Shown one piece after another: positions 1 through 64,000 of a stretch of 64,000 bases of DNA. Position numbers and translations under genes: made by a program. Source of the DNA: Cryptosporangium phraense (GTDB taxonomy: Bacteria; Actinomycetota; Actinomycetes; Mycobacteriales; Cryptosporangiaceae); assembly GCF_006912135.1 (NCBI RefSeq), contig NZ_VIRS01000006.1, positions 1-64,000 of the forward strand, written 5' to 3'. Within the stretch, counting starts at the first letter, position 1; the number at the start of each line of letters is the position of its first letter. The notes beneath the pieces are model-generated. The model was given only the letters and a program-made list of their open reading frames with translations. It made no database searches and had not been told where the DNA came from.

Positions 1-760
1 CGGGGGGGGGGGGGGGGGGGGGGATCCGCGCGGCGGCGCGGGCGCCGGCCGGCGGGCGCGGCGGCGCGACCGGCTCGGGGACCGAGGCCTTCCCCGCGGC
101 CGGGGGTGCCGTGGGCGCTGGGGGCGCCGGGGGCGCCGGGGGCGCCGTGGCGGCCTGCTGGCCGGCGGGCGGGTTCGAGGGGATCGCGGGGCTGATCCGG
201 GTCTGCTCGACCGAGGCCGGAGGGGTCGGCGCGGAGGGAGCCTCGCGAGCGGGGGCCGGGCTCGTCGGGCGGATCCGGGTCTGCTCGAGCGAGGCCGGGC
301 CGGCCGCGTGGGCTCGGGGCTGGTCGACCGCGGGCGGCGGGACCGGCGAGCGGTGGATCGCGGTCTGGGCCGCGGGATCCGGGGCGCTCGGCGAACGATG
401 GATCGCGGTCTGCTCGGAGCGCGCGGCGTCGGGCTGGATTGCGCCGGGCCGGATTGCGCCGGGCTGGATTGCGCCGGGCGGGACTTCGGTGGGTCGGATC
501 TCGCCTGGGCGAGCCTCGTCGAGGCGGGCGGCGATCTCGGGCGGCAGCGGGGCGATCCGGGTCCGCGCACCCGGCCCCATCTCCTCGTTCAGCTCCTCGG
601 CGGTAGGCGGCGCGAGCCGCTCGTCGACCGGTGCGGGCGCTGACGCCGGCGCGTCGGCCGGACGCTGCTCCGGAATGACCGGCGGTGTGAAGCGGGCGCC
701 ACCCGGCAGCTGCGACGGATCGAGCCGCACGGTCCGGGGGCCCTCTTCCTCCTCGGTCAT
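1..760 (-). CDS. Pro/Ala-rich hypothetical protein, 3' end outside window
   Basis: Reading from an ATG at 760 on the minus strand, preceded by a purine-rich ribosome site (GAGAGGTGGGAG), the frame stays open for 253 codons to the window edge. It starts MTEEEEGPRTVRLDPSQLPG and becomes a low-complexity Pro/Ala/Arg region. Repeated short motifs are visible: four copies of QTAI or QTRI followed by a Ser-Pro or Thr-Ser-Pro context, and a PGAIQPGAIRPGAIQP run. It ends in the window as a polyproline stretch encoded by the 22-base C tract. No domain is recognisable. Such N-termini in actinobacteria often precede a membrane or secreted domain, which would lie beyond position 1, but that is inference. 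The function is unknown. Confidence 0.6.
   Translation of the reverse strand, partial: MTEEEEGPRTVRLDPSQLPGGARFTPPVIPEQRPADAPASAPAPVDERLAPPTAEELNEEMGPGARTRIAPLPPEIAARLDEARPGEIRPTEVPPGAIQPGAIRPGAIQPDAARSEQTAIHRSPSAPDPAAQTAIHRSPVPPPAVDQPRAHAAGPASLEQTRIRPTSPAPAREAPSAPTPPASVEQTRISPAIPSNPPAGQQAATAPPAPPAPPAPTAPPAAGKASVPEPVAPPRPPAGARAAARIPPPPPPP
2..23. repeat. 22-base homopolymer G tract
   Basis: Twenty-two consecutive G residues lie at positions 2-23. On the minus strand they are C and encode polyproline inside the incomplete gene. The length is not a multiple of three, so slippage would change the reading frame. Because the tract touches the window edge it could also be an assembly end effect. 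Confidence 0.9.
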
Positions 761-926
761 GACTGTCTCCCACCTCTCGACGTCCGGGCTCCGTACGACA
801 CGGTTCCAGGCCCGGGGAAACGGTGCCAGGTGAGGGTCAGCATTTCCGTTGTGCAGCTGACAGAACCCCTGTTCGGGGGCCAAAGATCGGAAGATTCGCA
901 GTCGACGCGTTACGCCCGGTGCGGAA

Positions 927-2339
927 TCAACGTCCGCGGGCGGCTGTGACCGGAGTTCGCGGCTCCGTCGGCGCGGCCGGATCCCGAGGCGTCGAAGGCT
1001 CCACCGGCTCCCCCGCCCGCCCCGCGGACTTGCCCCGCTGCCCGGACTCGGGCCGCCCCGCGGACCGCGGCGGAGCCTCCGGCTTCGGCTGAGCCTCGGT
1101 CCGGGGCGCCTTCGCGCGGCGGGCGGACGAACCCTCGCGATGCGTCGCACGCGGACGGTCGGGCCGCAGAGCCGACGCGTACGGCAACGTCGAGCGGCGC
1201 CCGTCGAGCCGCCCCGGCACCACCCGACCAGCCGCAAAGAACTCCGACCACCACACCGGCGCCACCCGCACCACGTCGCCCTCGGTCGGCGCGTGCACCA
1301 TCAGCCCCCGGCCGAGATACACCCCGACGTGATGGATCGTGTTCCAGTCGCTCCGATCCGTCGCAAAGAACAGCAGGTCACCGGGCAGCAACGCGGTCAC
1401 CGACACCGGAACACTCGCCCGGTACTGCGGCCGCGCGGTGCGCGGCACCGAGACGTCCGCCGCTTTGTACGCCATCTGCACCAGGCCGGAGCAGTCGAAC
1501 CGGTCCGGGCCTTCCGCGCCCCACTCGTACGGCTTCCCGCGCTGGTCCAACGCGTACCCGACCGCGGTCAGCGCCGCCTTCGCGGCGGACCCGTCCGCGT
1601 CGCGCAGGTACTTCTTGGCCAGCGCCGCGTTCGCGGCGTCCTTCTCCCGGTTCAATTCGATCAATGCGGACGCCCGCGCCGCGCGCAATCGCCGGATGGT
1701 CGCCGAGCGGGCGGCCAGATTGCGCCGGAGCGCGTCGATCAGCACGCTCTGGCTCTGGACCTCCTCGGCGGCGTGCGCGGCCACTTCACCCCGCAGCTGT
1801 TCGCGCGCTCTGGCGACGTCCAGATCGATGGCGGCGGTGCCGATCGTCGGGACGCCGGGCTGGCCGAGCATGGCGGACCGCGGGTCGGTCACCAGGCTCC
1901 GGGGCCGGACGGCCTCGGCGATGAACGACGCGCGGGCCCAGGCCTCGGCCCCGGCCCGGGCCCCGGCGGTCTTGACCGCCGCGTCGGTCACCGCGGCGGC
2001 GGCCCGGTCGTACGTGGCCTGCAGAGAGCTCAGCTTGACCTGGGCGTCGGACAGTTCCTCGGCCAGCGCCTCGGCCGCCGCGGACTCGCGGGCGATCCGC
2101 GCGAGCACCGGATCCGTAGCCGGCCGCACCCGAACCCCCGGCGCCCCACCCGCCACGCCGAGCCGAGCTGTCGCCGCTCCCTCGCTGGGCGAGCCGAGGC
2201 CAACGACCGGCGCGGTCGCCGGGTTGCCGGTGGTCGCCGCGGACGCGGCCGGCGCGGTGGTGGCGGCCAACGTCAGCGCGGCGGTGCCGACCACGATCGA
2301 GAGCCGGGCCCGCCGCGGCCCCCGGTGAGCGCCGCCCAT
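927..2339 (-). CDS. NlpC/P60 family peptidoglycan endopeptidase, secreted
   Basis: A 470-residue exported cell-wall hydrolase. The ATG at 2339 is chosen because it is followed at once by a basic stretch and a hydrophobic signal peptide (about residues 10-35, ending near AASA); a frame extension upstream to 2393 would put 18 residues before it. Residues 75-245 are Ala/Arg/Leu-rich and helical, probably a coiled coil. The C-terminal NlpC/P60 domain (about 255-375) carries the catalytic Cys283 in FDCSGL, His in IHHVGVYLG (336-337) and the third polar residue around MVHAP (349). The family cleaves D-Glu to meso-DAP stem-peptide bonds. After the domain comes a Pro/Arg/Lys-rich tail of about 90 residues that may bind wall polymers. 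It is divergent from mqnE across a 149-bp gap. Confidence 0.9.
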   Translation of the reverse strand: MGGAHRGPRRARLSIVVGTAALTLAATTAPAASAATTGNPATAPVVGLGSPSEGAATARLGVAGGAPGVRVRPATDPVLARIARESAAAEALAEELSDAQVKLSSLQATYDRAAAAVTDAAVKTAGARAGAEAWARASFIAEAVRPRSLVTDPRSAMLGQPGVPTIGTAAIDLDVARAREQLRGEVAAHAAEEVQSQSVLIDALRRNLAARSATIRRLRAARASALIELNREKDAANAALAKKYLRDADGSAAKAALTAVGYALDQRGKPYEWGAEGPDRFDCSGLVQMAYKAADVSVPRTARPQYRASVPVSVTALLPGDLLFFATDRSDWNTIHHVGVYLGRGLMVHAPTEGDVVRVAPVWWSEFFAAGRVVPGRLDGRRSTLPYASALRPDRPRATHREGSSARRAKAPRTEAQPKPEAPPRSAGRPESGQRGKSAGRAGEPVEPSTPRDPAAPTEPRTPVTAARGR

Positions 2340-2408
2340 CAGGCGAAGTGTCCGAGCGTATGTCCGTCTGAGAACACCAATCGGGTATAGCAAGTAATAC
2401 GCAAATAG

Positions 2409-2427
2409 TCACGTATCGGACACGTGA
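2409..2427. promoter_or_regulatory. Inverted repeat TCACGT-N7-ACGTGA between nlpC and mqnE
   Basis: A perfect 6-bp dyad with a 7-bp spacer lies in the AT-richer divergent intergenic region, about 62 bp upstream of mqnE and 70 bp upstream of the peptidase start. The size and position fit a dimeric repressor operator. No specific regulator can be named. Confidence 0.45.
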
Positions 2428-2488
2428 TGCGTATTCGCGCTCGGCGCCTCGTGGGGATCACCTCGAGTCCGCGCGTACGCTGGGCTCC

Positions 2489-3658
2489 ATGGATTCCGGC
2501 CTCAAGCGCGAGATCGAGCAGAAGGTACGAGCGGGCGAACGGCTCTCGTACGACGACGGCGTCGCGCTCTACGACTGCGACGACCTGGCCTGGCTCGGTG
2601 GCCTCGCCCACGAGGTACGCACCGCCAAGAACGGCGACGTCGTCGTGTTCAACGTCAACCGCCACCTCAACATGACGAACGTCTGCTCCGCCTCGTGCGC
2701 GTACTGCTCGTTCCAGCGCAAGCCGGGCGAGAAGGACGCGTACACGATGCGCATCGAAGAGGCCGTCCGGCTGGCCAAGGACATGGAGTCCGAGGGCCTC
2801 ACCGAGCTGCACATCGTCAACGGGCTGCACCCGACGCTGCCCTGGCGGTACTACCCGCGCTCGCTGAAGGCGCTCAAGGAAGTCCTCCCGAACGTCTCGC
2901 TGAAGGCGTTCACCGCGACCGAGATCCACTGGTTCGAGAAGATCTCCGGCCTCCCCGCCGACGAGATCCTCGACGAGCTGATCGACGCCGGCCTCGAGTC
3001 GCTGACCGGCGGCGGCGCCGAGATCTTCGACTGGGAGGTCCGGCAGCACATCGTCGACCACGCCACCCACTGGGAAGACTGGTCGCGCATCCACCGGCTG
3101 GCCCACTCCAAGGGCCTGAAGACGCCGTGCACGATGCTCTACGGGCACATCGAGGAGCCGCGTCACCGCGTCGACCACGTGCTCCGCCTGCGCGAGCTGC
3201 AGGACGAGACCGGCGGGTTCCAGGTCTTCATCCCGCTGCGCTACCAGCACGACGGGGCGAAGCCGGCCGACGGCAAGATCCGCAACGTGCTCGAGGCGCG
3301 CACCCAGATGGCGACGCCGGCCGAGTCGCTGAAGACGTTCGCGGTCTCCCGGCTGCTGTTCGACAACATCCCGCACGTGAAGTGCTTCTGGGTCATGCAC
3401 GGGCTCTCGCTCGCCCAGCTGTCGTTGAACTACGGGGTCAGCGACCTCGACGGCTCGGTCGTCGAGTACAAGATCACCCACGACGCCGACCGGTACGGCA
3501 CGCCGAACACGATGCACCGCGAGGGGCTGCTCGACCTGATCCGCGACGCCGGGTTCACCCCGGTCGAGCGGAACACCCGGTACGAGGTCGTGCGACGCTA
3601 TGACGGGCCGACGTCGCTCGCCGAGCGGCGGGCCGAACCGCAGCCGATGTGGAGCTGA
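2489..3658 (+). CDS. mqnE: Aminofutalosine synthase (radical SAM)
   Basis: A 389-residue radical SAM enzyme of the futalosine menaquinone pathway. MqnE joins 3-[(1-carboxyvinyl)oxy]benzoate (the MqnA product) to the adenosyl group of SAM to make 6-amino-6-deoxyfutalosine. The iron-sulfur motif CX3CX2C is CSASCAYC at residues 66-73, preceded by the family-typical NRHLNMTNVC. Downstream segments such as FTATEIHWFEKISG and GGGAEIFDWEVRQHI match the MqnE/CofH-like fold. The length is normal for the family. The ATG at 2489 gives MDSGLKREIEQKV. The gene lies 1 bp upstream of a DUF4229 gene, a frequent actinobacterial pairing, and 4.6 kb from mqnA and 7.5 kb from mqnC, so the pathway genes are clustered but not in one operon. 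Confidence 0.95.
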   Translation: MDSGLKREIEQKVRAGERLSYDDGVALYDCDDLAWLGGLAHEVRTAKNGDVVVFNVNRHLNMTNVCSASCAYCSFQRKPGEKDAYTMRIEEAVRLAKDMESEGLTELHIVNGLHPTLPWRYYPRSLKALKEVLPNVSLKAFTATEIHWFEKISGLPADEILDELIDAGLESLTGGGAEIFDWEVRQHIVDHATHWEDWSRIHRLAHSKGLKTPCTMLYGHIEEPRHRVDHVLRLRELQDETGGFQVFIPLRYQHDGAKPADGKIRNVLEARTQMATPAESLKTFAVSRLLFDNIPHVKCFWVMHGLSLAQLSLNYGVSDLDGSVVEYKITHDADRYGTPNTMHREGLLDLIRDAGFTPVERNTRYEVVRRYDGPTSLAERRAEPQPMWS

Positions 3659-3659
3659 C

Positions 3660-3962
3660 ATGACCGAGCGGGAGACCGGCGGCAGCACGAGCACGCTGGA
3701 GCGCCTCCACCCGGGGTTCCTCTACACGGTGGCCCGGTTCATGGTGTTCGTGGCCTGTGTGGCGCTTTTGTTCCTGGTCGGGTTCCGGTCGTGGTTCCTG
3801 GTGCTGGGCGCGCTGCTGCTCTCGGCCCCGCTGTCGTTCTTCCTGTTGCGTAAGCAGCGGGAGGCGTTCGCGCAGCGGGTCGAGGGTCGGGTGAGCCAGC
3901 GTCAGACCGACAAGGCCAAGCTGCGGGCCGCCCTCGCCGGCGACGAGGACGGGCCCGCCTGA
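3660..3962 (+). CDS. DUF4229 small membrane protein
   Basis: A 100-residue protein with two predicted membrane helices (about residues 22-40 and 43-60; VARFMVFVACVALLFLV, then WFLVLGALLLSAPLSFFLL) and a charged cytoplasmic tail rich in Arg, Gln and Lys. This layout matches DUF4229, a family of unknown function often found directly after mqnE in actinobacteria. The ATG at 3660 starts one base after the mqnE stop codon, so it is almost certainly cotranscribed and probably translationally coupled. A role in membrane quinone handling is suggested by position only. Confidence 0.85.
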   Translation: MTERETGGSTSTLERLHPGFLYTVARFMVFVACVALLFLVGFRSWFLVLGALLLSAPLSFFLLRKQREAFAQRVEGRVSQRQTDKAKLRAALAGDEDGPA

Positions 3963-3971
3963 TCCGAGCAG

Positions 3972-4571
3972 TCAGTCGTCCAGCGTCGCCCGCCGTGCGG
4001 CGCTGAGGTCAAGCTTCATCTCGATCGCCCCGGTAACGACCAACTCGTCGCCGTCGAAGACCTGCGCCAGCTGGTACCAGCCGTCGACCAGTTGGTGGAT
4101 GGTGATGCTGAACGGGTCGGTCTCCACCACCCAGTAAGCCGGGATCTGCCCTTCGGCGTAGATCCGGCGCTTCGTCTGCCGGTCGAGCCGCTTCGACCCC
4201 GGCGAAACGATCTCGATAGAGAGAGCCAGATCCCGGGAGAAGAATCGGGCGACATCTCGGTCGACGCCCGGCCGGATCACCAGCAGATCGGGCACCGTGC
4301 ACTGGTGCCGGTCGTCGAACTCGACCTCCACCTCGGGCACGACCAGGTAGCCCGCCGGCAGGGCCTGCCGGAGCGCGACCAGTAATTCGACCAGCACGAC
4401 CTGGTGATTGGCCCTCGGGCGGGACGACACGAGGATCCTTCCGTCGATCAGCTCGTAGCGGTGCGTGTTGTCCTCGGGCAGAAGGTCGAACTGATCGAGG
4501 GTGGCGGGGCCGTAGACAGGAGCGGGAGCGCTCGTCGGACTCACCTGCTTCCGATTCGGGGGCAAATCCAT
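3972..4571 (-). CDS. Uma2 family (DUF820) restriction-endonuclease-fold protein
   Basis: A 199-residue Uma2-family protein with a PD-(D/E)XK nuclease-like fold. Visible family features are HRYELIDGRIL near residue 37, the acidic PDLLVI motif after EVEFDDRHQC, and LSIEIVSPGSKRLDRQTKRRIYAEGQIPAYWVV, which carries the Glu and Lys of the putative active site. Family members are abundant in cyanobacteria and actinobacteria and their function is poorly known; nuclease activity is a fold-based prediction. The start codon overlaps the stop of the upstream helicase gene by one base (TAATG), implying translational coupling. Such a tight link to a HelD helicase is unusual for Uma2 genes. Confidence 0.85.
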   Translation of the reverse strand: MDLPPNRKQVSPTSAPAPVYGPATLDQFDLLPEDNTHRYELIDGRILVSSRPRANHQVVLVELLVALRQALPAGYLVVPEVEVEFDDRHQCTVPDLLVIRPGVDRDVARFFSRDLALSIEIVSPGSKRLDRQTKRRIYAEGQIPAYWVVETDPFSITIHQLVDGWYQLAQVFDGDELVVTGAIEMKLDLSAARRATLDD

Positions 4572-6613
4572 TACTCACCTCCGATCTTATCTACACGTCC
4601 CAACGGGTAGTCAAGCGCGCTGCTATGCAGAACTGTCAGCCGCGAAACCGCCCGAGTCAAGACCACGTAGAGCCGGTTGAGCCCCCGCGGCTCGGCCGCG
4701 ACGATCTCGGACGGCTCGAGCACGATCACCGTGTCGAACTCCAGACCCTTCGCCAGCGTCGCCGGCAACACGGTCACCGCCCCGGCCGCGTCCGGCCCCG
4801 CGTCCGCGAGTGGGTCCGCTACCGCCAGGCCCGCGTCGGTCAGGGCCGCGGAGACGCGCGCGACCGTCGCGTCCGCCGTGATGACCGCCACCGACCCGGG
4901 CTCGGCGACGGCGGCCCGCGCCGCACGGACGGCGGCCGCGATCGGATCTCCGACCGCCTCGACGACGAGCGCGCCGGGCGCCCGGCGGACCGACCTCGCC
5001 GGCGAAACGTCGGCGCCCAGCGCCGGCAGCAGGCGGTTCGCGAACTCGACGATCTCGGCCGGCATCCGGTACCCGGTGGTCAGCGGCGTCACGACGGTGC
5101 CCGGCTTCTCCAGGTGCCCCAGCAGCGTCGGCCAGTCCCGGGCCGCGTTCACCGCGGTCCCCTGAGCCAGGTCACCCAGCACGGTCAGCGACCCGTACAC
5201 CGACCGCCGGGCGATCGCCCGCGCCTGCATCGGCGACAGGTCCTGCGCCTCGTCGACGATCACGTGCCCGTATCCCGGCACCCGGTCGAGCAGCCCGGCG
5301 GCCTCGTCGATCAGCACCGCGTCGGCCTCGGTCCAGCGGGGGCGGCGCGGGCGCGTGTCCCAGGCGATCGCGTCCTGCTCGGCGTCCGACAGGAGGCCCT
5401 CGGCGGCCCGGGCCAGCAGCGACCGGTCCCCGAGCAGCCGCGCCACCAACCCGGCCGGATCGGCGGCCGGCCAGAGCGATTCCAGCCACGTCTTCAGCGG
5501 ACGCGACCGGGCCACCCGGCTCACCCAGACGTCGGTCGGCGAGCCGCCGCGCCGCTCGACCTGGCGGCGGAACCGCTCGGCGACCCGGCGGGCGACCCGG
5601 TCCCGCGCGGTCGAGTACGGCGTCCCTGCCTCGTAGGCGGTCCGGGCCTCGGCCACGATCTCCCCGAGCTCGCTCGGCCCGATCCGCAGCCGGACGCCGT
5701 CGGTGATCACGAGCGGCGCCGACGGCGTGCCCAGCCCGGCGGTCAGCGACCGGGCCACCACCGCGGCCATCCGCGCGTCGCCCTTCACCGCGAGCGCGTC
5801 GGGCGAGTCCGAGCCCCGGACCGGCACCCGGGCGACCAGCTGCCCGACCGTCCGCTGTTGGACGTCGACCTCCCCGAGCGCGGGCAGGACCTCGGCGATG
5901 TACCCCAGGAACGCGGTGTTCGGACCGACCACGAGCACCCCGGAGCGGCTCAGCCGCTCCCGGTAGGCGTAGAGCAGGTAGGCCGCGCGGTGCAGCCCGA
6001 CCGCGGTCTTCCCGGTGCCGGGCGCGCCCTGGATGCAGAGGCTGGTCTCCAGGCCGGCCCGGACGAGCGCGTCCTGGTCGGGCTGGATCGTCGCGACGAT
6101 GTCGCGCATCGGGCCGACGCGGGGCCGCTCGATCTCCTCGGCCAGCAGCCGGGAGCCCAGCCCGGTCTCCTCGCCCGACTCCAGGTGCTCGTCCTCGAAC
6201 GACGTCAGCCGGCCGGCCGAGAACCCGAACCGCCGCCGGCGGCGTACGCCCTCCGGCGCGATGGCGCTGGCCTGGTAGAACGCGGTCGAGACGGGCGCGC
6301 GCCAGTCGACGACCAGCGGATCGCCGGCCACGTCGGTGACATGCCGCCGTCCCACGTGAAACGTCTCGCCCGCGTAGGGCGTCCCGGTCGGCCCGAAGTC
6401 GAGCCGGCCGAAGAACAGCGGGGTGGTCCCGTCGTCGAGCAGCTGCTCCAACCGCTTCGCGAGCGCTCGGGCCAGCATCTCGGCGGAGAACGGATCCCCA
6501 CCGGCGTCGGTCCGGGTCAGCTCCTCGGTCCGCTTCCGCATCGCCGCCAGCGCGGCCCGCGAGGTCTCGAGGTGGCTCGCCTCGGCGGTGAGCTCGGCGT
6601 CCAGGGATGTCAT
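4571..6613 (-). CDS. HelD/HelR-type RNA polymerase-associated ATPase (UvrD-like)
   Basis: A 680-residue superfamily 1 helicase-like ATPase. The N-terminal helical region (residues 1-60) is followed by the HelD-typical GRLDFG...GETFHVGRRHV...VVDWRAPVSTAFYQ segment (about 69-113), then Walker A GAPGTGKT at 196-203, Walker B VIVDEAQDLSPMQ, and a C-terminal UvrD-like motor domain with a YVVLTRA motif. HelD/HelR proteins bind RNA polymerase, insert arms into the primary and secondary channels and release stalled or rifampicin-bound complexes in Streptomyces and mycobacteria. Length and order fit the actinobacterial class. The downstream Uma2 gene overlaps by one base. A DNA helicase role is a less likely alternative. 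Confidence 0.88.
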   Translation of the reverse strand: MTSLDAELTAEASHLETSRAALAAMRKRTEELTRTDAGGDPFSAEMLARALAKRLEQLLDDGTTPLFFGRLDFGPTGTPYAGETFHVGRRHVTDVAGDPLVVDWRAPVSTAFYQASAIAPEGVRRRRRFGFSAGRLTSFEDEHLESGEETGLGSRLLAEEIERPRVGPMRDIVATIQPDQDALVRAGLETSLCIQGAPGTGKTAVGLHRAAYLLYAYRERLSRSGVLVVGPNTAFLGYIAEVLPALGEVDVQQRTVGQLVARVPVRGSDSPDALAVKGDARMAAVVARSLTAGLGTPSAPLVITDGVRLRIGPSELGEIVAEARTAYEAGTPYSTARDRVARRVAERFRRQVERRGGSPTDVWVSRVARSRPLKTWLESLWPAADPAGLVARLLGDRSLLARAAEGLLSDAEQDAIAWDTRPRRPRWTEADAVLIDEAAGLLDRVPGYGHVIVDEAQDLSPMQARAIARRSVYGSLTVLGDLAQGTAVNAARDWPTLLGHLEKPGTVVTPLTTGYRMPAEIVEFANRLLPALGADVSPARSVRRAPGALVVEAVGDPIAAAVRAARAAVAEPGSVAVITADATVARVSAALTDAGLAVADPLADAGPDAAGAVTVLPATLAKGLEFDTVIVLEPSEIVAAEPRGLNRLYVVLTRAVSRLTVLHSSALDYPLGRVDKIGGE

Positions 6614-6762
6614 GGGTGGGCCTCCGGGACCGGTGACGGGTCCCCACTGCCCTAGGCCCGGCGCTTCGCTCCGGGACGCCCGGCTTCGACGGGGTCGAGG
6701 CCAACGACCCTAGAACATGCGGACGCTTCGCCGCGAGCCGATTCTGCCTGCGAATGAAAACT

Positions 6763-6796
6763 GGTCTAACGGGCATTAAGCGTGCGATATTAGACC
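6763..6796. promoter_or_regulatory. Spaced inverted repeat GGTCTAA-N20-TTAGACC upstream of the CBM48 gene
   Basis: Two 7-bp half-sites separated by 20 bp end 22 bp before the GTG at 6819. The right half overlaps an AT-rich segment (GATATTAGA) that may be the -10 region. The arrangement could be an operator or part of a 5' leader hairpin; nothing names a regulator. Confidence 0.35.
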
Positions 6797-6818
6797 TAAA
6801 GGGGAGAGGGGTTCGTCC

Positions 6819-7094
6819 GTGCTCAAGCGCACACCGGTGAACGGCACCAAGACCAAGGTCACATTCAGCCTGCCGATCGACGACTCGACGCCCTCGGTGA
6901 GCGTCGTCGGGGACTTCAACGGCTGGCAGCCGGGCAAGCACGAGCTGACCCCGCGACGCAACGGAGTCCGCAGCGTCACGCTCACGCTGCCGTCCGGCGA
7001 GCATCGCTTCCGCTACCTGGGCACCGGCGGCGTCTGGCTCGACGACGCCGAGGCCGACCGGATCGACGCCCAGGGCAGCGTCCTCGTCGTCTGA
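6819..7094 (+). CDS. CBM48/isoamylase N-terminal-domain protein
   Basis: A 91-residue single-domain protein starting at GTG 6819 behind a strong ribosome site (GGGGAGAGGGG). The sequence has the carbohydrate-binding module 48 fold signature seen in AMPK-beta and glycogen-branching enzymes: VTFSLPIDDSTPSVSVVGDFNGW near residues 14-36, then HRFRYLGTGGVWLDDAEADR. There is no catalytic domain, so it is a free-standing glycan-binding or regulatory module. It lies 21 bp before mqnA and may share its transcript, although no functional link to menaquinone synthesis is evident. The family is clear; the role is unknown. Confidence 0.82.
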   Translation: MLKRTPVNGTKTKVTFSLPIDDSTPSVSVVGDFNGWQPGKHELTPRRNGVRSVTLTLPSGEHRFRYLGTGGVWLDDAEADRIDAQGSVLVV

Positions 7095-7970
<876 letters not shown>

Positions 7971-8006
7971 TCCGTGTCACTTACGGCGGCGCGCCCTCGC
8001 CGGGCA

Positions 8007-8032
8007 CGCCCGGCGCACCCGTGCGCCGGGCG
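8007..8032 (+). terminator. GC hairpin after mqnA
   Basis: CGCCCGGCGCAC, two bases, then its exact complement GTGCGCCGGGCG, starting 37 bp after the mqnA stop. There is no U tract, so it is terminator-like rather than a canonical intrinsic terminator. Confidence 0.5.
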
Positions 8033-8056
8033 CTTGACTAGTTGCGGTTCGGCGCG

Positions 8057-9709
8057 ATGCTGACGTCCGTGAGAACTCGTTCGTGGGCTCTGCCCGCGCT
8101 GGCCGGTGTCGCTGCGGCGGCGTCGGCGCTGGGTGTGGCCGAGGTGGTGGCGGCGTTCGTCGGGCCGTCGTCGTCGCCGGTGACCGCGGTGTCGGGGGCG
8201 ATCGTCGACCGGATTCCGCGGTCGCTCGAGCAGTTCGGGGTGCAGACGCTCGGGCACTGGGACAAGCCGGTGCTGACCGTGATCATTCTGGTCGTGCTGG
8301 CCGGGATCGCGGTGGCGGCGGGAATTCTGGCCAGGCGTCGGGTAGCGTTCGGATTGCTGGTATTTGTTGCTTTTGCGGTAATTGGAGTGCTTGCTACCGC
8401 GTCGCGTCCGGACTCGACCACCATGGCGGTCTGGCCGACCGTGGTCGGCGCGGGGGTCGGCATGGCGGTGCTGTCTTTGCTGGTACCGCGCGCGCTGGCC
8501 GTCGAGGACTCCGTCCGGGCCGCGGAGCCGGCCGATGTCGGGGGTGCGGCCGGCTCCGCCTCTGCCGCCGCGACCACGCCCGCCGCCGTGCGCGCGGGCG
8601 CGCCGGTCGCGCCGCCGCCTCTGCCGACGCTCGGCGGCGGCGCCGGTTCGCGGCGATCGTTTCTCTACCTGGCGGCCGGCACCACGGCGGCGGCCGCGGT
8701 CGTCGGGGGTGGAGGGCGGCTGATCGGGCGGTGGCGCGGGGTCAGCGAGGAGCGCGCCGCGATCACGCTGCCGAAACCCGCCGACCCGGCGCCCCCGCTC
8801 CCGGCCGGCGCGAAGCTCGACGCCGAGGGCGTCAGCCCGCTCTTCACCCCGAACAGCGACTTCTACCGGGTCGACACCGCGTTCGTGCTCCCCCAGGTGA
8901 ACCCCAAGAACTACAAGCTCCGGATCCACGGCCGCGTCGCCCGCGAAATGGAGTTCACCTACCAGGACCTCCTCGACCGGCCCCTGGTCGAGCGCGACGT
9001 CACGCTCACCTGCGTCTCCAACGACGTCGGCGGTGACCTGGTCGGAAACGCGCGCTGGCTGGGCGTCCGACTGAAGGACCTGTTGGACGAGGTCGAGCCG
9101 GACCCCGACGCGGATCAGCTCGTCGGCCGCTCGGCCGACGGCTGGACCTGCGGAACCCCGACGGCGGCCTGCCGGGACGGGCGGGACGCGCTGATCGCGG
9201 TCGGCATGAACGGCGAGCCACTGCCGGTGGCGCACGGATTCCCGGTGCGGATGGTCGTACCCGGCCTGTACGGGTACGTGTCGGCGACGAAGTGGCTGGT
9301 CGACCTGGAGCTGAGCCGGTTCAGCGACTTCGACGCGTACTGGGTCCCGCGCGGCTGGGCGCAGCAGGCGCCGATCAAGGTCGCGTCCCGGATCGACACG
9401 CCCCGGGCCGGAGCGAAGGTGTCCGACACGGTGACGGTGGCCGGCGTGGCCTGGGCCCAGCACGTGGGCATCGCGAAGGTGGAGCTCAAAGTCGACGACG
9501 GCCCCTGGCAGCAGGCGACGCTGGCCGCCCAGGACTCGATCGACACCTGGCGTCAGTGGCGCTGGGACTGGAAGCCCTCCGGCTCCGGAGATCACGTGAT
9601 CAGCGTCCGGGCGACGAACGCCGACGGGGTGACCCAGCCCGAGCAGTACGAGCCGCCCGCCCCGGACGGCTCACAGGGCTGGCACTCCGTCGACGTGACC
9701 GTCCGCTAA
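8057..9709 (+). CDS. Membrane-anchored sulfite-oxidase-like molybdopterin oxidoreductase
   Basis: About 550 residues. The N-terminal third holds several hydrophobic segments (around residues 10-30, 70-95, 100-125 and 130-150) and a further SRRSFLYLAAGTTAAAAVVGGGG segment resembling a Tat signal, so the catalytic part is expected outside the membrane. The C-terminal part has the SUOX fold: FYRVDTAFVLPQVNP, then the molybdenum-ligand Cys319 in LTCVSNDVGG, then HGFPVRMVVPGLYGYVSATKWL and a dimerisation-type immunoglobulin domain. The substrate cannot be inferred. Starts at TTG 8042, ATG 8057 and GTG 8069 are all in frame; ATG is preferred. It converges with a small minus-strand gene, overlapping by 4 bp. 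Confidence 0.87.
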   Translation: MLTSVRTRSWALPALAGVAAAASALGVAEVVAAFVGPSSSPVTAVSGAIVDRIPRSLEQFGVQTLGHWDKPVLTVIILVVLAGIAVAAGILARRRVAFGLLVFVAFAVIGVLATASRPDSTTMAVWPTVVGAGVGMAVLSLLVPRALAVEDSVRAAEPADVGGAAGSASAAATTPAAVRAGAPVAPPPLPTLGGGAGSRRSFLYLAAGTTAAAAVVGGGGRLIGRWRGVSEERAAITLPKPADPAPPLPAGAKLDAEGVSPLFTPNSDFYRVDTAFVLPQVNPKNYKLRIHGRVAREMEFTYQDLLDRPLVERDVTLTCVSNDVGGDLVGNARWLGVRLKDLLDEVEPDPDADQLVGRSADGWTCGTPTAACRDGRDALIAVGMNGEPLPVAHGFPVRMVVPGLYGYVSATKWLVDLELSRFSDFDAYWVPRGWAQQAPIKVASRIDTPRAGAKVSDTVTVAGVAWAQHVGIAKVELKVDDGPWQQATLAAQDSIDTWRQWRWDWKPSGSGDHVISVRATNADGVTQPEQYEPPAPDGSQGWHSVDVTVR

Positions 9710-10002
9710 GCCAGACCCAGGCGGGAGACGACCTCGGACGAGTAGTCGTCGTGGGTGTCGGCGATCTCCTCCAGGTCGACCTCGTGCTCGATCGCGTCGC
9801 CGGGGACCCGGTCGAGCAGGTAGGCGATCGACTCGCGCACCAGGTCGGCCTCCGACAGACCGTCCGGCACCGGAACCAGCTCGTCGAACAGGTCGTCCGG
9901 GACCGTGACATGGTGGTTCGTCGTGTCTGTGCCTGCAGCACCCTCGGTGAGCGTGACCGCGTACTCGTGTTCGCCCAACGGCTGGACCTCGATCTTCTGC
10001 AT
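9706..10002 (-). CDS. Small acidic conserved hypothetical protein
   Basis: A 98-residue protein starting at ATG 10002 (MQKIEVQPLGEHEYAVTLTEG). It has an N-terminal beta-rich segment and an acidic helical C-terminus (ESIAYLLDRVPGDAIEHEVDLEEIADTHDDYSSEVVSRL). No named domain is recognised. It is divergent from mqnC with only 24 bp between the two start codons, so the two promoters must overlap or lie inside each other's coding region, or both mRNAs are nearly leaderless. Its stop overlaps the preceding molybdoenzyme gene by 4 bp. It looks like a real gene from its acidic composition and compact packing; the function is unknown. Confidence 0.7.
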   Translation of the reverse strand: MQKIEVQPLGEHEYAVTLTEGAAGTDTTNHHVTVPDDLFDELVPVPDGLSEADLVRESIAYLLDRVPGDAIEHEVDLEEIADTHDDYSSEVVSRLGLA

Positions 10003-10026
10003 GGAAGCCCGGGTACCCTCGACTTC

Positions 10027-11223
10027 GTGACCGGAACCGCTGCCACTGCCGACATCCTCCAGCGCGCCGCTGACGGCGGCCGCATCTCGCCGGACGAGGC
10101 GTTGCTGCTCTACACCGACGCCCCGCTGCACGGGCTCGGCGAGGCGGCCGACACGGTCCGGCGGCGGATGTACGGCGACATCGCCCACATCGCGACGTAC
10201 ATCATCGACCGGAACATCAACTACACGAACGTCTGCGTCACCGCGTGCAAGTTCTGCGCGTTCTACCGCGCGCCGAAGCACAAGGAAGGCTGGTCGCACG
10301 ATCTCGACGAGATCCTGCGCCGCTGCGACGAGGCCGTGAAGCTCGGTGCGACGCAGATCATGCTCCAGGGTGGCCATCACCCGGAGTACGGCGTCGAGTA
10401 CTACGAGACGGTGTTCAGCGCGATCAAGCGCGACTTCCCGTCGCTGACGCTGCACTCGCTCGGCGCGTCCGAGGTCGAGCACATGTCCCGCGTCTCCGGG
10501 GTGTCGATCGAGGAGTCGATCACCCGCATCCACGCGGCCGGGCTCGACTCGTTCGCCGGGGCCGGGGCGGAGATCCTGGTCGAGCGTCCGCGGAAGGTGA
10601 TCGCGCCGCTCAAGGAGTCGGGTGAGCGCTGGCTCGAGGTGATGGAGACCGCGCACGGGCTCGGCGTCGAGTCGACCGCGACGTTCATGATGGGCACCGG
10701 CGAGACGAACGCCGAGCGCATCGAGCACATGCGGATGATCCGTGACGTGCAAGACCGCACCGGCGGTTTCCGCTCGTTCATCCCCTGGACGTACCAGCCC
10801 GAGAACAACCACCTGAAGGGCAAGACGCAGGCCACCAGCCTGGAGTATCTCCGCCTGGTCGCAACCGCCCGGCTGTTCTTCGACAACGTCCGGCACCTGC
10901 AGGGCTCGTGGCTGACGACCGGCAAGGACATCGGCCAGCTGACGCTCCACTACGGCGCGGACGACCTCGGCTCGGTGATGCTCGAGGAGAACGTGGTGTC
11001 CAGCGCCGGGGCCAAGCACCGGTCGAACCGCACCGAGCTGATCCACCTGATGCGCAGCGCCGGGCGGACGCCGGCCCAGCGCGACACGCTCTACGACCAC
11101 CTCGTCGTGCATGAGGACCCGGCGAACGACCCGAGCGACGACCACATCGTGTCGCACTTCGCGTCGACCGCGTTGCCTGGTGGCGGCGTCGGCCGGAACC
11201 TTCCGTTGGTCGAGGCGAGCTGA
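10027..11223 (+). CDS. mqnC: Cyclic dehypoxanthine futalosine synthase (radical SAM)
   Basis: A 398-residue radical SAM enzyme that cyclises dehypoxanthine futalosine to its spiro cyclic form in menaquinone synthesis. The CX3CX2C cluster motif is CVTACKFC at residues 70-77, followed by the MqnC-typical AFYRAPKHKEGW. Other family stretches are IMLQGGHHPEYGVEYYE and SLGASEVEHMSRVSG, and the C-terminus LHYGADDLGSVMLEENVVSSAG. The GTG at 10027 is chosen because it begins VTGTAATADILQRAADGGRI at normal family length. A much longer upstream reading frame exists but runs through the molybdoenzyme gene. An inverted repeat immediately follows the stop. Confidence 0.95.
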   Translation: MTGTAATADILQRAADGGRISPDEALLLYTDAPLHGLGEAADTVRRRMYGDIAHIATYIIDRNINYTNVCVTACKFCAFYRAPKHKEGWSHDLDEILRRCDEAVKLGATQIMLQGGHHPEYGVEYYETVFSAIKRDFPSLTLHSLGASEVEHMSRVSGVSIEESITRIHAAGLDSFAGAGAEILVERPRKVIAPLKESGERWLEVMETAHGLGVESTATFMMGTGETNAERIEHMRMIRDVQDRTGGFRSFIPWTYQPENNHLKGKTQATSLEYLRLVATARLFFDNVRHLQGSWLTTGKDIGQLTLHYGADDLGSVMLEENVVSSAGAKHRSNRTELIHLMRSAGRTPAQRDTLYDHLVVHEDPANDPSDDHIVSHFASTALPGGGVGRNLPLVEAS

Positions 11224-11257
11224 TCTCAGCGCGCGGAATGGCGCTGGACGCGAGATC
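11222..11257. terminator. Imperfect hairpin between mqnC and merR-type gene
   Basis: GATCTC at 11222 pairs with GAGATC at 11252-11257, with GC-rich partly complementary inner segments. It starts at the mqnC stop codon and ends 8 bp before the next start, so it could terminate mqnC or act as a regulatory site for the regulator gene. Confidence 0.35.
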
Positions 11258-11265
11258 ATTCATGG

Positions 11266-12303
11266 GTGGCGAGTGACGAAGGGGCGGTGCGCGCTTCCTG
11301 GGCGGGACCGCGCCTGACCGCGGGAGCGGTCGCGAGGCGTCTCGGCGTCGCCGTCACCACCCTGCGCACCTGGGATCAGCGCTACGGCCTCGGGCCCACC
11401 GAGCACGAGGCCGGGCGGCACCGGCGCTACTCCGCGGAAGACGTCCGCCGGCTGGAGATGATGCGCCGGCTGACGTTCCAGGGCGTGTCACCGGCCGACG
11501 CCGCCCGCACCGCGCTGGCGGCCAGGGCCGATGAGCTGACCGAACCGTCTGCACGGCCGGCCGCGCGGGTGCCCAGCCGCCGGGTCATGCCGGTGGGGCT
11601 GGCCCAGGCCGCTGCCCGCGGGCTGGCCCGGGCCGCCGGCAGCATGGACTCGGACGCGATCGCGGAAGAGATCCGGACCTGTCTGCGCACCTACGGCACG
11701 GTGCTGACCTGGACCGAAGTGCTGGTGCCGGTGCTGTCGGCGCTGGGCCAGCGCTGGCAGGCCGGGCACAGCGTCGTCGAGATCGAACACCTGCTGTCGT
11801 GGCACATCTCGACCGAGCTGCGGATGGTGGTGCCGGGCCCGTCCGGCCCGCGCCGGTCGCGGAACAACGACGAACCGATCCCGGCCCTCGCGCCACCTCG
11901 GACGCTGCTCGCGTCGGTCGAGGACGAACAGCACACGCTGCCGCTCGAAGCGCTGGCCGCGGCCCTGCGCGAAGCCCGGCGCGGTACCCGGATCCTCGGC
12001 GCCCGGGTGCCGACCGACGCGATGGTCGAGGCCGTGCGTCGCACCGGGCCGGCCGTCGTCGTGCTCTGGTCGCAGATACCGGACACCGCCGATCCGACCG
12101 TCTTCACGCGGCTGGCCGCCCTCGGGCGTCCGGTGCGGATGGTGGCCGCCGGGCCGGGCTGGCTGGCCTCGCGCCGACGGATGCCGAGTGGGGTCGCCCT
12201 GCCGACGACGCTGGTCGAAGCCGTGGAGGGCGTGCTGGCGGCGCTCGGCGGCCCGACCGGAACCGGAGCTTCTCGAGATGCGGGCCGGCGCCTCTCACGA
12301 TAG
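11266..12303 (+). CDS. MerR-family regulator with B12-binding-like C-terminal region
   Basis: About 345 residues. The N-terminal winged-helix MerR domain is clear: LTAGAVARRLGVAVTTLRTWDQRYGLGPTEH and RRYSAEDVRRLEMMRRL (residues 16-75). The middle helical part (about 115-190, including the WHISTEL segment) resembles the B12-binding cap, and EDEQHTLPLEALAAAL (about 215) aligns in character with the His-containing motif of LitR/CarH-type photoreceptor regulators, followed by a Rossmann-like alternation. GTG 11266 is the likely start. It precedes a GGPP-synthase-like gene by 46 bp, a pairing familiar from light-regulated carotenoid loci. Whether it binds cobalamin cannot be decided by eye; it could be a MerR protein with a degenerate sensor. 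Confidence 0.8.
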   Translation: MASDEGAVRASWAGPRLTAGAVARRLGVAVTTLRTWDQRYGLGPTEHEAGRHRRYSAEDVRRLEMMRRLTFQGVSPADAARTALAARADELTEPSARPAARVPSRRVMPVGLAQAAARGLARAAGSMDSDAIAEEIRTCLRTYGTVLTWTEVLVPVLSALGQRWQAGHSVVEIEHLLSWHISTELRMVVPGPSGPRRSRNNDEPIPALAPPRTLLASVEDEQHTLPLEALAAALREARRGTRILGARVPTDAMVEAVRRTGPAVVVLWSQIPDTADPTVFTRLAALGRPVRMVAAGPGWLASRRRMPSGVALPTTLVEAVEGVLAALGGPTGTGASRDAGRRLSR

Positions 12304-12349
12304 GAATCGACTCAGAAGCGATGCGCCGCCAACCGGGACGAGGTCGAGG

Positions 12350-13438
12350 ATGAGCACGCGAACCAGCACTACCCCACGGCGGGCAAGCGTGCCGAAACCC
12401 AGACCGACGAGCGTCGACGTCCGGGCGCGCGTCGGCCTGGTGCTGGAAGACTTCCTCGCCGACTACACCGGGGTGCTGGGCCGGGTGGGCGAGGAGCTGT
12501 CCGACCTCGACGCGCCGCTGCAGGCCGCGGTGCTGTCCGGGGGCAAGCGCCTCCGGCCGCTGTTCGCGTACTGGGGCGCCCGGGCCGCCGGGGCCCCGGA
12601 CGACGAGTCGCTGGTCCGGGCGGCCGCGTCGCTGGAGCTGCTGCACGCGTTCGCGCTGATCCACGACGACGTGATGGACGACTCCGACCTGCGTCGCGGA
12701 CGCCCGTCGGCGCACCGGGCGCTGGCGGCGGCGCACCGGGCCGGCGGGCGGCACGGCGACGCCGACCGGTACGGGACGGCGACCGCGATCCTGCTCGGCG
12801 ATCTCCTGCTCGTGCTCTCGGAGCAGATGCTGACGTCGTCCGGCGCCGGGGCCCGGGCGCGGGACGTGTTCGCGTCGATGCGGCTGGAGCTGATGGCCGG
12901 GCAGTACCTCGACATCGCGGCGCCGACCCGGGGCGGGGTGTCGCTGGACCGCGCGCTGCGGATCGCCCAGTACAAGAGCGGCAAGTACACGGTGGAGGCT
13001 CCGCTGCACCTGGGCGCGGCGGTGGCCGGCGCGCCGGTCGCGGTGGTGGACGCGTACACCGCGTTCGCGCTGCCGATCGGCGAGGCGTTCCAGCTCCGCG
13101 ACGACCTGCTCGGGGTGTTCGGTGACAGCGCGGTGACCGGCAAGCCGTCGGGGGAAGACCTGCGCGAGGGCAAGCAGACCGCTCTGATCGCGCTGACCCG
13201 CTCGAACGCGTCGGCGGCGGGTACCGAGCTGCTCGAATCGCAGCTGGGCACCCCGGACGTCGACGTGGACGCGCTGCGCGGGGTGATCGTCGACTCGGGC
13301 GCGTGCGACCTGGTCGAGCGGATGATCGAGGAGCGGTGCGCGCACGCGCTGGCCGTGCTCGACGCCGCACCGCTGACCCGGGAGGGCCGCGACGCGCTGC
13401 GAGAGCTGGCGTCCGCCGCCGTGGACCGCGTCGCCTGA
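12350..13438 (+). CDS. Polyprenyl (geranylgeranyl-type) diphosphate synthase
   Basis: A 362-residue trans-prenyl synthase that condenses isopentenyl diphosphate with an allylic primer. The ATG at 12350 follows an AGGTCGAGG ribosome site. The conserved GGKRLRP appears at about 64-70, the first aspartate-rich motif is HDDVMDD (105-111) with the LRRGRPSAHR region after it, and the second is QLRDDLLGVFGD near residue 250. Actinobacterial enzymes of this subtype make GGPP or similar C15-C25 products; the exact chain length cannot be read. It follows the MerR/B12-type regulator in the same direction, suggesting isoprenoid or carotenoid supply under that regulator. A second, distinct polyprenyl synthase ends the nuo operon. 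Confidence 0.9.
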   Translation: MSTRTSTTPRRASVPKPRPTSVDVRARVGLVLEDFLADYTGVLGRVGEELSDLDAPLQAAVLSGGKRLRPLFAYWGARAAGAPDDESLVRAAASLELLHAFALIHDDVMDDSDLRRGRPSAHRALAAAHRAGGRHGDADRYGTATAILLGDLLLVLSEQMLTSSGAGARARDVFASMRLELMAGQYLDIAAPTRGGVSLDRALRIAQYKSGKYTVEAPLHLGAAVAGAPVAVVDAYTAFALPIGEAFQLRDDLLGVFGDSAVTGKPSGEDLREGKQTALIALTRSNASAAGTELLESQLGTPDVDVDALRGVIVDSGACDLVERMIEERCAHALAVLDAAPLTREGRDALRELASAAVDRVA

Positions 13439-13446
13439 CGACGAAG

Positions 13447-13474
13447 CGGGGTCTCAGCGCGCGCTGAGACCCCG
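13447..13474. terminator. Bidirectional terminator hairpin between convergent genes
   Basis: A perfect 28-bp palindrome with half-site CGGGGTCTCAGCGC lies 9 bp after the prenyl synthase stop and 9 bp beyond the stop of the convergent ligase gene. A short ATTT follows on the plus strand. Position and symmetry suit termination in both directions. Confidence 0.75.
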
Positions 13475-13482
13475 ATTTCGCG

Positions 13483-15066
13483 TCACACCCCGCGGAGCAG
13501 CCGCGGGACGACCTTCCCGGTGGCGTTGCGCGGTAGCTCGGGCAGGAAGTGCACGTCCCGGGGCACGCAGTATCGGGCCGCCCGGGCCTTCACCAGCTCA
13601 CGCACGCCCTCCGCGTCCAGCGCGGAGCCCTCGTGGAGCACCACGTACGCGACCAGCCGCTGGCCCCACTCCGGGTCGGGCACCCCGAGCACCGCGACCT
13701 CGCGGACCTCGGCCGCCTCGGTCAGGATGTTCTCGACCTCGCGCGGGAACACGTTCTCGCCGCCCGACACGATCATGTCGTCGTCGCGGCCGTCCACGAA
13801 CAACAACCCCGTGTCGTCGAGGTGCCCGACGTCCCCGGTGCTCATGAACCCGTCCTTGACCTCTTTGCCCGCGCCGTTCGTGTAGCCCTCGAACAACATC
13901 CCGTTGGCCACGAAGATCCGCCCCGGCGTCCCGACCGGCAGCTCGCGCCCCTCGGCGTCCAGGATCGCGATCCGGGTACCGAGCGGCTTGCCGCCCGCGG
14001 TGCGCGGAGCCCGGCGGAGGTCGGCCGGCGTCGCGATCGTCGCCCACGACACCTCGGTCGACCCGTACAGGTTGTAGAGGACGTCGCCGAACGCGTCCAT
14101 GAAGTGCAGCGCGAAGTCCCCGATCAGCGCCGACCCGCTGCTCGCTACCGCGCGCAGCGCGCTCAGGTCGTACTTCGCCCGGACGTCGGGCGACAGCTCC
14201 AGCATCCGCTGCATCATGATCGGGACGACGAAGACGCCGTTGGCGTGGTGGTCGGCCAGATCGGCGAGCGCGGTCTCGGGATCGAACCGGCGGCGCAGCA
14301 CGAGCGTCGCCCGCAGCCCCATCCCGACCTGCAGCCCGGCGAATCCCCAGGTGTGGAACAGCGGCGCCGGGATCGCGATCGTGTCCCGCACCTTCAGCGG
14401 GATCTTCGACAGGATCGACGCGAGGGCCCCGAGCCCGTGCGGCGGCGGCCGTCGCGCGCCTTTCGGCGCGCCGGTGGTGCCCGAGGTCAGCACGATCGTC
14501 CGCCCGACGATCTCGGGCGGCGCGGCCCGGCCGCCGGGGTTCCCGCCGACGAGGTCCTCGAGCGTCGTGTGCCCGCCGTCTTCGTCCCAGGCCACGACCA
14601 GGGGGACGCCGGGCGGCGGACCGCCGATGAGCCGGACGAACTCGTCGTCGGCGATGAGCAGTTCGACCTTCTGCTCGCGCAGCACCGCCTGGAGCTGGCT
14701 GCCGGAGAGGCCGGTGTTCATCAGCACGGTGTCGGCGCCGAGCATGGCGCTGGCGACCAGCGCCTCGATCAGACCGGCGTGGTTGCGGCACAGCACGGCG
14801 ACCCGGGTCCTGCCCTGCACGCCTCGCTGGGCCAGGCCCTGCGAGATGCGGGTGGCGCGATCGATGAGCTCGGCGAACGTGACCTGGCGCCGTTCGTCGA
14901 TCAGCGCGATCCGGTCGGGGTCGCGGGCGGCGGCGCTGGTGTAGCCGCCGGCCAGGCTCAGGCCCCAGCTGCGGAGGGCGGCGAGCTGCTTGGCGACGCG
15001 GTCCGGGCGCCCGGGCGCGATGACGCCGGCCTTGATCAGCGTCGAGGCGAGCTGGGTGGTGTACAC
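13483..15066 (-). CDS. Fatty-acyl-CoA/acyl-AMP ligase (ANL superfamily)
   Basis: A 527-residue adenylate-forming enzyme that activates a carboxylic acid with ATP and usually transfers it to CoA. The phosphate-binding loop is VLTSGTTGAPKGARR (about 192-207), followed by FHTWGFAGLQ, NLYGSTEVSWA (the A5 motif), STGDVGHLDDTGLLFVDGRDDDMIVSGGENVFPREVE (A7-A8) and the catalytic Lys near the C-terminus in NATGKVVPR. A hydrophobic N-terminus suggests a fatty-acid or lipid substrate. The GTG at 15066 is 3 bp after the stop of an SCP2-type gene, so the two form an operon. The substrate is unknown. Confidence 0.9.
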   Translation of the reverse strand: MYTTQLASTLIKAGVIAPGRPDRVAKQLAALRSWGLSLAGGYTSAAARDPDRIALIDERRQVTFAELIDRATRISQGLAQRGVQGRTRVAVLCRNHAGLIEALVASAMLGADTVLMNTGLSGSQLQAVLREQKVELLIADDEFVRLIGGPPPGVPLVVAWDEDGGHTTLEDLVGGNPGGRAAPPEIVGRTIVLTSGTTGAPKGARRPPPHGLGALASILSKIPLKVRDTIAIPAPLFHTWGFAGLQVGMGLRATLVLRRRFDPETALADLADHHANGVFVVPIMMQRMLELSPDVRAKYDLSALRAVASSGSALIGDFALHFMDAFGDVLYNLYGSTEVSWATIATPADLRRAPRTAGGKPLGTRIAILDAEGRELPVGTPGRIFVANGMLFEGYTNGAGKEVKDGFMSTGDVGHLDDTGLLFVDGRDDDMIVSGGENVFPREVENILTEAAEVREVAVLGVPDPEWGQRLVAYVVLHEGSALDAEGVRELVKARAARYCVPRDVHFLPELPRNATGKVVPRLLRGV

Positions 15067-15069
15067 GGG

Positions 15070-15573
15070 TCAGCCCGGGATCTCGAAGATCTTGGCCAGC
15101 ACCGCGGCCAGGCCCAGGTCGCCCCGCACCTTGAGCTTCCCGGTCATGAACATCGTCGTCGGCTTGCCGTTGCCCGACGTGAGCAGCAGGAACTCGGGGC
15201 CGCCGAGGATGATCGTCGTGTCGGCCTCGTGCTCCGGCGACGCGTTCACGTCGCAGCGATCGCCGTGCAGCACGAGCTCGAACTCGTCGGTGCTCCCGTC
15301 CGGGCCGCCGGTCACCTTCCAGTGGATGACCTTCCGGGCCCGGGGCTGACCGGCGCGGTAGTGCTCGGCGAAGCGCCGGAGGATCTGGTCGAGGACGGCC
15401 GTCCGCAGTGGGCTCTTCATCACCGCGTCGAGCTGGTCGCGCCGGGCGCGGCCGATCAGCCGGGCGAACGCGGCCGGATCGACGTCGTCGAGGTTCTCCT
15501 CGGACGCGGACGCCAGGAGCGCCTCGAACTCCTCGACGCTGATCTTCTTCGGGTCTATCTCGGCCAACGACAT
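15070..15573 (-). CDS. SCP2 sterol-binding-domain protein
   Basis: A 167-residue protein with an acidic helical N-terminus (about residues 1-75) and an SCP2-like lipid-binding domain (about 80-165): KVIHWKVTGGPDGSTDEFELVLHGDRCDVNASPEHEADTTI, then MFMTGKLKVRGDLGLAAVLAKIF, which is the family-typical C-terminal motif. SCP2 domains bind fatty acyl-CoAs, sterols or other lipids. Translational proximity to the acyl-CoA ligase suggests that it carries the ligase substrate or product. The ATG at 15573 follows a GAGGGAGC-type ribosome site. Function in the cell is inferred from the family. Confidence 0.85.
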   Translation of the reverse strand: MSLAEIDPKKISVEEFEALLASASEENLDDVDPAAFARLIGRARRDQLDAVMKSPLRTAVLDQILRRFAEHYRAGQPRARKVIHWKVTGGPDGSTDEFELVLHGDRCDVNASPEHEADTTIILGGPEFLLLTSGNGKPTTMFMTGKLKVRGDLGLAAVLAKIFEIPG

Positions 15574-15674
15574 GGCGGAGCTCCCTCGAGTCGGAACCTT
15601 ACGCGCCAGTAGGTTACTCGCTGGTTAAACAACCGGGCCAGAGGTTCGGCGAAAGTGGCGATTAGGCTGTGCGC

Positions 15675-16361
15675 ATGACGCGGGCATCACTGGACAAGCG
15701 GCCGGGCGACGTTGCGGCGATGTTCGATCAGGTCGCGGCTCGCTACGACCTCACGAACACGGTGCTCTCGTTCGCGCAGGACCGGCGGTGGCGCGCGATC
15801 ACCGCCGACGTGCTCGACCTGCGGCCGGGGGAGCGGTGCCTCGACCTCGCCGCCGGTACCGCGGTCTCCACCGCCGAGCTGGCGCACTCCGGCGCCGACG
15901 TGGTCGCCTGCGACTTCTCGCTCGGGATGCTGCGCGAGGGCCGCGACCGGGGCGTCCCCCTGGTGGCCGGCGACGCGATGCACCTGCCGTTCCCCGATGC
16001 GACGTTCGACGCGGTGACGATCTCGTTCGGGCTGCGCAACGTGGCCGACACGAAGGCCGGGCTGGCCGAGATGGCGCGGGTCACCAAGCCCGGGGGCCGC
16101 CTCGTCGTGCTCGAGTTCAGCCACCCGACCTGGGCGCCGTTCCGCACGGTCTACACCGAGTACCTGATGAAGGCGCTACCGCGGGTCGCCCGCACGGTGA
16201 GCAGCGCCCCGGACGCGTACGTCTACCTGGCCGAGTCGATCCGCGCCTGGCCCACCCAGGAAGACCTGGCCCACACGGTCGCCGCCACCGGCTGGAGCAA
16301 GGTCCGCTGGCGCAACTTGACCGGCGGAATAGTAGCGCTGCACCACGCTTTCAGGAGTTGA
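15675..16361 (+). CDS. menG: Demethylmenaquinone methyltransferase
   Basis: A 228-residue class I SAM methyltransferase of the UbiE/MenG family, which methylates demethylmenaquinone in the last step of menaquinone synthesis. Family features are [15 protein letters not shown] near residue 15, the SAM-binding [23 protein letters not shown], and the UbiE signature [34 protein letters not shown] 15675 gives the usual MTRASLDK start; a GTG two codons earlier is also possible. Its 3' end overlaps the convergent SOD gene by 11 bp. In actinobacteria menG is commonly near menJ and nuo, as here. Confidence 0.95.
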
Positions 16362-16953
16362 CGCTCAGGCAGGCGACTCGTTTGCCGGCGGTGCCGGCTC
16401 GGCCGGCCATGGTCTGGGTCTTGTCGGCGTGGATGACCAGCGACTTCGGGGTCTCGGTGAACACCCACATCTGAGTGCTCTTGCTCTCGCCGTCGCCCTG
16501 CGAGTCGGTCGTGACGTCGAGCCACACCTCGTTCTGGGCGTTCGCGTAGGCCGGGTTCACCGACGGCGGCGACGCGGAGGCGGCCGGGTCCATCCGGTGC
16601 TGGTAGTGCGGGCCGGCGGCCTCGCCGGTCGCGCCGCACGGCTTCGTGTGCAGGTGCGCCCCGTAGGTGCGGTTCGGCAGCAGCCCGGTGACCGACAGCG
16701 TCACGGTCGTGGTGTCGACGACCTGCCCGATCACCAGGTGCGCGGTGGCGCCCGACGGCACCAGCGCGGAGTCGTACGAGACGGCTTTGCGGCCGGGCGA
16801 ATATCCGCTGAACGTTCCCTGCGCCGTGATCGGCTGCGGCGCCTCCAGAGCGCCGGAGGCCGCCGTCTCCGGCCCGTCGGACGAATCGGTGCCGCCGCAA
16901 CCGGCGGCGACCAGGGCGGTAGCCGCCAGGACGAGCGCTGCGGACCGACGCAT
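16351..16953 (-). CDS. sodC: Cu,Zn superoxide dismutase-like lipoprotein
   Basis: A 200-residue exported protein. ATG 16953 starts a lipoprotein signal with lipobox LVAAGC (Cys19) followed by [13 protein letters not shown]. The mature part has the Cu,Zn-SOD arrangement: [10 protein letters not shown] with the paired copper ligands, [10 protein letters not shown] and VIHADKTQ with a further His, and a C-terminal Cys (RVACLSV) that could pair with the Cys in KPCG. Such lipoproteins remove superoxide at the outer membrane face. Acidic loop residues are fewer than in classical enzymes, so activity should be treated as likely rather than certain. Reading upstream to 17100 is possible but would bury the signal peptide. 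Confidence 0.85.
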
Positions 16954-17018
16954 CAATGCCTCCAAGAACGCGCACGAAGAACGCCACAAATACGGATATG
17001 TGGCTATTCCGTTCTTCG

Positions 17019-17046
17019 CGCACGCTACTCCGTGCGTCGATTTTTT
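17019..17046 (+). terminator. Hairpin with T6 tract
   Basis: CGCACG-CTACTC-CGTGCG followed after four bases by six T residues. It reads as an intrinsic terminator on the plus strand, antisense to the sodC leader, and may protect the nuo promoter region from menG read-through. Confidence 0.45.
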
Positions 17047-17214
17047 GTGACCCCGCCCATAAGACGCCGTTCGCTTCGGCGTCGGGATATAACCCCGCAA
17101 AGCGACCCAGGCTGACCAGCTTGTTCACTGATTCGGCCCGCGGTCCCATATCAGAGTTAGGCGAGCCTTAGTACCCGCCCATGTGATGGGCGGCATAGAC
17201 TGCCCTCACTTACT

Positions 17215-17232
17215 TCGTGAACATTTTCACAA
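17215..17232. promoter_or_regulatory. Rex operator upstream of menJ-nuo
   Basis: TCGTGAACATTTTCACAA matches the Streptomyces Rex operator consensus TTGTGAANNNNTTCACAA at 13 of the 14 defined positions. It ends 37 bp before the GTG of menJ. Rex is an NAD(H)-sensing repressor known to control nuo in Streptomyces coelicolor, so the functional assignment is strong by context. Confidence 0.82.
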
Positions 17233-17269
17233 GCGCACCAGACCCCAGTAAGACAGTCGAGAGGCCGCC

Positions 17270-18586
17270 GTGACCACCGAGCCCGCTCCCCGCGGTGCCG
17301 AGCCCCCCGTGGTCGACACCGCCGACACGCACGCCGACGTCGTCGTCGTGGGTGCCGGCCCTGCCGGGTCGGCCGCTGCCTATCACCTCGCCAACTCGGG
17401 CCTCGACGTCCTGCTGCTGGAAAAGACCGAATTCCCCCGCGAGAAGGTCTGCGGCGACGGTCTGACGCCCCGGGCGGTGCGCTCGCTGGTCTCGATGGGC
17501 ATCGACACCTCGGTCGAGAACGGCTGGCTGCACAACAAGGGCCTGCGTGTGATCGGCGGCGGCGTCCGCATGGAGCTGCCCTGGCCCGAGCTCGCGGCCT
17601 ACCCGAACTACGGCCTCACCCGCACCCGGATGGACTTCGACGACATGCTCGCGAAGGCCGCCGTCAAGGCCGGTGCGCGCCTGCAGACGTCGACGACGGT
17701 CACCGGCCCGGTGCTCTCGACGGCCGGGCGGGTCGTCGGCGTCGAGGCCGAGGTCGGGCCGGAGAAGACGCCGGTCACGTACCGGGCCCCGCTGGTGATC
17801 GCGGCCGACGGGGTCTCCGGCCGGTTCGCGCTCGCGCTCGGGCTGGCCCGCAACGAGGCCCGGCCGATGGGCGTGGCCGTGCGGCGGTACTACGAGAGCC
17901 CGCGCCACGACGACGACTATCTCGAGTCCTGGCTGGAGCTCTGGGACAAGGTCGACGGCAAAGACCGCCTGCTGCCCGGCTACGGCTGGATCTTCGGGCT
18001 CGGTGACGGCCGGTCCAACGTCGGACTGGGCATCCTGAACAGCTCGGCGGCGTTCAAGGACGTCAACTACCGGCAGTTGCTCAAGACCTGGATGGCCAGC
18101 ACTCCGGAGGAGTGGGGCTTCCGCGAGGAGAACGCCGACGGGCCGATCCGCGGCGCCGCCCTCCCGATGGGCTTCAACCGCAAGCCGCACTACACCCGCG
18201 GCCTGATGCTGGTCGGCGACTCCGGCGGCATGGTCAACCCGTTCAACGGCGAGGGCATCGCGTACGCGATGGAGTCCGGCGAGATCGCCGCGGAGGTCGC
18301 CGTACAGGCGCTCGCGCGTCCGGCCGGGCCCAACCGCGAGCGGGCGCTGCGCGCCTATCCGACGCTGCTGACCGAGCGGTACGGCGGCTACTACCGCCTC
18401 GGCGGCGTGTTCGTGAAGCTGATCAGCAACCCCGACATCATGAAGGTCGCGACCCGGCACGGGCTGCCGCACCCGCTGCTGATGCGGTTCGTGCTCAAAT
18501 TGCTCGCGAATCTCACCGATCCCCGGGGCGGGGACGCGATGGATCGGGTCATCAACGGTCTCACCAAGCTCGCACCCGCAGTCTGA
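17270..18586 (+). CDS. menJ: Geranylgeranyl reductase family protein (menaquinone reductase, MenJ-like)
   Basis: A 438-residue FAD-dependent reductase. The dinucleotide-binding motif ADVVVVGAGPAGSAAAYHLA lies at residues 22-41, KVCGDGLTPRAVRSL at about 60, and the second FAD motif GLMLVGDSGGMVNPFNGEGIAYAMESG near 310-336. Homologues saturate isoprenoid double bonds; in mycobacteria MenJ reduces one beta-isoprene unit of menaquinone. Location between menG and nuo, and in the same direction as nuo with a 73-bp gap, supports that role. GTG 17270 begins MTTEPAPRGAEPP, with an extended flexible N-terminus. The Rex-type operator directly upstream suggests NADH-responsive control of the whole unit. 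Confidence 0.9.
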   Translation: MTTEPAPRGAEPPVVDTADTHADVVVVGAGPAGSAAAYHLANSGLDVLLLEKTEFPREKVCGDGLTPRAVRSLVSMGIDTSVENGWLHNKGLRVIGGGVRMELPWPELAAYPNYGLTRTRMDFDDMLAKAAVKAGARLQTSTTVTGPVLSTAGRVVGVEAEVGPEKTPVTYRAPLVIAADGVSGRFALALGLARNEARPMGVAVRRYYESPRHDDDYLESWLELWDKVDGKDRLLPGYGWIFGLGDGRSNVGLGILNSSAAFKDVNYRQLLKTWMASTPEEWGFREENADGPIRGAALPMGFNRKPHYTRGLMLVGDSGGMVNPFNGEGIAYAMESGEIAAEVAVQALARPAGPNRERALRAYPTLLTERYGGYYRLGGVFVKLISNPDIMKVATRHGLPHPLLMRFVLKLLANLTDPRGGDAMDRVINGLTKLAPAV

Positions 18587-18659
18587 TTCCGTCCGGCATT
18601 CGATACCAATAGCTTCACGGCACTTCCTCGCTGCACACCGACGTCAGGGAAGGGAACCG

Positions 18660-19037
18660 ATGGACACCGGTGGTTCACTCGCGCTTTACATGCCGATCGT
18701 CGGCCTTTTCATCCTCGCCGTCGTCTTTGCCGTCGGCAGTGTGGCGGCGGCGGCCGTGGTCGGCCCGAAGCGCTACAACAAGGCCAAGCTGGAAGCCTAC
18801 GAATGCGGCATCGAGCCGTCACCGCAGGCGAGCGGCGGGGGTCGTTTCCCGGTCAAGTTCTATTTGACCGCGATGCTGTTCATCGTCTTCGACATCGAAA
18901 TCATCTTCCTTTACCCGTGGGCCGTGGCGAACGAGTCGCTCGGCGTGTTCGGGCTGGTGGAGATGGTGCTGTTCATCGCCACCGTGTTCGTCGCCTACGC
19001 GTACGTATGGCGTCGCGGCGGCCTCGACTGGGACTGA
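18660..19037 (+). CDS. nuoA: NADH-quinone oxidoreductase subunit A
   Basis: A 125-residue membrane subunit of complex I with three predicted helices (about 9-31, 65-85, 95-115). The conserved YECGIEP loop at about residues 46-52 includes the Cys whose accessibility changes during complex I activation, and [11 protein letters not shown] contains the membrane acidic residues of the E-channel. A ribosome site AGGGAACCG precedes ATG 18660. It is the first nuo gene, and the 44-bp gap to nuoB is the largest inside the cluster. Confidence 0.97.
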
Positions 19038-19081
19038 GTCGCAACCCGACTAGCCCATTCACTCTGAGAGGGGTCCGCGCC

Positions 19082-19737
<656 letters not shown>

Positions 19738-19741
<4 letters not shown>

Positions 19742-20451
19742 GCATCGAAAGCCCCGAGGGCACCGAGGGCGAAGAGAGCCGCGCCCGCAAGGGCATGTTC
19801 GGCGTCTCCGGCACCGGTGACACGTCCGGCTTCGGCGGTCTGGTCCGCCAGGTCGCCGACCCGCACTCGACCCCGCGCCCCTACGGCGGGTACTTCGACG
19901 AGGTCGTCGACCTGCTGGGCGAGGAGGTCGCCCGGGCCGACCTCGGCTTCGAGGATGCGGTCTACCGCGTCGTCGTCGACCGCGGCGAGCTGACGCTCTA
20001 CGTCCGGCCGGAGCGGATCGCCGACGTCGCCCTGCTGCTCCGCGACTCCGACGGGCTGCGCTTCGAGCTGCTGAGCTCGGTGTCCGGTGTCGACTATCTG
20101 GACGCCCCGTTCGGTGCCGACGACGACGAGAAGGCCAAGCGGCTGCACGTCGTCTACCAGCTCACCAGCATGACGTTCCGCCGCCGGATCCGGCTCGAGG
20201 TGGCGGTGAGCATCGAGGACCCGCGCGTCCCGTCCGTCACGTCGGTCTACCCGACCGCCGACTGGCAGGAGCGCGAAGTCTGGGACATGTTCGGCGTGCT
20301 GTTCGAGGGCCACCCGGCGCTGACCCGGATCCTCATGCCGGACGACTGGGACGGCCACCCGCAGCGCAAGGACTACCCGCTCGGTGGCGTACCGGTCGAG
20401 TACAAGGGCGCGGAGATCCCGCCGCCCGACACCCGCCGGGCGTACCGGTAA
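19738..20451 (+). CDS. nuoC: NADH-quinone oxidoreductase subunit C
   Basis: A 237-residue hydrophilic subunit of the quinone-proximal module. An N-terminal extension of about 45 residues (Glu/Gly-rich, [11 protein letters not shown]) precedes the conserved 30-kDa subunit domain, with [45 protein letters not shown] and HPQRKDYPL as family signatures. GTG 19738 overlaps the nuoB stop by 4 bp, so translation is coupled. The separate nuoC and nuoD genes contrast with the nuoCD fusion of enteric bacteria. Confidence 0.97.
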
Positions 20452-20463
20452 GGAGGTCATGAC

Positions 20464-21786
20464 ATGACTCAGACGACCGACCCGTACGCCGGCTCCCGGG
20501 AGACCACCGAGGGGCGCGTCTACACGGTCACCGGCGGCGACTGGGACTCGATCCACGCCGAAGACCCGCTCGCCAGCGAGCGCATCGTCGTCAACATGGG
20601 GCCCCAGCACCCGTCGACGCACGGCGTGCTGCGGCTCGTCCTCGAGCTCGAGGGCGAGACGATCACCGAGGCCCGCACGGTCATCGGGTACCTGCACACC
20701 GGCATCGAGAAGAACACCGAGTACCGCACGTGGACGCAGGGCACCACGTTCGTCACCCGGATGGACTACCTCTCGCCGATCTTCAACGAGACCGGCTACT
20801 GCCTCGCGGTCGAGAAGCTGCTCGGCGTCGAGGTGCCCGACCGCGCGACGACGATCCGCGTCCTGCTGATGGAGCTCAACCGGATCAGCTCGCACCTGGT
20901 GTGGCTGGCCACCACCGGCATGGAGCTCGGCTCGACCACGATGATGATCTACGGCTTCCGCGAGCGGGAGCACGTCCTCGACCTGTTCGAGGAGATCACC
21001 GGGCTGCGGATGAACATGGCGTTCGTCCGGCCGGGCGGCCTGGCCAACGACCTCCCGGTCGAGGCCGAGCAGAAGATCCGCGAGTTCATCCCGTACATGC
21101 GCGGCAAGATCGACGACTACGAGCGGCTGCTCACCGGCCAGCCGGTGTGGAAGGCCCGCACGAAGAACGTCGGCTTCCTCGACGTCACCGGGTGCCTGGC
21201 GCTGGGCATCACCGGGCCGGTGCTGCGCTCGGCCGGCCTGCCCTGGGACCTGCGCAAGACGATGCCGTACTGCGGCTACGAGAACTACGAGTTCGACGTC
21301 GTCACCGAGACCACCGGTGACGTCTGGGGCCGGTACCTGGTCCGGGTCAACGAGATGCGCGAGTCGTTGAAGATCGTCGAGCAGGCGCTCGACCGGCTCG
21401 CCCCGGGGCCGGTCATGGTCACCGACAAGAAGATCGCCTGGCCCGCGCAGCTGGCGCTGGGCGCGGACGGCATGGGCAACTCGCTGGAGCACGTCCGACA
21501 GATCATGGGCCAGTCGATGGAGGCCCTGATCCACCACTTCAAGCTGGTGACCGAGGGCTTCCGGGTCCCGGCCGGGCAGGTCTACACCGCGGTCGAGTCG
21601 CCCCGCGGCGAGCTCGGCTTCCACGTCGTCAGCGACGGTGGCACCCGGCCCTACCGGGTCCACGTGCGCGAACCCAGCTTCGTCAACCTGCAGGCGTTCC
21701 CGGCGATGGTCGAGGGTGCCCCGATCGCGGACGCGATCGCGTCCGGCGCTTCTCTGGACCCGGTTATGGGTGGAGTGGACCGATGA
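20464..21786 (+). CDS. nuoD: NADH-quinone oxidoreductase subunit D
   Basis: A 440-residue 49-kDa-type subunit that forms the quinone-binding cavity with NuoB. The loop [14 protein letters not shown] (about 44-57) holds the quinone-coordinating His; [30 protein letters not shown] and the C-terminal DPVMGGVDR are further signatures. A perfect AAGGAGG ribosome site precedes ATG 20464, the strongest in the operon, following a 12-bp gap after nuoC. The stop overlaps nuoE by four bases (ATGA-type). Confidence 0.97.
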
Positions 21787-23101
21787 CTGAACTGACCGAC
21801 GAGACGGTCCGCGCCGACCTGGTGGAACAGGCGGCGACGATCGTCGCGCGGTACCCCGAGGGGCGTTCGCGCTCGGCGCTGCTGCCGATGCTCCACCTCG
21901 TCCAGTCGGTGGACGGGTACGTGAGCCCGGCCGGCATCGCGTTCTGCGCCGAGCAGCTCGGGATCACCAAGGCCGAGGTCGCGGCGGTGGCCACGTTCTA
22001 CACGATGTACAAGCGCCGGCCGACGGGCGAGTACCTGGTGAGCGTGTGCACCAACACGATGTGCGGGGTGCTCGGGGGCGACAAGGCCTACGAGGCGCTG
22101 GCCGCGTACCTCGAGGTGGGGCACGACCAGACCACCGAGGACGGCCTGATCACGCTGGAGCACGCCGAGTGCCTGGCCGCGTGTGACTACGCGCCGGTGA
22201 TGACCGTCAACTACGAGTACTTCGACCAGGTGGACGAAGATTCGGCGTTGTCGCTGGTCAAGCAGTTGCAGGAGGGGGAGCGGCCGGCTCCTACGCGCGG
22301 GGCGCGGCTGTGTTCGTTCAAGCAGATGTCTCGGCAGCTGGCCGGGTTCACCGACGACCGCGACTCGGTGGCCGACCCGATGATCGGCGTCGAGCCGACG
22401 GTGGCCGGTAACCGGATCGCCGAGGAGCGCGGGGTGAGCGTCCCGGGCTACTACCCGAACACGCCCATCCCGAAGAAGTCCGACAAGGACGCCCCGCCCG
22501 CAAAGGCCGCCGCCCCGGCCGCGCCGCCCGCCCCAGCTGCGGCGCCCGCCCCGGCTGCGGCGCCCGCGCCGGCTGCGGCGCCCGCGCCGGCTGACAAGGC
22601 GGCGGCTGCCTCCACGGCGGAAGGCCCGAAGACGGCCGAGCCACCGGCCGCGCTCATCCCGGTGCAGCCCGCGTCCGCCGCTCCGGCGGCCGACGCGCCC
22701 GCTGCCTCCGCGCCCGACGAGGCGGCGAAGCCACCCACGGCGGCGCCAGGCTCATCGTCGACATCAGACACCGGAAGCGAGACGGCGGGGCAGGCGCCGG
22801 CGAAGAAGGCCGCGCCGCGGAAGCGGACCACCGGGCCCTCGATCTCAGCCACCGCCGAGCCGGCCGGCAAGCGGCCGGCCAAGCGCGCCACCCGCCGCCC
22901 GACCACCGAACGGTCGGCCCCCGCGGTCGAACAGGCGCCCACCGCGCCGGCCCAGGCCACCACCGACCCGCAGGTGAAGGACGTCGAGACCCCGGAGAAC
23001 CCGGCCGAGACGAGCCCGACCGTGCCGGAGCCGGCCATCGACTCCAAGCCGGCCGGTGACGCACCGCCGACCGATCCCCGCACGGAAAACGAGGGGCAGA
23101 A

Positions 23102-23105
<4 letters not shown>
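21783..23105 (+). CDS. nuoE: NADH-quinone oxidoreductase subunit E with long C-terminal extension
   Basis: A 440-residue protein. Residues 1-180 form a standard NuoE thioredoxin-like domain with the 2Fe-2S cluster ligands Cys89, Cys94, Cys130 and Cys134 (CTNTMC and CLAAC). Residues 180-215 resemble the usual actinobacterial end ([13 protein letters not shown]). From about 215 a low-complexity tail of some 225 residues follows, Ala/Pro repeats (APAAAPAP) and Lys/Arg/Thr patches, with no Cys. Ordinary NuoE is 160-290 residues, so the extension is unusual. The frame is continuous and the tail ends four bases inside nuoF, so it is not a frameshift artefact. A flexible interaction region is possible. 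Confidence 0.95.
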
Positions 23106-24409
<1,304 letters not shown>

Positions 24410-24410
24410 A

Positions 24411-26924
24411 ATGACCATCGCACCCCAGGCCGTGGACACGGTCACCCTCACGATCGACGGGCTGTCGGTCACCGTGCCGAAGGGCACGCTGATCATCCGG
24501 GCCGCCGAACAGCTCGGGATCCAGATCCCGCGGTTCTGCGACCACCCCCTGCTCGACCCGGTCGGTGCCTGCCGTCAGTGCATCGTCGAGGTCGAGGGCC
24601 AGCGCAAGCCGGTCGCGAGCTGCACCGCCACGGTGACGCCCGACATGGTGGTCAAGACGCAGCTCTCCAGCCCGGTGGCCGAGAAGGCCCAGCGCGGGAC
24701 GCTCGAGCTGCTGCTGATCAACCACCCGCTCGACTGCCCGATCTGCGACAAGGGCGGCGAGTGCCCGCTGCAGAACCAGGCGATGAGCAACGGCGCCGCC
24801 GAGTCCCGGTTCCGGGACGTCAAGCGCACCTACCCGAAGCCGCTGGCGATCTCGACCCAGATCCTGCTCGACCGCGAGCGCTGCGTGCTCTGCGCCCGCT
24901 GCACGCGGTTCTCCAAGCAGGTCGCCGGCGACCCGTTCATCGAGCTGCTGGAGCGCTCGGCGCTGGAGCAGGTCGGCATCGCGTCCGACGAGCCGTTCCA
25001 GTCGTACTTCTCCGGCAACACCGTGCAGATCTGCCCGGTCGGTGCGCTCACCAGCGCCGCCTACCGGTTCCGGGCCCGCCCGTTCGACCTGGTCAGCACC
25101 CCGTCGGTGTGCGAGCACTGCGCCGGTGGCTGCGCGCTGCGCACCGACTGGCGGCGGGGCAAGGTCCTGCGCCGGCTGGCCGGTGAGGACCCCGAGGTCA
25201 ACGAGGAGTGGAACTGCGACAAGGGTCGCTTCGCGTTCCGCTACGCGACCGGTAAGGAGCGGCTGACCCAGCCGCTCGTCCGGAACGCGGCCGGCGAGCT
25301 GGAGCCGGTCTCGTGGAGCGAGGCGTTCACCGTCGCGGCCCGCGGCCTGGAGACCGCGAAGGAGAACGGCGGCGTCGGCGTGCTGCCGGGCGGCCGGGTC
25401 ACCTACGAGGACGCCTACGCGTACTCGAAGTTCGCCCGGGTCGCGCTGGGCACCAACGACATCGACTTCCGGGCTCGTCCGCACTCCGACGAGGAGGCGC
25501 TGTTCCTCGGCGCCCACGTCGCGGGCTCCGGGCTCGGCGTCACGTACTCCGACCTCGAGAACGCGTCCGACGTCCTGCTGGTGGCGCTGGAGCCGGAGGA
25601 GGAAGCGGCGATCCTCTTCCTCCGCCTGCGCAAGGCGTGGCGGAAGCGCGGCGCGCGCATCTGGTCGATCGCCCCGCTGGCGACCCGCGGGCTGGACAAG
25701 CTCGGCGGGACGCTGATCCAGGCCACCCCGGGAGCCGAGCCGAAGGTGCTCGACGCCCTCCGGGCCGGCGAGCTGCCCGGTCTCACGTCGCTGTCCGACG
25801 CCCTGCGGGTGCCGGGCGCGGTGATCCTGGTCGGCGAGCGGGCCGCGGGCATCCGCGGTGCGCTCTCGGCCGCGTCGCTGCTGGCGCTGAACACCGGGGC
25901 CACGCTGGCCTGGGTGCCGCGGCGGGCCGGCGAGCGCGGAGCGGTCGAGGCCGGCGCGCTGCCGACACTGCTGCCCGGTGGCCGGTCGGTCACCTCGGCG
26001 GCCGGCCGCTCGGCCGTCGAGTCGGCCTGGGGCGTCTCCATCCCGGCGACGACCGGCCGCTCGACCTCGGAGATCATCGCCGCGGCGGCCGACGGTGTGC
26101 TCGGCGGGCTCGTGGTCGGCGGCGTCGACCCCGACGACCTGCCGGATCCCGTCGCGGCCCGGGCCGCGCTGGCCGCGGCCCCGTTCGTGGTCTCGCTCGA
26201 GGTCCGCGACTCGACCGTGACCGAGTACGCCGACGTGGTGTTCCCGGTCGCCCCGGTGGCCGAGAAGGCCGGCAGCTTCGTCAACTGGGAGGGCCGGGTC
26301 CGGCCGTTCGGGCTGACGCTGGCCGGCACCGGAGCGATGTCCGACGCCCGGGTGCTCGACCAGCTGGCCGACGAGCTCGGCGCCTACCTCGGGGTCAGCT
26401 CGGCCGAGGCCCTGCTGGCCGAGGCCAACGCGCTCGGCGTGGCCGGCCCGGACGTCGAGCCGCCACCGTCCCCGATGGAGCCGGCCGCCGCCCGGGTGAG
26501 CCCCGGTGACGGCGAGGCCGTGCTCGCCACCTGGCACCACATGCTCGACCTGGGCACGCTGCAGGCCGGCGAGGAGCACCTGGCCGGCACCGCGAAGCCC
26601 GCGTTCGCGCACCTCTCGCCGGGCACGGCGGCCGAGCTCGGCGTCCGGCCCGGCGCGCACATCCTGGTCTCGACCGACCGGGGCGCGATCCAGCTCCCGG
26701 TGGCGATCACCGAGATGCCCGACCGCGTGGTCTGGGTGCCGGCGAACTCCGTCGACTCGCGGGTGCGTCCGACGCTCGGCGTGGGGGCGGGCGATCTCGT
26801 CCGCATTACGGCAGGCTCGGCGGACGTCGCACCGGTCGGAGACGTCGAAGCGCGTGCTACCAGCGACGGTGGGGATCCGGCCGACGGCGGAGTGCCGGCG
26901 CCCGAAGCTCCCGAGGAGGCCTGA
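24411..26924 (+). CDS. nuoG: NADH-quinone oxidoreductase subunit G
   Basis: An 837-residue iron-sulfur subunit. The N-terminal 2Fe-2S ferredoxin domain has [16 protein letters not shown]; a His-ligated cluster motif follows ([19 protein letters not shown]), then the CVLCARC cluster and the CEHCAGGC motif of the molybdopterin-like part. The large C-terminal region is a molybdopterin-oxidoreductase fold that has lost its cofactor, ending in a Pro/Glu/Ala-rich tail. It connects NuoE/F electron input to NuoI. Its stop overlaps nuoH by one base (TGATG). Confidence 0.97.
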
Positions 26925-28219
26925 TGACGACCGGAGCGGTGCTCGCGGCCGCGGAGCCGGCTGCGGTCGGCAACGACCCCTGGTGGCTGATCATCGCGAA
27001 GATCATCGCGACGTTCGCCATCCTCGTGGTGCTGGTGCTGTTCTCGATCGTGGCCGAGCGCAAGGTCATCGGCTACATGCAGGTCCGGCCGGGCCCCAAC
27101 CGGGTGGGCCCGTGGGGCACGCTGCAGAGCCTCGCCGACGGCATCAAGCTGGCGTTCAAGGAAGACCTGATCCCGGCCGCGGCCGACAAGGTCGTGTTCA
27201 TCGTCGCGCCGATCCTCTCGGCGATGGTCGCGCTGGTCGCGTTCTCGGTGATCCCGCTCGGGCCGAACGTCTCGGTGTTCGGCCACAAGACCGCGATCCA
27301 GCTGACCGACCTGCCGGTCGGCGTCCTGTTCGTGCTGGCCTGCTCGTCGATCGCCGTGTACGGCGTCGTGCTGGCCGGTTGGTCGTCCGGGTCGACGTAC
27401 CCGCTGCTCGGTGGTCTGCGGTCGGCTGCCCAGATGATCTCGTACGAGGTCGCGATGGGGCTCTCGATCGTCCCGGTGCTGCTCACCGCGGGGTCGCTCT
27501 CGCCCAGCGAGATCGTCGCCTCGCAGGAGAACACCTGGTACGTGTTCACGCTGCTGCCGAGCTTCGTCGTCTACGCGATCTCGGCCGTCGGCGAGACCAA
27601 CCGGGCGCCGTTCGACCTCCCCGAGGCCGAGTCCGAGCTGGTCGGCGGTTTCCACACCGAGTACTCGTCGCTGAAGTTCGCGATGTTCTTCCTCGGTGAG
27701 TACGTCAACATGGTGACGGTCTCAGCGCTCTGCACGACGCTGTTCCTCGGCGGCTGGCGGGCTCCGTTCGGCATCGGCACGCTCTGGGCCGGCGCGAACG
27801 AGGGCTGGTGGCCGGTCCTCTGGTTCATCATCAAGGTGCTGGCCGCGCTGTTCGTCTTCGTCTGGCTCCGCGGCACGCTGCCCCGCCTGCGCTACGACCA
27901 GTTCATGCACTTCGGCTGGAAGGTCCTGGTGCCGGTCAGCCTGGTCTGGCTGCTGCTGGTCGCGGCCATGCGGACGATCAGCCGCGAGTACGACATCTCC
28001 ACCCGCAACATCCTGATCGGCCTCGCGGTCGTGCTGCTCGTCGTCATCGCGGTGAGCCTGCTGGTCCCGGAGCGTCAGAAGAAGGAAGTCGACGCCCGCG
28101 ATCCCAACCCGCAGTCCGACTTCCCGGTTCCGCCGATGGACCTCGTCGTTCCGCCCTCGCCCCGGCTGAAGCAGGTCCCGGCCAAGGTCGGCGCGGACCA
28201 GTCCGAGAAGGAGAACTGA
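26924..28219 (+). CDS. nuoH: NADH-quinone oxidoreductase subunit H
   Basis: A 431-residue membrane subunit that joins the peripheral and membrane arms and forms part of the quinone tunnel. About eight predicted helices are present. Signatures are [22 protein letters not shown] (about 44-65), FKEDLIP, and the loop [30 protein letters not shown] (about 222-251) with charged residues important for quinone reduction. A hydrophilic C-terminal tail of about 50 residues follows the last helix. ATG 26924 shares a base with the nuoG stop. Confidence 0.97.
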
Positions 28220-28220
28220 C

Positions 28221-28775
28221 GTGCTCGACTCCGTCAAAGGCTTCGGCCTGACCTTCTCGACGATGTTCAAGAAGCGGGTCACGATCAAGTACCCGGACGT
28301 CCCGCAGCCGAGCGCCCCGCGCTTCCACGGCCGTCACGTGCTCAACCGGCACCCCGACGGGCTGGAGAAGTGCGTCGGGTGCGAGCTGTGCGCCTGGGCC
28401 TGCCCGGCCGACGCGATCTACGTCGAGGGCGGCGACAACACCGAGGAAGCCCGGTTCTCGCCGGGCGAGCGGTACGGCGCGATCTACCAGATCAACTACG
28501 CGCGCTGCATCTTCTGCGGCCTGTGCATCGAGGCCTGCCCGACGCGGTCGTTGACCATGTCGAACGCCTACGAGCTGGCCTCGGACAGCCGCGCGGACCT
28601 GATCTTCACCAAGGAGCAGCTGCTCGCGCCGCTGCTGCCGGGCATGGAGCTGCCTCCGCACGCGATGCGGCTGGGCGAGAACGAGACCGACTACTACGTG
28701 CAGGGCCCGACCAACCCGGGCGCCTCGGCCGGAGCCGAGCGCACGGACCGGTCGGACGCGAAGGAGGTCGTCTAA
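28221..28775 (+). CDS. nuoI: NADH-quinone oxidoreductase subunit I
   Basis: A 184-residue ferredoxin-like subunit with two 4Fe-4S clusters (N6a/N6b). The ligand motifs are C51-C54-C57-C61 in [12 protein letters not shown] and C96-C99-C102-C106 in [12 protein letters not shown]. The N-terminal amphipathic helix [19 protein letters not shown] contacts the membrane arm. GTG 28221 begins one base after the nuoH stop and the gene ends directly before nuoJ. Confidence 0.97.
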
Positions 28776-29552
28776 GTGAGCGTCGCTCTCGACCTGTTGG
28801 CCGCCGCGGCCCCGGGCGACCCGCCCACCGGCGAGAAGGTCGCGTTCTGGGTGCTGGCCCCGGTCGCGCTCGGTGGCGCGATCGGCATGGTGCTGGCCCG
28901 TAACGCGATCCACTCGGCGCTGTTCCTGGTCTGCACGATGTTCAGCCTCGGCGTGTTCTACGTGCTGCAGGCCGGTCCGTTCATCGGCATGGTGCAGATC
29001 ATCGTCTACACCGGCGCGATCATGATCCTGTTCCTGTTCGTGCTGATGCTGGTCGGCCGAGATTCGTCGGACTCGATCGTGGAGACGTTGCGAGGGCAGC
29101 GGCTGGCCGCGATCCTGCTCGGCATCGGGCTCGCGGCCCTGGTCACGACCGGCCTCTACCGGGCGCTCGGCGAGGTGAACGCCCGCGGGCTGGCCGAGAC
29201 GAACGCCCGGGCCGGCGGGAACGTCGAGGGCATCGCGGCCCAGCTGTTCACCCGGTACGTGTTCGCGTTCGAGGTCACCAGCGCGCTGCTGATCACGGCG
29301 GCGGTCGGGGCGATGATCCTGGCCCACGTCGAGCGCGACAAGGCCGGCGTCCCGACGCAGCGCGAGCGGTCGATCGCCCGGTTCCGGAAGGGCAACTACC
29401 CGGCTCCCAAGCCCGGCCCCGGCGTCTACGCGCTGGCGGACTCGGTGGCCACCCCCGCTCTGCTGCCCGACGGCACGGCCGCCGACGGCAGCGTCGCGCC
29501 CTCGGTCGAGCGGCGCGAACTCGACAGCGGCCTGACCACCCCGAAGGGCTGA
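28776..29552 (+). CDS. nuoJ: NADH-quinone oxidoreductase subunit J
   Basis: A 258-residue membrane subunit with five predicted helices in residues 20-190. The third-helix segment [34 protein letters not shown] contains the pi-bulge region typical of NuoJ. A C-terminal hydrophilic tail of about 65 residues rich in Ala, Pro and Gly follows. GTG 28776 directly abuts the nuoI stop. The short 4-bp gap to nuoK indicates cotranslation. Confidence 0.96.
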
Positions 29553-29556
29553 GGGC

Positions 29557-29856
29557 GTGACTCCTACCTACTACCTGCTGCTCGCCGCAGCGCTGTTCAC
29601 GATCGGCGCGGTCGGCGTCCTCGTCCGGCGCAACGCGATCGTCGTGTTCATGTGCATCGAGCTGATGCTCAACGCGGCGAACCTGACGCTGATCACGTTC
29701 TCCCGCATCAACGGCACGCTCGACGGCCAGATCATGGCGTTCTTCGTCATGGTGGTCGCCGCCGCCGAGGTCGTGGTCGGGCTCGCGATCATCATGTCGA
29801 TCTTCCGCACTCGCCGGTCGGCCTCGGTCGACGACGCGAACCTCCTGAAGTACTGA
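29557..29856 (+). CDS. nuoK: NADH-quinone oxidoreductase subunit K
   Basis: A 99-residue membrane subunit of the antiporter-like module with three helices. The conserved acidic residues for proton transfer are visible in [14 protein letters not shown] (Glu about 36) and [12 protein letters not shown] (Glu about 71). GTG 29557 starts 4 bp after nuoJ. The gene is at full length for the family. Confidence 0.97.
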
Positions 29857-29870
29857 GGGGATAAACCACC

Positions 29871-31802
29871 GTGGAGTACGTAGAGCCGACGGGGTCTCTC
29901 TCCCTGCTCTGGTTGCTGATCGCGCTGCCACTGGCCGGCGCCGCCGTGCTGCTGCTGGCCGGCCGGTTCGCGAACGCCTGGGGGCACCTGCTCGGGTGCG
30001 CCACCGTCGGCATCGCGTTCGTGCTGGGCGTCGTCCAGTTCTTCGCGTTGCGGGGGGCTGACGACGGGGCCCGGGAGGTCTCCCAGCACCTGTTCACGTT
30101 CATCGACGTCGGTGGGCTGAAGGTCGACGCCGGTCTGCTCTACGACCCGCTCTCCGCGGTGTTCGTGCTGCTGATCACCGGCGTCGGCTTCCTCATCCAC
30201 GTGTACTCGATCGGGTACATGTCGCACGACGAGGGCCGGCGACGCTTCTTCGGGTTCCTGAACCTGTTCGTCGCGGCGATGCTCCTGCTCGTCCTGGGCA
30301 ACAGCTTCGTGGCGCTCTACGTCGGCTGGGAGGGCGTCGGTCTGGCGTCGTACCTGCTGATCGCGTTCTGGTACACGCGCCCGGAGGCCGCGACCGCGGC
30401 CAAGAAGGCGTTCATCATGAACCGCGTCGGCGACGTCGGCCTGGCGCTGGGCATCTTCCTGCTGTTCGCGAAGCTCGGCGACACGTCGTTCGAGGGCGTG
30501 TTCAGCTCGGTCGACAAGCTCTCGTCGACCACGGTGACGATCCTCGCGCTGCTGCTCCTGCTCGGCGCCTGCGGTAAGTCGGGCCAGTTCCCGCTGCAGG
30601 CCTGGCTCCCGGACGCGATGGCCGGCCCGACGCCGGTGTCCGCGCTGATCCACGCGGCGACGATGGTCACCGCCGGCGTCTACCTGATCGCCCGGGCCCA
30701 CCCGATCTACGACCTGAGCGAGACCGGGCAGACCGTGGTCTGCGTCATCGGCGCGCTCACGCTGCTGATCGGATGCATCATCGGCTGCGCCAAGGACGAC
30801 ATCAAGAAGGTCCTGGCCTACTCGACGGTCAGCCAGATCGGCTACATGTTCCTGGCCGTCGGGCTGGGCGGCGAGGCCTACGCGCTGGGCATCATCCACC
30901 TGCTCGCGCACGGCTTCTTCAAGGCCGGCCTGTTCCTCGGCGCCGGCTCGGTCATGCACGGGATGAACGACCAGGTCGACATCCGGCGGTTCGGTGGCCT
31001 GGCCAAGTACATGCCGATCACCGCGACGACGTTCGGCCTCGGCTTCCTGGCGATCATCGGCATCCCGCCGCTCTCCGGGTTCTTCTCCAAGGACCCGATC
31101 ATCGAGCACGCCTTCGACCGGCCGGGCTGGTCCGGCTGGCTGTTCGGCACGGTGGCGCTGGTCGGCGCCGGGCTGACCGCGTTCTACATGACGCGGCTGT
31201 TCGTCCTGACGTTCCTGGGCAAGCCGCGGTGGACCACCGACGAAGAGGGCGGGGCCCCGCACCCGCACGAGTCGCCGCTCTCGATGACCGTTCCGATGAT
31301 CCTGCTGGCGATCGGCTCGGTGGCCGGCGGTTTCCTGCTCACCCAGGGCGACCGGACGTCGAACTGGCTGCACCCGGTGCTGGTGGGTGAGGGGGCCGAG
31401 GCGCCCGAGGCCGCGCACAAGCTCGAGCCGGTCGTGATCTCCGGCCTGGTCATCCTCGTCGTGCTGATCGGGGTGGCGCTGGCCTTCCTGATCTTCCGCC
31501 GCGGCACCGCCCGGGCCGAGCAGCCGGCGAACCAGCTCGTGGTGGCGGCCCGGCGGAACCTCTACGCCGACGCGTTCAACGAGGCCGTGTTCATGCGGCC
31601 GGGCCAGTGGCTCACCCGGGCCCTGGTGTACGTCGACAGCCGTGGGGTGGACGGGTTGGTCAACGGCCTCTCCGCCGCGGTGGGGGGTGGCTCCGGCCGC
31701 CTCCGTCGCCTGCAGACCGGGTTCGTCCGGTCGTATGCCCTGACGATGCTCGGAGGTGCGGTCGTGGTGCTGGCGTCGCTGCTGGTGGTGCGGCTCGGAT
31801 GA
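29871..31802 (+). CDS. nuoL: NADH-quinone oxidoreductase subunit L
   Basis: A 643-residue antiporter-like proton-pumping subunit at the distal end of complex I. It has 14 or more helices and the long amphipathic lateral helix near the C-terminus. Signatures include FVALYVGWEGVGLASYLLI (Glu in the pumping site), GKSGQFPLQAWLPDAMAGPTPVSALIHAATMVTAGVYL and KDDIKKVLAYSTVSQIGYM with functional lysines. GTG 29871 follows AGGGGATAAACCACC. Its stop overlaps nuoM by four bases (ATGA). Confidence 0.97.
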   Translation: MEYVEPTGSLSLLWLLIALPLAGAAVLLLAGRFANAWGHLLGCATVGIAFVLGVVQFFALRGADDGAREVSQHLFTFIDVGGLKVDAGLLYDPLSAVFVLLITGVGFLIHVYSIGYMSHDEGRRRFFGFLNLFVAAMLLLVLGNSFVALYVGWEGVGLASYLLIAFWYTRPEAATAAKKAFIMNRVGDVGLALGIFLLFAKLGDTSFEGVFSSVDKLSSTTVTILALLLLLGACGKSGQFPLQAWLPDAMAGPTPVSALIHAATMVTAGVYLIARAHPIYDLSETGQTVVCVIGALTLLIGCIIGCAKDDIKKVLAYSTVSQIGYMFLAVGLGGEAYALGIIHLLAHGFFKAGLFLGAGSVMHGMNDQVDIRRFGGLAKYMPITATTFGLGFLAIIGIPPLSGFFSKDPIIEHAFDRPGWSGWLFGTVALVGAGLTAFYMTRLFVLTFLGKPRWTTDEEGGAPHPHESPLSMTVPMILLAIGSVAGGFLLTQGDRTSNWLHPVLVGEGAEAPEAAHKLEPVVISGLVILVVLIGVALAFLIFRRGTARAEQPANQLVVAARRNLYADAFNEAVFMRPGQWLTRALVYVDSRGVDGLVNGLSAAVGGGSGRLRRLQTGFVRSYALTMLGGAVVVLASLLVVRLG

Positions 31803-33334
31803 ACGGTCCCTGGCTCCCCGTACTGACTGTTCTCCCGCTCGTCGGGGCGGTCGTCCTGGCGTTCCTGCCGCGCGGTGCGGATCGGCTCGCCAAGCTGGTC
31901 GCCATCGGCTGGTCGCTGGTCGTCCTGGTGCTGACGATCATCATCTGCGCCGGCTTCGACCCGGACGGCGACCGGTTCCAGTTCGTCAGCTCGTACACCT
32001 GGATCCCGTCGTTCGGCACCCGGCTGGACTTCGGCGTCGACGGCATCGCGCTGGTGATGCTCGCGCTGATCGCGGTGCTGACGCCGATCGTCATGCTGGC
32101 GTCCTGGCACGAGTCCGGCGCCGGACGTCGTTCGGTGCGCACGTACTACTCGCTGATGCTGGCCCTGCAGGCCTGCATGATCGGCGTCTTCGTCGCGACC
32201 GACGTGTTCTTCTTCTACGTCTGGTTCGAGGCCATGCTCGTCCCGATGTACTTCCTGATCGGGTCGTACGGCGGGGCGCAGCGTCAGTACGCGGCGGTGA
32301 AGTTCTTCCTTTACTCGCTCGTCGGCGGCCTGTTCATGCTGGCCAGCGTCATCGGGCTGTACGTGGTGAGCGCCCGCGAGCTCGGCGAGGGCACGTTCGC
32401 CTTCGACAAGCTGGCCGGGATGGACATGTCGACGGCCGCCGGGCGGTGGATCTGGCTCGGGTTCTTCGTCGCGTTCGCGGTGAAGGCGCCGCTGTTCCCG
32501 TTCCACACCTGGCTGCCGGACGCCGGTGGCCAGGCGCCGATCGGGGCGGCCGTGCTGCTCGTCGGCGTGATGGACAAGGTCGGGACGTTCGGCTTCCTGC
32601 GGTACAACCTGCCGCTGTTCCCGGAGGCGTCCCGGTTCTTCGCGCCGCTGGTGATCGTGCTCGGCATCATCGGCATCCTCTACGCCGCACTGCTGGCCAT
32701 CGGCCAGCACGACATGAAGCGCCTGGTGGCCTACACCTCGGTGGCCCACTTCGGGTTCATCGCGATCGGCGTCTTCGCGTTCACCACTCAGGGTGGCTCG
32801 GGCGCGGTGCTCTACATGGTCAACCACGGCATCGCGACCGGCGCGCTGTTCCTGGTCGTCGGGTTCCTGATCGCGCGCCGGGGCTCGACGTTGATCAGCG
32901 ACTACGGGGGCGTCGGGCGGCTCGTCCCGTGGATCTACGGCGCGTTCTTCATCACCGGTATGGCGTCGCTGGCGCTGCCGATGACGAACTCGTTCGTCAG
33001 CGAGTTCCTGGTTCTGATCGGGGTGTTCTCGCGCAACCCCACCGCCGGCGTGGTGGCGACGCTCGGCATCGTGGTGGCCGCCCTGTACGTGCTCTGGATG
33101 ATCCAGCGGACGATGCACGGCCCGCTGAACCCCTCGCTCGGGGAGAAGCCGTCGTGGCGTGACCTGAGCCGGCGCGAGGCCTGGGTCATCGCGCCGCTGC
33201 TCGTCCTGATCATCGGGCTCGGCGTCTACCCGAAGCCGCTGCTCGACGTCATCAACCCGGCGGTCAAGGCCACGCTGACCGACGTCGGCAAGCAAGACCC
33301 GCAACCGACTGAAGTGGCCGGAGGAAACCGATGA
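31799..33334 (+). CDS. nuoM: NADH-quinone oxidoreductase subunit M
   Basis: A 511-residue antiporter-like subunit. The ATG at 31799 is chosen because it overlaps the nuoL stop and gives MNGPWLPVLTVLPLVGAVVL; an in-frame extension upstream would lie inside nuoL. Signatures are FYVWFEAMLVPMYFLIGSYGG (conserved Glu), KAPLFPFHTWLPDAGGQAP and GQHDMKRLVAYTSVAHFGFIAIG with the conserved Lys and His. About 14 helices are predicted. It overlaps nuoN by four bases. Confidence 0.97.
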   Translation: MNGPWLPVLTVLPLVGAVVLAFLPRGADRLAKLVAIGWSLVVLVLTIIICAGFDPDGDRFQFVSSYTWIPSFGTRLDFGVDGIALVMLALIAVLTPIVMLASWHESGAGRRSVRTYYSLMLALQACMIGVFVATDVFFFYVWFEAMLVPMYFLIGSYGGAQRQYAAVKFFLYSLVGGLFMLASVIGLYVVSARELGEGTFAFDKLAGMDMSTAAGRWIWLGFFVAFAVKAPLFPFHTWLPDAGGQAPIGAAVLLVGVMDKVGTFGFLRYNLPLFPEASRFFAPLVIVLGIIGILYAALLAIGQHDMKRLVAYTSVAHFGFIAIGVFAFTTQGGSGAVLYMVNHGIATGALFLVVGFLIARRGSTLISDYGGVGRLVPWIYGAFFITGMASLALPMTNSFVSEFLVLIGVFSRNPTAGVVATLGIVVAALYVLWMIQRTMHGPLNPSLGEKPSWRDLSRREAWVIAPLLVLIIGLGVYPKPLLDVINPAVKATLTDVGKQDPQPTEVAGGNR

Positions 33335-34860
33335 ACATCGATGCTCCCAAGCTGGATTACGCGGCGCTCTCGCCGATGCTGATCCTCCTCGGGGCGGCGT
33401 GCGTCGGGATCCTGGTCGAGGCGTTCGTGCCCCGCCGGGCCCGGCACTGGGTTCAGGTCGTCCTCTCGCTGGCCGCGTTGATCGCCGCGTTCGTCGCGGT
33501 CGTGCTCCAGGCCAAGACCGAGACGATCACCGCCGCCGGCGCGGTCGCCATCGACGGACCCGCGCTGTTCCTGTCGGGCAGCATCATCGTGCTCGGCGCG
33601 GTCAGCGTGCTGCTGATGGCCGAGCGGTCGCTGGACTCCGGCAGCGCGTTCGTCGCCCAGGCGGCGGTCGTCGCGGGCTCCGCGCCCGACCGGAAACTGG
33701 CCAGCGAGCCGACCTCGCACACCGAGGCATTCCCGCTCGCGCTGTTCGCGCTCGGCGGCATGGTGCTGTTCGTCTCGGCGAACGACCTGCTGATCATGTT
33801 CATAGCGCTGGAAGTGCTCTCGCTGCCGCTCTACCTGCTCTGCGCGCTGGCTCGCCGCCGTCGCCTGCTCAGCCAGGAGGCCGCGGTCAAGTACTTCCTG
33901 CTCGGGGCGTTCGCGTCGGCGTTCTTCCTGTACGGCGTCGCGCTGATCTACGGCTACGCCGGCTCGGTCGACCTGGCCGCGATCCACGACGCGGTCAACG
34001 GGTCCCCGGCCAACGACGTGCTGCTCTTCGTCGGTCTGGCGATGCTGCTGATCGGTCTGCTGTTCAAGGCCGGCGTCGTGCCGTTCCACTCCTGGACCCC
34101 GGACGTCTACCAGGGCGCGCCGACGCCGGTGACCGCGCTGATGGCGGCCTGCACGAAGGTCGCGGCGTTCGGTGCGATCCTGCGGGTGTTCTACGTGGCG
34201 TTCCAGTCGACGAAGTGGGACTGGCGGCCGGTGCTCATCGCGATCGCGATGCTGACGATGGTCGTGGGCGCGGTGCTGGCGGTCACCCAGACCGACATCA
34301 AGCGCCTGCTGGCCTACTCGTCGATCGCCAACGCCGGGTTCATCCTGACCGGCGTCGTCGCGCTGAACGAGCGGGGCGTCTCGTCCACGCTGTTCTACCT
34401 GGCCGCGTACGGCTTCACGACGATCGGCGCGTTCGCCGTCGTGATGCTGGTCCGCGACGCGGACGGCGAGGCGACCCACCTGTCCCGCTGGGCCGGGCTC
34501 GGCCGCCGTTCGCCGCTCTACGCCGGCGTGATGACGGTGTTCCTGCTGGCGTTCGCCGGCCTGCCGCTGACCAGCGGTTTCATCTCGAAGTTCGCGGTGT
34601 TCGCGGCGGCGATCGACGGTGGCTCGGTGGCGCTGGTCATCGTCGGCGTGATCGCCAGCATGATCCTCGCATTTCCGTATTTGCGAGTCATCGTGCTCAT
34701 GTACCTGTCCGACCCTGCTGAGGACGGTCCGACCGTTTCGGTCCCCGGTGGTTTCACCGCTGCGGCCCTGACGATCGGGGTGCTCGCCACAGTTGCTTTG
34801 GGCGTGGTCCCGACTCAACTGCTCGACCTCGCCGGCGAGGCGGCACAATTTGTTCGATGA
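33331..34860 (+). CDS. nuoN: NADH-quinone oxidoreductase subunit N
   Basis: A 509-residue antiporter-like subunit with about 14 helices. Signatures are MFIALEVLSLPLYLLCALARRRRLLSQEAAVKYFLLGAFASAFFLYG, KAGVVPFHSWTPDVYQGAPTPVTALMAA and TQTDIKRLLAYSSIANAGFIL, with the conserved Glu and Lys residues of the pump site. ATG 33331 overlaps nuoM and the stop overlaps the next gene, so it is the last subunit in an unbroken chain of 14. Confidence 0.97.
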   Translation: MNIDAPKLDYAALSPMLILLGAACVGILVEAFVPRRARHWVQVVLSLAALIAAFVAVVLQAKTETITAAGAVAIDGPALFLSGSIIVLGAVSVLLMAERSLDSGSAFVAQAAVVAGSAPDRKLASEPTSHTEAFPLALFALGGMVLFVSANDLLIMFIALEVLSLPLYLLCALARRRRLLSQEAAVKYFLLGAFASAFFLYGVALIYGYAGSVDLAAIHDAVNGSPANDVLLFVGLAMLLIGLLFKAGVVPFHSWTPDVYQGAPTPVTALMAACTKVAAFGAILRVFYVAFQSTKWDWRPVLIAIAMLTMVVGAVLAVTQTDIKRLLAYSSIANAGFILTGVVALNERGVSSTLFYLAAYGFTTIGAFAVVMLVRDADGEATHLSRWAGLGRRSPLYAGVMTVFLLAFAGLPLTSGFISKFAVFAAAIDGGSVALVIVGVIASMILAFPYLRVIVLMYLSDPAEDGPTVSVPGGFTAAALTIGVLATVALGVVPTQLLDLAGEAAQFVR

Positions 34861-35888
34861 ACACGCGCGCAGCAGGGATGGACGTGGCACCCACCGGCAC
34901 CGGTCTACTCGGCATCGAGGCCATCGAGCCTGAGTTCGCCGCCTCCGTCCGTGCCGGTCTCGGGCAGGTGGAGAACGCGCTACTCGGGGCGGTGGCCGAC
35001 GCCGACCCGCTGGTGAGCAGCGCGGCCCGCCACCTGGTCGAGGCGGGCGGGAAGCGGTTCCGGCCGCTGCTCGCGCTGTCGGCGGCGCACTTCGGCAACC
35101 ACGAGGCCCCGGACGTCGTCCAGGCCGCCGTGGTCGCCGAGCTGACCCACCTGGCCACGCTCTACCACGACGACGTCATGGACGAGGCTCCGGTGCGGCG
35201 GGGGGCGCCCAGCGCGAACGCGCGTTGGACGAACACGATCGCGATCCTGACCGGCGACTACCTGTTCGCCCGGGCCTCCGACCTGGTCGCCGACCTGGGC
35301 CCGGACGCGGTCCGGCTGCAGGCCCGGACGTTCGCCCGGCTGGTGACCGGCCAGATCCGGGAGACCGCCGGCCCGGCCGAGGGCGCCGACGCGGTGGAGT
35401 TCCACCTGCACGTGCTGGAGGAGAAGACCGGGTCGCTGATCGCCACGTCGCTGCAGTTCGGCGCGATGTTCTCGGGCTGCGGCCCGGCCATCACCGAGAC
35501 GCTGACCGCGTACGGCGAGGAGATCGGCGTCGCGTTCCAGCTCTCTGACGACCTGCTCGACATCGCGTCGACGTCGGCCGAGTCGGGCAAGACGCCGGGC
35601 ACCGACCTGCGGGAGGGCGTCCCGACGCTGGCCGTGCTGCACGCGCTGGCCGGCGACGACCCGTCCGAGGCCCGGATGCGCGAGCTGATCTCCCGGCCGA
35701 TCACCGACGACGACGAGGTGGCCGAGGCGCTGGCGCTGCTGCGGGAGTCGCCGGCGATGGCGTCGGCCAGAGCGACGCTGGCCGCCTACGCCCAGCGGGC
35801 CCGGGACCTGCTCGGTTCGCTGCCCGACGTGCCCGCCCGCCGCGCCTTGGAGTCGCTCACGTACTACGTGATCGACCGGACTAGTTGA
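34857..35888 (+). CDS. Polyprenyl diphosphate synthase (menaquinone side chain, GrcC-like)
   Basis: A 343-residue trans-prenyl transferase. The first aspartate-rich motif is YHDDVMDEAPVRRG (about 102) and the second QLSDDLLDIAST (about 226); GGKRFRPLLALSA is also conserved. It likely makes the long isoprenoid diphosphate tail of menaquinone, as the homologous grcC1 gene does near menJ in mycobacteria. ATG 34857 overlaps the nuoN stop by four bases (ATGA), so it is translationally coupled to complex I, an uncommon arrangement. Chain length cannot be read from the sequence. The 3' end overlaps the convergent ceramidase-like gene by 8 bp. Confidence 0.92.
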   Translation: MNTRAAGMDVAPTGTGLLGIEAIEPEFAASVRAGLGQVENALLGAVADADPLVSSAARHLVEAGGKRFRPLLALSAAHFGNHEAPDVVQAAVVAELTHLATLYHDDVMDEAPVRRGAPSANARWTNTIAILTGDYLFARASDLVADLGPDAVRLQARTFARLVTGQIRETAGPAEGADAVEFHLHVLEEKTGSLIATSLQFGAMFSGCGPAITETLTAYGEEIGVAFQLSDDLLDIASTSAESGKTPGTDLREGVPTLAVLHALAGDDPSEARMRELISRPITDDDEVAEALALLRESPAMASARATLAAYAQRARDLLGSLPDVPARRALESLTYYVIDRTS

Positions 35889-37677
35889 ACGGACGCAGGG
35901 CCAGGCCGCGCACCACGAAGCGGTATTCGCGGTCGTCCCGGAGCTCGGGGGCGTGCCAGCGGACGAGGTAGCGGTTCTTCCCGGCGTACCGCACCTCGAG
36001 GGCGCAGGACGAGTCGTCGATGAGCGTCTCCCAGCCGGGGGCGCGCTCGACCCGGGCGATCGGCTCGTTCCAGGTCAGGTCGCCGGGTGGGGCGTCGTAC
36101 CAGCCCTGTTCCCAGTAGGCGTCCTGGTCGGCGGTGACGTCGACGAACCGGGCCGGCCCGGCTGGGCGGGGGTCGACGAGTGCGTCGGACCGCTCCGGCC
36201 AGTAGCGGCGGGCCGGTAGGTCGAACGTCCGCTGGATCGGGGCCTCGGTGATCATGTCGTCGTCGCCTACCGCGGCCGCCAGTTCGGCCGCCTGAGCGGC
36301 CAGGAACTTCGCGGTGCCCGGTCCGTACAGCGTGTGGCCGCCCTCGTAGTGCTGCCGGCTGTACTCCTCCGGGGTCGTGCAGTACCCGGCGTACTCGTTG
36401 GCCACCGACGTCACGACGACGTCGTCCAGGCCGGTCGCCGCGGTCACCGCCGACGCGACCCGTCGCCCGGCGTCCACCGTGATCTCGAACGGCTGGCCGA
36501 CCAGCAGCGTGGAACCGATGCGCAGGACCTGCACCGGGAGCGTGCGCGGGAACCGGCGCGCGGGCATCACCACCGGCTGCAGCCAGCGGGACCCGAGCAC
36601 CCACTTCGCCCCGTGCGGGTCGGTCGCCGAGTGGGGCTTCGGCGTCCCGGCCCGGAACGGCGGGATCCGGTGCACGACCGGGGTCTCGTTCTCGTACGCC
36701 CCGGCGATCAGCGCGGCCCCCAGCGCGGGGGTCGGTAACGCCTCGGTGCCGGCTTCGCGGAATCCGGCGCCCAGGGCCGGGTCGTCGCGGAGTTCGGGCT
36801 CCAGCGTGGCCCACAGGTCGGCCGCGGCCGCCCCGATACCGCGCCCGATCCGCGCCGCCTCGACGTCACCCGCCCGCCCCGGACGCAGCGCTGGCGCCAC
36901 GTCGGCATGGGTGCCTTGAAGGGCACCGACCACCGGGGCGGGGCCCAACCGGGCCTGGAGTTCCTCGTAGACGTAGGCCCAGAGGTCGGCGTTGTAGACG
37001 CTGTTGCTCATCGGGAGGCCGGTGCCGTGGACGCCGAAGACCACGAGGGCGGCGAGCGGGTCGCCGTCCGTGCCGTCGACCCGCAGCAGGTGCAGGCGGG
37101 GGTTCACCGCGGCGTAGGCGCGTTGCGGGGCCGTCCGCTGGTCGGGGACCGGGTTGCGGACGTGGGCCGGGAGCGACCGGTTGCGGGTCAGGCCCCAGAC
37201 CTCGGTCGCGCCGACCGCGAGCCGGGCCGGCCGGCGGGTGTCTACCGCTCTTGTCAGGCCTTCGGAAATCTGGGCGACCAGAAATTTCGTCCAGACCGGG
37301 TCGAAGCCCGGCCGGTTCGACGCGAAGCCGTTGTAGAGGTCGGTGCCGAGGAACTGGCCCGGGGCGCCGTGGGTGTGGGTGGCGCCGAGGAACAGCCCGG
37401 CCAGCGGGAAGCCGGTCGCGGCCGCGACCGCGCGCTGCAGCACCGCCGACCCGCCGAGCAGGTCGCACTGCACGATCGCGAGCGCGGTCGTGCCGGTCTG
37501 CAGGTGCAGCACCCGGGCGCGCAGCCGGCCGCGGTACCCGACGCCGGTGCGGGCGTTGCGGGAGTAGCCGGCTTTCGGAAGGCCGGGCGGAGGCGTGATG
37601 TCGACCTCGGCCGCCCCCGCGAGCAACCCCTCCACCGGCTCGCGGCGGATCTCCGGCGTCGCCAGCGTGAACCGCAT
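35881..37677 (-). CDS. Neutral/alkaline ceramidase-like hydrolase
   Basis: A 598-residue protein of the neutral ceramidase family, which hydrolyses the amide bond of ceramides or other N-acyl lipids. Signatures are AGAAEVDITPPPGLPKAGYSRNARTG near the N-terminus, the zinc-binding GATHTHGAPGQF, VVFGVHGTGLPMSNSVYNADLWAYV, VGALQGTHADVAPAL and VTSVANEYAGYCTTPEEYSRQHYEGGHTLYG, plus a C-terminal immunoglobulin-like domain. ATG 37677 is preceded by GAGGGACGC-type sequence. No signal peptide is visible, unlike many secreted bacterial ceramidases, so the protein may be cytoplasmic or exported by another route. Its substrate is not established. Confidence 0.88.
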   Translation of the reverse strand: MRFTLATPEIRREPVEGLLAGAAEVDITPPPGLPKAGYSRNARTGVGYRGRLRARVLHLQTGTTALAIVQCDLLGGSAVLQRAVAAATGFPLAGLFLGATHTHGAPGQFLGTDLYNGFASNRPGFDPVWTKFLVAQISEGLTRAVDTRRPARLAVGATEVWGLTRNRSLPAHVRNPVPDQRTAPQRAYAAVNPRLHLLRVDGTDGDPLAALVVFGVHGTGLPMSNSVYNADLWAYVYEELQARLGPAPVVGALQGTHADVAPALRPGRAGDVEAARIGRGIGAAAADLWATLEPELRDDPALGAGFREAGTEALPTPALGAALIAGAYENETPVVHRIPPFRAGTPKPHSATDPHGAKWVLGSRWLQPVVMPARRFPRTLPVQVLRIGSTLLVGQPFEITVDAGRRVASAVTAATGLDDVVVTSVANEYAGYCTTPEEYSRQHYEGGHTLYGPGTAKFLAAQAAELAAAVGDDDMITEAPIQRTFDLPARRYWPERSDALVDPRPAGPARFVDVTADQDAYWEQGWYDAPPGDLTWNEPIARVERAPGWETLIDDSSCALEVRYAGKNRYLVRWHAPELRDDREYRFVVRGLALRPFN

Positions 37678-37786
37678 CCGCGTCCCTCCCGGTACCTGAG
37701 AGCTAGATCGGGTTGGCTCCCGATGCCGATTCGCTCGCCGTTGTCGATCCCTAAGTTCAGTCGCACGACGACGAGGGGATGCCGAG

Positions 37787-38470
37787 ATGAGCGCGCCGAC
37801 CACGACCGAGTCCACGATCACCTACGAAGCCCGTCGGCCGCCGCCGAACGTGATACTCGGCGCCTGGGACGCCGGGACCGGTCGTGCCGCCGGCTACCTC
37901 GCGCTGGGGTTCATCACCGGGATCCTCGGCCTGATCACGTTCGTCCTCGTGGTGGCGTTCGGCGCGACGTTCTCCGCGCTGATCGTCGGCGTGCCGGTGC
38001 TGCTGACCGTGCTGGCGGTCAGCCGCGGGATGGCCGAGGTCGAACGGCGGCGCGCGTCGATCCTGCTCGGCACGGCCCTGCCGGTGCCGTATCCGCTGGT
38101 CAGCGGATCGATCTGGCGACGGGTCGGCCAGTGGCTGGCCGCGCCGTCGACGTGGCGCGACCTGCTCCACCACCTGCTGGTGTTCCCGGTGACGCTGTTC
38201 TCGGCCGTTGTCGCTCTGAGCTTCTGGGCTGCCGGGCTGGGCTCGATGACGCTGTGGACGTGGTACTGGTCGATGCCGAATGACCGGATCCCGCTGTTCG
38301 GGTTCGACTCGGAGCCGCTGTTCGTCGTGGACAGTGGCTCGTCGGCGATGCCGTGGGTGGGCGTCGGGATCGTGCTGCTGTGGGTGGCCGGGTGGATGAC
38401 GAAGGGGCTGGCCCGGACGAGCGTCGGGTTCACCACGTTCCTGCTGGGGGCGTCCCAGTCAGGCCGTTGA
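37787..38470 (+). CDS. Stand-alone putative sensor-domain membrane protein
   Basis: A 227-residue protein with four predicted membrane helices (about 30-50, 52-75, 130-155 and 185-205). The sequence pattern AGYLALGFITGILGLITFVLVV plus MAEVERRRASILLG and FPVTLFSAVVALSFW matches the sensor domain found at the N-terminus of actinobacterial histidine kinases. Here no kinase domain follows; the frame ends and the next gene is on the other strand. It may be a partner sensor, a remnant of a kinase, or a protein with its own role. ATG 37787 has a GGGGATGCCGAG leader. Confidence 0.8.
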   Translation: MSAPTTTESTITYEARRPPPNVILGAWDAGTGRAAGYLALGFITGILGLITFVLVVAFGATFSALIVGVPVLLTVLAVSRGMAEVERRRASILLGTALPVPYPLVSGSIWRRVGQWLAAPSTWRDLLHHLLVFPVTLFSAVVALSFWAAGLGSMTLWTWYWSMPNDRIPLFGFDSEPLFVVDSGSSAMPWVGVGIVLLWVAGWMTKGLARTSVGFTTFLLGASQSGR

Positions 38471-39196
38471 GATCACCGAGAAGAGTTCGGCCAGGCGGCC
38501 GTCGGGGAGGCCGGCGGCCTTCGCGTTGGCGCCGTTCCATTGGAGGAGCCGCTCGCGCATCGCCTCGAAGTCGCCCGGCAACTGGCTGCGGTGCTCACGC
38601 AGCGCGGTCAGCTTCTGCTCGAACACGTCGGTGATGTCGACACCGTGGTCGGCGGTGGGAGTGCCGCTGAACCACATCTCGCGGACCGTCCACGCCTCGA
38701 GGCCCTCGTCGCGCAGCAGTGTCTCGTGCGCGAACGGGTTGCGGGCGTCCGGGTAGACCGCGTCGAACGTCGCCTCGCCGATGCGGACGTGGTCGCCGTG
38801 GGCCGCGGGTACGCGGGCCCAGTCGCGGACCGGCGACGTCGTGACGATCCGGTCGGGGCGCACCCGGCGGATCTGCCGGGTGATGTCCCGCCGCAGGTCG
38901 TCGGTGACGTAGAGCGCGCCGTCGGGGTAGCCGAGGAACGTGACGTCGGTGACGCCGACGACCGCGGCCGCGGCCCGCTGCTCGGATTCGCGGAGCGCGG
39001 TCATCTCCTCGCGCGGGGTGTCGTCGAAGCCGCCGGCGCCGCCGCTGGTGGCGATGGCGTAGGCGACCTCGATGCCGGCCTTCGTCCAGGTTGCGATCGT
39101 GCCCGCGGCGCTGAAGTCGACGTCGTCGGGGTGTGCGGTGACGACCAGCACGCGCTGGACGTCGTCGATCGGGCGTACCGAGGGCGGGAAACTCAC
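38459..39196 (-). CDS. PIG-L family N-acetylglucosamine deacetylase-like protein
   Basis: A 245-residue LmbE/PIG-L fold protein. The metal-binding motif is AHPDDVDFSAAG (residues 21-32) and a further His is in AHGDHVRIGEATFDAVYPDA. Family members deacetylate N-acetylglucosaminyl compounds, including mycothiol and glycopeptide precursors. This one lacks the context of a mycothiol cluster, so the substrate is unknown. ATG 39196 gives MSFPPSVRPIDDVQRVLVV. Its end overlaps the convergent sensor gene by 12 bp. Confidence 0.88.
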   Translation of the reverse strand: MSFPPSVRPIDDVQRVLVVTAHPDDVDFSAAGTIATWTKAGIEVAYAIATSGGAGGFDDTPREEMTALRESEQRAAAAVVGVTDVTFLGYPDGALYVTDDLRRDITRQIRRVRPDRIVTTSPVRDWARVPAAHGDHVRIGEATFDAVYPDARNPFAHETLLRDEGLEAWTVREMWFSGTPTADHGVDITDVFEQKLTALREHRSQLPGDFEAMRERLLQWNGANAKAAGLPDGRLAELFSVISTA

Positions 39197-39262
39197 CCTC
39201 AGATCTTAGGCAGGTCGTTTCCGACCGCCGTGCGGATGGTTTCGGTCTGCTGAGGCCGATTT

Positions 39263-39382
39263 TTACGCCTGCCGGGCGGGCGCCCGGTCGCTTCCGCGGC
39301 CGGCGTGCGGCCGGTTGCGCGCGGGACGCCCCGGACCGCCGTTCGGGGTTGCTCGCCCACCCTCCGCCTGGCGGGGGTGTGC
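39263..39382 (+). repeat. Dispersed repeat, copy 1
   Basis: Starts TTACGCCTGCC and ends GGGGGTGTGC, matching copy 2 at 43133-43249 over its length with gaps. It contains the hairpin CCGGTCGC-TTCC-GCGGCCGG at 39284-39303, which keeps its pairing in both copies although one base differs. Confidence 0.7.
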
Positions 39383-39743
39383 CCGGTGACCGCGGCCGTC
39401 TGCCCGCCTCACGTCGAACGTTGGCTGGTGCCCGTGAGATCCGATGGAGGATGCCGTCGGTTCGCGTGTGCCCCAGCCCTCGACACTCCCCAGACCGCAC
39501 TCCCGAACGGGCCGGCGCCCTCGCGGATCAGGGCTGGCAGAGGCACGAGTTCGAATACCAGCTCACCGGCCGTTGCGCTCGGCTGCCGATCTCGGCCTAC
39601 GGCAGCGCCACCTCACCCCGGCCAGCACCTACTCAAACCCATCCCTGCGACCACTAATTATCGGAAGCATTCCCGCCCTGCCCGGCTTGCTCGTCGAATT
39701 ACGGAGGCGCGGTCGGTGTGGATCGGAGCACTGACCTCTCCGA

Positions 39744-39786
39744 GATTGCTAAGCGCTCAGCGACAATCGCTGAGCGCTTAGCAATC
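39744..39786. repeat. 43-bp perfect hairpin (20-bp arms, 3-nt loop)
   Basis: GATTGCTAAGCGCTCAGCGA, loop CAA, then its exact complement. It lies far from any coding end. No U tract follows on either strand, so a simple terminator is not the obvious reading. Confidence 0.9.
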
Positions 39787-40256
39787 ACCGCATGGGGAAG
39801 CCGGAAGCCTGAGGCCGGGAGCCTCGGGCCGGGAGCCTTGGGGGGACTTGGGCCGGGGGACTTGGGCGCGGCAGCGTTGAGCCGGCGACGCCGGATCCGT
39901 CAGAACTGAACGCGGCACGGCTGAGCCGAGGGCTGCGCGCGGCACCGCTAGTCGCCACCGGGCCAAGACGCGGAAGCGCAGAGACGCGGAAGCGCAGAGC
40001 GAGGCAGCGCAGAGACGCGGAAGCCCAGGGCGAGGCAGCGTCAGCCCAAGCCGACGAGATTGCGCTCGCCGCAGCGATCACGACGCAATCGGGTGCGTTT
40101 GAGGGATCGGTTGCCCCTGGGACCCCGGCCCTTCCCGCTGCGCCACCCCCGGACCCAGCCACCCCGCCCGGCTCCGGCGACCCCGTCCGGCCCCGTCCAC
40201 CCCGCCCCGACGGCCCCCGCTACCTCGTCAAAACCCCCGCTCCAACCCTCCAACCC

Positions 40257-42623
40257 TCACAACTTCTCCAACGGCGCATACCTCAACAAGAACCACCGCG
40301 GCTTCCCATCCCCAAAATCCACACAAGCCTGCGCCCGATCCCCATCCCCCCGCATCTCCACGACCCGCCCCAACCCATGCGCATCGTGAGTGACCCGATC
40401 CCCGACCTCCAGCGAGATCACCGGCCGGTTCCCCGCCCCGGCCGCCCGCCCACCCGGCCGCGCCGACGACGCGTACTGAGCCGCGAGCCGCTCCTGGGCC
40501 GACCCGGTACCGCTCCACTTCGACAGCGTCTCTTTCGGCGCCGGCGCCTCCCGCTCCCAGCTCAGCAGCCCGGTCGGCACCTCGTCGAGGAAGCGGGACG
40601 GCGGGTTGTACTGCGGCTGCCCCCAGGCACTGCGCGTGATCGCCCGCGAGAGATACAGCCGCTCCTGGGCCCGGGTGATGCCGACGTACGCGAGCCGCCG
40701 CTCCTCCTCCAGCTCCTTCGGGTCGCCGAGCGAACGCAGGTGCGGAAAGACGCCGTCTTCGAGCCCGGTCAGGAACACCACCGGGAACTCGAGACCCTTG
40801 GCGGTGTGCAGCGTCATCATCGTGACCTGCCCCTGCGCAGCGGCCTGGTCGGCACCTTCCTCGTCGTCGGGCGCGGGCGGGATGCTGTCGGCGTCGGCCA
40901 CCAGCGCGACCTGCTCGAGGAACTCGACCAGGCCGGCCTCGGTCTCGGCCGCGGCCGCCCGCTCCTCGAACTCGCGGGCGACGCTGACCAGCTCCTGCAG
41001 GTTCTCGACGCGCCCCTCGTCCTGCGGGTCGGTGCTCTCTTCCAGTTCGGCCAGGTAGCCGGTGCGGGACAGCACCTCCTCCAGCACGATCGAGGGCGGC
41101 TCGGTCTCGGCCAGCCGGCGCAGCGCGGTCATCAGCGCGGTGAACTCGCCGATCGCCTTCACCGCCCGGCTGCCGATGCCCGGCGCCTCGCCGGCCCGCT
41201 CGAGCGCGGCGCCGAACCCGATGCGCTCGCGCGACGACAACGCCTCCACGCACGCCTCGGCCCGATCGCCGATACCGCGCCGGGGCGTGTTCAGGACCCG
41301 CCGGACGCTCACCGTGTCGTCGGGGTTGGCCAGCGCGCGCAGGTAGGCGAGCGCATCGCGCACCTCTTTGCGCTCGTAGAAGCGGACGCCGCCGACGACC
41401 TTGTAGGGCAGCCCGACCCTGATGAACACTTCCTCGAACACCCGGGACTGCGCGTTCGTGCGGTAGAAGATCGCGACGTCACCGGGCCGGTGATCACCCG
41501 AGTCGGTGAGGCGGTCGACCTCGCCGGCGACCCAGGCGGCCTCGTCGTGCTCGTTGTCGGCCACGTAGGCGGTGAGCGGCGCGCCGTCGCCCGCCTGCGA
41601 CCACAGATTCTTGGGCTTGCGGCTCTCGTTGCGGGCGATGACCGCGTTGGCCGCCGACAGGATCGTCTGCGTGGAGCGGTAGTTCTGCTCGAGCAGGATC
41701 GTCGTCGCCTGTGGGTAGTCGCGCTCGAACTCGAGGATGTTGCGGATGCTCGCGCCGCGGAACGCGTAGATCGACTGGTCGGCGTCACCGACCACGCACA
41801 GCTCCCCAGGTGGCGGGTCGCCGGCCGAGTCGGTGCCGACCAACTCCCGGATCAGCATGTACTGGGCGTGGTTCGTGTCCTGGTACTCGTCGACCATCAC
41901 GTGGCGGAACCGGCGCCGGTAGTGCTCGGCCACGGCCGGGAACGCCTGCAGCAGGTTCACCGTCGTCATGATGATGTCGTCGAAGTCGAGCGCCTGGGCC
42001 TCGCGGAGGCGACGCTGGTAGAGCGTGTAGGCCTCGGCCAGCATCCGTTCCTGCGTGCTGGAGGCGCGGGACGCCCAGGTCTCCTCGTCGATCAGCTCGT
42101 TCTTCAGGTTGCTGATCTGCGCGGTGAGCGAGCGGGCCGGGTAGCGCTTCGGGTCGAGGTCGAGCTCGCGGGCGACCAGCGTCATCAGGCGACGCGAGTC
42201 GTCGGCGTCGTAGATCGAGAACGTCGACTTCAGGCCGGCCGTCTTGGCCTCGGCCCGGAGGATGCGGATGCAGGCCGAGTGGAACGTCGACACCCACATC
42301 GAGCGGGCCCGCGGCCCGATGAGCGCCGAGACCCGTTCCTTCATCTCGCCCGCGGCCTTGTTCGTGAACGTGATCGCCAGGATCTCGCCGGGCTGGGCAC
42401 CGCGGTGCGCGAGGATCCAGGCGATGCGGTGGGTGAGCACGCGGGTCTTGCCCGAGCCCGCACCGGCGACGATCAGCAGCGGCGTGCCCTCGTGCACGAC
42501 CGCGGCGCGCTGCTGGTCGTTGAGGCCTTCGAGCAGCGTGGCCGGGTCGACGGCCAGGCGCACCGGCCGCCTCGGGGGGACGGGATCCGGGGCCTGACTG
42601 GGGGCGTCGAACAGGGTGCTCAT
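40257..42623 (-). CDS. pcrA: ATP-dependent DNA helicase PcrA/UvrD
   Basis: A 788-residue SF1A helicase acting in nucleotide excision repair, replication and removal of RecA or stalled polymerase. The Q-motif region LNDQQRAAVVHEGTPLL, Walker A AGAGSGKT at 53-60, motif II VDEYQDTNHAQY, motif III GDADQSIYAFRGA, motif IV EQNYRSTQTIL, and motif VI YVGITRAQERLYLSRA are all present. The C-terminal end VGDRVTHDAHGLGRVVEM with a Tudor-like domain matches actinobacterial PcrA/UvrD1. ATG 42623 gives MSTLFDAPSQ. It is divergent from the chorismate mutase leader, as uvrD1 is from the homologous gene in mycobacteria. Confidence 0.95.
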   Translation of the reverse strand: MSTLFDAPSQAPDPVPPRRPVRLAVDPATLLEGLNDQQRAAVVHEGTPLLIVAGAGSGKTRVLTHRIAWILAHRGAQPGEILAITFTNKAAGEMKERVSALIGPRARSMWVSTFHSACIRILRAEAKTAGLKSTFSIYDADDSRRLMTLVARELDLDPKRYPARSLTAQISNLKNELIDEETWASRASSTQERMLAEAYTLYQRRLREAQALDFDDIIMTTVNLLQAFPAVAEHYRRRFRHVMVDEYQDTNHAQYMLIRELVGTDSAGDPPPGELCVVGDADQSIYAFRGASIRNILEFERDYPQATTILLEQNYRSTQTILSAANAVIARNESRKPKNLWSQAGDGAPLTAYVADNEHDEAAWVAGEVDRLTDSGDHRPGDVAIFYRTNAQSRVFEEVFIRVGLPYKVVGGVRFYERKEVRDALAYLRALANPDDTVSVRRVLNTPRRGIGDRAEACVEALSSRERIGFGAALERAGEAPGIGSRAVKAIGEFTALMTALRRLAETEPPSIVLEEVLSRTGYLAELEESTDPQDEGRVENLQELVSVAREFEERAAAAETEAGLVEFLEQVALVADADSIPPAPDDEEGADQAAAQGQVTMMTLHTAKGLEFPVVFLTGLEDGVFPHLRSLGDPKELEEERRLAYVGITRAQERLYLSRAITRSAWGQPQYNPPSRFLDEVPTGLLSWEREAPAPKETLSKWSGTGSAQERLAAQYASSARPGGRAAGAGNRPVISLEVGDRVTHDAHGLGRVVEMRGDGDRAQACVDFGDGKPRWFLLRYAPLEKL

Positions 42624-42669
42624 CGCTGTGCGACCTTACTCCGGCCCACCGACAGATCGAGGGGCCCTC

Positions 42670-42697
42670 TTGGCCCGGACCGATTCACGTGTAACAC
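42670..42697 (+). promoter_or_regulatory. Putative promoter for the chorismate mutase leader transcript
   Basis: TTGGCC (-35-like), 16 bp, then TAACAC (-10-like) at 42692-42697. The distance places the start of transcription around 42704-42705, at or beside the leader GTG, which would make the leader peptide leaderless. The assignment rests on motif spacing only. Confidence 0.45.
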
Positions 42698-42704
42698 TCT
42701 TCCC

Positions 42705-42770
42705 GTGGTTCGACTGACGGCACGATTTTTTTACGGCTCCGGGCATCCGGCAGCCGTCATCGTCGTCTGA
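42705..42770 (+). CDS. Putative 21-codon leader peptide with Phe-Phe-Tyr
   Basis: A GTG-initiated frame of 21 codons ending at TGA 42768-42770. It contains consecutive Phe-Phe-Tyr codons at 42726-42734, in the order ARFFYGSGHPAAVIVV. No ribosome site lies upstream, and the GTG is 7-8 bases after a -10-like TAACAC, so it may be translated as a leaderless mRNA, common in actinobacteria. It is followed by an intrinsic terminator and then chorismate mutase, whose pathway yields Phe and Tyr. The codon content, position and lack of another upstream gene on this strand support an attenuator leader; expression is unproven. Confidence 0.6.
   Translation: MVRLTARFFYGSGHPAAVIVV
42733..42757 (+). promoter_or_regulatory. 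Leader hairpin overlapping the Tyr codon
   Basis: ACGGCTCCGG pairs with CCGG(C)AGCCGT around a GCAT loop, with one bulged C. Its 5' arm begins within the Tyr codon. The segment GGCTCCGGG (42735-42743) can instead pair with CCCGGGGCC (42790-42798), which lies in the terminator stem, giving mutually exclusive folds. Confidence 0.5.
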
Positions 42771-42785
42771 ACCCAGACCACTTCG

Positions 42786-42816
42786 ACGCCCCGGGGCCCA
42801 GCTCCCGGGGCGTTTT
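42786..42816 (+). terminator. Intrinsic terminator (attenuator) before chorismate mutase
   Basis: ACGCCCCGGG, 8-nt loop, CCCGGGGCGT and then TTT. It sits between the leader peptide stop and the chorismate mutase ribosome site, with no complete gene upstream on this strand. That placement is expected of an attenuator rather than an end-of-operon terminator. Confidence 0.75.
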
Positions 42817-42861
42817 GCGTGCCCGGGGTCCGGACCGCTCACGTACACGAGGAAGCACACG

Positions 42862-43122
42862 ATGACTGCACCGACCACCGCCGACACCGAGATCGCCGCG
42901 CTCCGCGAGCGCATCAACGCGGCCGACGACGAACTGATCCGGATCTGGCGCGAGCGCGCCGAACTCAGCCGCCAGGTAGGAGCGGCCCGGATGGCCGCGG
43001 GGGGCACCCGGCTCGTCCTCTCCCGCGAGAAGGCGATCGTCGACAAGTTCCGCGACGCCCTCGGCACCGACGGCGCCCAGCTCGCCATGCTCCTGCTCCG
43101 CGCCGGCCGCGGTCCTCTTTAA
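42862..43122 (+). CDS. Chorismate mutase, monofunctional AroQ type
   Basis: An 86-residue all-helical AroQ-type enzyme that converts chorismate to prephenate for Phe and Tyr synthesis. Catalytic-type residues are in IAALRERINAADDELIRIWRERAELSRQVGAAR (Arg near 15, Lys/Arg near 40 and Asp-rich helix) and SREKAIVDKFRDALG; the gene is near the short length of the mycobacterial intracellular enzyme Rv0948c. ATG 42862 is preceded by a clear GAGGAAG ribosome site at 42849-42855. Synteny with pcrA/uvrD and sucCD matches mycobacteria. Upstream sequence suggests attenuation control. The enzyme is expected to work with DAHP synthase, as in other actinobacteria. Confidence 0.88.
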   Translation: MTAPTTADTEIAALRERINAADDELIRIWRERAELSRQVGAARMAAGGTRLVLSREKAIVDKFRDALGTDGAQLAMLLLRAGRGPL

Positions 43123-43132
43123 GACTTCTTTC

Positions 43133-43249
43133 TTACGCCTGCCTGGCCGAGGCCGGTCGCTCCCGCGACCGGCGCGCGCCGGTCGAGCGCGGGCCGTCCC
43201 GCTCGCCCGAGGGTGGCCAGCCACCCACCCTCGCTTCCTGGGGGTGTGC
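43133..43249 (+). repeat. Dispersed repeat, copy 2
   Basis: Resembles 39263-39382 in the same orientation, flanking the pcrA-chorismate mutase block. It contains CCGGTCGC-TCCC-GCGACCGG (43153-43172) followed by a near-complete palindrome around GACCGGCGCGCGCCGGTC. It starts 11 bp after the chorismate mutase stop and could fold as a terminator. Confidence 0.7.
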
Positions 43250-43630
43250 AACCCCCCGCCTGGCGGGCCGGCGGGCTGCGGGCTGGCGGAGACTAATGCC
43301 CGGCCGCGGCTTGTGCTTCCCCGTCCTGTTCTACCGAGCCGAGGTCTCGCGTCCAGGGCTGCCGGGCCCCCGCGTCCAGGGCTGCGGGCCCAGGCCTTCC
43401 GCGCCCGAGCGCCGCTGTACCTGCACCGCCCCCGACCTCCCGGGCCTGGCGCTGCTGCGTCCAGGCCTGTGTCGCCTGGCGCTGCTGTGCCGACCCCTTC
43501 CGGGCCTAGCGTCGCCGCATCGAGTTCTGCCGCGTTCGGTCCCGCCGCGCTCAGTCCTGCCTTATCCAGACCTGCCTCATCCGGCGCCGCCGCATCCAGC
43601 CGGGGAAACACAGCCTGGCCGTACGGGCCC

Positions 43631-43750
43631 ACTGTGCCGGGCCGACTGTGCCGGGCCGACTGTGCCGGGCCGACTGTGCCGGGCCGACTGTGCCGGGCCC
43701 GCTGTGCCCGGGCCGGGTGCCGGGCCCGCTGTGCCCGGGCCGGGTGTCGG
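43631..43750. repeat. Tandem arrays of 14-bp and 27-bp units
   Basis: Five copies of ACTGTGCCGGGCCG start at 43631, 43645, 43659, 43673 and 43687. Two copies of a 27-bp unit beginning GCCCGCTGTGCCCGGGCCGG follow. The 14-bp period is not a multiple of three, which argues against coding use. Confidence 0.85.
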
Positions 43751-44349
43751 GCGCGGCGCGCCCGGGCCCCCCTTGTCGGGGCTTGCCGCGGCGGGCGGTG
43801 CCGGGCAAACCAAGTGTTCCCCGCTGCGGGACGCAGCGCCCCTACTACGCCCAGCCTTAGTGGTCCCTGCTTCCACCGGCGCCCAGCCATCCTGCGCCCT
43901 AGCCCCCACCGAGGTGGGCGCCGCCGCTCGTGACCCCCTCGGCGCGGGGCGGGCCTGGGGTTGTTTCGGCTGTACTTGCGGCCCGCGGATCGGGGGCAGC
44001 AGCAGTGGCGCCGTGCGTGCGCCAGGGTTCAGTTAGGGCAGGGGCCGTGGGCCAGGCAACCGGGCTTGGCGGATCGCGGGCGCTGGGGGTGGGGGTGGGG
44101 TGGCGGCCAGAGACCAGGCCGCGAGGCTTGGGTCCAGCCCGCGCACCGAGGCCGCACTTGGGGCGTTGCCCGCGTTGCCCGGCGTTGCCTGAGCTCGGGG
44201 CGGGACTGGCTGCGGGGGAAGTTGCGCTGCGGTGGGGGCCGCGCCGGGGCGGGGCCTGCATTGGGCGGGGCTCCGCGGCGGTGGGGGCTGCGCGGCGGTG
44301 GGCCCGGCTGGAGACCAAGCTTGCGACGGAGCTATGTCGTCCCGCCCGC

Positions 44350-44515
44350 GGCGGCTGTGTCGTGCCCGCCCGCGGCGGCTGCGCCGCTCCCACCCCGCCT
44401 CCGGCGGCTGCGCCGCCCCCGCCTCCGGCGGCTGCGCCGCCCCCGTCCCCGGCGGCTGCGCCGCCCCCGCCTCCGGCGGCTGCGCCGCCCCCGTCCCCGG
44501 CGGCTGGGCCGCTGT
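44350..44515. repeat. Seven-unit tandem array of a GC palindrome
   Basis: Units starting GGCGGCTG occur at 44350, 44374, 44403, 44427, 44451, 44475 and 44499, six of them spaced 24 bp apart and one pair 29 bp. Most units contain GGCGGC-TGC-GCCGCC, so each can form a small stem. Confidence 0.85.
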
Positions 44516-44859
44516 GACGCTGGTCGACCGTCGGCGGACGGTTCGGCTCATGCGAGGCCGTCGTGCGGGGCATCCCAATGCAAACGGAACCCGGCCCGGC
44601 CGACAGCGCCACCCCACGCTCCAGATCGGACGGCCGGGACGAATTCAGGCGACTCTTGGGGGCACTTCGGGGGCGCACCAGAAATTGCGCGCGATCGGGC
44701 GTTACTCCTACGTGCTCACGCCGTTGAGATTGCAGAGCGTGCGTTTCTTTCCGCTGCACCACATTCGGTAGCGCGTCCGTCACATAGGACACACACGTGT
44801 TGTGACGTCCCGAGGTGGTCCGACGAAAGGCTGGTGTCGCACGCTCCGTCTAGATAGAC

Positions 44860-44875
44860 TCGAACACGTGTTCGA
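44860..44875. promoter_or_regulatory. SOS box (LexA operator)
   Basis: TCGAACACGTGTTCGA is a perfect palindrome and fits the actinobacterial/Bacillus-type LexA consensus with half-site GAAC and GTTC separated by four bases. It overlaps a -10-like TAGACT and ends 30 bp before the ATG at 44906. Confidence 0.8.
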
Positions 44876-44905
44876 ACGATCAGCTGACACAGGTGGGGGA
44901 AACCG

Positions 44906-45271
44906 ATGAGCCAGATGTGCGAGCGCAACAACGATTTGATCGTCGTACCGCGGAAGCCGGGGAGGCATCGCCGGCCGGGGCCGGCGGCGGTCCTGCGGGC
45001 ACGCTTCCGCCCGATCGTCGAGAAGGTGACGGGTAAGGCGTCGGGCCCGCTGGTCATCGAGCCGTACCGGCCGGGGGTGGCCTCAGAGGCTGGTGTTGAC
45101 GCCGGTCACCGAGACGTCGTGGTCCTCGAGCCAGCTCAGCGGGTCTTCGGGCACGTCGTCGACGCGGACCTCGAAGTGGCAGTGCGGGCCGGTCGACTGG
45201 CCGGTGCTACCGACCTTCGATATCGGGTCGCCGGCCTCGACGTGGTCGCCGACCGAAACCAGCAGCTCTGA
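44906..45271 (+). CDS. Hypothetical small basic ORF downstream of an SOS box
   Basis: A possible 121-residue product from ATG 44906, preceded by AGGTGGGGGAAACCG. The first 58 residues are strongly basic (NNDLIVVPRKPGRHRRPGP, then RARFRPIVEKVTGKASG). The rest of the frame runs antisense through the end of the M23 peptidase gene, so the true product might be shorter or absent. No domain is recognised. The perfect LexA palindrome just upstream is the main reason to take it seriously. Confidence 0.4.
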   Translation: MSQMCERNNDLIVVPRKPGRHRRPGPAAVLRARFRPIVEKVTGKASGPLVIEPYRPGVASEAGVDAGHRDVVVLEPAQRVFGHVVDADLEVAVRAGRLAGATDLRYRVAGLDVVADRNQQL

Positions 45272-45802
45272 ATTGTGTCCGTACCGGGTGGTGATTCCGT
45301 TGCCGTGGTCGATGATCACGATCTGGCCGTAGCCGCCGTACCACCCGGAGCGGATCACGGTGCCGGCGCTCGCCGCCCGCACCGTGGAGCCGTACGCCGC
45401 CGCGAAGTCGATGCCGTAGTGGAACGCGCCCCAGCGGGCCGCGAAGAGGGAACTCAGCGGCCCCTGCGCCGGCCGCACCCACACCGGTAGCTGTTCCGGC
45501 TCGGAGACGCCGCTGCGCTTCTGTGAACGCGACGCCCGGGCGTCGCCGCTGCGGGGGGCTTCGGCCTGCGTCGTGTTGCCGGCGTCGGACGATTGACCGC
45601 CCGAGACCTTGCTCGCGTCGAGGCTCTGTCCGAGGGCCGCCGACGCGGCCGCGGTGTCCGTGGAAGGAAGCGCGGAGCCGACCGCCAAGGCAGCGACGCT
45701 GACGCCCACCACGGCAGTCGTGACCACCATGGCGTATCCGGCGCGTGGTGCTGTCGGCGCGCGATGGCGTCCGACGTGTCGGACATTCCCGCTCTCTTGC
45801 AC
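45083..45802 (-). CDS. M23 family (LytM-type) metallopeptidase, membrane-anchored or secreted
   Basis: A 239-residue cell-wall hydrolase. GTG 45802 starts MQESGNVRHVG, with a hydrophobic segment at about 23-48 as signal or anchor. A Ser/Ala/Gln-rich linker follows (50-105), then the M23 domain: HYGIDFAA gives the zinc ligands His128 and Asp132, and the HxH motif is GPHCHFEV (207-209). This class cleaves peptide cross-links in peptidoglycan. The homologous gene sits between uvrD1 and sucC in mycobacteria, the same arrangement as here. The transcript has an unusually long, structured upstream region. Confidence 0.9.
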   Translation of the reverse strand: MQESGNVRHVGRHRAPTAPRAGYAMVVTTAVVGVSVAALAVGSALPSTDTAAASAALGQSLDASKVSGGQSSDAGNTTQAEAPRSGDARASRSQKRSGVSEPEQLPVWVRPAQGPLSSLFAARWGAFHYGIDFAAAYGSTVRAASAGTVIRSGWYGGYGQIVIIDHGNGITTRYGHNSELLVSVGDHVEAGDPISKVGSTGQSTGPHCHFEVRVDDVPEDPLSWLEDHDVSVTGVNTSL

Positions 45803-46474
45803 TAACTGCCTTTCGACGGCCTACGTGCTCCCTCTCTCGTCACGTGTGGCACGCCGGAAGCGTTCACGTCCGAGATCCGGTTTCGATTTCCGCCGACGCG
45901 CGAACGTCGGGCAGATACCGGCCGTCACCGTAGCCACCACCGCACGGTAGGCACAAGAAAGACGTGCGAAGCCGTGGCTTTCCGCCCGGGGAATCCCATT
46001 TTCGCTCAGGAGAAACACGGCTATCAGTAGCCGAACCCGCACCATTCGTTATCCGCAGCATCGGCCGGCAGAGGGGTCGGGCGCACCCCTCGAACGCCCG
46101 ACCCCCGACCGCCCGAGGTGAGTTGGGCGGTCGTGGGGCATAACGCGCGGGTGGGGCTGGAGTGACGGGATGGCGCGTCCGACATCACATCGGCCCGCAA
46201 CCGGCCTCCCTGAAACCCCCGTGACCTGGCGGCTTCCCGGCGCTCGCCGGACACGTGGTGTTTGCATCGCCGTGCTTGTGAGGTAACACACCGGCGTGGA
46301 CACGCACAGCGAGTGTCCCCACCGATAATCTCCCGCAAGAGGGTGTCGGATACCCGTCATCTGCCGGTGGAACCGCTCGAAGGTTCACGTTCCGGCACCC
46401 GTGCGACGAGGCAGCGACGGCGGGCCGAGCGGCGGCTGCGACCCGCGTCGAAACGAGCGAGGACGGACGCGGCA
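45803..46474. other. 672-bp divergent intergenic region, M23 peptidase and sucC
   Basis: The gap holds no supported gene. It contains two adjacent strong hairpins (46074-46133), and on the minus strand nearer the peptidase a GC-mixed segment with complementary GCCAC and GTGGC elements (45901-45975) that may be a leader RNA. No known riboswitch consensus could be matched with confidence. Confidence 0.6.
46074..46133. promoter_or_regulatory. Two adjacent hairpins in the M23/sucC intergenic region
   Basis: GGGTCGGGCG pairs with CGCCCGACCC (46074-46104, 10-bp arms, 11-nt loop), and CGACCGCCC pairs with GGGCGGTCG (46106-46133, 9-bp arms). They are one base apart. Divergent genes need no terminator here, so a structured leader or a regulatory element is more likely. 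Confidence 0.55.
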
Positions 46475-47647
46475 GTGGATCTGTTCGAATATCAGGCGAG
46501 GGACATCTTCGCCAAGCACGGGGTACCGGTGCTGGCCGGTTCGGTGGCCGACACCCCGGCCGAGGCGAAGGCCATTGCCGAGAAGGTCGGGAAGCAGGTC
46601 GTCGTCAAGGCGCAGGTGAAGGTCGGCGGCCGCGGTAAGGCCGGCGGCGTCAAGCTCGCCGAGACGCCGGCCGACGCCGAGGCCAGGGCCACCGACATCC
46701 TGGGCATGGACATCAAGGGCCACATCGCGCACCGCGTGCTGGTCGCCGAGGCGAGCGACATCGAGGAGGAGTACTACTTCTCCTTCCTGCTCGACCGCGC
46801 GAACCGCACGTTCCTGGCGATGGCCAGCCGCGAGGGTGGCGTCGAGATCGAGCAGGTCGCGGTCGAGAACCCCGACGCGCTGGCCAAGATCCCGGTCAGC
46901 GCCGTGGACGGCGTCGACGAGGCGAAGGCTCGCGAGATCCTCGTGGCCGGCAAGTTCCCCGAAGACACGCTCGACGAGGCGGCCAAGGCCGTCGTCGCCC
47001 TGTGGGACGTCTTCGTCGGCGAGGACGCGACCCTCGTCGAGGTGAACCCGCTGGTCAAGGCCCCGGGCGGCCGCATCATCGCGCTCGACGGCAAGGTCAC
47101 GTTCGACGAGAACGCAAGCTTCCGCCAGCCGGGCCACGACGAGCTCGAGGACACCTCCGCGGTCGACCCGCTCGAGCAGGCGGCCAAGGAGAAGAACCTC
47201 AACTACGTCAAGCTCGACGGCGAGGTCGGCATCATCGGGAACGGCGCCGGCCTGGTCATGTCGACGCTCGACGTGGTCGCGTACGCGGGCGAGGAGTTCG
47301 GCGGCAAGAAGCCGGCCAACTTCCTCGACATCGGCGGCGGCGCCTCGGCCGAGGTCATGGCCAACGGGCTGGAGATCATCCTCTCCGACCCGGCCGTGAA
47401 GAGCGTGTTCGTGAACGTCTTCGGCGGCATCACCGCGTGCGACGCGGTCGCCAACGGCATCGTCCAGGCCCTGAAGCTCCTCCAGGACCGGGGCGACGAG
47501 GTCACCAAGCCTCTCGTCGTCCGCCTGGACGGCAACAACGCCGAGCTCGGTCGGCAGATCCTCACCGATGCGAACCACCCGCTGGTCGAGCAGGTGGACA
47601 CGATGGATGGCGCCGCCCGCCGCGCCGCCGAACTGGCTGCGAAGTAA
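46475..47647 (+). CDS. sucC: Succinyl-CoA ligase, beta subunit
   Basis: A 390-residue ATP-grasp subunit of the TCA-cycle succinyl-CoA synthetase. GTG 46475 begins [19 protein letters not shown], the family start, after GGACGGACG. Signatures are [20 protein letters not shown] (nucleotide grasp), [21 protein letters not shown] and DIGGGAS, with [14 protein letters not shown] at the C-terminal ligase domain. Upstream in-frame sequence to 46262 has no family match. It precedes sucD by 13 bp. Confidence 0.96.
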
Positions 47648-47660
47648 GGGACGCCGAGAG

Positions 47661-48557
<897 letters not shown>

Positions 48558-48561
48558 GAAC

Positions 48562-48591
48562 GACCTACGTGGGCTATAGCTCACGTAGGTC
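48562..48591 (+). terminator. Palindromic terminator after sucD
   Basis: GACCTACGTG and CACGTAGGTC flank the small palindrome GCTATAGC; one mismatch in 15 bp per arm. It begins 5 bp after the sucD stop, and CTTC follows. Confidence 0.7.
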
Positions 48592-48659
48592 TTCACCCGG
48601 AGGACGACACGCCGGGGGAGCGAATCACCTCCTTGGTATTCGCCTGTCACAGTAAGAAG

Positions 48660-49985
48660 GTGTCCCCCGGCGCCCCTCCACCTTCGACAGCGCGTGTGGC
48701 GCTGCCGGCGGCGGCGCTCACCACCGCCGGCTGGGCCGCGCTGGTGGTACTGGGTCCGATGGCCGCGATCGCGCTGATCGTCTGGGTCGTCGACAACGGC
48801 TCGGGCGCGCCGGCCGGCGACGCGCTCCGCATCGCCACCGACGGGTGGCTGCTCGCGCACGGCGTCCGGCTGCAGACCACGAGCGGGCCGATCGGGCTGA
48901 TCCCGCTCCTGCTCAGCGCGCTGATCCTGCGTCAGCTCTACCGCGCGGGCCGGAACAGCGCGCTGGCCACCGGGGCGGCGTCGTGGTTGGAGGTCGTCCG
49001 GGTCGCGGTCGCGGTCGGGCTCGCCTACGGCGCGATCGGCATGGTCGCCGCGCTGGTCGGTTCGACCGGGGCGGTGGGAGCCGATCCGGCCGCCGCCGGC
49101 GTGATCACCGGCCTCGTCGCCGGCCTCACCGCGTGCTGGGGCGCGGCCAGAGCCACGAAACTCGCTGCGAAAATCGTGCTGCCGGACGTCGTCGGTAAAG
49201 GTCTGAAGGCGGGTGCGGTCGCGGCGGCGGCCGTGCTGACCGCGGGCGTGCTGGCGGCCGGAGCGCAGACCGTCGTCACCCAGGACGAGTTCCGGACGGT
49301 CTTCGGATCGCTGCAGGCGGGTGTCGTCGGCGGGGTCGCGATCGTCGCGCTCTGCATCCTGTACGCGCCGACCGCGGCGGTCTGGGCCACCGCGTACCTG
49401 ATCGGCCCGGGGTTCGCGGTCGGTGCCGACACCGCGGTCGACGCGAGCACCGTCCAGCTCGCCCCGCTGCCGTCGTTCCCGCTGCTCGCGGCGGTCCCGA
49501 CCGGACCGGCGTCCGGGATGGTCAGCCTGGCCCTGGCGGCGCCGCTGATCTCCGGCCTGCTGGCCGGCGCGGTCACGGCCCGTCCGGAGAGCGAGGGCGA
49601 TCTGCCCCGCTGGCGCATCGCGCTCGGTGGCGCGCTCGTCGCCGGACCGGTGTCCGGCGTGCTGGTCGGGCTCGCCTCCGCCGCCGCGTCCGGCCCGCTC
49701 GGTGGTGGACGTCTGGCCGAGCTCGGTCCGTCGGCCTGGCACGTCGGGATCGTGCTGGCGGTCGAGGTCGCGGTGGCCGCGCTGGTCGGGGCGACGGTCG
49801 CGCGCACCCGGGCGTCGTGGTCGGCCTGGTCGGCGACGCGTCGCTGGACGCCGGAGGGCAGCGGTGACGACCCGTCGCCGTTCCGCCGGCTGATCAACGG
49901 GCTGCTCGCCGGACCCCCGCCGCCCCAGCCCTCGCCGGAGCAGGCCGAACCCGCCGGTGCCGAGGACGGCCGCCGAACCGGTTAG
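48660..49985 (+). CDS. DUF6350 multi-pass membrane protein
   Basis: A protein of about 440 residues with many Ala/Gly/Val-rich membrane helices, alternating with short loops throughout residues 10-390, and a charged Pro-rich C-terminus. Hydrophobic stretches include ALTTAGWAALVVLGPMAAIAL, LIPLLLSALILRQLYRAG and VGGVAIVALCILYAPTAAVWATAYLIGPGFAVG. The pattern and the place between sucD and purN match the mycobacterial DUF6350 protein Rv0955, linked to cell-division stability there. The start is uncertain; a TTG at 48633, GTG 48660 or GTG 48690 are possible. Function here is inferred from that homologue. Confidence 0.8.
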   Translation: MSPGAPPPSTARVALPAAALTTAGWAALVVLGPMAAIALIVWVVDNGSGAPAGDALRIATDGWLLAHGVRLQTTSGPIGLIPLLLSALILRQLYRAGRNSALATGAASWLEVVRVAVAVGLAYGAIGMVAALVGSTGAVGADPAAAGVITGLVAGLTACWGAARATKLAAKIVLPDVVGKGLKAGAVAAAAVLTAGVLAAGAQTVVTQDEFRTVFGSLQAGVVGGVAIVALCILYAPTAAVWATAYLIGPGFAVGADTAVDASTVQLAPLPSFPLLAAVPTGPASGMVSLALAAPLISGLLAGAVTARPESEGDLPRWRIALGGALVAGPVSGVLVGLASAAASGPLGGGRLAELGPSAWHVGIVLAVEVAVAALVGATVARTRASWSAWSATRRWTPEGSGDDPSPFRRLINGLLAGPPPPQPSPEQAEPAGAEDGRRTG

Positions 49986-50017
49986 GCTCGGGGCACCGCC
50001 GGAATCGAAGGAGTGTC

Positions 50018-50623
50018 GTGGCAGCCCGAGTCGTGGTCCTCGTATCGGGGTCCGGCACCACGCTGCAGGCGCTGCTGGACGCGGTCGCGGACCCGACCTA
50101 CGGCGCGTCGGTGGTCGCGGTGGGCGCCGATCGCGACGGCATCGAGGGTCTCACCCGGGCCGAGAAGGCCGGCGTGCCCACGTTCGTGCAGCGGGTGAAG
50201 GACCACCCGACCCGCGAGGCCTGGGACGACGCACTGGCGGCCGAGATCGCCGGCTACGCCCCGGACCTGATCGTGTCGGCCGGCTTCATGAAGCTGCTCG
50301 GGCGGACGTTCCTCGACCGGTTCCCGAACCGGGTGGTCAACAGCCACCCGGCGCTGCTCCCGTCGTTCCCGGGCATGCACGGCCCCCGCGACGCGCTCGA
50401 GCACGGGGTCAAAATCACTGGCTGCACGCTGTTCTTCGTCGACGCCGGTGTCGACACCGGACCGATCGTGGCCCAGCGGGCGGTCCCGGTCGAACCCGCT
50501 GACGACGTCAGCAGCCTGCACGAACGCATCAAGGTCGCCGAGCGGGAGATGCTCGTCGACTCGATCGGCCGGCTGGCCCGGGAGGGCTGGACCGTCACTG
50601 GAAGGAAGGTCTCGATCCCATGA
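50018..50623 (+). CDS. purN: Phosphoribosylglycinamide formyltransferase
   Basis: A 201-residue enzyme of purine synthesis that formylates GAR using 10-formyltetrahydrofolate. The N-terminal [16 protein letters not shown] is the phosphate-binding motif, and [15 protein letters not shown] plus [19 protein letters not shown] contain the catalytic Asn-His-Asp. GTG 50018 follows a GAAGGAG ribosome site. Its stop overlaps purH by four bases. A folate-pathway gene (folD) lies four genes further on. Confidence 0.97.
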
Positions 50624-52179
50624 CTGACCGGAAGCCCATCCGGCGCGCGTTGATCAGCGTGTACGACAAGACCGGGATCGAAGAACTGGCCGTCGGGTTG
50701 TCCGAGCTCGGCGTCGAGATCGTCTCGACCGGCTCCACCGCCGGCCGCATCGCGGCCGCCGGGGTGAAGGTGACGCAGGTCGCCGAGGTGACCGGCTTCC
50801 CGGAGACGCTCGACGGGCGGGTCAAGACCCTGCACCCGAACATCCACGCCGGCCTGCTGGCCGACCTGCGCAACCCGGCCCACGTGCAGCAGCTCGACGA
50901 GCTGAACATCGCGCCGTTCGACCTGGTGATCTCGAACCTCTACCCGTTCCGGGAGACGGTCGCGTCGGGCGCCGGGCACGACGAGGTCGTCGAGCAGATC
51001 GACATCGGCGGCCCGTCGATGGTGCGCGCGGCCGCGAAGAACCACGCGAACGTGGCGATCGTCGTCGAGCCGGCCGCGTACCCGCTGGTGCTGGACGCGG
51101 CCCGGGCCGGCGGCTTCGACCTCGCCACCCGCCGCCAGCTGGCCGCCCGGGCCTTCGCCCACACCGCCGCCTACGACGTGGCGGTGGCCGGCTGGACCGC
51201 TCGTGAGCTGGTCGAGGAGACCGGCGACTACCGCTGGCCGGCCTTCGCCGGCATCGCGCTGGAGCGGGCCGAGGTGCTGCGCTACGGCGAGAACCCGCAC
51301 CAGGCGGCCGCGCTCTACGTCGACCACGACGCGGCCGCCGGCATCGCCCAGGCCGAGCAGCTGCACGGCAAGCCGATGTCCTACAACAACTACGTCGACG
51401 CCGACGCCGCCTACCGGGCCGCGTACGACTTCAGCGAGCCGACCGTCGCGATCATCAAGCACGCGAACCCGTGCGGCATCGCGAGCGCCGACGAGGTCGC
51501 CGAGGCCCACCGGAAGGCGCACGCCTGCGACCCGGTGAGTGCGTTCGGCGGCGTGATCGCGGTCAACCGGCCGGTGAGCGTGCAGATGGCCGAGCAGGTC
51601 GCGGAGATCTTCACCGAGGTCGTCGTCGCGCCGTCGTACGAGGACGGCGCGGTCGAGATCCTCTCCCAGAAGCCGTCGATCCGGCTGCTCACGGCTCCGG
51701 CGCGGGCCCGCGGCGGGGTGGAGTTCCGGCAGGTGTCGGGCGGTGGGCTGGTGCAGACCGTCGACGGGGTCGACGCTCCCGGCGACGACGTGGCGAACTG
51801 GAAGCTCGTGACCGGCGAGCCGGTCGACGAGGCGACGCTGGCCGATCTGGCGTTCGCCTGGCGGGCCGTGCGCGCGGTGAAGAGCAACGCGATCCTGCTG
51901 GCGTCCGACCGCGCGACCGTCGGCGTCGGAATGGGGCAGGTCAACCGGGTCGACTCGGCGCGGCTGGCGGTCTCCCGGGCGGACGCGCGGGCGGCCGGGT
52001 CGGTGGCCGCGTCGGACGCGTTCTTCCCGTTCGCGGACGGCCTCGAGGTGCTGACGGCGGCCGGCATCAAGGCGATCGTCGAGCCGGGCGGCAGCGTCCG
52101 AGACGACCAGGTGATCGCCGCCGCCCAGGCGGCCGGAGTCGCCCTCTACTTCACCGCAACCCGCCACTTCTACCACTGA
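50620..52179 (+). CDS. purH: Bifunctional AICAR transformylase/IMP cyclohydrolase
   Basis: A 519-residue enzyme for the last two steps of IMP synthesis. The IMP cyclohydrolase domain (residues 1-200) starts [20 protein letters not shown] with [14 protein letters not shown] and [19 protein letters not shown]; the transformylase domain includes [24 protein letters not shown] and ATRHFYH at the end. ATG 50620 overlaps the purN stop. A large nested inverted repeat begins 8 bp after the stop. Confidence 0.97.
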
Positions 52180-52186
52180 GTGGGCG

Positions 52187-52284
52187 GCCCGCCCAGAACG
52201 ACGCTGCCAGGCGAGCGCGAACCCTTGAGTATCAGCTATACGCGGCGGGTCCGCGCTCGACTGGCAGCGCCGCCCTGGGCGGGC
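52187..52284. repeat. 98-bp nested inverted repeat downstream of purH
   Basis: Outer arms GCCCGCCCAG (52187-52196) and CTGGGCGGGC (52275-52284) flank inner arms GCTGCCAG-G-CGAGCGCG (52203-52219) and CGCGCTCG-A-CTGGCAGC (52252-52268), with a 6-nt internal gap on each side. A further ACCC/GGGT and GTAT/ATAC pairing lies in the middle. The symmetry suggests a long hairpin RNA or small mobile element. Confidence 0.85.
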
Positions 52285-52366
52285 TCCAGGTTCGAGCAAC
52301 TACGCCGCCTGGCGGCGCTTGAGAACAAACGCCATCTGGACGCGTAGCGTCAGCAATAGTGGGGGC

Positions 52367-53236
52367 ATGGGGTTCTTCGCGTCGGTTGCCGACGTCACCG
52401 AGAAGTTGGCGTCGGTGGGCTATCTCGCCTCGCCGGCCGTGGCCACGACCGTCTTCCTCGCCGACCGGCTCGGGAAGCCGTTACTCGTCGAGGGCCCGGC
52501 CGGCGTCGGCAAGACCGAGCTCTCCCGGGCCGTGGCCGCGGCGACCGGTGCCCGCCTCGTGCGCCTCCAGTGCTACGAGGGCGTCGACGAGTCCCGCGCG
52601 CTCTACGAGTGGAACCACGCCAAGCAACTGCTGCGGATCACCGCCGGGCAGGACGAGAACTGGGAAGAGACGAAGGCCGACGTCTTCAGCGAGGAGTTCC
52701 TGCTCCCGCGCCCGCTGCTCACCGCGATCCAGGGCGACGAACCGACCGTCCTCCTCATCGACGAGACCGACAAGGCCGACGTCGAGATCGAGGGCCTGCT
52801 GCTCGAGGTGCTCGGCGACTTCCAGATCACGGTGCCGGAGCTCGGCACGATCACCGCGACGCGACCGCCGTTCGTCGTCCTGACGTCGAACGCGACCCGC
52901 GAGCTCTCGGAGGCGCTGCGCCGCCGCTGCCTGTTCCTGCACATCGACTTCCCGGACGCCGCGCTCGAGGAGCGGATCGTCCGCCTGCACGTCCCCGACA
53001 TGGACGAGACGCTCGCCACGTCCGTCGTCCGGGTGGTAGGCGCGCTGCGGGCGATGGAGCTGCGGAAGGCTCCCTCGGTCGCCGAGACCATCGACTGGGC
53101 CCGCACGCTGCTCGCGCTCGGCGCCCAGACCCTCGACGAGGACGTCGTCCGCGAGTCCCTCGGCGTCCTGCTCAAGCACCAGGCCGACGTGTTGACCGCG
53201 GCCAAGCGGCTGCGGCTGGATTCGGTGCTGCGGTGA
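52367..53236 (+). CDS. MoxR-type AAA+ ATPase
   Basis: A 289-residue AAA+ chaperone-like ATPase. Walker A is VEGPAGVGKTELS (about 41-53), Walker B LLIDETDKADVEIE, with sensor 1 TSNATRELSEALRRRC and a C-terminal lid. ATG 52367 (GGGGGC leader) starts MGFFASVADVTEKLASVGY; an upstream in-frame extension to 52319 is less likely. The gene overlaps the VWA gene by four bases. Such MoxR/VWA pairs act on metal-enzyme assembly or stress-linked complexes; the mycobacterial homologues are Rv0958 and Rv0959. The client is unknown. Confidence 0.9.
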   Translation: MGFFASVADVTEKLASVGYLASPAVATTVFLADRLGKPLLVEGPAGVGKTELSRAVAAATGARLVRLQCYEGVDESRALYEWNHAKQLLRITAGQDENWEETKADVFSEEFLLPRPLLTAIQGDEPTVLLIDETDKADVEIEGLLLEVLGDFQITVPELGTITATRPPFVVLTSNATRELSEALRRRCLFLHIDFPDAALEERIVRLHVPDMDETLATSVVRVVGALRAMELRKAPSVAETIDWARTLLALGAQTLDEDVVRESLGVLLKHQADVLTAAKRLRLDSVLR

Positions 53237-54588
53237 CCGTCACCGGCCGGTTGGTCGAGTTCGTCGCCGCGCTGCGGGAGCACGGCCTGCAGATCGGGCC
53301 GGGCGAGACGGTCGACGCGGCCGGTGCGGTGTCGGTCCTCGGCCTGGCCGACCGGGAGCAGCTCCGGCACGGCCTAGCCGCGACGCTGCTGCGCCGGTCG
53401 GGCCACGAGGCCGTGTTCGACGCGGTGTTCGACCTGTATTTTCCGGGGTCGACCGGGGCGCCCGAAGCGGCCAGGGGCGTCTCCACGATCGAGGATCTGC
53501 GCGAGGCGCTGACCGAGGCGCTGGTCGCCGGAGACTCGGAGCTGATGGCCCAGCTCGCCGCCGAGGCGGTGGCGGCGCTCGGCGCGTACGGGGCGGTCGG
53601 CGAGGGGAGCTCGCCCGGCGCCGGGGGCTGGTCGGCGCACCAGGCGTTGGAGCGGCTCCGCCCGCAGACGTTGATCGCTCGGGTGGCCGAGCGGATGGCG
53701 TCCGGGGAGTTCGCCGACCGGTTCGCCCGGGACGAGGCCCGGAGCCGGGTCGAGGAGTTCGAGCGTCTGGTGGCCTCCGAGGCCCGCCGGCGGGTGGCCG
53801 AAGTGCGCGGGCGGGACCGGATCGCCCGCTATTCGGTGCCCAAGGCCGTCGATCACCGGGATTTCGTCACCGCGAACCGGGAGCAGTTGGCCGCGCTCCG
53901 GCGGACGGTCGCGCCGCTGTCGCGGCGGCTCGCGACCCGGCTCGGGGCGCGCCGCCGTCGTCGCCGCCGGGGTGAGCTGGACCTGCGCCGTACGTTCCGC
54001 CGGTCGCTGTCCACCGGTGGGGTGGCGATGAGCCCGGCGTTCCGCAAGCCGCGGCCCGGGCGCCCGGACATCGTGCTGCTCTGCGACGTGTCCGGCTCGG
54101 TCGCGGGCTTCGCCCACTTCACGCTGATGTTGGTCGAGGCCCTCCACGACCAGTTCTCCCGCGTCCGGGCCTTCGCTTTCGTGGACGCGACGGCCGAGGT
54201 GACGTCGCTGGTCGCCGACAACGACGCCGACCCGGCGGGCCTGGTGGAACGGATCCTGGCCGAGTCCGGGGTCGTGCGCTGGGACGGGCACAGCAACTAC
54301 GGGCGGGCGCTGCGGGACTTCGTCACCGACTCGCTGGACGCGATCGGGCCCCGCACGTCGGTGCTGATCCTCGGCGACGCGCGGACGAACGGCGGCGACC
54401 CCAACCTGGCCGCGCTGCGCCAGGTCGTCGGGCGCGCGAAGCGGGTCTACTGGCTGAACCCCGAGCCGCGGAACTCCTGGGGGAGCGGCGACTCGGCGAC
54501 CGACGCCTACCGGACGCTCGTCGACATGTACGAATGCCGCAACGCGGACCAACTGACCAAGGTCATCGGGTCGCTGCTGCCGGTGTGA
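53233..54588 (+). CDS. VWA-domain CoxE-like protein
   Basis: A 451-residue partner of the MoxR ATPase. The N-terminal half is helical and ends with an Arg-rich stretch ([29 protein letters not shown]); the C-terminal VWA domain starts at about residue 275 with the MIDAS sequence [12 protein letters not shown], followed by DATAEVTSL and [15 protein letters not shown] 53233 is chosen because it overlaps the MoxR stop (GTGA). Its sequence also resembles the protein in CO dehydrogenase maturation, but here no cox genes are near. Confidence 0.9.
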
Positions 54589-54599
54589 GAATGGGCCCC

Positions 54600-55451
54600 G
54601 TGACGGCGACTCTCCTGGACGGCAAGGCGACGGCGGCCCTGGTGCGGGCCGAGCTCACGGATCGGGTGGCCGCGCTGCGCAAGCGCGGGGTCGCCCCGGG
54701 GCTGGGAACGGTGCTGGTCGGCGACGACCCGGGGTCCCGCGCCTACGTGGCCGGCAAGCACCGCGACTGCGCCGAGGTCGGCATCGAGAGCATCCGCGTC
54801 GATCTCCCGGCCGACGCGACCCAGCAGGACGTCGAGGGCGCGGTCGCCCGGCTGAACGCCGACCCGGCCTGCACCGGTTACATCGTCCAGCTGCCGCTGC
54901 CCCGCGGCCTGGACGCCAACCGCGTGCTCGAGCTGATGGACCCCGACAAGGACGCCGACGGCCTGCACCCGACGAACCTGGGCCGGCTGGTGCTCGGCGT
55001 CCCGGCGCCGCTGCCCTGCACCCCGCGGGGAATCGTCGAGCTGCTGCGCCGCTACGGGGTGAAGCTGGACGGCGCCGAGGTCGTCGTGGTCGGGCGCGGG
55101 CTCACGGTCGGACGTCCGCTCGGCCTGCTGCTCACCCGGCGCACCGAGAACTCGACCGTGACGTTGTGCCACACCGGCACCCGCGAGCTCGAGCGGCACA
55201 CCCGGGCGGCCGACATCGTCGTCGTGGCCACCGGCCACGCGCACATGCTGGCGCCCGACATGGTGAAGCCGGGCGCGGCCGTCCTCGACGTCGGCATTAC
55301 GCGCACCGAGAACGGGCTGGCCGGTGACGTCGATCCGTCGGTGGCCGAGGTGGCCGGTTTCCTGGCCCCGATGCCGGGTGGAGTCGGGCCGATGACCCGG
55401 GCCATGTTGCTGGCCAATGTCGTCGAGGCGGCCGAGCGGTTCGCTGAGTAG
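54600..55451 (+). CDS. folD: Methylenetetrahydrofolate dehydrogenase/cyclohydrolase
   Basis: A 283-residue bifunctional enzyme that supplies 10-formyltetrahydrofolate for the purN and purH reactions. The catalytic [14 protein letters not shown] contains the active Lys, followed by [21 protein letters not shown], the NADP-binding [17 protein letters not shown] and [15 protein letters not shown] 54600 gives the common actinobacterial [13 protein letters not shown] start; ATG 54591 is an alternative. It starts 11 bp after the VWA gene, so it may share its transcript. Confidence 0.95.
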
Positions 55452-55670
55452 TAGTTACTTGTAGTAACAGGACTGCTCGTGATGGCCGGCGCACGAAACG
55501 CGAAGCCGACGAATCTCCCGTGATCAACGTGGCGGACGTTACGCACTGATCGGTTTTGTTGTGTGTCGTGTTTCTGACACTCTAGGACCCGGCTGTTTCG
55601 TCGCAAGGTTGACAACACTCTCGCAGGCTAGATGCCACGATGAAGCTGAGAAGTTTTACAGAATGCCCAT

Positions 55671-55716
55671 AGATGGACATTTGGATCGTTACACGAATCC
55701 GGCAATCCGTCCATCT
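55671..55716. repeat. Inverted repeat AGATGGAC-N30-GTCCATCT
   Basis: Eight-bp perfect outer arms at 55671-55678 and 55709-55716, with an inner GGAT/ATCC pair. It lies in the low-GC island and may be a regulatory hairpin or operator. Confidence 0.5.
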
Positions 55717-55757
55717 CGATTCTTAGTTGTGCTCTCAATCTTCTCACCGGTCTCAGT

Positions 55758-55780
55758 AAAACGGACTTACGTGCCGTTTT
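55758..55780. terminator. Bidirectional intrinsic terminator
   Basis: AAAACGG, 9 nt, CCGTTTT. The U tract and A tract on opposite sides allow termination in both directions. It separates folD transcription from cslA. Confidence 0.7.
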
Positions 55781-56215
55781 CTGAAATTGCGGTATGTGTA
55801 GCCCCTGCATTGACAAAGCAACATGAAATTTTCCTGGCACCTTCACATGCGAGTGCGCACGTTGCTTATGATCGGCGATCAGTGGCTCTGAATGCCGGTC
55901 GAGAAGGGGTCGCGTCAACCGACAAACAGAAGCTGGACATAAAGGTACATGCGAGCGATTCAGGGAGATTTTCGGATGGACGGCATGGAGGGGACCTGCC
56001 GAGTCACGGTGCGTGCTTAGCGCCGTGGTCGTAAATCCGAAATCTGCTGTCCGCCCGGGCGGGGCAGTGTCCCGCCTTCCGGGTGGGGTGGCGCCCCGGC
56101 TTTCCGAGCTGATGGTGCGGTCGGTGAAGACCCACCTGTTCGTCGGCCGAACCAATCATCTCGACATCCGTTTCAGTCAGGGGCCGCGCTTTGCCCCTGT
56201 CGGAGGAGGGCTTTG

Positions 56216-58849
56216 ATGACCGCGCCGAACAGGCCTGCGGCGAGTGATGACGACTCGTCGCAGCCCGGCAACTCGGCTGTCGGCCGGGTGCGCGTCCCCT
56301 CGACGCGCCCGGCTGCCGAACCCGAGGAGGAGCAGGCCGCTCCTCCCGGTGCCGGGGCTTCCTCCGGACGGGCCAGCGTGCCGGCTCCTCCGCCTCCGCC
56401 TGCGCCTCCGGGCCCGGCGCCGCGTGCGGCCGGTTCGGCGTCCGTGGGCTCAGCGTCCGTAGGCTCGGCGTCGGTCGGATCCGCGTCCGTAGGGTCCGCT
56501 TCGGTCGGATCCGCGTCCGTCGGGTCGGCCTCCGTGGGGTCGGCCTCCGTGGGGTCGGCTTCCGTGCCGGCTCCGCCGGCCGGGGACGAGCCGCAGTCGC
56601 GCGGCCGCGCGGTCGTGCCTCAGCCCCAGCAGCCGGGCGACGGTCCGGCCGTCGCCCGGGCCAGCGCGCCGATCCCGCGCCTCTCCGGCGACATCCCCCG
56701 CGTCGGGGAAGGCCCGTACGCCTCGGGCGAGGTGCCTCGGGTGTCCGGGTCGGTCCCGCGGATCTCCGGGTCCGTGCCGCGGGTCTCCGGGTCGGTACCG
56801 CGCATCCCGGAGCCGCAGCAGGGCTACGCGGGCCAGTACCCGCCGCCCGGCGGCCAGCAGCAGGACCAGCGGCCCGGCCGCGACGGCCAGGCCCAGTACG
56901 GGCAGGCGCCCCAGCAGCAGCGGGCCTACGCGGCCGCCGGCGCCCCGCCGCCTGCCGCCGCGAAGGCCTCCTCGGCCGCCCCCGGCGCGCGCGGGACCGC
57001 GAAGGTCGGTGCGTTCGAGGACACCGGCACGTTCAAGGCGATCTCGATCCCCGACTACGAGCTGCACGGGATGACGGCCGAGGACCGCGCCCGCCGCGTC
57101 TCGACGACCGGTCAGTTCCCGCAGGTCTCGGTCTACGACTACGAGCGCTTCAGCCAGCTGACCGGAGACATCCAGGTCGCTCCGGCCGGTGACTACAAGG
57201 TCCAGTACAAGAAGCTGCCCGGCCGCCGTCCGATCCGGACCGCGTTATTGGGCCTGACCACGCTGGGCCTGGAAGTCGCGTTCTTCGTCTGGTTGATCGT
57301 GCTCGGCGCCGAGCCGCGCCCGGAGGAGGTCGTCAGCGACTACCTCCGCTACGCCGCCACCGTCCTCATCGTGACGACGATCGTGGTCGAGGCGTTCCGG
57401 CTGGTCAGTACATTCACGCTGGTCGTCGCCACGATCAACAGCCGCAACCCGATCCCGGTCTGGCCCGCGCCGGACTTACGCGTCGCGTTCCTCACCACGA
57501 TCGTTCCCGGCAAGGAACCGATCGAGATGGTGGAGCACACGCTCAAGGCGGCGACGAAGATCCGGCACCCCGGCAAGTACGACGTCTGGCTGCTCGACGA
57601 GGGCGACGACCCCGAGGTGCGCGAGATGTGCGCCCGCAACGGGATCAACCACTTCAGCCGCAAGGGCGTCGGCGCCTGGAACACCACCGCCGGCCCGCAC
57701 AAGGCGCGCACCAAGCACGGCAACTACAACGCGTGGATCATCCAGCACGGCGCCGAGTACGACGTGTTCGTCTCGGTCGACCCCGACCACGCGCCGCTGC
57801 CCAACTACTGCGAGCGGATGCTCGGCTACTTCCGCGATCCGGACGTCGCGTTCGTCGTCGGCCCGCAGGTCTACGGCAACTGCGACAACTTCGTCACCAA
57901 GGCGTCCGAGTCGCAGCAGTTCATGTTCCACGCGATCATCCAGCGGGCGGGCAACCGCTACGGGGCCCCGATGCTGGTCGGCACGAACAACGCGATCCGG
58001 ATCTCGGCCCTGATGCAGATCCAGGGCGTGCAGGACTCGATCACCGAGGACTTCGCGACCGGCATGCTGCTGCACGGCACCCGTAACCCGGACACCGGCC
58101 GCAAGTGGAAGTCGGTGTACACCCCGGACGTGCTGGCGGTCGGCGAGGGCCCGTCGTCCTGGAGCGACTTCTTCACCCAGCAGCACCGGTGGTCGCGCGG
58201 TACGCACGAGCTGCTCGTCCAGCGGAACTTCCCGAAGCTGATGGCCCACCTCGGGCCGCGCCGGATCTTCTACTACTCGATGCTGCTGGTCTACTACCCG
58301 ACGACCGCGCTGATGTGGCTGGTCGGCGCGCTCAACGCGGCGATGTTCCTGGCCGGCAGCGTCAAGGGCGTCCTGGTGCCGTTCGACCTGTGGCTGATGC
58401 TCTACGTCGACGGCTTCATCCTCCAGACCGTGCTGTACTTCTGGAACCGAAGGCACAACGTCAGCCCGCACGAACCACCGGGTTCCACCGGTCTCCGGGG
58501 CGGTCTGATCTCGCTGATCTGCGGGCCGGTCTACGGGTCCTCGCTGGTCGGCACCGCCCTGCGTCGGCGTACCGGCTTCGTGATCACGCCGAAGGGCGAC
58601 GCGGCCAGCGCCGACCGGCTGCGGACGTTCAGGAAGCACCTGCAGTGGGCGGTCTTCTACCTCGCGATCCTCGGGGCCGGCATCTACTACGAACACGCCT
58701 CGAGCACGATGTGGTGGTGGGGGGTCTTCCGCCTCCTCCTCTGCCTCGCGCCGGTCGTGATCTGGATGTTCAGCCGGTCCCGGCGCAAGAAGCCCGCGCA
58801 GATCCCTGCCCCGCCAGTACGAGTACGAGAAATGGAGCCTGCGGCATGA
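56216..58849 (+). CDS. cslA: Cellulose-synthase-like glycosyltransferase family 2 (CslA)
   Basis: An 877-residue membrane glycosyltransferase, Streptomyces CslA-like, that makes a beta-linked surface glucan. The ATG at 56216 follows GGAGGAGG. Residues 1-270 are low-complexity Pro/Ala/Ser with a nine-unit GSASV repeat. Membrane helices follow near 345-410. The catalytic domain contains the DxD-like VDPDH (about 522), the TEDF motif (about 609) and the QHRW motif (about 655); more helices occur after 690. It overlaps glxA by four bases. A glxA-linked synthase supports tip-associated glycan formation in mycelial actinomycetes. Confidence 0.92.
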   Translation: MTAPNRPAASDDDSSQPGNSAVGRVRVPSTRPAAEPEEEQAAPPGAGASSGRASVPAPPPPPAPPGPAPRAAGSASVGSASVGSASVGSASVGSASVGSASVGSASVGSASVGSASVPAPPAGDEPQSRGRAVVPQPQQPGDGPAVARASAPIPRLSGDIPRVGEGPYASGEVPRVSGSVPRISGSVPRVSGSVPRIPEPQQGYAGQYPPPGGQQQDQRPGRDGQAQYGQAPQQQRAYAAAGAPPPAAAKASSAAPGARGTAKVGAFEDTGTFKAISIPDYELHGMTAEDRARRVSTTGQFPQVSVYDYERFSQLTGDIQVAPAGDYKVQYKKLPGRRPIRTALLGLTTLGLEVAFFVWLIVLGAEPRPEEVVSDYLRYAATVLIVTTIVVEAFRLVSTFTLVVATINSRNPIPVWPAPDLRVAFLTTIVPGKEPIEMVEHTLKAATKIRHPGKYDVWLLDEGDDPEVREMCARNGINHFSRKGVGAWNTTAGPHKARTKHGNYNAWIIQHGAEYDVFVSVDPDHAPLPNYCERMLGYFRDPDVAFVVGPQVYGNCDNFVTKASESQQFMFHAIIQRAGNRYGAPMLVGTNNAIRISALMQIQGVQDSITEDFATGMLLHGTRNPDTGRKWKSVYTPDVLAVGEGPSSWSDFFTQQHRWSRGTHELLVQRNFPKLMAHLGPRRIFYYSMLLVYYPTTALMWLVGALNAAMFLAGSVKGVLVPFDLWLMLYVDGFILQTVLYFWNRRHNVSPHEPPGSTGLRGGLISLICGPVYGSSLVGTALRRRTGFVITPKGDAASADRLRTFRKHLQWAVFYLAILGAGIYYEHASSTMWWWGVFRLLLCLAPVVIWMFSRSRRKKPAQIPAPPVRVREMEPAA
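56432..56566. repeat. Nine 15-bp repeats encoding GSASV in cslA
   Basis: Nine in-frame 15-bp units encode GSASV. Third positions vary between units (for example GGTTCGGCGTCCGTG and GGATCCGCGTCCGTA), so the array is either old or under selection for the protein sequence. Confidence 0.9.
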
Positions 58850-60792
58850 GTCCCCGCCCCCGTCCGCGCTGGAGTGCCAAGCGGCGCGTGCTGGCGAGTT
58901 TCCTGAGCGTCGCCGTCCTGGCCGCGTTAGGCGTCGTGAACCGGCCGCTGGTGGCCGCGGCCATGGACCGGGTCTACGACTTCCAGGCCAGCCAGCCCGG
59001 CTTCCAGGCCCAGAACGGCCGGTGGGACTTCCTGAAGATCCCGTCCGCGTACCGCATCAACGCGATCCACGCGGCGCTGCTGCCCACCGGCAAGGTGCTG
59101 CTGATCGCGGGCTCCGGTAACCGCGACAAGGTGTTCGCCAAGGGCACGTTCAAGACCATGCTGTGGGACCCGGCGACGAACCACTTCAAGATGATCCCGA
59201 CGCCGGTCGACCTGTTCTGCGGTGGCCACGCGTTCCTGCCCGACGGCAAGCTCGTCGTGGCCGGTGGCACCCAGCGCTACGAGGTCCTCCCGGCCAACGT
59301 GAAGCGCGCCTCGGGCACGATGACCGTGATCAACAACAACCCGAACCGGCGTTACGTGCTCGGCAAGGGCACGATCTTCACCTCGCAGACGACGGGCCTC
59401 AAGTACCACTCGACGCAGACGGCGGTCCTGAAGCCGGGAACCAAGAAGACCGTCGGCAAGAAGACCGTGACGGCCGGTACCGGCACCGCGGTCTTCGTCG
59501 AGGCGCTCGACGAGGGCCAGGGCAAGGGCGTCGACAAGCTCCAGCAGTTCACGATCACGAGCTCGCTCAAGGGCCAGGACGCCAAGGACGTGAAAGCGAG
59601 CGCCCTGAACATCGGCTACAAGAAGCAAGAGTTCCAGGGCATCGCCGACAGCTTCGAGTTCAACCCGTACACCGAGAAGTACGAGCGGGTCAGCGACATG
59701 GTCGACGCCCGCTGGTACCCGACGCTGGCTCAGCAGTCCGACGGCTCGCTGCTCGCGGTCTCCGGCCTCAACCAGGTCGGCGGCCTGGTCGCCGAGACCG
59801 AGCGGTACCTCCCGGCGAAGAAGAAGTGGGTCGCCGAGCCGAAGATGACCAAGCAGTACCCGACCTACCCGGCGCTGTTCCTGATGAAGAACGACAAGCT
59901 GTTCTTCTCGGGCTCCTCGTCCGGCTACGGCCAGCCGCAGTCGCAGCGCAAGCCCGGTATCTGGGACACCAAGACGAACACGTTCCAGGAGGTGCCCGGC
60001 CTGCCGGACGCCGACAAGCTGGAGACCAGCGCGTCGCTGATGCTCGCGCCGGCCCAGGACCAGAAGATCATGGTGCTCGGCGGCGGCAAGAACGGCGACT
60101 CGCCGGTGTCGACGAAGCGCACCGCGGTCATCGACCTGAACCAGGCCAACCCGACGTACAAGCGGACCGCGGACCTGCCGAACCCGACGCGCTACCTCAG
60201 CGCGGTGCTGATGCCGGACGACTCGGTGTTCACGACCAACGGCTCCAAGGACTACCGGGGCCGCGGCGAGTCCGATCTGTACACGGCGCAGATGTACCAC
60301 CCCGAGTCGGACACGTTCGACCCGGTGGCCCGGCCGCGCGTCGGCCGTAACTACCACTCCGAGGCGCTCCTGCTGCCCGACGGCCGCGTGGTGACGTTCG
60401 GCGGCGACCCGCTCTACAAGAGCAAGGACGACTTCAGCCAGGGCGACTTCGAGCAGCGGGTCGAGATCTACACCCCGCCGTACCTGCTCAACGGCAGCAA
60501 GCGGCCGGCGATCACCGACGGCCCGAAGACCGCCAAGCGCGGTGCGACCGTCCACTACACCACCCCGGACGCGGCCAGCGTGGCCAAGGTGCGCCTGCTC
60601 AAGCCGAGCTCGGTCACGCACACCACCGACGTCGAGCAGCGGTCGCTGGCGGTGGACTTCAAGAAGACCGGCGACGGCATCGACCTGACCGTCCCGACCG
60701 GGGCCGCGATGGTGCCGGCCGGCTACTACCTGCTGTACCTGATCAACAACGACGGAACCCCGTCGGTGGCCAAGTGGGTGAACATCTCCTGA
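58846..60792 (+). CDS. glxA: GlxA-type copper radical oxidase (galactose oxidase fold)
   Basis: A 648-residue Kelch-type oxidase that works with CslA. An N-terminal membrane anchor or signal (RRVLASFLSVAVLAALGVV, about 14-32) precedes the beta-propeller. Probable cofactor residues are Cys125 in DLFCGGHAF, Trp290 in DARWYPT, Tyr503-His504 in GRNYHSEALL and His592 in SVTHTTD, in the same order as in galactose oxidase; a Tyr within about 145-190 likely forms the Cys-Tyr link. ATG 58846 overlaps the cslA stop. Streptomyces GlxA is needed for glycan deposition at hyphal tips. The C-terminus is an immunoglobulin-like domain. Confidence 0.9.
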   Translation: MSPRPRPRWSAKRRVLASFLSVAVLAALGVVNRPLVAAAMDRVYDFQASQPGFQAQNGRWDFLKIPSAYRINAIHAALLPTGKVLLIAGSGNRDKVFAKGTFKTMLWDPATNHFKMIPTPVDLFCGGHAFLPDGKLVVAGGTQRYEVLPANVKRASGTMTVINNNPNRRYVLGKGTIFTSQTTGLKYHSTQTAVLKPGTKKTVGKKTVTAGTGTAVFVEALDEGQGKGVDKLQQFTITSSLKGQDAKDVKASALNIGYKKQEFQGIADSFEFNPYTEKYERVSDMVDARWYPTLAQQSDGSLLAVSGLNQVGGLVAETERYLPAKKKWVAEPKMTKQYPTYPALFLMKNDKLFFSGSSSGYGQPQSQRKPGIWDTKTNTFQEVPGLPDADKLETSASLMLAPAQDQKIMVLGGGKNGDSPVSTKRTAVIDLNQANPTYKRTADLPNPTRYLSAVLMPDDSVFTTNGSKDYRGRGESDLYTAQMYHPESDTFDPVARPRVGRNYHSEALLLPDGRVVTFGGDPLYKSKDDFSQGDFEQRVEIYTPPYLLNGSKRPAITDGPKTAKRGATVHYTTPDAASVAKVRLLKPSSVTHTTDVEQRSLAVDFKKTGDGIDLTVPTGAAMVPAGYYLLYLINNDGTPSVAKWVNIS

Positions 60793-62003
60793 CCGGCACT
60801 CCCGAGCCACCCCGTCCCGGCACCTCGAAAGAGGCGCCGGGACGGTCGGCTGAGGTGCCGGGGCCGTCGGCTGAGGTGCCGGGGCCGTCGGCGTTCGCCC
60901 CGACCGGCCTCTTCACCCCCTCGGACGACGCCCCGCCGGACGACGCGATGCCGGACGACGCGACGCCGGTGGCCGAGACCGAGAAGACCGCGCCGGGCCG
61001 CAGCGCCCCCTGGATGTGGCTGGCGCTCGGGGCGGTCGTGCTGCTCGCGCTCGGGGCGCTGGTCTGGAGCCGGGCCGGCGAGACCGTGGCCGAGAAAGCT
61101 GCCAAGGTCCCGCCGCTCAGCCAGCCGTCGGACCCGGACGACCCGTTCTACCTGGTGCCCGGCAGCGCATCGGAGCGGCAGCGGGCCACCTGGATCGCCG
61201 AGGGCCGCAAGGACGACGCGGCCCTGCTGGAGAAGATCGCCTCCCAGCCGACCGCGACCTGGTTCGCCGAGGACGGCCCGGACCTGACGTCGAAGGTGAC
61301 CGCGGTGGTCGACGGCGCGGCCAAGGCCGGACGCACGCCGGTGCTGGTCGCCTACGACCTGCCGAACCGGGACTGCGCCGGCCCCGGCGCGGCCTCCGGC
61401 GGCGCGGCCGACGCGGCCGCCTACCAGGCGTTCATCGGCAAGCTCGCGGCCGCCACCAGGAACAGCGCGGCCTACCTGATCCTCGAGCCCGACGCGGTCG
61501 TGCACACGATCGACGGGTGCCTGAACGAGGCACAGGCCAAGGAGCGGTTCACGCTGCTCACGAACGCCGTGCGGACGCTCAAGGCCAACCCGAAGCTCAA
61601 GGTGTACCTGGACGCGGGCAACTCGGCCTGGATGCCCGCCGACCAGATGACCCAGGTGCTCTACGCGTCCGGCCTCGAGCAGGCCGACGGCTTCGCGCTC
61701 AACGTCGGCAACTTCCAGACCACCGAGGCGTCGATCGCCTACGGGGCGAAGATCGCCGGGAAGAGCGCGGGCAAGCACTTCGTCATCGACACCAGCCGGA
61801 ACGGCGCCGGCGCGCCGCCCGAGTCCGACGACCTGCGGTGGTGCAACCCGCCGGGCCGGGCGCTCGGCCCGGCACCGACGACGAAGACCGGAAACCCGCT
61901 GGTGGACGCCTACCTGTGGGTCAAGCAGCCGGGCATCTCGGACGGCGCCTGCCGAGACGGGGCCCCGGAGGCCGGGCAGTTCTGGCCCGACTACGCGCTC
62001 GAA

Positions 62004-62021
<18 letters not shown>
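60774..62021 (+). CDS. GH6 endoglucanase-like membrane protein (CslZ-like)
   Basis: About 415 residues. A Pro-rich cytoplasmic N-terminus is followed by one membrane helix (MWLALGAVVLLALGALVW, about 81-98) and an extracellular GH6 domain. Conserved GH6 residues are in the YDLPNRDCAGPG motif (about 193), LILEPDAVVH (about 235; proton donor Asp), LDAGNSAWM, FVIDTSRNGAG and RWCNPPGRALG. The start is uncertain because the GTG at 60774 lies inside glxA (19-bp overlap). Streptomyces cslA-glxA loci have a comparable endoglucanase, so glycan trimming is likely. It contains a duplicated 21-bp DNA unit encoding AEVPGPS. Confidence 0.85.

Positions 62022-64000
<1,979 letters not shown>

Follow-up and report, generated by a model that had tools for sequence, protein, structure and literature searches.

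Layout of the chorismate mutase leader locus

The window, as we call the 64,000-nucleotide stretch of the Cryptosporangium phraense genome analysed here, contains a gene for chorismate mutase (CM), the enzyme standing at the Phe/Tyr branch point, preceded by a leader region with the divergent pcrA gene upstream of it (Table 1). The CM product matches PF01817 and the NCBIfam chorismate mutase models, and its closest solved structures are the Rv0948c-type enzymes; the Shine-Dalgarno site and start codon follow the terminator, as the initial annotation had described. The annotation had also described a 21-codon GTG frame with consecutive Phe-Phe-Tyr codons and no ribosome site. This frame is present, its translation is VVRLTARFFYGSGHPAAVIVV (first residue taken as Met), and no Shine-Dalgarno site was seen in the sequence before its GTG. 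A -10-like element just upstream of the GTG is likewise present, although the proposed TAACAC register gave way to AACACT because relatives share the latter.

Table 1. Features of the CM leader locus in window coordinates.
Feature	Position	Strand	Basis or remark
pcrA, divergent, upstream of leader	ATG 42623	-	
-10 hexamer AACACT	42693..42698	+	6 nt upstream of leader GTG
Leader peptide frame, 21 codons + stop	42705..42770	+	GTG 42705-42707, TGA 42768-42770; conserved at 106/110 CM loci
Sensor codons Phe8 Phe9 Tyr10 (TTT TTT TAC)	42726..42734	+	codon conservation over 106 leaders
1:2 hairpin (42733-42742 with 42747-42757)	42733..42757	+	z -4.4; covarying pairs in helix 1
Segment 1, 5' arm of 1:2 hairpin	42733-42742	+	
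Segment 2, 5' strand of predicted antiterminator	42742..42758	+	2:3 complementarity tests, 40 sequences and 41 loci; fold
Small hairpin GTCTG-AACC-CAGAC around leader stop codon	42765..42778	+	predicted fold only
Segment 3, terminator left arm and 3' strand of predicted antiterminator	42785..42798	+	complementarity tests, fold
Intrinsic terminator 3:4, T-run 42813-42816	42785..42816	+	z -4.1; covarying helix 2
Shine-Dalgarno site GAGGAAG of CM	42849..42855	+	sequence
CM gene, 86 aa, ATG 42862	42862..43122	+	PF01817, NCBIfam models, structure neighbours

Two hairpins follow the sensor codons. The first (1:2) has a folding energy of -16.9 kcal/mol and stands well below its dinucleotide shuffles, as does the terminator at -25.3 kcal/mol. 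The latter had been assigned to 42786-42816; its stem is now delimited to 42785-42814, with the T-run reaching 42816. The run comprises just four T, and those of the genus mates (L082-L084) five or six; the window terminator is absent from the list of a simple terminator scan with a threshold of at least five T in eight bases. The small hairpin at the leader stop codon would sit within the loop of the predicted antiterminator, and some relatives have comparable CTGA...CAGACC strings.

Antisense to pcrA, a plus-strand frame of 797 codons (40377-42770) has the leader's reading frame and stop, and could hide the leader from automatic annotation. Between the CM gene and an M23 peptidase gene lie GC-rich tandem repeat arrays with units of 14-42 bases (43348-43391, 43624-43742, 44223-44302 and 44341-44512).

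Conservation of the leader frame and its aromatic codons

Related CM loci were collected by a scan with the window's CM, which gave 82 relatives, 80 of them kept, and by searching 41 genomes close to that of the window, with matches at 41 places in 40 of them, of which 30 loci were taken. The resulting 110 loci count the window (L081), and one genome twice (L001, L087); hosts include Amycolatopsis, Saccharothrix, Umezawaea, Micromonospora, Actinophytocola, Saccharomonospora and Geodermatophilaceae MAGs. A scripted search for an FFYG-type aromatic run in an open frame with an ATG, GTG or TTG start and a -10-like hexamer 5-8 nt upstream recovered the leader at 106 of the 110 loci (78/80 and 28/30). 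The initial annotation had named relatives lacking the short frame and its Phe/Tyr codons as evidence against its reading; instead, the start, the FFY codons and the stems are all conserved in the aligned upstream regions, and the stems covary.

At the four other loci, the stretch read upstream of an Actinoplanes CM (L012) contained no visible leader, L109 had none, L089 carried a different, unrelated-looking Phe-rich short frame that scored only 12 bits with the RNA model described below, and L051 retained the leader RNA at 111.5 bits with a frame broken by one missing T. Two loci among the 106 have similar lesions: in L067 one T is missing, so that the run reads FFT, and in L025 one base is missing after the Tyr codon. 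These one-base losses in or after the Phe/Tyr run alter the frame with the stems intact, and could reflect decay or sequencing error.

Over the 106 leaders, the first sensor place is Phe in 102, the second Phe in 93 or Tyr in 10, and the third Tyr in 103. Departures from TTT TTC TAC number 65 at third codon positions and 28 at first and second positions, an excess expected if the amino acids, not the bases, are conserved. The -10 hexamer, most frequently CATACT (41 leaders), stands 6 nt from the start in 80 and 7 nt in 26, a spacing that is partly selected because the script accepted only hexamers with A second and T sixth.

Conserved amino acids might also point to an arrest peptide, in which the nascent chain rather than the codons senses Phe or Tyr, and the residues after Tyr (G-x-R-T-P-A-P-V) are indeed well conserved near the window's group. 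That stretch, however, overlaps the stems, and the post-Tyr residues differ in Streptomyces-like leaders; in L025, moreover, the frame shifts after Tyr while the stems stay, although the loss could be a sequencing error. We therefore regard an arrest peptide as highly improbable.

Covarying stems and the choice of antiterminator

RNAalifold applied to the first alignment returned the 1:2 stem alone because the terminator arms were misaligned, so the structure was set by hand. In the resulting 35-sequence alignment, 93.0% of cells are paired and eight pairs are changed on both sides; structures slid along the alignment reached at most 53.6%, the percentage favouring the drawn structure because it was drawn on these same sequences. 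Both stems covary, with 51 double-change cells against a shuffled mean of 17.0, counts in which related rows weigh many times, and no shuffle out of 500 equalled the alignment on any of five measures.

The initial annotation had pointed out that GGCTCCGGG (42735-42743), in segment 1, can pair with CCCGGGGCC (42790-42798), in the terminator left arm, thereby excluding both other hairpins. The pairing can indeed form, with one G-U pair, and if it were the antiterminator it would tend to reverse the sign of the regulation. In the window it is the stronger duplex (-20.3 kcal/mol vs -18.2 for pairing of segments 2 and 3), its strength is shared within the genus (L083, also -20.3), and it forms in the folding model when a ribosome sits on the stop codon. 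Across relatives, however, it does no better than duplexes with swapped partners, and 2:3 is the pairing that is conserved. For 40 sequences the mean 2:3 duplex energy was -18.30 kcal/mol against -16.25 for swapped partners, with 0 of 5000 permutations as good, while the 1:3 duplex averaged -12.91 against -12.81, with 1644 of 5000 as good. With more families and the DAHP-synthase leaders included (41 loci), the corresponding counts were 0 and 5380 of 20,000, and with one locus per family (24 loci) 0 and 761 of 20,000. These permutations ignore kinship, for which the 1:3 test on identical rows serves as the control; the 41-locus set includes wrong automatic terminator hairpins (at least L100, L103, L124, L177 and L186) and early Tyr anchors (L086, L090), and for 27 of the 41 the native 2:3 duplex was stronger than the mean of its swapped duplexes. 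Between Tyr+13 and the end of the left arm, the sequence also tends to fold better than its shuffles: over 40 sequences z averages -1.76 and lies below -1 in 35 of them, the window's own value being only -1.40. On these comparisons, the conserved antiterminator is predicted to be segment 2 with the terminator left arm; a role for 1:3 in its place is very doubtful.

A predicted Phe/Tyr-responsive switch

These elements suggest the following model. The RNA would begin at the leader GTG, so that a ribosome could load directly there, with no need of a Shine-Dalgarno site. When charged tRNA-Phe or tRNA-Tyr is short, the ribosome would stall at codons 8-10 and cover segment 1; segment 2, left free, would pair with segment 3, the terminator would be blocked and CM transcribed. 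With Phe and Tyr plentiful, the ribosome would pass and leave, 1:2 would form, segment 3 would be free for 3:4, and transcription would probably end near 42816. Geometry and folding thus suggest that starvation should give readthrough.

Folding of partial transcripts is consistent with this sign. Taking the ribosome footprint as -15 to +12 around the A site, we found that the free window RNA to 42799 forms 1:2 with a probability of 0.95, and that a ribosome at Phe8, Phe9 or Tyr10 shifts it to 2:3 with a probability of 1.00; four nucleotides later (to 42803), the free RNA is split between 1:2 (0.52) and 2:3 (0.48). Masking segment 1 eliminates 1:2 by construction, and the informative outcome is that 2:3 then forms. 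Of 53 sequences, 48 exceeded 0.5 for 2:3 upon a Tyr stall and five failed; as free RNA, 1:2 exceeded 0.5 in 48 and 2:3 in five, and the whole free leader folded as the terminator in 52. The DAHP-synthase leaders L142, L145 and L149 prefer 2:3 when free and do not cleanly follow the switch pattern. A caveat to the sign is the ribosome on the stop codon, which, like one at the start codon, also keeps segment 3 paired upstream in the folded partial transcripts. Since the equilibrium fold of the whole window leader prefers the terminator in six of six modelled states, the switch would need co-transcriptional timing together with prompt ribosome release.

In silico, the locus combines a frame with product codons, a terminator between frame and gene, and a predicted antiterminator that excludes the terminator and that a stalled ribosome would release. 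We put at roughly 0.87 the probability that the locus works as a classical ribosome-mediated transcription attenuator, with charged tRNA-Phe and tRNA-Tyr as the sensed signal and CM as the gene it is predicted to control. The comparison of related loci lends strong support to the Phe/Tyr-responsive attenuator that the initial annotation had suggested ahead of CM.

Relation to known leaders

Attenuators of this kind are classical, and the CM leader family appears undescribed. By description, one close parallel is E. coli pheL-pheA, in which a leader peptide responding to charged tRNA-Phe controls a gene with chorismate mutase activity (PMC11802643). There, however, the enzyme is a fused chorismate mutase-prephenate dehydratase, the phylum is distant and the sensing is for Phe, whereas in the window the CM stands alone and its leader has codons for Tyr as well as Phe and is predicted to start leaderless. 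The same source describes an actinobacterial leader peptide with Phe-Tyr-Phe, the Corynebacterium glutamicum aroR-aroF system, in which transcription rises on Phe limitation and Tyr availability is reported to have no effect; its target, by description, is a DAHP synthase gene, whereas that of the window leader is CM. For CM itself in C. glutamicum, the control described there is feedback mediated by its complex with DAHP synthase.

An upstream frame with product codons, an antiterminator, an intrinsic terminator and the same sign as proposed here are also known from Mycobacterium tuberculosis ilvB1 and Corynebacterium ilvBNC (PMC13236596, PMC11857589, PMC10272879), in both cases with branched-chain codons and genes instead. 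Streptomyces trpL and other leaderless leaders share short frames, product codons and hairpins, and the S. lividans reannotation (PMC8079986) gives eight leader peptides, of which none belongs to CM. For actinobacterial Phe/Tyr operons, a survey from 2005 reported no structures of this sort, and the word 'chorismate' is absent from the main texts of PMC13236596, PMC2965389, PMC4833913 and PMC4633059. The initial annotation knew of no attenuator for an actinobacterial CM, and the open-access literature searched likewise contained no description of one. The predicted CM switch is of relevance to strains engineered for aromatic products.

Distribution of the leader RNA

A covariance model of the RNA, R1, was built from 35 CM leaders with no gene information. 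Of 394 class genomes, 97 contain a match at E 0.001, in a single place each except for G424, which has two overlapping matches. By family, 33 of these genomes belong to f33/g48, 30 to f31, 22 to f8/g9 and 12 to others; judging from their CM sequences, f33/g48 is probably Streptomyces-like and g9, whose CM is close to Rv0948c, probably Mycobacterium-like. In a draw of 198 genomes across the phylum, R1 matched 18 with a threshold of E 0.01; five of the 18 lie outside the class, and four of these five belong to f67.

We checked 61 loci brought by R1, one per genome (30 + 20 from the class search and 11 new from the phylum draw). Forty precede CM, 18 precede DAHP synthase and three neither (L157, L169, L172). 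Seven of the 61, all CM loci, were training sequences (L112-L116, L118, L122), and 55 of the 97 matched class genomes were looked at.

A survey centred on the gene gave a complementary view. A CM profile, scored on the first 42 candidates of each genome, matched at least 32 of 128 class genomes at no fewer than 35 places. Of the 32 best places per genome, 18 had an adjoining R1 match and eight more an F/Y frame with a -10 element (L176, L177, L179, L181, L182, L184, L186, L187); L178 and L180 were ambiguous, L175 was cut by a contig end, and at three orthologous-looking CMs (L109, L173, L174) the leader was absent. No leader was found at L183 and L185, the two second CM copies read out of three, at two Streptomyces plasmid CMs (L224, L225) flanked by an LmbU family regulator on one side and an NRPS or adenylation gene on the other, or at the Nocardia farcinica CM locus L226, which resembles L109 and L173; L224-L226 are the three loci read out of eight records. 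L109, L173 and L226 have a common, different 5' region that lacks both an FFY frame and a matching terminator; their Tyr-only short frames may be leader remnants.

No Rfam family, T-boxes, riboswitches and amino-acid leaders among them, matched the window at gathering scores or six leader loci at E 0.1. In the window's own genome, TTTTTTTACGG occurs once in 8.46 Mb, the class search gave a single R1 match, and the type II DAHP synthase (L194) and prephenate dehydratase (L204) genes have no such leader; CM thus seems to be the sole gene so switched there. Leaders for the same two enzymes in ten genomes were considered and rejected, none being convincing at 19 of 23 loci, with a short flank and a misplaced reading at L205. 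Membership of trpE leaders in the family gained no support either: the nine loci scanned out of 13 had neither a W-W frame within 700 bp nor a match to the full length of the model.

DAHP-synthase leaders and the codon logic

The R1 matches before DAHP synthase comprise 14 class loci at E <=0.001 and four f67 loci at E 6.8e-4 to 0.007. The genes are of type I, and in their leaders (L142-L154 and L159 in f31; L167, L168, L170 and L171 in f67) Trp is added to Phe and Tyr, with cores such as NFWRFYG, SFWYG, WSFFYD or WFFYG. Phe, Tyr and Trp all depend on DAHP synthase, whereas CM serves Phe and Tyr alone.

Defining the aromatic core as the key Tyr and the five residues before it, we found Trp in 3 of 138 scripted CM leaders compared with 18 of 18 DAHP-synthase leaders, the latter made up of 14 of 14 by script and four also positive when read by eye (L152, L167, L170, L171). 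The CM counts divide into 0 of 106 fetched loci and 3 of 40 model-brought ones, eight of the 40 repeating loci of the 106. The three are L125 (QWRFFY), L166 (AQWFSY) and L156, the last through a misplaced core. The leader codons appear to match the end products of each enzyme, which we take to be the strongest functional argument because R1 carried no gene information; the difference in Trp between CM and DAHP-synthase leaders offers a natural test of codon sensing.

This tracking of the downstream enzyme's products also bears on the idea that the short frame is a small gene merely boosting expression of the next gene, for instance by reinitiation, with the terminator being constitutive. The frame is conserved, as such a gene would be, and portions of PMC4833913 describe leader genes near structural genes as common in Actinobacteria. 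The distance from leader stop to CM ATG, however, is 91 nt, far above the 10-11 bp named in that source, and the alternative stems covary. A constitutive arrangement of this sort is so improbable that we give it almost no weight, and a codon-sensing attenuator is the reading we retain.

More tentatively, and at a little under even odds, the two groups of leaders may descend from one ancient Actinomycetota leader RNA placed before CM and DAHP synthase, with sensor codons fitted to each enzyme (Phe/Tyr or Phe/Trp/Tyr). It would then be a modular aromatic sensor that extends beyond the class and marks the gene copy of primary metabolism.

Two of the f67 leaders, L167 and L170, start without a clear -10 element in register. 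The leaders L102, L158 and L101 carry additional Phe/Tyr codons (FFYGFRYAFFG, YFYGTGFFY and RFYADFFY, respectively), perhaps providing multiple stall sites.
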